This document shows, one piece after another, positions 1-33,447 of a stretch of 33,447 bases of DNA (positions are counted from its first letter, which is position 1; every line of letters begins with the position of its first letter). Source of the stretch: a virus. A model generated the notes under the pieces. It saw only the letters and a program-made list of their open reading frames with translations. It made no database searches and had not been told where the DNA came from. The stretch covers positions 1-33,447 of IMG/VR virus record IMGVR_UViG_3300001533_001131. One strand, written 5' to 3'. Position numbers and translations under genes: made by a program.

Positions 1-81
1 CAAACATTAATAGTAACAGGATGTTTGAGTAGCGGTACAGTAGCGATTGCCACAGCAAAAGGATGGAATGTAACAACATAA
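1..81 (+). CDS. C-terminal end of an upstream gene (partial)
   Basis: Frame 1 is open from the left edge to a TAA at 79-81 and encodes 26 residues rich in small and beta-branched residues, ending AKGWNVTT. Endings of the type A-x-x-A-K-G-W-x-V-T are common in repeat-containing surface or tail proteins of Bacteroidota and their phages, so this may be the tail of a fibre or surface-repeat protein. That is inference from a very short fragment. The 5' part lies outside the window. The next gene starts 11 bases after its stop. Confidence 0.5.
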   Translation, partial: QTLIVTGCLSSGTVAIATAKGWNVTT

Positions 82-92
82 AAATAAATAAA

Positions 93-413
93 ATGGAAAT
101 ACAAAAAAATCAAATCAAAGAAAAATTGGTAAAAATTCAAGAAATTGAAGTACCAAAAGGAAAAGCAATTCAGAACAAGAAAGACCCTACAATATTTGCC
201 CTTAACACACTATATCTGCCCGAAGAGGCTAATGTAAGTGATTGGCAAATTGTTGACAAGGAATCATTACCAAAACAAAAAGAACCGCCTGTTGACACTA
301 TTGAAAAAACGGTAGCAGTAAAACCTAAAAAGAAAATTACAAAAGTTAAGGAAGTTAGAAAAGTAAAAGAAACATTATGGACTAGAATTAAAAAGTCTTT
401 TAAAAGAAATTAA
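93..413 (+). CDS. Small basic hypothetical protein
   Basis: This 106-residue protein is not recognised. It is lysine-rich, and the last third is a strongly basic stretch (KPKKKITKVKEVRKVKETLW and on to RIKKSFKRN), with no signal peptide or membrane segment. An in-frame ATG exists upstream at 63, but it lies inside the preceding reading frame. I prefer the ATG at 93 because it is preceded by an A-rich leader (ataaaaataaataaa) like those before other genes here. It sits between the end of a possible fibre gene and the lysis cassette. The basic tail could bind nucleic acid or a membrane surface, but nothing in the sequence decides this. Confidence 0.6.
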   Translation: MEIQKNQIKEKLVKIQEIEVPKGKAIQNKKDPTIFALNTLYLPEEANVSDWQIVDKESLPKQKEPPVDTIEKTVAVKPKKKITKVKEVRKVKETLWTRIKKSFKRN

Positions 414-414
414 A

Positions 415-684
415 ATGATAGAAATGATAATGAGATTATTAAATAATTTTGATGCTGTAAAAGCTTTTATGGTATCAATATCTTCAGCAATTTTTGGAAC
501 TGTATTAGGTTTTGAGAATAACAGTAGCTTATTATTAAATCAAGTTCCCGATCCAATTTGGTTTTGTTTAGTCAAGCCATATTTTCAAATAGCTGCATGG
601 AGTATTGCTATTTTAGCAGGAGCTTATTCCTTTATAAAAGCAATTGAAAAAGATAAGGAAAAAAACAAAACTAAAAAAAAATAA
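415..684 (+). CDS. Holin-like small membrane protein
   Basis: This 89-residue protein has two hydrophobic segments, about residues 17-33 (AFMVSISSAIFGTVLGF) and 56-77 (PYFQIAAWSIAILAGAYSFI), and a highly charged lysine-rich C-terminus (KDKEKNKTKKK). Two membrane helices with a basic tail, directly upstream of a cell-wall amidase, is typical of a class II-like holin that permeabilises the inner membrane. The stop abuts the amidase start (TAA then ATG), implying coupled expression. Alternative starts exist at 424 and 430. The holin role rests on topology and context only; no family motif is visible. Confidence 0.65.
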   Translation: MIEMIMRLLNNFDAVKAFMVSISSAIFGTVLGFENNSSLLLNQVPDPIWFCLVKPYFQIAAWSIAILAGAYSFIKAIEKDKEKNKTKKK

Positions 685-1425
685 ATGAAAAGATTAATTT
701 TTCGTATATTAATTAGCTTATCAATTGCCGGAAGTAGTGCAATTGGAGGTTATTATATTCATACATCAAAAATGGAAGAAAGCCGTGTAAGGATAGTTTT
801 GGACTCTGGACACGGTTCAATCATTAATTTAATTTATCAAACATTCGGCAAACAATCTCCTGAATGGCCATGCGGTTTGAAAATATGGGAAGGAGCTAGT
901 AATAAATTATTTGCTTATGATTTGGTAAGAGAATTGTCAATGAACGGAATAGATGCTCAACTACTTAATCCTGAATTGGAGGATATAAGCTTAAAGGAAA
1001 GAGTGGCAAGGGCGAACAGCATATACATAAGGGACAATCGCACCGTATTTATATCATTGCATCATGACGCCCAACCTATAAATGAAACGGCAGACTACAC
1101 AGATAGTGAGGGTTTGCAAGGTTGGACGAAAGGAGGAGCAAATCATATAATAGTATTTACCTCAAAAGGAAAGACAGAAAGTGATGTTCTTGCTCAATAC
1201 ATAGCTTGGGAATTGGGAAAGGTTATGCCGATGCCCGTCTATGTAAGGGAATGCAATTATTATGTACTGAAGAATACATATTGCCCTGCTGTATTAATTG
1301 AGTTTGGGTTCATGACATCTTACGAAAGCTGTAAATACATTGCAAGTGATGAAGGCAGGAAAAACTACGTATCAGCAGTATCTAGCGGAATAAGAATGTT
1401 TAATATAAAAAAGAAAAGCAAATGA
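685..1425 (+). CDS. N-acetylmuramoyl-L-alanine amidase (Amidase_3), membrane-anchored endolysin
   Basis: This 246-residue protein begins with a hydrophobic segment (about 4-25) followed by an Amidase_3 fold. It should cleave the amide bond between MurNAc and the stem peptide of peptidoglycan, using zinc. Visible family motifs are RIVLDSGHGS with ligand His43; WEGASNK with candidate ligand Glu69; FISLHHDA with ligand His126; and VLIEFGFM with catalytic Glu206. The N-terminal segment suggests export as a signal peptide or a signal-anchor-release tether, rather than holin-dependent release of a soluble enzyme. It starts immediately after the holin-like gene and overlaps the next gene by 4 bases (ATGA). 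The catalytic family assignment is strong. Confidence 0.9.
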   Translation: MKRLIFRILISLSIAGSSAIGGYYIHTSKMEESRVRIVLDSGHGSIINLIYQTFGKQSPEWPCGLKIWEGASNKLFAYDLVRELSMNGIDAQLLNPELEDISLKERVARANSIYIRDNRTVFISLHHDAQPINETADYTDSEGLQGWTKGGANHIIVFTSKGKTESDVLAQYIAWELGKVMPMPVYVRECNYYVLKNTYCPAVLIEFGFMTSYESCKYIASDEGRKNYVSAVSSGIRMFNIKKKSK

Positions 1426-2102
1426 AAATTAATAAAAGAGAATTAATAATGATGGCAGTAATAATAGTATTGTCGTTATTGTTTGTCAAATCCTGCTCTG
1501 ATAAGAATAAGGTGAATGAGATTAATGAGGTATTAAATGATGAATTGGAATTAAGTACAAACAAATTAGGGCAACAATCAGCTACAATACAAGCATTACA
1601 AGTCCAAAATGAATTGCAATTCCTGACAATACAAACCAAAGATAGTACTATTCAATGGTTGCAAATATTAGTCAAAGATTATAGAGGAAAATTGGAGCAT
1701 GCTTTAGTATTGTCCAACAATACAGGAAGCACAGGTTCTACTGTTACCGTAATTGAGTATGATACTGTTACAGAAATAAAATATCCTATCTATTCAACAA
1801 CGTGGGAGAATAAATGGGAGCGTGGTTTTATTAGAGCCACTAGTGATTCTATTTATAGAGAAATCAAAATAAATAACGAATATGAAATCACAGTAGGCAA
1901 AGAAAAGACAGGATTTTTGAAACGAGCGTACCAAGTGAGAATCAAGAATTTGAATCCTAATACCAACACAACAGAATTAAGGAATGTCAGCATTCAGCCA
2001 AAACAACGTAGAATTGGTATTGGTTTACACGCTGGCTATGGTATTACAGGGAAAGGCTTGACTTGGTATGCTGGAGGTGGATTATATTTTAGAATATTAT
2101 AA
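1422..2102 (+). CDS. Spanin-like (Rz-type) lysis protein
   Basis: This 226-residue protein has a short basic N-terminus, a hydrophobic segment (about 7-24, ending with a cysteine in KSCSDK), and then a long predicted coiled coil (about 30-95, rich in Gln, Leu and Asn). A polar beta-rich region follows, and the C-terminal hairpin is Gly/aromatic-rich (IGIGLHAGYGITGKGLTWYA) and ends YFRIL, like an outer-membrane beta strand. An inner-membrane anchor, periplasmic coiled coil and outer-membrane-like end match a spanin that joins the two membranes at lysis. The Cys after the hydrophobic run could alternatively be a lipobox-type site. It follows the amidase with ATGA overlap, supporting a lysis role. 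Family assignment is by architecture and context. Confidence 0.6.
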   Translation: MKINKRELIMMAVIIVLSLLFVKSCSDKNKVNEINEVLNDELELSTNKLGQQSATIQALQVQNELQFLTIQTKDSTIQWLQILVKDYRGKLEHALVLSNNTGSTGSTVTVIEYDTVTEIKYPIYSTTWENKWERGFIRATSDSIYREIKINNEYEITVGKEKTGFLKRAYQVRIKNLNPNTNTTELRNVSIQPKQRRIGIGLHAGYGITGKGLTWYAGGGLYFRIL

Positions 2103-2111
2103 AGAAAATAT

Positions 2112-2738
2112 ATGAGCAACGTATTATTATTTAATGAAGAAACAGGGAATATAGATATTACACCGGAATTTAGTTATAATCCGGATGTATTATTTTTACA
2201 AGCACAGGATAAAACAAGAGATAAAAGAATATTTCAAGAACAATTAAAGTATCTTTATTTTAGATATAAAAGAAAAGGAGAATATTCTGAAAGATTACCC
2301 GAAGATCGTAACAATATAATTCAATCAAGGTATCTTAAAGAATGTAAAATTAAAGATATAGAAGAAGATGAAGCTTTTATTGCTGTTAAACAATTATACC
2401 TTAATGAGCAATTAACAACAAAGGAAAGAGTATATTTGTCAGTAATAGATGATATTCAAAAACAAATACATCATGTAAACAATATCCCTTATTCTATTAA
2501 AACAAAAGTTAAGGTTGATGTATTAGTACCTAAGTATCATGTTGAAGAAGATCAAGAAGTAGAAACTAAAACAATAGAAAAAGAAGTTAATATAAGTAAT
2601 GCTTCAGAAAAAGTAAAAGCCTTAAAAGACTTAAAAGATATGATGAATTTCCTTGATGATCTTAAAGAAAAGATTGAAAAGGAAGAAATAGAAACAAAGA
2701 AACAACGTAAAAACTTTTTTTTATTCGATAAACAATGA
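2112..2738 (+). CDS. Hypothetical protein upstream of TerL; possible small terminase subunit
   Basis: This 208-residue charged protein is probably mostly helical. The first third is rich in aromatic and basic residues (FRYKRKGEY). The C-terminal part (about 135-205) is strongly Lys/Glu-rich and looks like a coiled coil (EKVKALKDLKDMMNFLDDL). There is no recognisable catalytic motif. It overlaps the TerL start by 4 bases (ATGA), the position where many tailed phages carry the DNA-recognition small terminase subunit. That role is inferred from position and helical character; I see no clear helix-turn-helix. Confidence 0.5.
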   Translation: MSNVLLFNEETGNIDITPEFSYNPDVLFLQAQDKTRDKRIFQEQLKYLYFRYKRKGEYSERLPEDRNNIIQSRYLKECKIKDIEEDEAFIAVKQLYLNEQLTTKERVYLSVIDDIQKQIHHVNNIPYSIKTKVKVDVLVPKYHVEEDQEVETKTIEKEVNISNASEKVKALKDLKDMMNFLDDLKEKIEKEEIETKKQRKNFFLFDKQ

Positions 2739-5700
2739 AATTTGTAGATACACATAGATTTTCTCCAGTAGCACAAGGTATTGATTTGCCATGGGAAGAT
2801 GATTTATTTCATTTTGCTCCAGAGGAAATTCCTACAAATAAAAAAGAGTTTGAAGAGTTTATAAAAGATAATAACATTACTTGTGATACTGGATGGTGGG
2901 AAGAACAAAAAAACAGATGTATAAATGGATATGATATTCCTAATGCTATAGAAGAAGGTGGAGATTATTGTGTAGATAACGAAGATGCTATTTGGTATGG
3001 AGATGATGTTTTTTTACCGGAATACAAATTATGGATTAAGAATAAAACATTGCATATAACCGGTAGGTATTATTTCTATTTAAACTTCTGGCCAATCTAT
3101 GGATTACCTGAAGGGAAAACAGTAAAGACAATTATTAAACCACGATTTTTAGATATTGATTATTTTTTCTTTCAGAGAATTGTAAGAATGTTTAACGAAG
3201 AGAAAGATCAATCAGAATTAAAGGGCCGGCAGCAGGGATTTGATTTACCAGACAGCGAACCAGTTTTAACTATTAATGGGTGGAAAAGAAATGGAGATCT
3301 TCAAAAAGGAGATTTAGTTGCAACACATAAAGGAACATTTTCTCCAATAGTAGAAATATTTCCGCAAGGAGAAAAAGATATTTATGAAATAGAATTAATA
3401 GATGGAAGAAAAGTAAGATGTGGATTAAATCATAAATGGAAAGTTTATGGATCTTCATGGAAGGGAGAAAAAGAAAGAGTAATTGACACAAAATATTTAC
3501 TTGAAAATCCAATAAAACATCAATGTAATAAAGGGAAAAATGTAGGTTATATTTATAAATTGCCTGATATCGAACCAATACCTTATGAAGAAAAAGAGTT
3601 ACCGATAAATCCTTATTTGTTGGGTTTATTAATAGGCGATGGACATATGAATAGAGGAATAAAAATTTCATCAGTAGATGAAGAAATATTAAGTAATATA
3701 AAAAAGATTTTAGGTTCAGAATATCAATTAAACTTTGATAAACATAGTGATTGTAATTATACTATTGGATATAAAGGTAAACATACCGGAGAAATGAAAA
3801 AAAGATATGGATTAAGATCTATTATAAATAAGTTTAATCCATTGAAACAAGAATTAAAAATGTTGGGAATGCTTGGGAAAAATGCTATTGATAAATTCAT
3901 TCCTGATATTTATAAATATTCTTCTGTTTCTCAAAGAGAAGAACTTTTAAGAGGTTTAATGGATAGTGATGGATATATTTCTGAAAAGGGTAAAATGGAG
4001 TTTAAAACTATTTCTAAAAAATTATCAGAAGATATAAGTGAACTTTGTCGAAGTTTAGGAATAAAAATAAAATGTAATAAATTTAAAAGTAAACAGGGAT
4101 TTAATGATTATTATAGAGTATATTTAAAAACAAATAAAATTAATCCTTTTAAATTAAAGAGAAAAGCTGAAAGATTTTCTTATAAAAGAAAAATATATAA
4201 ACGAGTATCTATTGTTAATGTAAGAAAACTTAATTATAAAGAAAGTTCTAGTTGTATAATGATAGAAGATAAAGATCATCTTTATTTGACAAAAGATTTT
4301 GTTCCTACGCATAATAGTGAAAAAGGAGCAGGAGGATTGCTTGGTTACAACTTTTCTTTTGTGCCTAATTCGGTAAATATTATAGTGTCAGGAGAAGAAA
4401 CAGATGCTGAACATACATTTGAAAATGTTACAAGAGGATTAGATGCGTTAAGGAATACTCAATTCTATAAAACAAGAAGTGTTAATAAACCTTCAGATTT
4501 AATTATAAAGGCTAAGAATTTCGGTTCTGAAATCAGAGGATTGACGGCAAAGGATAAAGAACAAGTTATTTCTCGTTATTCTCCTTTTTGGGTATTTTGG
4601 GAGGAAGTAGGAAAATGGAAAAAAGGACAATGTATTAAGGCTAGAGAATTTGCATTACCTGCACAACAAGCGGAAGGTAAAAAAACAGGATTTAATACTT
4701 TTATAGGGACTGGAGGAGATATGGACCAAGGTGCTGATGATTTGAAAACTATTCATTATAATCCAGAGGCATATAACGTATTAGAATTTTCTAATAAATG
4801 GGAAAGAGATATTACCGCAAAAAACAGAAAATCAGGTCATTTCTCAACAGCATTAGCATATAAAATTATTGATAAAGATGGTAATAGTTCTTTATCTGAA
4901 GGAGATAAATATTTAATAGAACAAGAAAAGAAAAAGAAATCACAAAAAGAAAGACTTAAATTTAGAACTCAAAATCCTAAATATGCTTCAGATGCGTTTT
5001 TAATTTCAGCAGGAGGTTTTTTTGGAGAAGATAGAATTATTCTTTTAAATAAAAGATATACAGAAGTTATCTCTGGAACAGATGTTGCTCCGATAGAAGT
5101 AGGTCGATTAGAGCCATTAGATGCTTCTGACATAAGCAAAGGAGTTAAGTTTATATTAGACCCCAATGGATGGTTAAAAGTGCGTGAAAGGCCTAGATTG
5201 GATAAAGACGGTAAAACCTTCATTAATTTATACGTACAAGGAACAGATAGTTATGATATTGATGAAACAGCTACTACAAATTCAAAGGGGGCTTCCTATG
5301 TTAAGAAGAAGTATTTGCCAGGAGATGGTGTTAATAATACATACGTATGCGAATATATAGATAGGCCAGGTATTGGAAGTGGAGGAGGTAAAACTTTTTA
5401 TAAGAATTGTGCAATGATTAGCGTATGGTATAATTGTTTGAATTTAATAGAAAATAGAAACTTACGTATTTTTGATTGGTACGATAATAATAAAGTAGGT
5501 AATCATATTAGAAAGCGTCCTGAACTAGCATTTGCTTCTAAAGTAAATGGTTCGGGTTCTTCTTTACAATCAAGAGGAGTTGATCCTGCATTAAAGCCAC
5601 ATTTTTTAGCGTTATTGTCTGATAACTTATCAGATCAATTTATTGACAATCTTAATTTTGAAAATCAAATAATGGCATTATCTAAATATCGTTATGAAAC

Positions 5701-5875
5701 AGGTTCTCATAAATACAATTGTGATATAACTATTGCAACAGCTATTTGTGAAGTAGCAGCTAAAGAGGATGAGTTTACTCCTATACTAGCATCAGGAGAG
5801 TTATCAAAAAGGTCAAATATAAAAACAGCAAGGTTTGTTAACCAAGGTGGTCAGATAGTAAGAATTTATGCATAA
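2735..5875 (+). CDS. terL: Terminase large subunit (TerL), interrupted by an intein
   Basis: This 1,046-residue precursor contains an intein at residues 170-527. Removal leaves a 688-residue TerL, the DNA-packaging motor ATPase and headful nuclease. Splicing would rejoin the Walker A region as GRQQGF-SEKGAG. Walker B is visible as VFWEE (620-624). In the nuclease half, GTDSYD (Asp838) and CDITIATAIC (Asp997) are plausible RNase H-fold metal ligands. The N-terminal 169 residues form the usual crAss-type extension, with many Trp and acidic residues. It overlaps the preceding gene by 4 bases and is followed 12 bases later by the portal gene. Because the intein splits the P-loop, TerL should be inactive until splicing occurs. 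Confidence 0.92.
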   Translation: MKFVDTHRFSPVAQGIDLPWEDDLFHFAPEEIPTNKKEFEEFIKDNNITCDTGWWEEQKNRCINGYDIPNAIEEGGDYCVDNEDAIWYGDDVFLPEYKLWIKNKTLHITGRYYFYLNFWPIYGLPEGKTVKTIIKPRFLDIDYFFFQRIVRMFNEEKDQSELKGRQQGFDLPDSEPVLTINGWKRNGDLQKGDLVATHKGTFSPIVEIFPQGEKDIYEIELIDGRKVRCGLNHKWKVYGSSWKGEKERVIDTKYLLENPIKHQCNKGKNVGYIYKLPDIEPIPYEEKELPINPYLLGLLIGDGHMNRGIKISSVDEEILSNIKKILGSEYQLNFDKHSDCNYTIGYKGKHTGEMKKRYGLRSIINKFNPLKQELKMLGMLGKNAIDKFIPDIYKYSSVSQREELLRGLMDSDGYISEKGKMEFKTISKKLSEDISELCRSLGIKIKCNKFKSKQGFNDYYRVYLKTNKINPFKLKRKAERFSYKRKIYKRVSIVNVRKLNYKESSSCIMIEDKDHLYLTKDFVPTHNSEKGAGGLLGYNFSFVPNSVNIIVSGEETDAEHTFENVTRGLDALRNTQFYKTRSVNKPSDLIIKAKNFGSEIRGLTAKDKEQVISRYSPFWVFWEEVGKWKKGQCIKAREFALPAQQAEGKKTGFNTFIGTGGDMDQGADDLKTIHYNPEAYNVLEFSNKWERDITAKNRKSGHFSTALAYKIIDKDGNSSLSEGDKYLIEQEKKKKSQKERLKFRTQNPKYASDAFLISAGGFFGEDRIILLNKRYTEVISGTDVAPIEVGRLEPLDASDISKGVKFILDPNGWLKVRERPRLDKDGKTFINLYVQGTDSYDIDETATTNSKGASYVKKKYLPGDGVNNTYVCEYIDRPGIGSGGGKTFYKNCAMISVWYNCLNLIENRNLRIFDWYDNNKVGNHIRKRPELAFASKVNGSGSSLQSRGVDPALKPHFLALLSDNLSDQFIDNLNFENQIMALSKYRYETGSHKYNCDITIATAICEVAAKEDEFTPILASGELSKRSNIKTARFVNQGGQIVRIYA
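3242..4315 (+). mobile_element. Class 3-type intein with LAGLIDADG homing endonuclease, in the TerL P-loop
   Basis: The element has 358 codons. Block A is DLPDSEPVLTINGW; block B is DGRKVRCGLNHKW, with His at B:10 and Trp at B:12 (precursor residue 235). The endonuclease has two motifs, LLGLLIGDGH and LLRGLMDSDGY. Block F begins CIMIEDKDHLYL, with Cys at F:4 (residue 507). Block G is FVPTHN followed by Ser, with Thr at G:5 (525), the penultimate His and terminal Asn527. Residue 1 is Asp rather than Cys or Ser. The Trp/Cys/Thr triplet defines class 3 inteins, which start splicing from the block F Cys. B:7 is Gly instead of the usual Thr. Insertion in a conserved nucleotide-binding loop is typical of inteins. 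Confidence 0.9.
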
Positions 5876-5887
5876 AGCAAAAAAATT

Positions 5888-8554
5888 ATGAAAACAATAG
5901 AAATTGAAAGAATTATTAATGTTACTGAAAGTCAAAAAGACAAACAATGGATAAGTGATACTGCAACGTACATTTATCAAGAATCTATAAATAATGTAGA
6001 GGCAAAAAAAATGGATGTTGAATCGTGGAACTTATATAATAAGAAAATCGATCAACACAGTTATGATTATCTTCGTAAATATGGAGATTATGAATTGCCG
6101 GCATTTGTAAGGTTTATACCAATACAAAGACACTTTTTGGATATTTTAAAAGCACAACAAGAAAGAAGAAGATTGCCAATGTCAGTATATATTACTGATG
6201 AAGAATTAGTAAGGCAAAAACATACTGAATCTATAAGAGCAAAATTAAGTGCTGCAATATTACAACATCAACGAACTCATGGACAATATGATGCTATAAT
6301 GCAAGGTATTCAACAACAAATGCAAGAGTTACAACAGATGGCACAAAAAGAGCCTGAAAGTCAAGAAGAAGCAGAACAATTAATGCAGCTAAAAAAGCAA
6401 CTTCCTTTTGTTATGAATGAAATGAATGCTATGTTATTAGCATACGAAAGAGAAAAGAAAGTGAAAGAAGTTGACATACAAAAAATAGAAAAATATTATA
6501 AAAGAGAATATAAAGATCATAAGGAAATTGTTGCTCAAAAATTAAAAACAAAATTAGAAAAAGAGTTACGAATTAAAACAAAAACTACAAATGCTTTTGT
6601 AGATCAAATTGTAACAGGAAAGCATTATTATTATGTTGATTATGAAGATGGACAAAGATTACCTACTTTTAAAAACATCAATGATTTAAAAGTCTATTAT
6701 CCACAAATAGACAATGTTGAGTTTGTACATGAAGGTCCTTGGGTTATGATATTGGATTATTATTCTTATACTGATGTTGTTAAATTATATGGTAAAGATA
6801 TAAAAGAAGAACACGGAGAAGAAACTCTTAAAAACATAGGAGAATACGGTTCTTACACTTCAAACTATAATCAGATGTTATCTGGAAGTAACGGAGAAGG
6901 TTATTTCGTTGATGGATCTCTTATGAATGGATATGCAGGCACATCTTGGACAGGTAATGGAATAAGCGTTGCAAAAGTATTTTATAAATCAAATAGAGAT
7001 GTTTATGTTAAAAAATCTCCTAATCCTTTTCAACAAAGAGATTATTTTACACATATCATTTCTCCTCATAAATCATTAATAAGAAAAGAAGATTATTACT
7101 TTAAAAATGGGTATTATATAAACAAAAGAAATAAGCAAGAAACATATTTTAAAGATGAAGTAATAACTTATTCTGATACTAAAGGAGAAAAAAAGGAATG
7201 TTATACCGTACAAGATGTTTATGAAGCTGTTATAATTGCTGGAGAATATGTTATAAGACAAAGAAAAAAGAAACATATAAGACGAGATCAAAATAATCTT
7301 TCATTGGCACATCTTCCTGTTTTTGGAAGATCTTTTAATAATTTAACCGAAGAACCTTATAGTTTAATACAATACACCAAAGATATTCAAGAATTATATA
7401 ATATTGTAAACTATCATCGTGAATTATTATTAGCGATATCCGGTGGAAAGGGAACAGTTGTTGACTATTCTCAAAAGCCTCCACAAATGGATCAAACAGA
7501 ATGGGAATATAATATGAAAATTGGAAATCTTTATATTAACACTGTAGATAGCAATGGTCGTCCTATTAATCCTTCTTATAATCAATGGAAAAATTATGAT
7601 AATACAGTATCTCCTGTTGTTGTTCAATTAACTCAAATTTTACAAGAATTAGAAGAAACAATGGGTAGAATAATAGGAGTTAATAGACAGATGTTAGGAC
7701 AAGTTGTAGCAAGCGACCAAGTAGGAACAAGTCGTCAAGCATTAGACCAATCACAATTAATAGTAGAGCCTTTATTCTATGAATGTGATTTAATTTTATC
7801 TTATGCTTTAACAGACTTACTTAATCATGCTATTAATAATTGTTTTAAACCAGGAGAAATAGTAAGTATTTTTTATGATGACTTGGATAATGAAGTAATA
7901 GAAATTCCAGAAGGATTAAATTCGTTTTCTTATAGAGCAATGGTTATTGATAGTCCGTATCAACTTAATCAATTAAATGAATTAAGAACTGCAATGATGC
8001 AATTAACGATGAATGGAGCAATGCCTTTGCGAGGTATTATTGATGGTTACAAGATTGAAACTCTTAAAGAGTTAGAAGAAAAATTTGTTGAATATGATGA
8101 GAAAAGAGAAAAGGCACAACAAATGGAATCTGAAGCACAAAGAGAGCATGAGCAAAATATAAACCAATTAAGAGAACAAATGAAAATGCAAATAGAAGAA
8201 GGTAAAAGGCAGGTAGATCAGATGAAGTTACAGGTAGAGAAAGAAAAAAATGATATAAATGCTCAAATTAAAATGTTAGAGTTAGATTTGCTTTCTAAAA
8301 AACAACAAGACGAGGTAAATCTTAAAATGTTAGAACTTACAAATGAGCAAAGAACAGAAACGGCATTAATGAATCAAAATAAAGAACTAACTTTAAACGA
8401 ACAAAAATTAAAGGAATTTCAGATAAAATTAGATTATATGTTTAAAATGATAAGTTTAGGAGTTAATGCTGAAAGAGAGGTACAGACAAAGAAATTAGAC
8501 ATGGAAACAAAATTATATGGTGCTAAAAATAAAGAACATGTAAGTGATAGATAA
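5888..8554 (+). CDS. Portal protein
   Basis: This 888-residue protein would form the dodecameric ring at the capsid vertex through which DNA is packaged and ejected. The size and position directly after TerL match crAss-like portals. The N-terminal region includes a Gln/Glu-rich helical segment (about 130-230). The centre is mixed alpha/beta, and the region around residues 590-625 (GVNRQMLGQVVASDQ) resembles portal stem/wing sequence. Residues about 735-880 form a long charged coiled coil, rich in Gln, Glu and Lys, expected for the barrel or crown inside the capsid. Assignment rests on size, architecture and synteny. Confidence 0.85.
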   Translation: MKTIEIERIINVTESQKDKQWISDTATYIYQESINNVEAKKMDVESWNLYNKKIDQHSYDYLRKYGDYELPAFVRFIPIQRHFLDILKAQQERRRLPMSVYITDEELVRQKHTESIRAKLSAAILQHQRTHGQYDAIMQGIQQQMQELQQMAQKEPESQEEAEQLMQLKKQLPFVMNEMNAMLLAYEREKKVKEVDIQKIEKYYKREYKDHKEIVAQKLKTKLEKELRIKTKTTNAFVDQIVTGKHYYYVDYEDGQRLPTFKNINDLKVYYPQIDNVEFVHEGPWVMILDYYSYTDVVKLYGKDIKEEHGEETLKNIGEYGSYTSNYNQMLSGSNGEGYFVDGSLMNGYAGTSWTGNGISVAKVFYKSNRDVYVKKSPNPFQQRDYFTHIISPHKSLIRKEDYYFKNGYYINKRNKQETYFKDEVITYSDTKGEKKECYTVQDVYEAVIIAGEYVIRQRKKKHIRRDQNNLSLAHLPVFGRSFNNLTEEPYSLIQYTKDIQELYNIVNYHRELLLAISGGKGTVVDYSQKPPQMDQTEWEYNMKIGNLYINTVDSNGRPINPSYNQWKNYDNTVSPVVVQLTQILQELEETMGRIIGVNRQMLGQVVASDQVGTSRQALDQSQLIVEPLFYECDLILSYALTDLLNHAINNCFKPGEIVSIFYDDLDNEVIEIPEGLNSFSYRAMVIDSPYQLNQLNELRTAMMQLTMNGAMPLRGIIDGYKIETLKELEEKFVEYDEKREKAQQMESEAQREHEQNINQLREQMKMQIEEGKRQVDQMKLQVEKEKNDINAQIKMLELDLLSKKQQDEVNLKMLELTNEQRTETALMNQNKELTLNEQKLKEFQIKLDYMFKMISLGVNAEREVQTKKLDMETKLYGAKNKEHVSDR

Positions 8555-8562
8555 AAAAAAAA

Positions 8563-8593
8563 TTGACATTAGAATAAAAATATAGTAATTTTA
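8563..8593 (+). promoter_or_regulatory. Candidate Bacteroidota-type promoter
   Basis: TTGACA at 8563-8568 is followed, 17 bases later, by TAATTTTA at 8586-8593. This approximates the Bacteroidota primary sigma consensus (a TTG element near -33 and TAnnTTTG near -7). It lies in the short portal-8610 gap, the widest clean gap before the repeat region, and 16 bases before the ATG at 8610. In such AT-rich DNA chance matches are common, so this is a candidate only. Confidence 0.45.
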
Positions 8594-8609
8594 CAAAAAA
8601 AATAAAGAT

Positions 8610-9839
8610 ATGCTTAACCTTAGTTCAATAGATTTAATGAAAGATTATACCGGAGAAGATCCTTCTTACGGAAGTCCTAATGATATAACAAGAAAAGACC
8701 AACGAAAAGATAAGAAGTCAAGAAAATATCTTGATGATATACAAGAACATTATTGGGCTTTACAACGACAAATAGCACAAGAACAGGGAGAAGATGTAGA
8801 AGAAATTGACTTACAAAATATTCCTGATGATTATCTTAATCCATATTATGACGAGGAAGGTAACTTTAATTTTCAGAAAAAAGATGCTGTAAATTTATTG
8901 GATCAATTAACAGATAATTATTTAAACGAAGTAGAAAGCGGAGGATCAAATGTTACTCCTGATAATTTAATGAAAGAAGGTGCAAGTTCTATTGGATTAC
9001 CATATCAAGAACATTATGATAGTCAAACACCGGAAGTACAAGCAAGAATAGATGCAGAAAATGCTAAACTACCTCCTGAAGGAGCTACAACTGGAATAAC
9101 TAAAGATGGACAACGTGTAGTTGCCATAAGGGATGAAGAAGGAAATATAACAGGGTCTTTACCTATTGAAAATGTAAGCGAACAAACAAGTAATACTACT
9201 CCTAGTGATATTATGAAAGAAGATGGATTAGCAGATGGAGCAGTAATTGAAGGAAGTTTTAATGAAGCTTTTGGAAAAGCAAGGTCCGAAGGATTAAATA
9301 CATTTACATGGAATGGAAAATCTTATGGAACAGAATTAGCAAATGTCGAAGAAGATGAAGATGATGTATCTATTCCTGGTAAAAGGAGATTATCTCCAAT
9401 AAATTTAAAGAAAGCAGCAGATGAAACAATATTTGGAAAAGCAAAGGATGGACGATTAAATACAGTTTCAAAACAAGCAGAAAATGCTAAACTACCTCGT
9501 GAATATGGATTAGCAGATGGAGCAGAATTTGGAAAAGCAAGGACTGGACGATTAAATACAGTTTCAAAACAAGCTGAACGATTAAATACAGTTTCAAAAC
9601 AAGCAGAATTAGCAAATGTCGAAGAAGATGAAGATGATGTATCTATTCCTGGTAAAAGGAGATTAGCAGATGCATTTATTCCTGGTAAAAGGGGATTATC
9701 TCCAATAAATTTAAAGAAAGAAGCAGCTCCTAAAGCAGCAGATGAAACAATATTTGGAAAAGCAAAGGATGGACGATTAAATACAGTTTCAAAACGAGCA
9801 GAAAAAGCAAATGTCGAAGAAGATGGATATTCCTGGTAA
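8610..9839 (+). CDS. Repeat-bearing head-region protein, frame-broken at its 3' end
   Basis: The frame encodes 409 residues. Residues 1-205 are unique and acidic. A motif with key residues AFGKARSEGLNTFTWNGKSY (about 221-240) follows; short F-x-x-A-R...F-x-W-x-G-K-x-Y motifs recur, as I recall, in structural proteins of Bacteroidota phages. From about 240 on the protein is a mosaic of repeated segments (VEEDEDDVSIPGKRRL, FGKAKDGRLNTVSKQAE, SPINLKK). The frame stops at GYSW after a repeat junction that shifts the frame, while similar repeats and an apparent natural C-terminus continue downstream in other frames. Its place between portal and scaffold suggests a head or internal virion component; function is not recognised. 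The reading frame should not be trusted past about 9820 without reads. Confidence 0.7.
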   Translation: MLNLSSIDLMKDYTGEDPSYGSPNDITRKDQRKDKKSRKYLDDIQEHYWALQRQIAQEQGEDVEEIDLQNIPDDYLNPYYDEEGNFNFQKKDAVNLLDQLTDNYLNEVESGGSNVTPDNLMKEGASSIGLPYQEHYDSQTPEVQARIDAENAKLPPEGATTGITKDGQRVVAIRDEEGNITGSLPIENVSEQTSNTTPSDIMKEDGLADGAVIEGSFNEAFGKARSEGLNTFTWNGKSYGTELANVEEDEDDVSIPGKRRLSPINLKKAADETIFGKAKDGRLNTVSKQAENAKLPREYGLADGAEFGKARTGRLNTVSKQAERLNTVSKQAELANVEEDEDDVSIPGKRRLADAFIPGKRGLSPINLKKEAAPKAADETIFGKAKDGRLNTVSKRAEKANVEEDGYSW

Positions 9840-10017
9840 AAGGGGATTAGCAGATGCATTTATTCCTGGTAAAAGGGGATTATCTCCAATAAATTTAATG
9901 AAAGAAGCAGCTCCTAAAGCAGCCAGCTCCTAAAGCAGCAGATGAAGCAGCAGATGAAACAATATTTGGAAAAGCAAAGGATGGACGATTAAATACAGTT
10001 TCAAAACAAGCAGAAAA
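9331..10017 (+). repeat. Patchwork array of near-exact direct repeats
   Basis: Directly readable copies: 9331-9392 equals 9604-9665 (62 bp, offset 273). 9411-9484 recurs at 9732-9805 (offset 321, one mismatch), and its part 9414-9484 recurs exactly at 9947-10017 (offset 533). 9661-9738 recurs at 9845-9922 (offset 184, one mismatch). 9549-9578 is followed by a tandem 30-bp copy at 9579-9608 with one mismatch. Short stretches also match single-copy upstream sequence: 9054-9075 with 9477-9498, 9223-9243 with 9505-9525, and 9270-9284 with 9528-9542. Offsets 30, 273 and 321 preserve frame; 184 and 533 do not. Confidence 0.92.
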
Positions 10018-10126
10018 AGATTGGAATTGGGATGACATAAAAGAAGAATATCAAAAAGTGGGAATAAATACTCTTGAAGAGTTTAAAAAATTCTTCGCTT
10101 ATATTAAAGGAGAAATTAATGGATAA
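9840..10126 (+). pseudogene. Out-of-frame 3' remainder of the repeat-bearing gene
   Basis: After the stop at 9839, repeat-type coding continues in a second frame (PGKRGLSPINLMKEAAPKAA, stopping at 9931-9933). It then continues in a third frame open from 9902 to TAA at 10124-10126. The last frame has no ATG and ends with unique sequence, DWNWDDIKEEYQKVGINTL then EEFKKFFAYIKGEING, which looks like the natural C-terminus of the 8610 gene. Two frame changes, near 9826 and near 9925 where CAGCTCCTAAAGCAGC is partly duplicated, separate it from the start. It is either a decayed 3' end or a repeat-assembly error. Confidence 0.65.
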
Positions 10127-10205
10127 GCCAATTAATGATAGACAATTATATCGTGATCCTAAAGGAATTCAGATATTTTCAAATGCATTACCAACTAATT
10201 TTTAA
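10119..10205 (+). CDS. Small ORF, 28 residues (first copy of a duplicated segment)
   Basis: The ATG overlaps the stop of the preceding frame (ATGGATAA), the arrangement expected for translational coupling. The 28 residues begin MDKPINDRQLYRDPKGIQIF and end NALPTNF. I do not recognise it. The same 16-18 residue ending appears again in the next small ORF because of the 149-bp duplication. Preservation of the reading frame in both copies hints that this ending was coding before the duplication, but 28 residues is weak evidence. Confidence 0.4.
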   Translation: MDKPINDRQLYRDPKGIQIFSNALPTNF

Positions 10206-10285
10206 CAAATAAAAAAAAGGAAAAGATGAAAAAGAACAATTTATTACAAAGGTTACTAGGAATTTATTTATTTACTGTAGTAGAA
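10137..10285 (+). repeat. Copy 1 of a 149-bp tandem duplication
   Basis: Bases 10137-10285 are repeated immediately at 10286-10434 with about four substitutions (TT to CC at 10147-10148 against 10296-10297, and two single changes near 10178 and 10190 in copy 1). The unit holds the end of a small ORF, an A-rich leader with AAGG, the ATG, and the first 20 codons of the next gene. Confidence 0.95.
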
Positions 10286-10354
10286 GATAGACAACCATAT
10301 CGTGATCCTAAAGGAATTCAGATATTTGCAAATGCATCACCAACTAATTTTTAA
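10226..10354 (+). CDS. Chimeric small ORF, 42 residues, created by tandem duplication
   Basis: The first 20 residues (MKKNNLLQRLLGIYLFTVVE) are identical to the N-terminus of the scaffold-like protein starting at 10375. The remainder (DRQPYRDPKGIQIF, ending NASPTNF) matches the end of the small ORF at 10119. The junction falls exactly at the boundary of the 149-bp duplication, so the ORF is a by-product of that event. It retains the same leader as the downstream gene and could be translated as a short hydrophobic-headed peptide. A function is not implied. Confidence 0.45.
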   Translation: MKKNNLLQRLLGIYLFTVVEDRQPYRDPKGIQIFANASPTNF

Positions 10355-10434
10355 CAAATAAAAAAAAGGAAAAGATGAAAAAGAACAATTTATTACAAAG
10401 GTTACTAGGAATTTATTTATTTACTGTAGTAGAA
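10286..10434 (+). repeat. Copy 2 of the 149-bp tandem duplication
   Basis: This is the second copy, directly adjacent to copy 1. It supplies the leader and the first 20 codons of the intact downstream gene at 10375, and after 10434 the sequence runs into that gene's unique part (CCCGATCCTGAA). Confidence 0.95.
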
Positions 10435-11415
10435 CCCGATCCTGAACATATTCCTACACAGCAAGAAATATTAGCTGAAATGGAAGCAAGAGGAACAGGA
10501 GATGATGGAGAAGGAGACTCTTCTGGAGGAAGTCCAACTACTCCTGAAACAAAAGCAGAACTTGATGATTATATTGCAGAATTTAAGAGTAAAATGCCTG
10601 AAGATTATAAATTACCTGAATTTATAGAAAAAGGTGTTGATAAAGATGGTAACAAATTAACTGTAAAAGAAAAATTTGATTTCCTAACTTCTGAAATAGT
10701 TAAAGCTACACAACCAAAAGATCCTTTTATTTCTGCATATACAAATGCACAGAAAGAAAGAAAAGGTATGGAGTTTTTAGAACAAAGTACAGAACTTATA
10801 AGTGCTTTAAAACAAGATAATAAAACCTTTTATCGTCAATGGTTAATAGCAAACAAAGGTAAAAGTGATGAAAATCCTAATGGTATTTCAGTAGAAGAAA
10901 TTGATGAATACATAGATAAATTTAATACTATTGATTTAGAGGAAAAAGTTATTCCTTTAAAACAAAAATACAAACAACGGTTAGATGCTTATTTTTCTAA
11001 ACAATCAGAACAAAAGGAAGGATTAACTCAAAAGCAACTTGAAAAAATCAATGCGGATAATTTGAAGTTTATTGAACCTTATGTTGAGACTGTAAAGAAA
11101 AATGAATTATCTATTCCTTTTTCAAGTGATTTGAAAGAATCATATTTGAAAGAAATACCTCAACTTATTACCAAAGATAGCAATTTTCAAAATGAAGTAG
11201 AGCGTTATCTTAATAAAGATGAGAATATGTTAAAAGTGTTGCCGTACATTTGGATGGCAATGAAAGGACAGGAAGCCAAAGTTTTTACATCTATTAAAGA
11301 ATCTTCAAAGCAAAATGCTTTAGATAAGTTGTTCCCGGAAGATGAACCCGGTGGAGCAGCAGGAAGTCCTAAAAAAGTAGATGTAGCAAAACTATTAAGG
11401 CCAGATTATCAATAG
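10375..11415 (+). CDS. Probable scaffold-like protein upstream of the major capsid protein
   Basis: This 346-residue protein lies between portal and MCP, the usual scaffold position. A hydrophobic N-terminus (LLQRLLGIYLFTVV) is followed by an acidic Gly/Ser-rich linker (about 40-60). Then comes a long, charged, probably helical body, and a short C-terminal tail (VDVAKLLRPDYQ). High helicity, high charge and low complexity fit a scaffold or a prohead-internal protein that is later released or cleaved, but no family motif proves it. The first 20 codons lie in copy 2 of the 149-bp duplication. The stop is TAG, with an in-frame TAA four codons later. Confidence 0.6.
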   Translation: MKKNNLLQRLLGIYLFTVVEPDPEHIPTQQEILAEMEARGTGDDGEGDSSGGSPTTPETKAELDDYIAEFKSKMPEDYKLPEFIEKGVDKDGNKLTVKEKFDFLTSEIVKATQPKDPFISAYTNAQKERKGMEFLEQSTELISALKQDNKTFYRQWLIANKGKSDENPNGISVEEIDEYIDKFNTIDLEEKVIPLKQKYKQRLDAYFSKQSEQKEGLTQKQLEKINADNLKFIEPYVETVKKNELSIPFSSDLKESYLKEIPQLITKDSNFQNEVERYLNKDENMLKVLPYIWMAMKGQEAKVFTSIKESSKQNALDKLFPEDEPGGAAGSPKKVDVAKLLRPDYQ

Positions 11416-11442
11416 GATAGTTTAATTTAAAAAATAAAAAAA

Positions 11443-12912
11443 ATGATTTTATTACCCGGACAAAAAGTAACCGTTGCTCACGAAAGTGTGAGTGATCAAA
11501 TGTTGATGCAGTTTGGCTTATTACAGCCTGATTTCATTCCAACAATTATGAGATTATACAAGAACGAAATAAGCCCTCTTATATCTATTTTAGATATGAA
11601 AGGTGCTAAAACGCAAGGTATTAATTTCTCAACTAATGATGGTAATTATAGAACCGTAGGTTCTAACCATGTTCAATTTAAAACTGATGCACCAGAGATT
11701 ACTAAATTTAGATTTGCTAATAACTCTAGTGGAAAGTCTTTCGTTTCATATGCTTATCCAAGTAAGCCCGGATATAAACAAACAGAATTTTCTATTTGGG
11801 TAGATTCAAATTGGGCAGGATATAAAGAAGTAATTGAATTGGGAGATAACAAAACACAATTATATGTAATTGATGACCCTAAAGATGAAGGCGGAGTTAC
11901 TCGTTTACTTGTTAAATTAGTAACTAAAGATCCAGAAGAATACGTTGATGTTAATTTGTTAATGGCAAATTCAGAAGCGAATACTGTAATGAATATGCAT
12001 GAACAAGACTTTTCTGAAAGAAGTACTGAAAAGTACATTTTTGGTGGTTTTGCAGATGCTTATTTAAGTCTTCAAAGATTTAAGTATTCATGGAGTGGTA
12101 CTGCTGCTGCTAAAATTAAAAATGGTAAGGTAACCGGAAAATTTGTTTTACATCAGGGAGAAAAAACTTTCTTAACAGAAGCAGAATATCTTATGATGAA
12201 AAGAGCAGCTGAGTACCTAGAATATCAAATGATGTGGGGAAAAGGAACTGTTTCTGAAAGCACTAAAAAAGTTATCCTACACGATAAACAAGGTCGTGAA
12301 GTATTAGCAGGAGATGGTATTATGAATGCTAATGGTGGCCCTATTGAAATTCCTCAAAATCAAGGATGGACTGAAAAATTCTTAGATAATACATTGACTA
12401 ATATCGACCAGTATATTACTAATGATAGTAATGGGAAAAGAGAAGTAGCAATGTTTATGGCCCCTAAATCTTATTTATCTTTCCAAAGGTTAATGAGAAA
12501 ATTTGGTGTTACTATGAATGCCAATATTGAAGGAAGTGGATCTGAAAAAGGTATTAATGATACCTATAGTTATTATGAATTAGACGGTATTAGATTAATC
12601 CCTAATAAGCATAGGAATTTTTCTAGTGTAAATCGTCCAGGGATTCCGTTGGTTGATGGAACTTATAATAACGATTGGGAATCTATTATGCTACCAATAG
12701 GAGAAACAGCTAATGGTATGAAGAATTTTGAATTAATCCAGTTACGACCTTCAGCAGAAGGAACGGTAGCAGGTATTGATATGAAAGGAAATATTTCTTC
12801 TTCTGTTGATGGAAGCTCTAAGCATATCTTATTCCAAAATGGAATTATTGCAAGAGCAAGATGTTTCCGAATCTTCAGACCAGTAAGCGGATCTCAAATT
12901 GTAAGTTATTAA
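11443..12912 (+). CDS. Major capsid protein (HK97-fold, crAss type)
   Basis: This 489-residue protein has the length expected for crAss-like major capsid proteins and follows a scaffold-like gene. It opens MILLPGQKVTVAHESVSDQM, has a long beta-rich body with a probable E-loop and A-domain, and ends in an arginine-containing beta segment (ARCFRIFRPVSGSQIVSY). It is not visibly preceded by a protease-cleaved delta domain; the upstream gene probably supplies scaffolding. The leader ATTTAAAAAATAAAAAAA before the ATG is the A-rich type seen throughout. The assignment is by length, composition, position and general resemblance. Confidence 0.82.
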   Translation: MILLPGQKVTVAHESVSDQMLMQFGLLQPDFIPTIMRLYKNEISPLISILDMKGAKTQGINFSTNDGNYRTVGSNHVQFKTDAPEITKFRFANNSSGKSFVSYAYPSKPGYKQTEFSIWVDSNWAGYKEVIELGDNKTQLYVIDDPKDEGGVTRLLVKLVTKDPEEYVDVNLLMANSEANTVMNMHEQDFSERSTEKYIFGGFADAYLSLQRFKYSWSGTAAAKIKNGKVTGKFVLHQGEKTFLTEAEYLMMKRAAEYLEYQMMWGKGTVSESTKKVILHDKQGREVLAGDGIMNANGGPIEIPQNQGWTEKFLDNTLTNIDQYITNDSNGKREVAMFMAPKSYLSFQRLMRKFGVTMNANIEGSGSEKGINDTYSYYELDGIRLIPNKHRNFSSVNRPGIPLVDGTYNNDWESIMLPIGETANGMKNFELIQLRPSAEGTVAGIDMKGNISSSVDGSSKHILFQNGIIARARCFRIFRPVSGSQIVSY

Positions 12913-12930
12913 TCATTTAAAAAATAAAAA

Positions 12931-14004
12931 ATGACACATAAGGAATTAATAGAGAAATTAGGTACAGGTAGAGTACAGCTAGTATCACGTAATAAGGTTT
13001 ATATGACTTCTCCTTATTATGTGATGCCAGCACCTTTAGGTGATGGTTCTTTTGAAACAGGACAACATCAGAAAAGTGGTAATGATATATTTTTAACTAA
13101 GGAAGAAATGCTTGGAGAAAAAGCCTTATCAGAGGAAAAAGAAAAAGCATTTCCTTATGTTATTAATCCAACAGACACTTTTATATATAAACATATGGAA
13201 GAATTTGATTTGGATAGTTATATTTCTAGGGCTAAATTAATACTCTTATTATACACAGGAGTTGTTGCTCTTAATACAAAGGAATATAATCCATCAAAAC
13301 ATAAGTTTTTACTTAAAAGTGATTATGTTGAAGATAAGATTATCATTGAAGATGCTGATAAAGAATATGAAGCAATGAAGCTTATTATGGATAGTAATGC
13401 AGAGAAAAGATTAGAAATAGCCTTTTTATTAAATTACTATTCTCCAGAGTTCCATATTCCTAATCCTGATAAATTAAAAGATGGCAGCATAAGAGCAGCT
13501 TTGATTAAAGCAGTTAAAACAGATCCTAATGCAATTCTAATGACACAAAGAGGAGATGTTGAGAACCGTAAAATCAAGTATTTAATCATGAAGCTTGTTG
13601 CTAAAGAAGTTATCACTAGAGAAGGTATGGATTTTATCTTTAATAATACTGTCTTAGGAAGTAGTATTGATAATGTGGTTACCTATGCTAAAGATCCACG
13701 TAATGAACTAACATTACAGAAATGGATTAATGCAATAGATAATCCACCTATTAGCAATATCAAAAAAACAGTAAGTGAAAAAGATGAAACTATGAATGCT
13801 ACTAGTTATGTAGAAAAAATTCAAGCATATTTGTTTGAAAAAAATATAGAAAAAGCACAGGAAGTTTATGAAAAAGGAGTAAAGGCAAATGTTAAATATC
13901 CTAAGTTTTTGGCTTTGAAAAAAGCAATTGAAGCTTTGGAAGATGAACTAGCCAATGGTGGAAAGTCTGACGATCCACATACTCCTAAAGGAGATAAAAA
14001 ATAA
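12931..14004 (+). CDS. Head-associated hypothetical protein downstream of MCP
   Basis: This 357-residue protein is not recognised by motif. The N-terminal ~60 residues are beta-rich (VQLVSRNKVYMTSPYYVMPA), the middle is helical and charged (about 90-260), and the C-terminus is a Lys/Glu-rich helix ending in a Gly/Ser/Asp-rich tail. No signal peptide or membrane segment is seen. Conserved placement directly after MCP suggests a capsid-associated or head-completion protein. It is followed six bases later by a probable ring protein. Confidence 0.6.
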   Translation: MTHKELIEKLGTGRVQLVSRNKVYMTSPYYVMPAPLGDGSFETGQHQKSGNDIFLTKEEMLGEKALSEEKEKAFPYVINPTDTFIYKHMEEFDLDSYISRAKLILLLYTGVVALNTKEYNPSKHKFLLKSDYVEDKIIIEDADKEYEAMKLIMDSNAEKRLEIAFLLNYYSPEFHIPNPDKLKDGSIRAALIKAVKTDPNAILMTQRGDVENRKIKYLIMKLVAKEVITREGMDFIFNNTVLGSSIDNVVTYAKDPRNELTLQKWINAIDNPPISNIKKTVSEKDETMNATSYVEKIQAYLFEKNIEKAQEVYEKGVKANVKYPKFLALKKAIEALEDELANGGKSDDPHTPKGDKK

Positions 14005-14010
14005 TAAATT

Positions 14011-14793
14011 ATGATATTAACGACTAGGGACTTATATAATGCATTTTTAGACGGTATAAAGAAAAGTTATACCGGAACTGTTATTCCTGCTGTTTTCAAT
14101 CGTATAATTAATGATTGGGGGCAAGATGAGTGGGTTAAACAGAATGCATTAGCAATAGAACTAAATCAAAAGCAAATAGATGATTTATCATTTTTAAGAA
14201 TTGCTACTGATGGTTCTATGATATATGAGGGTAATATTCTTTATCCTTTAATTCCTGTATCGTTAAATCAATTTCTCCTGCCTGAAGAAACTTTTGTTTT
14301 AAATAATACACAAGGAGTAACGCAAACATACCCTCGTTATATGAGAACGCTTAATGCGATGTTTAAGATTACTTATGTTGATAATGAGTGTGATTTGACT
14401 GGTGTAAGCGATTGGTTGGATGCTAAAATTATGCGGTCCGACCAACGCTCTCATCGTTTAAAATCTCCTTATAGAAAACCTAAAGATTCAAGGTTGTATT
14501 ATGAAAAGATAAGAGATAGAATAAGGCTCATAACAGGAACATCTTCTTATGCACATTCGTTAAGATTAGAATATTTAAGGTATCCTAAAAGGATTTTCTT
14601 TGATGTTTTACACCCTGACGATGCAAGTAATCCAAATTATACTCCTGGAGTAGGAAGTGTAAATTGTGAATTTCCTCCTACGTTACGAAAAGAAATAGTA
14701 GATATTGCTGTTCGTGTATATTTGGAAAGAGTTAAAGAAGAAAGATACCAATCATTTCTTAATGAAGAAGTGATAAGACAACAGGGAAGATAA
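14011..14793 (+). CDS. Putative portal-proximal ring (head-tail connector) protein
   Basis: This 260-residue protein begins with a helical segment (TTRDLYNAFLDGIKKSYTGT). It carries an Arg/Asp-rich stretch (MRSDQRSHRLKSPYRKPKDS, about 146-165) followed by beta strands (IRLITGTSS, LRLEYLRYPKRIFFD). The final helices (LRKEIVDIAVRVYLER, about 224-244) resemble the C-terminal helices of small connector proteins. I recall similar sequence arrangements in crAss-like ring proteins, but the assignment is by general resemblance and synteny. It would sit below the portal in the short tail. Confidence 0.6.
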   Translation: MILTTRDLYNAFLDGIKKSYTGTVIPAVFNRIINDWGQDEWVKQNALAIELNQKQIDDLSFLRIATDGSMIYEGNILYPLIPVSLNQFLLPEETFVLNNTQGVTQTYPRYMRTLNAMFKITYVDNECDLTGVSDWLDAKIMRSDQRSHRLKSPYRKPKDSRLYYEKIRDRIRLITGTSSYAHSLRLEYLRYPKRIFFDVLHPDDASNPNYTPGVGSVNCEFPPTLRKEIVDIAVRVYLERVKEERYQSFLNEEVIRQQGR

Positions 14794-14814
14794 TAAATTT
14801 AAAAAAATAAAATT

Positions 14815-16242
14815 ATGCAAAATTTACGTTATCCTGTAAAAAGGATTTTAATTAACAGCTTAACAGTAGATGATCTAGGATTATTTACTGATGGAGATTC
14901 TTTAAATCATTTAATCTTTAAAGAAGCTGGAGTAGAAATGGTCGATGATGGAAGTGGTACTTACGCTTCTGTTATTAAAGATTGTGTTTTTTACGGTTCT
15001 ACAACTTCTGTAGTTATTGTATTAAACCCTGAATGCCCTTGTGAAGAATGTGATTACCAGTATGGCTTTTCAATTAAAGAGAAGAAGCAACATCCTGGAG
15101 TAAGAGATTATGATTACATTCCTCGAATGAACAGTTACGAAGGTGTTATTGATAGCATTGAGTGTTCTGGTGGTTATATTACCGATGCTCAAAAATTAAT
15201 CATGGAAAATACACTTTTAACACAAATGAAAGATTCTGAAATGGAACATTCTTTCACAGAAGGAAGAAGGTTTTATAAGGTTACAGATGATGATAACAGT
15301 GATGATTCTGTAGTTGTTATTACAGATGAAAATGGTATAGCAACAACTGTAACAGCAGATGCTAACGCAGCAAATCAATTAGTAGATAAAATTAATGATG
15401 ATGCAACAGTATCTGATTATGTTTTTGCTTTTGCAACAGCAGAAGATGAAGTATTTATTACTTCTGTAGATGCAGGTTATCTGTTTACTGTAGCAGCTAC
15501 AACTGATACAACTATTGTTGAAAGAGGTATTTGGGTAACTGCAAAAAGAGATAGTTATGGATATGCTACAACTCAATTTGATATTGAAATATCAAGTTCT
15601 TTTGCTACTGTGAAAGGTTTAACTTTTTATAAGTTAGATGCTAGTGGTGCGTTTGGAGTAAATCAAGGAACATTATTTACTTATGCTCTTAATGGATCTG
15701 TAACTACAACTACTATTGCAGGTGCTGCAATTGCCAATGTTGTTACAAATTTATCTGCTGTTACCGGAGTTTATGCTCGTAGAGATGGTGCTGCCGGAGA
15801 TAACATTTATGTTTATCAACAAAATACATTGTCTGATATGATATATAAACCTCTTAATACAGGAACAATAACAATTACTGATGATTTCAACAAGTTTGGA
15901 AGATTCCCTGCGTTAACTGGGGCAGATGTATTTAGAGAATTTGCTTTGATTAAAAATCAAGGATGCTTATCTCCATTAGTATATTTAGATCAAGTTAATC
16001 CTGAAGATGAATATTGTAAATATGTCTTTAATGTAAATCAAAAGAATTTACCTGCTCAACATGGAGCAAGTCATAGAGATAATTATTTACAAGAAGTACA
16101 TTTGTATGTTAAAAAAGACAAGTTAAAAACTGACTTGTGGGATGCAACCAACTATATGTATGATAATAGTGATGCAGCATATACTGCTGATACAACTATT
16201 GACGAGTTAATCTTAGCATGGTGTGGTACTAATCCTGCTTAA
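14815..16242 (+). CDS. Structural protein with two tandem beta-rich repeats
   Basis: This is a 475-residue protein. The N-terminal ~140 residues include a cysteine cluster (ECPCEECDYQYGF). Residues about 153-240 (starting FYKVTD) and 271-355 (starting FYKLDA) share a layout of beta strand, helix (ANQLVDKI / IANVVTNL), strand, then a TITV-type strand, and look like an internal duplication. The C-terminal ~120 residues resume the N-terminal style (DVFREFALIKNQGCLSPLVY). This suggests a core fold with an inserted duplicated module. It could be a capsid auxiliary, decoration or tail component. A strong terminator follows directly. Confidence 0.6.
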   Translation: MQNLRYPVKRILINSLTVDDLGLFTDGDSLNHLIFKEAGVEMVDDGSGTYASVIKDCVFYGSTTSVVIVLNPECPCEECDYQYGFSIKEKKQHPGVRDYDYIPRMNSYEGVIDSIECSGGYITDAQKLIMENTLLTQMKDSEMEHSFTEGRRFYKVTDDDNSDDSVVVITDENGIATTVTADANAANQLVDKINDDATVSDYVFAFATAEDEVFITSVDAGYLFTVAATTDTTIVERGIWVTAKRDSYGYATTQFDIEISSSFATVKGLTFYKLDASGAFGVNQGTLFTYALNGSVTTTTIAGAAIANVVTNLSAVTGVYARRDGAAGDNIYVYQQNTLSDMIYKPLNTGTITITDDFNKFGRFPALTGADVFREFALIKNQGCLSPLVYLDQVNPEDEYCKYVFNVNQKNLPAQHGASHRDNYLQEVHLYVKKDKLKTDLWDATNYMYDNSDAAYTADTTIDELILAWCGTNPA

Positions 16243-16263
16243 TAATCTTTGTTCATTTGCTTT

Positions 16264-16301
16264 AAGGGTGGTAAGTTTTTATACTGCCACCCTTTTTTTT
16301 T
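16264..16301 (+). terminator. Rho-independent terminator
   Basis: AAGGGTGG (16264-16271) pairs with CCACCCTT (16287-16294) across a 15-base loop, followed by a T run to 16301. The stem is perfect, GC-rich against a very AT-rich background, and lies 21 bases after the stop of the preceding gene. It should end or reduce transcription of the head genes before the 16316 gene, which begins only 14 bases downstream. Confidence 0.88.
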
Positions 16302-16315
16302 AAAACATTAATACA

Positions 16316-17029
16316 ATGGGAAAAAGTTTAATACGAATAGTAGAAAGTATCAAAGAGGATTTATCAGCACATCATATAACAGATGATATAAAGCTTGATG
16401 ATGAATTTTTAATTGATAAGATAAATGGTGTAAGAGCTTCTTTAATTAGAAAAGAATTAGCCGTAGGAAGATTATCACAAGACTATTATCAAGAGTTGTG
16501 TTGTATAGAGGTAACATGTGAAGAAAAAGGTTGTTATATTGGAGAAACATTTTATAAATCCGGTACTGTTATATGGAAAGCAGAAATCCCAGGATTAATG
16601 AATGGGGTTGGCAGTAAGAACCTTTTAGCTGTTGGCAATGATAATATGCTTGTAGGTTATAATGATGGCTCTAATGTATTTCATAGGACTTCAGTGCAAA
16701 ATTTTATGCTTAGTAAAGGACAAAGAATGTTAGCACATAAAAAAACATATACTAATTTAGGAAGCACTTTGTATTTAAAAAATTTACCACAAGATACACG
16801 TTTTATTTGTGCAATAGCATTGCTTTTTAATCCGGTATTAGCTTGTAATTATTATGAGGATGAAGATAATTATCCTGTTCCAAGTGAATTAGGACTAGAA
16901 ACATTGGTTAAAAAAGATATTTTAAGTACATTTGGTATTCCACCTGATAAAATAAATGATGCTGATGATAGTCCTATTAGTTCCGCACAAGCAGGTAGAG
17001 TAAATAGACAACAAAACAATGAAGAATAA
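16316..17029 (+). CDS. Putative ring/tail-adapter protein
   Basis: This 237-residue protein opens with helices (SLIRIVESIKEDLSAH, then EFLIDKINGVRASLIRKEL), the pattern seen at the start of several podoviral adapter/ring proteins. A Cys-containing region follows (ELCCIEVTCEEKGC), then a beta-rich core, and a disordered polar tail ending QQNNEE. The order after the head genes and before the muzzle-type gene supports a ring or tail-adapter component. It overlaps the next small ORF by 11 bases. Confidence 0.6.
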   Translation: MGKSLIRIVESIKEDLSAHHITDDIKLDDEFLIDKINGVRASLIRKELAVGRLSQDYYQELCCIEVTCEEKGCYIGETFYKSGTVIWKAEIPGLMNGVGSKNLLAVGNDNMLVGYNDGSNVFHRTSVQNFMLSKGQRMLAHKKTYTNLGSTLYLKNLPQDTRFICAIALLFNPVLACNYYEDEDNYPVPSELGLETLVKKDILSTFGIPPDKINDADDSPISSAQAGRVNRQQNNEE

Positions 17030-17153
17030 TAAAATAACAAATAGATTTGGAAAGCGTAGGGGATGTAGTATTGAATATGCCATACTTCCTTATGCAAAAA
17101 TAATTAACAAAGATATTATTAAGGAGGAAAATAAATGTCTTGTCAAAAAATAA
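17019..17153 (+). CDS. Small overlapped ORF, 44 residues
   Basis: An ATG inside the end of the 16316 gene opens a 44-residue frame (MKNNKITNRFGKRRGCSIEY, then AILPYAKIINKDIIKEENKC, LVKK) that fully bridges the gap to the 17135 gene, overlapping it by 19 bases. The bridging of an otherwise non-coding gap with overlaps at both ends, and a compositionally protein-like sequence, argue that it is real. It is not recognised. Its 3' part contains the Shine-Dalgarno site of the next gene, so its translation may be coupled to the next start. Confidence 0.5.
   Translation: MKNNKITNRFGKRRGCSIEYAILPYAKIINKDIIKEENKCLVKK
17121..17127 (+). promoter_or_regulatory. Strong Shine-Dalgarno site (AAGGAGG)
   Basis: AAGGAGG ends seven bases before the ATG at 17135. 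This is unusual here, where nearly all other genes have only A-rich leaders, and it lends support to the 17135 start. Confidence 0.7.
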
Positions 17154-17563
17154 TAACAATTGTAAATAATGTTAGAATAGTTGGAGAAGATGGGACTATT
17201 AAGTGGTTTATCCCTTGGAATCAATTTTGTTTTGAAGATACACAAGAAGTTGTAAATAGGTGTAATAGTTGTTCTGAAGATTATGAAACAAGAGTTTATT
17301 TACATTATAGAGTTGTTATTGATGATGAAGATTTTTTAATCCCAGATTGGGCAGTTGCTCATGACGATAGGGTAAGAGAAGACTGGGAAGTTAATGCAAG
17401 AGCATTACAAGAACATGAAAATCGACAGCCTAAAGATTGGAAAAAAGCATATAAAGAAGCAACAGGAATAGATATAGAAAAGTTTGAAGGTCGTCAAGAT
17501 AATGGTGCTTTTCTAACAAGGAAATTAAAACAAAGATATGAAAACATTAAAAAAGACAGTTAA
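17135..17563 (+). CDS. Hypothetical small protein of the ring-gene cluster
   Basis: This 142-residue protein is not recognised. A beta-rich N-terminus (IITIVNNVRIVGEDGTIKWF) includes three cysteines close together (RCNSCSED preceded by FCF). A Trp- and Asp-rich helical second half follows (LIPDWAVAHDDRVREDWEVN), and the C-terminus is basic. The start is fixed by a rare strong Shine-Dalgarno. It overlaps the next gene by 26 bases. Its position among ring-type genes suggests a minor structural or assembly protein. Confidence 0.65.
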   Translation: MSCQKIITIVNNVRIVGEDGTIKWFIPWNQFCFEDTQEVVNRCNSCSEDYETRVYLHYRVVIDDEDFLIPDWAVAHDDRVREDWEVNARALQEHENRQPKDWKKAYKEATGIDIEKFEGRQDNGAFLTRKLKQRYENIKKDS

Positions 17564-18131
17564 ATTTGAAGGAAGAGAAAAGGAAATAGATGTTGTAGAT
17601 ATTGAAAGAATATTTGATCCAACATATAAAAGGTTACGGTTTTATCATAAAGAAAGACCTTTAGCAAAGAAATTAGAAAATACAATTAAAAGAAATATTC
17701 ATTTAAAATATGAAACTGAAAGCATAAATAGTTTTGCATTAAGAATTGCTAAAAGTATCGTATTAGAATATGAAAAAAATATGTTTAATGATATGGTCTA
17801 TAATCACAAACCCTTTGAATTTCCAAGAAAAGATTTTGGTATGTTATGTATTGCTCCAACAAAAAAGCAATTATTAGATGAGTGGAAAGGCGATGGGAAT
17901 GAACATCGCTGTAAAGCTGTATTGTTGTTTAAAGAGAGAGGGATTATAGAAAGTAATAAAGTAAATTATGAAGTAAGAATAAAACGACCCTGGTTTTTCA
18001 AAGTGTTAAATGAAATAAAATCAGGGATAACATATAAAAGAGTTAAGATTAATTATGACAAAGAAAAAATAGAGTTTTATAAAAGGGAAAACGAAAGAAT
18101 AAGGAGAGTATATTTTTTTAATAAAAAATAA
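17538..18131 (+). CDS. Hypothetical basic protein of the ring-gene cluster
   Basis: This 197-residue protein is rich in Lys, Arg, Phe and Tyr, with a helical central section (NSFALRIAKSIVLEYEKNMF) and a strongly basic end (RENERIRRVYFFNKK). No known domain or catalytic motif is visible. It overlaps the previous gene by 26 bases and is followed five bases later by the next. Strong overlap suggests translational coupling and a shared assembly role. It could be a tail-associated protein or a chaperone; the sequence does not decide. Confidence 0.6.
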   Translation: MKTLKKTVKFEGREKEIDVVDIERIFDPTYKRLRFYHKERPLAKKLENTIKRNIHLKYETESINSFALRIAKSIVLEYEKNMFNDMVYNHKPFEFPRKDFGMLCIAPTKKQLLDEWKGDGNEHRCKAVLLFKERGIIESNKVNYEVRIKRPWFFKVLNEIKSGITYKRVKINYDKEKIEFYKRENERIRRVYFFNKK

Positions 18132-18136
18132 AAATT

Positions 18137-18763
18137 ATGGACTATTCACATTTATATGTAACATATCATACAATTTTTGCAGATTTAACAAGAAAATATA
18201 AACATTTTGATTGGGACCAGGGAGATGTAGAAATTTGGTGTGATGATGTAGTAAGAAGATATATTAAGGATGTTGCTAAAATGGCTGTATATGAAGCTAT
18301 AGAATGTCCGGTTAATCAAGAAACAGGTATGGTAAAATTACCTTGTAATATTTTTAGATTATTAGATGTGTATGATAATGGGGGTTATCTTAAATATAAT
18401 CGGCATGGATTAGAAGGGCATTATTTAAGATTAGAAGGCACTTCATTCCCTGAAGTAGTTTGTATTAATTATTACGGTACTCCAATAAACAAAGAAGGAG
18501 AATATCTTATTCCTAAAGGTTATGAAGTAGCTTGTGAAACTTATAGTCTTAAATGTATGTTAGAAAGAGAAATGGGTACTCCTCAATTTCAAGCCCAATT
18601 ATGGGACACTATTGATAGTAAGTTTTCAAATTTAATACGAGAAGCAAGAGCTAATATCTTTGATTTCAGAGATAGAATGGATGTACAAAAAACATTAACA
18701 ATAAAAGCGAATATGATTCCTAAGCTAGGATATATGAAATTGTTTAATAAATCTTTTGATTAA
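18137..18763 (+). CDS. Putative ring/tail protein upstream of the muzzle-type gene
   Basis: This 208-residue protein starts with a Tyr/Trp-rich helical N-terminus (YVTYHTIFADLTRKYKHFDW). A helix and beta-rich centre follow (GMVKLPCNIFRLLDVYDNGG, then VCINYYGTPINKEGEYLIP), and C-terminal helices include SKFSNLIREARANIFDFRDR. The helix-beta-helix plan, size and position are those of short ring or gatekeeper-type proteins. Its TAA shares one base with the ATG of the very large next gene (TAATG), indicating tight coupling with the muzzle-type protein. Confidence 0.6.
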   Translation: MDYSHLYVTYHTIFADLTRKYKHFDWDQGDVEIWCDDVVRRYIKDVAKMAVYEAIECPVNQETGMVKLPCNIFRLLDVYDNGGYLKYNRHGLEGHYLRLEGTSFPEVVCINYYGTPINKEGEYLIPKGYEVACETYSLKCMLEREMGTPQFQAQLWDTIDSKFSNLIREARANIFDFRDRMDVQKTLTIKANMIPKLGYMKLFNKSFD

Positions 18764-21700
18764 TGAAACGAATACTTAATTTTTTTCGGAAAGGAGTTGT
18801 ATCAGATCTTGATTATTCAATGGTAGATAATCAATCATGGGTCTTTCCGACTTCTAATGTAAGAATAACTTCAAGAAATAATAACTATATTATTACTCCT
18901 TTATTGGGAAATACAAAAACTAGTCCATCAGGAAGTATAATAGGACAAGGAGAAGAATTTCAATTATCTGAAGGATTTAAGCCTATTGGATGTGATTCTT
19001 TAAATGGAATAGCTTATATTATTTCTTATAATAATAATACAGGAGAAACAGAAATAGGAACATATCCTTCTCCTCAACAATATACATATAATCCGATTAC
19101 AAACTCCTTTGCAATTAATACTTCACTCTCTGGCTTTAAATCAACGTATCAGCCTTTGTGTAATTGGACAGGACTAGTTCAATATCCAGCAGGAAGCAGA
19201 AGAGCCTTTAGAACAGCTCTATTTAATTATGAAGACGTAGTAGATGTATTTGTAAGAAAATCTTATGATAAATCAATAAACATTTACATATGTGATGGAG
19301 AAAATTACAACAGGGTTGTTAATAGTGGGTTTAATCAAGATGGAGAAATAATAAATACAAATATTTATTGTAATGATGATTTTAACTCTAAACTAAATCA
19401 GTTCCTACAAACTAATTCTCAGCCTGAAATTGATGATATAGAATTACTTGATGGCGGACAATTGAAATATGGAAATTACATTGTTTATTTCAGATATGTT
19501 ACAGCAGATTTTAATCATACTCATTTTGTAAAAGAAAGCAAACCTATACAAATACATCAAGGACAAAAAACATTTGCTTCTATTAGTGGTGGTAATCCAA
19601 ATAAAAGATCGGATAAATTAATAAAATTTTATTTAAGTAATCTTGATGAAACATATAAGTATATTCAGATTGCTTTTGTAAGAGGATTTGGAGATGTAGA
19701 ATTGCTTAAAGAAAGGGAAATTCTAACTAAATACTATGAAATTACAGATAGTAGTATTGAGTTATTATTAACTGGTTTTGAAAATTCTACTAATATGGAC
19801 ATTGGAGAATTATTAAAAGTTCCTCCTTATGATCAAATATCATATACCCATACACAACATGCTAATAGATATTATGGCGGTAATTGGAAAGAAATTGATG
19901 TTAATGATGAAGCATTAAAGACCTTTGCACAATTTGTAAGATTATCTTATAATGATGATACTTCGCTTAATGAAATGAATTCTTCTTCTTTAGATGTAAG
20001 AAATTTTGAAAGTCCTAATATTCATTACCAAGATTTTAAATTAATTTATAATAATATTGGATATTTTAGAACAGAAGCATATCCGTTTGCATTAGTATTT
20101 GAATTAAATAATGGGAATTATTCTCCGGCTTATCCTACTTTAGGAATGGATGCTTTATTTATGAATAAAGTAGAAATAGAAAATGCTTATAATAACCCTG
20201 GAACTCCTGTTGCTGTAAACATGAATAATATGGGGATTTTTAGATTTCCAACACAAGTAATAAGTAATGCTTATAATAGTAATAGAATACATCTCTTAGG
20301 ATTAGAGGTTAATTTTCATCAAGCACATGGATGGTTAACAGGAGGTAGTGGAGATCCATTATTAAAACAATGGATATTAGACAACGTAAGAAAAGTACAC
20401 GTAGTAAGAGGAGAAAGGTTTCAGAATTTACGTTATCAAGGACTTATGGTAGCTGCGTGTAGGGCTGAAGGGAATGAATCTACTGTTGTTTATACAGATG
20501 ATTGTTCTCTTAATAGTGTTTTACATTATGACGGAAGCAGTTATAATTCATTTGGTTCTGATTTTTCTTATGGAGAAAAAGGACAAGGACAAGCACGACC
20601 TATTATTTCTCCTGCGAATACTTCTTATACCGGAGGAAAACCTTTTGGGCAATTTGCTAATGAAGGAAAATTTTCTTGGTCATCTAATTATTCAAAATAT
20701 TTTGGACAAGATTATAATCCTCAACCTGGAGCAATAAGTAATTATAGAGATATTTTATTTCCTATATTCAGAGGATATGCTCCAATGACTTTTTTTAAAA
20801 AAAATGTAACTACAAGTACATTAGTTAATCATAAAGAGTTTGTATTAAATTATGCTTCAAGATGGTTTTGTGAACCGGGGTTTTATGGCTTTTATTCTCC
20901 TGATTTTATGTTTAGAGCAATAAATGATATAGATGATATTAACTGTTTAATGAGAGTTGCTAAAACTAGAATAGGACCTCAAAATTATAATTGGGAAACA
21001 AATACAATTGATAAAGGAACATTGCCTTATAATATATATTGGAATGTAAAGGATGAGTATATTTATACAGATCCTGTTGCTCCTGGATCTGCGTTTTATA
21101 AAAAACAAACTTTTCTTTTTAATCCTAAAAAAGTAGGAGAAGCTCAAAATAATCAAGTAAAAAATCCTGTAAACGTAGATGTTGATTTTATAAACTATTC
21201 ATGTGATTATTTTGAAGATCCTGCTAACACTTTATTTTATATGCAAAGAGATGCTGGTAGAGAAAAGGTATGGACCAATAGAGCAATGTATTCTCCTAAA
21301 TATATTGCAATAAAAAATAATGATGATTATAATAATCCATTAGGTAATGGGAATAACAACTTAGACATCTGTAATCTTTATAATATAGATCCTGAACAAG
21401 TAGATATAACAAACTTATTTCAACCTACAGATATTTTATATGGATTTATAGGAGATGGCATTAACATTAATAATTTAGAAGATAAAGTTGCAGAAGTATA
21501 TTTCCAAGGAGATTGTTTTTTACAAAGAGTTTATTTTAAACAAATGAGTTGGGCAGGAAGTAAATTTGGTTCTTCTGGAGATCACGAAAGTTGGGATGTT
21601 GTTGGATTAGATGATGATCAAACAGATAATCCTAAAAATACAAATTCAAGATTGAAATATTTTACTCATGGAGTAGTGTTAAGTATTGTTGTTGAAAGTG

Positions 21701-23025
21701 CTATTAATAATGCAATGAGATATTCCGGTTCTGAAACAACTTTTTACCCTGAAACGGAAATGGATAGATTTGCCAGAGGAGCATTTAAAGATGGTTTAAT
21801 AGAATCTTTTTTAGTAAATCATGGCAATAGTTTATCATTATCAGACATTAAACATAGACATTGGGATAGTCTTGTCCCTTATAAAAACAGAGAAAAAATT
21901 ACTAGAATACGATATTCTTCAAAAATAGATGAAAATTCTTTCTTAGATACTTATCGTTATATTGATGAGGGTTCTTTTCAAGATTATGAATTTGATCATG
22001 GTGCAATTAAAAAAATAATATCATTAGGTAATTTGTTTTCAGTTCAAGAAAATTCAGTTAATGAACATATTACAGAAAGAAATGAGTTTAAAATACCTTC
22101 CTCTTCAGGAGATTTGTCTGTGGGATTTAATGATGTTCTTTCTCCACAAATTAGAGCAATAGGTAAATTTGGAGTAACAAAAAGAGAACATATTGTAAAT
22201 GGTGTAACAGGGTTTTATGGAATAGATATAAGTCGTAATTTACTTATATGGAAAGCCTCGTTAGAAGATGTTGGAATGTCTTATGCTTATGTGGCAGGAG
22301 AATTGTCTGAAAAGAAATTGATTAATAATTGGATAAAAGATTATAGGGAAGAAGTAACTTCTAAAACAGATATTGTATCACAATCGTTAGATTATGATAT
22401 ATCAGGTGGGTATGATTTATATTCAAGAGAAGTTATATTTACTATTAAAAAACCTGGACTGGAAGAACAAATTAATATGGAAAAAACTTTGGTGTTTAGT
22501 GAATATATAGATGCCTTTTTAGGAGAAAATACTTATAATGCTGATTTTTATTTAAGAATTAATAAAGATTTTTATTCCTTTAAAGACAACTTGTTATCAC
22601 TTGCATTTTTACATAATAGAAAAGACCAGTATTTATTGTTATATGGAGAACAAGAAGAAATGGAGTTATCTTTTATTGTAAATGGAAATACATCTGAAGA
22701 ATTAGGATCAATAATAGAAAAAAATTATTTAGGATATGAGATTGAAAGTAAACAAATTCCTTTTGCAAGGGCAACGTATGGTACTGAAAATCAAAATTCT
22801 AATGTAAATCCATGGTATGATGAAGATGCTTTTTGGTTACTCCCTGAATATTTAGAGGATCATTGGAAAGTTCCGTTAAGCGTTAAGAATGATGCAGATA
22901 GCACAGAATTTTTTCAAGATTCTTCAATGAAAGGTACATGGTTGAAAATAAATTTGACATACGATCAAAATAATTATACCTTTGTTAAAAATATTATTAC
23001 TAATTATATTGACACAAAGGCATAG
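18763..23025 (+). CDS. Muzzle/stabilization-type giant tail protein
   Basis: This 1,420-residue protein fits the size and position of the crAss-like 'stabilization' or muzzle protein that forms the distal tail around the ejection channel. It begins MKRILNFFRKGVVSDLDYSM, a start I associate with that family (short basic N-terminus, then N-R-I-x-S-R-N-type beta repeats). The body is beta-rich with many Asn, Tyr and Phe and no catalytic motif. Repeated short Tyr/Asn strand patterns suggest a beta-propeller-like fold, but this was not counted. The stop is TAG, followed in frame by TAA after two more codons. It precedes the cargo genes. Confidence 0.75.
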   Translation: MKRILNFFRKGVVSDLDYSMVDNQSWVFPTSNVRITSRNNNYIITPLLGNTKTSPSGSIIGQGEEFQLSEGFKPIGCDSLNGIAYIISYNNNTGETEIGTYPSPQQYTYNPITNSFAINTSLSGFKSTYQPLCNWTGLVQYPAGSRRAFRTALFNYEDVVDVFVRKSYDKSINIYICDGENYNRVVNSGFNQDGEIINTNIYCNDDFNSKLNQFLQTNSQPEIDDIELLDGGQLKYGNYIVYFRYVTADFNHTHFVKESKPIQIHQGQKTFASISGGNPNKRSDKLIKFYLSNLDETYKYIQIAFVRGFGDVELLKEREILTKYYEITDSSIELLLTGFENSTNMDIGELLKVPPYDQISYTHTQHANRYYGGNWKEIDVNDEALKTFAQFVRLSYNDDTSLNEMNSSSLDVRNFESPNIHYQDFKLIYNNIGYFRTEAYPFALVFELNNGNYSPAYPTLGMDALFMNKVEIENAYNNPGTPVAVNMNNMGIFRFPTQVISNAYNSNRIHLLGLEVNFHQAHGWLTGGSGDPLLKQWILDNVRKVHVVRGERFQNLRYQGLMVAACRAEGNESTVVYTDDCSLNSVLHYDGSSYNSFGSDFSYGEKGQGQARPIISPANTSYTGGKPFGQFANEGKFSWSSNYSKYFGQDYNPQPGAISNYRDILFPIFRGYAPMTFFKKNVTTSTLVNHKEFVLNYASRWFCEPGFYGFYSPDFMFRAINDIDDINCLMRVAKTRIGPQNYNWETNTIDKGTLPYNIYWNVKDEYIYTDPVAPGSAFYKKQTFLFNPKKVGEAQNNQVKNPVNVDVDFINYSCDYFEDPANTLFYMQRDAGREKVWTNRAMYSPKYIAIKNNDDYNNPLGNGNNNLDICNLYNIDPEQVDITNLFQPTDILYGFIGDGININNLEDKVAEVYFQGDCFLQRVYFKQMSWAGSKFGSSGDHESWDVVGLDDDQTDNPKNTNSRLKYFTHGVVLSIVVESAINNAMRYSGSETTFYPETEMDRFARGAFKDGLIESFLVNHGNSLSLSDIKHRHWDSLVPYKNREKITRIRYSSKIDENSFLDTYRYIDEGSFQDYEFDHGAIKKIISLGNLFSVQENSVNEHITERNEFKIPSSSGDLSVGFNDVLSPQIRAIGKFGVTKREHIVNGVTGFYGIDISRNLLIWKASLEDVGMSYAYVAGELSEKKLINNWIKDYREEVTSKTDIVSQSLDYDISGGYDLYSREVIFTIKKPGLEEQINMEKTLVFSEYIDAFLGENTYNADFYLRINKDFYSFKDNLLSLAFLHNRKDQYLLLYGEQEEMELSFIVNGNTSEELGSIIEKNYLGYEIESKQIPFARATYGTENQNSNVNPWYDEDAFWLLPEYLEDHWKVPLSVKNDADSTEFFQDSSMKGTWLKINLTYDQNNYTFVKNIITNYIDTKA

Positions 23026-23056
23026 ATAAGTTAATGATAATCAAAATCATAACAAT

Positions 23057-23581
23057 ATGGCATTATTTGGAGCAAATACAGGAAGAACATTAACTAAGGG
23101 TGGTGGCAGATTAATAGGTGCTGCTGCCGGTACTTTAATAGGACAACCACAATTAGGATATACATTAGGAGGAATGGTAGGAGATGCTGTTGCTCCAGAT
23201 CCGGCTGAAAGAATGAAATCTTTTAGTAGTTATCAAGCACCTAATCCTTTTGATAGTTATCGTCAAGAGGATTTTGATAAAGAAGTTAGATCTGAAAGAA
23301 AGGTAGAATTAAGTGATCCAATATCTAAGGTTTTACCTCTAGTAGATACTGCTGTAAGTGTAGCAGGAGGAATGGGTGCATTTGATAAATTAGGAGAAGC
23401 AGGGAGTAGTTTATTTGGGAATGTTAAATCTATGTTTGGAGATAAAGGTAGTGGAAACAGGTTTTTTGATGTTACTGGCTATGGAGATGATTTAGAAGAT
23501 GATTTATTAGAAAATGATTTATCAATAGATGAAACTTATTCCAAGTTAACAAAGGAATTAGATAAATATAAACCACGTTAA
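23057..23581 (+). CDS. Glycine-rich virion-associated protein, possible cargo component
   Basis: This 174-residue protein has a Gly/Ala-rich N-terminal segment (GRLIGAAAGTLIGQPQLGYT, then LGGMVGDAVAP, about 18-48), with glycine-zipper-like spacing that can insert in or line membranes. Residues after 60 are polar; there is a second Gly-rich stretch around 96-125 and an acidic C-terminus. The composition fits a small ejected protein helping DNA passage through the host envelope. Position between the muzzle-type gene and the larger cargo-like genes supports this; no family motif is visible. Confidence 0.55.
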   Translation: MALFGANTGRTLTKGGGRLIGAAAGTLIGQPQLGYTLGGMVGDAVAPDPAERMKSFSSYQAPNPFDSYRQEDFDKEVRSERKVELSDPISKVLPLVDTAVSVAGGMGAFDKLGEAGSSLFGNVKSMFGDKGSGNRFFDVTGYGDDLEDDLLENDLSIDETYSKLTKELDKYKPR

Positions 23582-23592
23582 AAAATATTATT

Positions 23593-24327
23593 ATGGGATT
23601 ATTTGACTTATTTAAAAACAATGAAGAAGAAGATAATAAAGAAAAAACTATGGAAGATTATCTTGAACAAGATAAACAATATATGGATGATATTCAAGAT
23701 TATTATCAAAGAAAAGGATTAACAGAGGGAGGATTACATGCTATGTCTTTTATTCAAAATACGACAGCAAGGCCACCTGAAACTCCTGATTCTGCATTTT
23801 TACAAGCACCGGAATTTAAGTTTAATAGAGATGATATGATGCGTGATATTGCAGAGCGTACTGGATCATCTTATAGTACATCCAGAGATATTGCTATGAA
23901 GTATGGAATGCCTAGGATGGGATTAGGGGCTGTGGCTAATACTTTATCAGCAGAGGATAAAGCGATGGGTAATTTAGCGAAACTTGAAACTGATATTATT
24001 AATAAACAAGCAGCTTCTACAGCTGATGTTGCCAATAAAAATGCAATGGCACAAGAGATGAATCAATGGAAAACTGGACAAGTAATAGCAGAAGATAATA
24101 GAATGAGAAGTCAATTAGCATCACAAGCATTAAGTAATGTTACAGGAAGTTTATTTGGAGCAGAAGGTGCTATGTTAGAGCAAGAAAATAAAGCTAATTA
24201 TTTTGAGCAAGTTCAAGATTTAATTAGAAAGGGATATAGTACTGCTCAAATTAATGCTATTTTAAGAGGAGGAGGTGGTAATTTCGAAGAAGATGCAAGT
24301 AATACTACAACTGATGTAACAGAATAA
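23593..24327 (+). CDS. Hypothetical internal virion/cargo-like protein
   Basis: This 244-residue protein begins GLFDLFKNNEEEDN and has helical, Gln/Met/Asn-rich sequence (QKRKG-type turns, GNLAKLETDIINKQAASTAD around 128-150). A Gly-rich and acidic tail (ILRGGGGNFEEDASN) follows. No enzyme motif is seen. Long Ala/Gln helices resemble those of ejected internal proteins of podoviruses. Starts and stops are closely packed with neighbours (11 bases before, 21 after), consistent with one cargo operon. Confidence 0.55.
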   Translation: MGLFDLFKNNEEEDNKEKTMEDYLEQDKQYMDDIQDYYQRKGLTEGGLHAMSFIQNTTARPPETPDSAFLQAPEFKFNRDDMMRDIAERTGSSYSTSRDIAMKYGMPRMGLGAVANTLSAEDKAMGNLAKLETDIINKQAASTADVANKNAMAQEMNQWKTGQVIAEDNRMRSQLASQALSNVTGSLFGAEGAMLEQENKANYFEQVQDLIRKGYSTAQINAILRGGGGNFEEDASNTTTDVTE

Positions 24328-24348
24328 TAATTAATAAAAAATATAATT

Positions 24349-26226
24349 ATGGGAATATTTGGTAGTGGATTAAAAGGAGGACAAGGTTTTTATTTAGGAT
24401 ATCAATCTAGTCCTACTCCTCAATTTTCAGATCCAATGGCAACGACAATGCTTGCTAAACAATATGCAGGAAGAGGTATGATGGACGGATTAGGTTTAAA
24501 AGAACCTAAAGGCGTTGGATTAAATCAACAAACAATAGAATCACGAGAATTATATGTAGGATTAAATCAACAATTATCAAATGTAGGTAGTCAATTAGAA
24601 ACTGTATTAAAAGAATATGGTGGAGATTTAAAAAAGGCACAAGAAGATGAAAGATGGTCTAATGCTATGGGTAATTTACAAGAATTAAATTCTATGGCAG
24701 GAGCATATAAAACAGGAACTGATTTATTAAAGTCCAATAAAATGTCCCAAGTAAAATATAAAGAAGAAGTTAGTCAAAAAAAAGCACAAGATTCTTATGT
24801 ATTAGATGAAGAGAATAAAATGAGATTTTTGTATAATACTCCAGAAGGTGGAATTAAGTTTGGGGTACAAGGTCAAGAAGAAGCAATAATGGAACAAGGA
24901 GGTCAATTATTAATCCAAGATGCTAATGGATTAAGACCTTTTCAGGGGGAAGAAAATCCATATTTAACTTATGGACAATATATTAATGCACAAGAAGCAT
25001 TACCTCTTATTGAAAAAACAGAGAATGGATATAAGCCAGTAGTACCACAAGTAATAACTCCTTATAAAGCAGGAACATTTACTACAGCATTAGAAAATTA
25101 TATCAATGGTGCTGCTAGTGCATTTAGAGGTTCTTCAGCAGGAGGGTTTGGTATGCAAAAAGGTGGTATAGCAGGAGATGTTGATGGTATTAGTGAAGGA
25201 CAAAGTTATTTAGTTAGTTATAAAAATTCAGGTAGATCAAATAATGCAGCTTTAAATGCAGCAGCAGATTGGTTTGTAACATCATTAAATGCAGAAGAAA
25301 GTAAAGACTTATATAACGAATATTATAAATATAAAAATACTACAGAGTCTAAAGGAAGTATGCAAGATTTTATATCGGGTAAATTGGCAGCAGAGATTGA
25401 GCCAAGGAGAGCAGTAGATACATCTTCTAGTGTAAGTTTTGGAGGACAAGTCGGAGGATCGGGTGGAACATTTTCTAAAGAAGAAGCTCTTAGTACTACA
25501 GTTTCTAATGCTCAAAAGATAGTAGAAGATATGGGAATAAAAAAGAATGTAAAAATACATACTAAAAACAGAAGAGAAGGTTTTGCAGGAAGTCAAATAT
25601 CTAATTTAGATGTTACAGTTGGTAATAATTCAAGACAAAATGTCAATCTATGGAACTCTATGATTACTAAAGAAAAGGTTGAAAAAGATGGAGTGAATTT
25701 TGAACAATCTAAAACTTCTATAACAGAATTTGTCCCAGAAGGTGGAACTATTTTTATAGGTACAGAATCTAATCTTATGGAAATTAATGTATGGGAAAAT
25801 ACTATTAAATATAAAGGAAAAACTGTACCTTTGGATTATAAATTAGGAGATGGTATTTTTGTGGAAAATTTTAATGCAAGGGGAATGTCTATTCCAGATC
25901 CAACAAGAAAATATATAAATAAGCAAGAGGGATATGAACAATACTCTAGTAATTATTATACAGCTGCAAATGTTAGATTTGCCGAAGATGCTTTATATGC
26001 GTTGACAGAACATGGATTAGGCTTAGAAGGTGTTCAAATGGCAGGGAAAGGCAGAAAATATATAGAAGGAACATTAAGGAACAGTTTTGGGGTTAATCCT
26101 GATGATTATCAACAAGAAGTATGGATTGGATTAAATCCAACAGCATTAGACAATCTAAATAAAGCAGAAGGAACAATAGCAAAAGAAACTGGTGCATTTC
26201 ACACAGGAATGGAATTAGAACAATAA
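24349..26226 (+). CDS. Large cargo-like virion protein, 625 residues
   Basis: The N-terminus is Gly-rich (GIFGSGLKGGQGFYLGYQSS), with helical Gln/Asn-rich sequence to about 150. A middle region holds short Gly-rich loops (SAGGFGMQKGGIAGD and SSVSFGGQVGGSGGT). The C-terminal half is more beta-rich (residues about 380-520). There is no catalytic motif or signal peptide that I recognise. It lies directly upstream of the giant helicase-bearing gene, 10 bases before its ATG. Among crAss-like phages this slot holds virion cargo proteins. A role in DNA delivery is inference from position. Confidence 0.6.
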   Translation: MGIFGSGLKGGQGFYLGYQSSPTPQFSDPMATTMLAKQYAGRGMMDGLGLKEPKGVGLNQQTIESRELYVGLNQQLSNVGSQLETVLKEYGGDLKKAQEDERWSNAMGNLQELNSMAGAYKTGTDLLKSNKMSQVKYKEEVSQKKAQDSYVLDEENKMRFLYNTPEGGIKFGVQGQEEAIMEQGGQLLIQDANGLRPFQGEENPYLTYGQYINAQEALPLIEKTENGYKPVVPQVITPYKAGTFTTALENYINGAASAFRGSSAGGFGMQKGGIAGDVDGISEGQSYLVSYKNSGRSNNAALNAAADWFVTSLNAEESKDLYNEYYKYKNTTESKGSMQDFISGKLAAEIEPRRAVDTSSSVSFGGQVGGSGGTFSKEEALSTTVSNAQKIVEDMGIKKNVKIHTKNRREGFAGSQISNLDVTVGNNSRQNVNLWNSMITKEKVEKDGVNFEQSKTSITEFVPEGGTIFIGTESNLMEINVWENTIKYKGKTVPLDYKLGDGIFVENFNARGMSIPDPTRKYINKQEGYEQYSSNYYTAANVRFAEDALYALTEHGLGLEGVQMAGKGRKYIEGTLRNSFGVNPDDYQQEVWIGLNPTALDNLNKAEGTIAKETGAFHTGMELEQ

Positions 26227-26236
26227 AACAAAAAAA

Positions 26237-29200
26237 ATGGGAAAACAAATAAAAAACGAAGGATTACAAGGAGCAGTACAACAAAGAACAGAAAACGAAG
26301 GTCGTCCTGTTTCCGGCAATGGTTATTTTGAATTAATTTCACAAGGTGTAGATCCTATAAAGGTAGCAGAAAATGGTACTAAATTAAGACTTGAATCTTA
26401 TGATCAAGTTAAAAGCGTTTATGGTCAAAATTTTACAGATCCAAATACAGGGGAGTTTAATGAGCAAGATTTTGATAAAATGTATAAATCTGCTAATAGT
26501 GAAGTGGATTATTATAATAGTATCAATTATGATGATTTAAAACAAACTACTACATATAAACTTGGTAAACTTTGGGGGTTTAAAGACCCAACAAGAACTG
26601 TATTACAAAATTCAGGAATAGCCCAAGAAACCAATTTTTTAAATCCTACAACACGTTTTCCTCAATATCATAGATTAGACACTGATGAAAAAATAGCTAC
26701 TAAAAAGGGCTATTATAGAGATTTTAATGAAGAAACAGGAGAGTGGAAATTAAAGAAAATAACATGGCAAGATAAGGTTAATCCAGTTACTCCATTAGTA
26801 TTAAAATATAGGGAAGATAAGAATGGGAATATTGAACCTATGTGGGAAAAATTACTGATAGGTAAAAATCGCACAGAGGCAGAAACTATATATTCATGGT
26901 TTGGATCAAATGAAAGATATGGAGGTGATGGGCTCTCTCATTTTTTTGGTGGTTTATTCAATGGTGCTATTGCAGGTACTTTAAATTCATTTGCATGGAT
27001 GGCAGAAAGAACAATGGGGCAAGCTCCTATTGGTGCTCCATTAAATGTAGATAAGTTGCAAAATGCTTATGAATTTAGTCCTGAAGAATATCAGCAATTA
27101 TTAAGTGGAGAAGAAATTGCCAAACAGTATTTTCATAATAATTCAGGAGAAACAAGATATATGCCTTTTTCTTTTGATGATGCGAAATTTATGCGATTAA
27201 ATGAAAAGACTGGTAATTGGGAATATAAAGAAAGTACTGGTACTATGCAAAGTGCAATGTTTAGTTCTTTAGTAACGCTAACAGAACAAATGAAATATAA
27301 GCCTGCTGCTGCAAAGCAAGAAGGAGTTCTTGAAGACAGTGGATCTTTTGGCGATAAATATTTTTGGGGAGATTTAGGAGATGGTATTGGATTTATGTTA
27401 CCTATGATAATAGGAGCAGGAGCAGTAACAAAACTTATACCTGCATCTACCAAGATGGTTCAAAAAGCACCTAGTATTATATCTAGGTTAACAAAAGGAA
27501 CAAAGGTTGTATCTAAAGCTTCCAGTAAAGGAACGCAAGTAGTTAAGAATATTCCTAAAATGGTTAATAAAAGTATTAAGGTTAAGCACAACTTAGCAAG
27601 AGGTACAATGACTTATATGGGTACACAGGCTGAATTAGCCGGAGTATGGAAAGAAGGGAAAGAATCAGGGTTAACAGATAGAGATTTAAGTAGTGTAATG
27701 ATTACTGCTTCTCCTTCTATTATGGCAGCAGAATGGTTATTTGCTACTCCAAGATATTTAAAAGCATTTTTACCTTCCAAGTTTGGAGTTGATAGGGCAA
27801 TAAAAAACAATGTAAAGCAAATTGCAAAATTATCAGAGAAGATGCTTTATAAGGGTTCAAAACATGAAGCTATAAAACGAATTACATTAAATAACCTTAA
27901 ACATCAATCTGTTGCATTTATGAAAAATGCTCCTGATCTTGTAAGACAAGCACAAAATTATAAAGTTGGAGCATTTGTATATAATACATTACGAGCAGGT
28001 AGTGGAGAGATGATACAAGAAAATCTGGAAGAGCATTATATTGATATTACAAAAGGTATTTATGATAAGAGATGGGCTGAAGAATATGCTGTTCCTGGTA
28101 TGGGTAAGTTTGGTGTTGATATGACAAATACGTGGATTTCTGTTCCTTCTTTATGGGGTAGTAGAGAATGGTGGGAGAGAACAAAAGAAGTAGCAAAAAT
28201 AAGCTTTATTGTTGGTGGATTATTTGGAGCAAATGCCAAGACTAAATCAATGGATTATGGAGTAGATGCTATTGTAGATCATTTAATTAAAAATGGAGCA
28301 GAAGGGATAGATGCCCAAGCAGCACAATTAAAAAAGATGCATAAAGATTTATGGCAAAAAGGGCAACAAGGAAGGAATGATAAGGATTTCAATAATATGC
28401 TAATTACTAATGAAGAAGGTGGTACTTCTGTAGTAGCAGCAGAAAATATAGAGGGATTAGAAGCCGGTACTCCTTTAAGCAATCAAAATGATATTAATTA
28501 TCAATTACAAATACAACAGATAGATATTATAGCTGAAATGATAAAAGAATCGGGAATTGCAGATGTTAATTCTTTAGAGAATTTTGTTGGTAAAGAACAA
28601 ATGGCAAAAGATTATTGGACACATTTTGTAGAGTTAAGAAACGTACAGGACCAAGTAAAAGAAATAGAAGAACAATTAAAAGATACTAAATTAAACGAAC
28701 AAGAAAAAGCTGCATTAGAAGTACAAAAAAATGATTTGTTGAATGGTTCTTCTAAAGAGTTACAAGAAATGGAAGAAAAGTATTCTTTAAAGAATGGGGA
28801 GATAACTCCTGAAACAACGGCAAAAGTAAAAGAAGAAATTGGAGAAAATATTCATTTATTGTATAATAGATTACTGGGAATTAGGGCTAACTATTTAAAA
28901 CTTAAATTAGGAGATAAGCATGAAAGTTCTATTGTAGGATTACAAGAAAGAGTAAATGGGTATTTAGAGAAAAGACCTGGAGAAAAATTTTCACGTAAAT
29001 ATATTGATGCATTAAGACTTGATATTTTTAAAAAGAAATTCAATAATAAATATGAGGCGTCTATCCCAATGGATGAAATGACTTATGGGAGGATGAATGC
29101 TGTAATACAAATCGCTCAACCGTTAAGAGAAGAGAATAGACGTTCTGTTTTAAAAGATAGAGCAGAAAGACGAGAAAAATCACAAGAGCCATTAGGAAGC

Positions 29201-32200
29201 GTTAGAGAGAGTTTAAAGGAACTTTTTGGAGAAGACATAAATAAAGGAATAGGTTCTATCAATAAAACGATAACATTAGAAGGACTTAAACAGATAGAGA
29301 GAGCATTAACCTCTATTAATAAAGAAAAGTCTTTAATAGAGACTGGTATTAATAAAGAAGATGCAGGATATGTATTAGAGTTAAATAAGCTTGCGAATAA
29401 ATTACAAGAAAGATTAATTAATGAGGGGAATATGGAGTTAGCCATGTCTGAAGAAATGGGAAGAATAACAAGTTTAACAGGAGAAACAAATAAGATAAAA
29501 GAAATAGAATCCGGTTATACAGTACAAGATGATGCTAATTTCTTAATGAAAGTATTAGGATTTGATGTATTAAAAGCTTTTCAAGAAGAAATAGATCTTA
29601 ATAATCCAAGTATTCCTAGACACATACAGAGTGCGGAAAATGTAATTATTCAATATCAACAAATGTCAATGTTTAATGATATTATGAATGTTATGAAAAA
29701 AGGGGAATTAAGTAAAGATGAAGAGAATTTCCTTGATGAGATTTCATATAATCAATTAATGTCTGATATGTTGCAAGATAAAGTAGAAGGAGAAACTTTA
29801 AGTGAAGTTGGTAGAGTAATAAATGAAGAAACTATAAAAGCTATTAATGAAGAATTAAAAAACTTACAAGAATCTTTTGATACTTTTAAAGAAAATTATA
29901 ATGCAACTGCATCTCAAAGAGCAGAAAAGGAAACAAAAAAACGACATGTTAATACTATTAACAGAGGAGATATGTTGAGGGAGTTACAAAGTTGGTTTTC
30001 TAATATTTCTGATAATGGAGAAGTTTCTGAAATGAGCAAAGTAAATGCATCAAAAGAAACTATAGTTCAAAAACTAAAAAGTATTACTTTCCCTGATGGT
30101 AAAAATTTATTTGACTTATTATTTGATCCTGGAACAGGACTTATAAATAATAAAATATTTCCTTTATTAGAGGAATTAAAAGCTGAATATAAAAAGGTAG
30201 AGGATTTGTCAGAAGAAGGACAAAGTTCTTTACTTTATAATGATGAAAATATATTAGAACTGGAAAGAAAAACTAAAGAAGCTATTATAGAAGTAGAATC
30301 TTTATTATATAAAGCGTATAGTGAGTTCGGTATTGAAGAAATGTCTTTTACAAACGAACAAGGAACTGTTGTTAAAGAAAATATAGATCTAAAAAAGGCT
30401 TTTTTTACAGAAGCTATGGAAGCTTTTTTAGTAAATTGTGATGCTAAGCTTGGAAATCTTGAAGGTAGTTTATATAACTCTGGTAATAGCAATACTTATT
30501 TCGCTGAAGAGAATGAATTGATTAATTCACAAGAATCATTAATTTATGATGATAACCCTACAAGATCAAGTTTTTCTTATATGCAAATAGAAACTCATTT
30601 GAATACAATATTAAATCTTGACATGAATGAGTTTAATAAATTCAAAAAAAAAGAGGCTAAGAATATTTCACAAGGTAATGGAAACGTTCAACATATTTGG
30701 ACTATAGAGCAAGAAAATTTAATAGCAGCAGGTATAGCTTTTATTAAATCAAAAGGAAAATTTATAGGACAAAAAACTCCTATTTCTGATTTTGGTCCTA
30801 GTGCTGTTACAGATATAGAATATGTTTATTTATTTAGTGATGAAAATTTTGATAGTAATCCTCAATATTTAGCTAACAATGTAGCAAAACTGTTAATAAG
30901 CGGATATAGTGGTAGTGGGAAAACTCAAATGGTAGTTCCTATGCTTGTTAAGTTTTTTGAAGGAAATACAAATGTTGAGTTTGCAACTACTGCTCCAGGA
31001 CAAATTAGCGATACATTAAACAATATAGTAAAAGCTAATACTGAACAAGCAGATGTAGCAGGATACGATCATAAAAGTTTACTTTCAGATAAAACATTAG
31101 CTGAAATAAAGTTCAAAGCAAAAGAAGATAATCAAGTTGTTCTTATCCTTGATGAAGCTGCAAAACTGTCAAGAGAGCAGATAGATAAATTAGGACAATT
31201 AAGAAATGAAAATGTAGTTATTATAGGATTAGGAGATTCAACACAATCTTCTTATCTTTCAACAAATAAAAAAGGTATATTGGAATATGATGTAATGGGA
31301 GTAGAATTTTCAAGAGGAGCATATAATGTTCCTTCTATTACGACAAAACATCGAAGTAATAATATAGAACAATTCCAATTACTCGAAACACTTTCTAATG
31401 CCATAAGAAAAATTAAAACAGGAACAGAAATATCTAATGTTATACTTAAAGGAACAATGGATAATCTTTCTTATTTTAAAGATGCAGAAGGTAGAAAGAG
31501 TGGTATAGAATTTAAAAAAACAGCTGAAGATGTAATAACTGAATTTAAGAATAGTAAGAATAATGGGAGTTCTGCTTTAGTTTTTGCATTAAAAGCAGAA
31601 GCTGATGCATTTAAAAAAGAAAATCCTGAATTAGCAGATAGAGTAAAATATATTTTAACAGATGCAAAAGGGTTAGAAGTAAATAAAGAAGACTCCAATT
31701 CTATTCAAGGACAAGAATATGATAATGTGTATATTGCTTTTGAATATAAAGATAATGGAGATTTTAATAAAATAGGAAAAGATACTGTTGATAAAGGTTC
31801 AATGAATAAATTTCAAATAAAAAACCTTGTTACAGCTATAGGACGATTAAAAACAAATTCAAAAGGAGATGGATATTTAGCTTTACCACAGATAAAAGGT
31901 ATAGGGTCTTCTAATCAAGTGGCTAAAAAAAGTGATATTCCTGTAGTATTAGTTGAAGATTTAGATATTGATACTCTTGATAAAAATACTGCTTTAAATG
32001 AATATATACAATCTATTAATCCAGAACAAAAATATTTAGATCCAAATGCAAAGGAAGTAAATAAAAAAAGCAATCCTAAACCTTCAGATAATAGTGATGA
32101 TTCAGGCTTTGTAAAATATGATGTAGTAAATTATAAAGGAGAAATTTATTATGTAGTTGGAAAGACTAATGATAACAAATTAAAACTATTAAAACTTGAT

Positions 32201-33447
32201 GATTTAAGTTTAAATAATCCAATAGAAGTTTTATCTGATGATGTTACTATTGTAGATAGCAACTTATATACAGATATTTTCGTGAATGATCCTGTTAAAA
32301 ATATTTCTCCTGTTTTTGTAAATAATCATTTTAGATTAGTAAATGGGAAAATTAAATTTGATAAAAGAAAACAAAGAACAAGAGAAATAGAAAAAGCTAA
32401 TTTAGTATTAAATCTTATTGCTAAATTAGATGAAGGGAAAAATGTTAAATTACAATTAAAGAAAGCTGTTCGTAATAAGAAAATTGTTTTATATGCTGAA
32501 TATGAAGGAAAAGTTTTATTTATATTACATACAGGTACTCATTTCAGAAATACATTTAATCCAAAACAGATAGAATTATTTCATAAAGCTAAGAGTAAAA
32601 AATCTGGAGAAGTAGTAGGAAGTGCAACAATAAGCCGAGAAACTTTAGCAAAAACTTTTATCAATAATGTCAAAGATACAGTAAATGATAATCCTAAATC
32701 ATTAGATGATTATTTGATGATGATAAATGAATTTAATAAAAGTGGTTCAGGTATTACTTTTCAAATAAAGGAAAATGATAAGACAGAACCTTTGTTTGAA
32801 AGAACAGGAGATAAGAAAAAGGGAAATTTTAATCAAAGGATATATATTGAAGTTTATAAAGATGGAAAAAAATTAGAAGGAAGAGATACCTTTGTATATT
32901 TTGATACTAATATGAATGAGGGTTTTGTTGAAAAGATAAAAAATGAAACTTTTGGAGAATGGGGTATTTTAGATCAAGTAACAAGTGATAAAAAAGGATA
33001 TATTTCTAACTTTTATCTTGTAACAAATACCAAAACAGATATATTAGGAGAAACATTAAGACAAAACAGAAGTCGATTTGTCAATATTGATAAAGATGGC
33101 AATATGACAATTAAAGATGAATTTAAAAAATACTTTAAAATAAAAAAAATAAAAAGAGGAGTTTATACAAAAGAACAAATAGATTTTAGAATTCCTGATG
33201 GAACAACTATAGAGGGGTTAAAAAAATATGTAGAGGGTGTTGTGGAGCTATTTGATACAATGCAAAAGGAATTATTTATTCCTATAAGTATGCAAGAAGC
33301 AACAAAAGATTATGAGAAATTAGATACAAAAAATGTAACAGTAAAATACACTCCAACAATAAATGATTTTTCAGTAGAGTTATCAGTAGATGAGAGTATA
33401 GATCCACCTTCAAATGATAAAAATATTGAGGCTGAAAGAGCTGATAT
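26237..33447 (+). CDS. Giant cargo-like protein with an SF1 helicase domain (partial at right edge)
   Basis: The frame is open from ATG 26237 to the window end, at least 2,403 codons. Residues 1-~800 are structural-like, with hydrophobic Gly-rich segments near 382-402 (GIGFMLPMIIGAGAVTKLI) and 650-662 (ISFIVGGLFGANA). About 800-1500 is charged coiled-coil-like sequence. A superfamily-1 helicase follows: motif I GYSGSGKTQ (1556-1564), II LILDEAA (Asp1639), III GDSTQ (from 1666), a TKHRS motif IV region, V SIQGQEYDNVYI (1822-1833) and VI VTAIGRL with Arg1870. The C-terminal region (about 1950 on) is unassigned. Start follows an A-rich leader (CAAAAAAA). Position after other cargo genes suggests a packaged, ejected protein; helicase chemistry is inferred from the motifs. 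Confidence 0.85.
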   Translation, partial: MGKQIKNEGLQGAVQQRTENEGRPVSGNGYFELISQGVDPIKVAENGTKLRLESYDQVKSVYGQNFTDPNTGEFNEQDFDKMYKSANSEVDYYNSINYDDLKQTTTYKLGKLWGFKDPTRTVLQNSGIAQETNFLNPTTRFPQYHRLDTDEKIATKKGYYRDFNEETGEWKLKKITWQDKVNPVTPLVLKYREDKNGNIEPMWEKLLIGKNRTEAETIYSWFGSNERYGGDGLSHFFGGLFNGAIAGTLNSFAWMAERTMGQAPIGAPLNVDKLQNAYEFSPEEYQQLLSGEEIAKQYFHNNSGETRYMPFSFDDAKFMRLNEKTGNWEYKESTGTMQSAMFSSLVTLTEQMKYKPAAAKQEGVLEDSGSFGDKYFWGDLGDGIGFMLPMIIGAGAVTKLIPASTKMVQKAPSIISRLTKGTKVVSKASSKGTQVVKNIPKMVNKSIKVKHNLARGTMTYMGTQAELAGVWKEGKESGLTDRDLSSVMITASPSIMAAEWLFATPRYLKAFLPSKFGVDRAIKNNVKQIAKLSEKMLYKGSKHEAIKRITLNNLKHQSVAFMKNAPDLVRQAQNYKVGAFVYNTLRAGSGEMIQENLEEHYIDITKGIYDKRWAEEYAVPGMGKFGVDMTNTWISVPSLWGSREWWERTKEVAKISFIVGGLFGANAKTKSMDYGVDAIVDHLIKNGAEGIDAQAAQLKKMHKDLWQKGQQGRNDKDFNNMLITNEEGGTSVVAAENIEGLEAGTPLSNQNDINYQLQIQQIDIIAEMIKESGIADVNSLENFVGKEQMAKDYWTHFVELRNVQDQVKEIEEQLKDTKLNEQEKAALEVQKNDLLNGSSKELQEMEEKYSLKNGEITPETTAKVKEEIGENIHLLYNRLLGIRANYLKLKLGDKHESSIVGLQERVNGYLEKRPGEKFSRKYIDALRLDIFKKKFNNKYEASIPMDEMTYGRMNAVIQIAQPLREENRRSVLKDRAERREKSQEPLGSVRESLKELFGEDINKGIGSINKTITLEGLKQIERALTSINKEKSLIETGINKEDAGYVLELNKLANKLQERLINEGNMELAMSEEMGRITSLTGETNKIKEIESGYTVQDDANFLMKVLGFDVLKAFQEEIDLNNPSIPRHIQSAENVIIQYQQMSMFNDIMNVMKKGELSKDEENFLDEISYNQLMSDMLQDKVEGETLSEVGRVINEETIKAINEELKNLQESFDTFKENYNATASQRAEKETKKRHVNTINRGDMLRELQSWFSNISDNGEVSEMSKVNASKETIVQKLKSITFPDGKNLFDLLFDPGTGLINNKIFPLLEELKAEYKKVEDLSEEGQSSLLYNDENILELERKTKEAIIEVESLLYKAYSEFGIEEMSFTNEQGTVVKENIDLKKAFFTEAMEAFLVNCDAKLGNLEGSLYNSGNSNTYFAEENELINSQESLIYDDNPTRSSFSYMQIETHLNTILNLDMNEFNKFKKKEAKNISQGNGNVQHIWTIEQENLIAAGIAFIKSKGKFIGQKTPISDFGPSAVTDIEYVYLFSDENFDSNPQYLANNVAKLLISGYSGSGKTQMVVPMLVKFFEGNTNVEFATTAPGQISDTLNNIVKANTEQADVAGYDHKSLLSDKTLAEIKFKAKEDNQVVLILDEAAKLSREQIDKLGQLRNENVVIIGLGDSTQSSYLSTNKKGILEYDVMGVEFSRGAYNVPSITTKHRSNNIEQFQLLETLSNAIRKIKTGTEISNVILKGTMDNLSYFKDAEGRKSGIEFKKTAEDVITEFKNSKNNGSSALVFALKAEADAFKKENPELADRVKYILTDAKGLEVNKEDSNSIQGQEYDNVYIAFEYKDNGDFNKIGKDTVDKGSMNKFQIKNLVTAIGRLKTNSKGDGYLALPQIKGIGSSNQVAKKSDIPVVLVEDLDIDTLDKNTALNEYIQSINPEQKYLDPNAKEVNKKSNPKPSDNSDDSGFVKYDVVNYKGEIYYVVGKTNDNKLKLLKLDDLSLNNPIEVLSDDVTIVDSNLYTDIFVNDPVKNISPVFVNNHFRLVNGKIKFDKRKQRTREIEKANLVLNLIAKLDEGKNVKLQLKKAVRNKKIVLYAEYEGKVLFILHTGTHFRNTFNPKQIELFHKAKSKKSGEVVGSATISRETLAKTFINNVKDTVNDNPKSLDDYLMMINEFNKSGSGITFQIKENDKTEPLFERTGDKKKGNFNQRIYIEVYKDGKKLEGRDTFVYFDTNMNEGFVEKIKNETFGEWGILDQVTSDKKGYISNFYLVTNTKTDILGETLRQNRSRFVNIDKDGNMTIKDEFKKYFKIKKIKRGVYTKEQIDFRIPDGTTIEGLKKYVEGVVELFDTMQKELFIPISMQEATKDYEKLDTKNVTVKYTPTINDFSVELSVDESIDPPSNDKNIEAERAD
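30902..31852 (+). other. SF1 (UvrD/RecD-like) helicase core within the giant ORF
   Basis: All the motifs expected for an SF1 nucleic-acid helicase occur in order over about 315 residues: Walker A GYSGSGKT, Walker B ILDEAAK, motif III GLGDSTQS, motif IV-like TKHRSNN, motif V IQGQEYDNV and motif VI-like VTAIGRLK. Key residues (the Walker A Lys and Thr, the Asp-Glu of motif II, the Gln of motif III and the Arg of motif VI) are present, so ATPase activity looks intact. The reading frame is continuous on both sides, so it is a domain and not a separate gene. Confidence 0.85.

Follow-up and report, generated by a model that had tools for sequence, protein, structure and literature searches.

Covariation of residue 1 with block B:7 in class 3 inteins, and a predicted class 3 intein with Asp1 in a crAss-like phage terminase

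Background

In class 3 inteins, residue 1 and the residue at block B:7 form a coupled pair: a bulky residue 1 goes with glycine at B:7, and a small one with some other residue there. This rule holds in 284 of the 288 class 3 inteins that we gathered. Among them is an intein that interrupts the gene for the terminase large subunit (TerL) in the window, which is the whole stretch of viral DNA analyzed here (33,447 nucleotides; IMG/VR record IMGVR_UViG_3300001533_001131). With a probability of roughly 93%, we read it as a class 3 LAGLIDADG intein in the P-loop of a crAss-like TerL, with predicted splicing initiated by Cys338 and with Asp1 tolerated through Gly61.

The rule looks new; the intein itself joins the already known class 3 type and the known phage TerL inteins. 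In a survey that covered 1701 class 3 inteins, B:7 was described as a position without a conserved residue (PMC7891396), and dependence on residue 1 explains this variation. We found no published covariation of residue 1 with B:7 in open papers on inteins, a coverage that leaves aside the 2011 paper expanding the class 3 definition, where Asp1 or B:7 may have been mentioned earlier. For engineering, the pair is useful as a two-residue design rule that limits the choice of the first amino acid in a class 3 intein. Also, the question of how these inteins position their N-terminal scissile bond when residue 1 is not a nucleophile becomes directly testable.

A class 3 intein interrupts the TerL gene

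Translation of the TerL open frame places the insert at codons 170-527 (nt 3242-4315; 358 amino acids), with the layout ...KGRQQGF / DLPDSEPVLTINGWKRNGDLQKGD ... CGLNHKW ... SSSCIMIEDKDHLYLTKDFVPTHN / SEKGAG..., where slashes, here and below, mark the insertion site. An earlier sequence-only reading of this DNA had proposed a 358-residue class 3 intein between GRQQGF and SEKGAG, and its coordinates, length, and named residues are all correct. The features of the gene are listed in Table 1.

Table 1. Features of the interrupted TerL gene, in window positions
Feature	Positions	Strand	Basis
TerL (terminase large subunit) gene with in-frame intein interruption	2735..5875	+	1046 codons open; protein matches
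N-extein, TerL residues 1-169, ending ...KGRQQGF	2735..3241	+	empty-site relatives L020, L021
Class 3 intein, 358 aa	3242..4315	+	alignments, empty sites, predicted fold
Asp1, intein residue 1, non-nucleophile	3242..3244	+	empty sites
Gly61, block B:7, coupled to residue 1	3422..3424	+	residue 1/B:7 covariation
His64, block B:10, putatively catalytic	3431..3433	+	invariant in alignments
Trp66, block B:12, class 3 triplet	3437..3439	+	alignments
LAGLIDADG homing endonuclease domain, approximate limits	3578..4195	+	Hom_end PF05204 1.2e-13, PI-SceI match
LAGLIDADG motif 1, LLGLLIGDG (Asp133)	3617..3643	+	translation, alignment
LAGLIDADG motif 2, LLRGLMDSDG (Asp243)	3944..3973	+	translation, alignment
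Cys338 (Cys507 of the CDS), block F:4, putative first nucleophile	4253..4255	+	invariant in alignments
Thr356-His357-Asn358, block G:5-7, C-terminal end of the intein	4307..4315	+	alignments
C-extein from Ser+1 (SEKGAG...), including the stop codon	4316..5875	+	empty-site relatives

By all the sequence and structure criteria testable here, the insert is a class 3 intein. An alignment of 17 inteins (A1) shows no variation at His64, Cys338, His357, or Asn358, and conservation of 90% or more at Trp66 and Thr356. All signature positions are in register in a second alignment (A4) of 67 inteins that were picked for the class 3 signature. Both alignments agree with the numbering originally proposed for the triplet (Trp B:12, Cys F:4, and Thr G:5), and direct sequence comparison matches Cys338 to the catalytic block F Cys of the MchDnaB-1 intein (6rix). 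His B:10, His G:6, Asn G:7, and Ser+1 are all present as His64, His357, Asn358, and Ser+1, and residue 1 is Asp, which leaves that position without a Cys, Ser, or Thr nucleophile.

The predicted fold points to the same class. In an AlphaFold2 model of the intein (pLDDT 94.2, pTM 0.92), the splicing domain aligns with 6bs8, the class 3 intein of Msm DnaB, at an rmsd of 1.6 A over 123 residues (Z 19.4); it also matches 6rix, and the whole two-domain model matches PI-SceI with a Z of 28. In Pfam, the homing endonuclease family PF05204 is detected at 1.2e-13, and the intein splicing domain is seen below the cut-off only. Both LAGLIDADG motifs of the predicted endonuclease are intact and have their catalytic acids. 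Matches to at least 80% of the intein query were found in 533 phage records, the best of them 30-36% identical; together with the high pLDDT, these matches exclude chance resemblance. The closest phage inteins, at this 30-36% identity, are located mostly at GK/T or GK/S of P-loops, and nearly all of them have the class 3 triplet. On a 288-tip tree composed of class 3-type inteins only, the window intein nests among the other 287.

Given that splicing of the window intein is predicted and that its residue 1 is uncommon, it might be a degenerate class 3 intein, that is, a pseudogene that has lost splicing and leaves TerL broken. Such a pseudogene is known from the literature: Arth_1007, which is class 3-like and inactive (PMC3196547). 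However, Arth_1007 has neither Cys F:4 nor His B:10, whereas the window intein keeps all catalytic residues, its frame runs open from one extein to the other and through the two LAGLIDADG motifs, and the Baka TerL1-b intein, a class 3 relative that also has Asp1, splices. Moreover, TerL is a packaging gene that is normally essential. We therefore consider degeneration unlikely.

Proposed splicing and homing pathway

The established class 3 pathway starts at the N-terminal junction with the attack by Cys F:4; the N-extein is then transferred to the +1 residue, Asn cyclizes, and the exteins become joined by an amide bond (PMC5222942). Class 3 structures reveal Cys, His B:10, and Thr G:5 as a protease-like triad (PMC7664689). 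By analogy, Cys338 of the window intein, aided by His64 and Thr356, would attack the Phe169-Asp170 bond to form a branched thioester at block F, after which the N-extein would be moved onto Ser+1. Cyclization of Asn358 would then free the intein and intact TerL (QQGF-SEKG), whose exteins would finally be joined by an amide bond. Asp1 would have no nucleophilic role, and would be tolerated because block B:7 is Gly61. Through its endonuclease, the intein would in turn be copied to TerL alleles in which the site is empty. We infer that the window intein splices, based on its membership in class 3, and that it is capable of homing.

A residue 1 that is not a nucleophile is also characteristic of class 2 inteins, and a comparable route would have Ser+1 attack the N-terminal junction directly, without Cys338. 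This route is highly improbable, in that Cys338 is invariant in our alignments, mutation of Cys F:4 stops all three WCT inteins in which it was tested (PMC5222942), and class 2 is known only as orthologues of KlbA, which have Asp at F:4 (PMC4031507).

Insertion site and host phage

When virus contigs were scanned with the C-extein, two uninterrupted TerL relatives were recovered, with the junctions ...SRQLGY/SEKGGGG (L020; extein identity 78%) and ...KGRQLGF/SEKGAGG (L021; 46%). Neither record yielded the window intein when searched for it. Because these empty sites have no Asp at the junction, the Asp is residue 1 of the intein and is not part of TerL. Although Leu is residue 1 of some class 3 inteins, a start one residue later, with Leu2 first and the Asp assigned to the extein, is scarcely credible given the empty relatives (RQLGF-SEKG and RQLGY-SEKG, with no intervening Asp), the gap-free alignment of block A from Asp1 to Gly13, and the sister intein L282, in which Glu is the first residue after KGF.

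In alignments, the insertion site coincides with the P-loop position of crAss-like TerLs, such as RGAGK/S in phage DAC15 and RGYGK/S in another relative (L104). The sequence-only reading had located the intein in Walker A. Relatives have a homologous P-loop at this site, but the usual Lys is missing from the window TerL, which has Phe at this position (QQGF/S), making it a deviant Walker A. The intein has a G+C content of 25%, below the 32% of the exteins, which is consistent with its being a mobile insert.

For both the TerL extein and the portal protein, the best named matches are mainly Crassvirales, in addition to Flavobacterium and Cellulophaga phages, with 21-29% amino-acid identity, and the Crassvirales-related matches are phages of Bacteroidetes hosts. 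These similarities support the proposed crAss-like TerL at the family level. The further description of the virus as a gut phage is unsupported, as the window, a viral fragment of 33 kb, is unplaced. At the nucleotide level, the window has no match to any phage record. The major capsid protein has a weak match to the PHROG 'major head protein' (6e-10), and a tblastn search of the phage collection with this protein gave no match.

Elsewhere in the window, a single open frame (2403 codons or more) takes up positions 26237-33445; it runs off the window and contains a GYSGSGKT P-loop, and its predicted product is a giant crAss-like phage protein. The possibility that 26-33 kb is a gene-free or alternative-code stretch was rejected; the 2403-codon frame is open under the standard code. 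No tRNA or Rfam matches were found within the window.

Acidic first residues among class 3 inteins

Class 3 inteins were gathered from IMG/VR, GTDB, and phage records by using search patterns that are independent of residue 1, and were made non-redundant. The scans of these collections were seeded with smaller alignments, as the 17-sequence alignment was too diverse to serve as a seed. In the first set, 215 inteins have Cys at F:4, and 212 were retained after the class 3 signature was required. A hold-out set consists of 76 inteins, and has no close member in common with the first set. Bethlehem and Catera, two phages with class 3 inteins that have been characterized biochemically, were sought in the collections by accession and were not found.

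Residue 1 is Ala in approximately 164, Glu in nine, and Asp in three inteins of the first set; the corresponding numbers among the 76 hold-out inteins are 35, 19, and four. Over both sets, Asp1 is found in 7/288 and either acid in 35/288 (~12%), proportions that depend on the seeds and do not represent a census. The initial impression of an unusual acidic residue 1 was right insofar as Asp1 is uncommon. However, acidic residues are not rare as a group, and the Asp1 intein of Baka TerL1-b provides a precedent that splices (PMC5050341). Moreover, judging from the available sequences, an acidic residue 1 is the usual state within the crAss-like TerL clade of the window intein, because its sister L282 and further crAss-like TerL P-loop inteins (L283, L286, L288, L293, L300, and L301) all have Glu1. 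Changes between acidic and nonacidic states at residue 1 number at least 10 on a 212-tip tree and 22 on the 288-tip tree, whereas Cys F:4 is fixed.

About two dozen of the 288 WCT inteins naturally have Cys, Ser, or Thr at residue 1 in addition to Cys F:4. Examples are L070, L087, L154, L162, L164, and L130 for Cys1, and L133, L228, L262, and L205 for Ser1. With both nucleophiles in place, class 1 and class 3 starts would both be possible, and these inteins may be intermediates or reversions.

Coupling of residue 1 and block B:7

Position B:7 is located three positions before His B:10. In the first set, Gly occupies B:7 in 12/12 inteins with an acidic residue 1 and in 0/163 with Ala1 (Fisher p 4e-13, uncorrected for kinship), and in both sets an acidic residue 1 is always paired with Gly at B:7. 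Under the general rule, inteins with Gly at B:7, and no others, have a bulky residue 1 (D, E, Q, M, L, V, F, H, N, T, and larger); both the rule and the list of bulky letters were fixed before the hold-out scans. It holds for 208 of the 212 inteins in the first set, where the exceptions are L130, L194, L196, and L248, and the N-terminal ends of L194 and L196 are poorly matched. All 76 hold-out inteins follow it, of which 33 are bulky with Gly and 43 are small without Gly.

Regarding the size of residue 1, B:7 carries 0.345 nats of information in the first set, compared with 0.111 for the next column (residue 1 aside); in the hold-out set, its information is 0.684, which is the maximum. Gly at B:7 was favored by the block B pattern in one of the two hold-out scans, and Cys or Ser by that in one discovery scan. 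Because the patterns skip residue 1, the association does not arise from them, although the proportions are biased. Shared ancestry was addressed by using the 288-tip tree, which was built without the columns for residue 1 and B:7. Among independent pairs on this tree, 15/17 exhibit a joint switch and none the opposite (sign test p ~6e-5), and approximately 31 switches occur over all branches.

Published structures suggest a physical basis for the coupling. In the Msm DnaB intein, Asp62 (B:7) is near Ala1 (PMC6195587), and in AceL NrdHF, Ser65 (B:7) contacts the carbonyl of residue 1 and the scissile amide (PMC7891396). Most simply, the side chains of residue 1 and B:7 would share one space beside the scissile bond. 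The presence of Leu, Met, Val, and Phe at residue 1 in inteins with Gly at B:7 favors such packing. Among bulky residues paired with Gly in the first set, 12/23 are carboxylates, and this large share leaves room for a functional swap. The scissile bond might then be placed by a swappable unit that consists either of a B:7 side chain (Cys, Ser, Thr, Asp, or Asn) with a small residue 1, or of Gly with the side chain of residue 1, mostly a carboxylate. Asp1 would accordingly stand in for the B:7 side chain and contribute actively to the machinery, rather than being an oddity that is tolerated. We offer this proposal tentatively and consider the odds to be somewhat against it; because Leu and Met at residue 1 are unable to hydrogen bond, a special role for the carboxylate is at most something that may exist.

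Comparison with known inteins

The closest characterized counterpart is the TerL1-b intein of the mycobacteriophages Baka and Thibault (L017), which is identical in the two phages. The Baka intein splices and cuts DNA (PMC5050341). Like the window intein, it has the class 3 triplet, starts with Asp, has Gly at B:7, ends in THN before Ser+1, contains a LAGLIDADG endonuclease, and is inserted in the TerL P-loop. The two are approximately 30% identical, and the Baka insertion is one residue further downstream (GKG/S), with an empty allele in phage WXIN (RQNGKG/SCLEA). Its host gene belongs to an actinobacteriophage, and on the tree its acidic branch is separate from that of the window intein.

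The nearest relative overall is L282, from an unpublished public IMG/VR contig. It occupies the same site in a crAss-like TerL (KARQKGF/.../SEKLSGG) and is the sister of the window intein with support 99, at ~54% identity, with exteins that are 42% identical. It shares Gly at B:7 and the class 3 triplet, but has Glu1 in place of Asp1.

TerL inteins have already been published for crAss-like phages of the Delta group, where the example described has inteins of the Hint-Hop type, unlike that of the window (PMC7886860). The TerL inteins of the Crassvirales phages DAC15 (L005) and cr111_1 (L004) resemble the window intein in having a class 3-type triplet and in being located at the P-loop or two residues off. 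They differ in having Ala1 with Ser or Thr at B:7, and are 33-34% identical to it.

Three further inteins were observed in the course of this work. A class 3 intein in IMGVR 3300035698_017015 (L001, positions 4968-6002; 39% identity) has Ala1 and Cys at B:7, and the frame of its host TerL is open only if TGA encodes Trp. The cr53_1 TerL (L019, locus 381-3560) has in-frame TAG codons and carries a different intein that starts with Cys and lies outside the P-loop. In Lactobacillus phage LfeInf (L010, positions 1495-2622), a gene annotated as an endonuclease contains a class 3-type intein that the submitters annotated; its triplet reads F-C-S (Phe at B:12, Ser at G:5) rather than W-C-T.

Finally, the Msm and Mch DnaB-1 mini-inteins (6bs8 and 6rix) share with the window intein the splicing-domain fold, the class 3 triplet, and, presumably, the mechanism. 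They reside in DnaB, have no endonuclease, and represent the other state of the coupled pair, with Ala1 and Asp at B:7.
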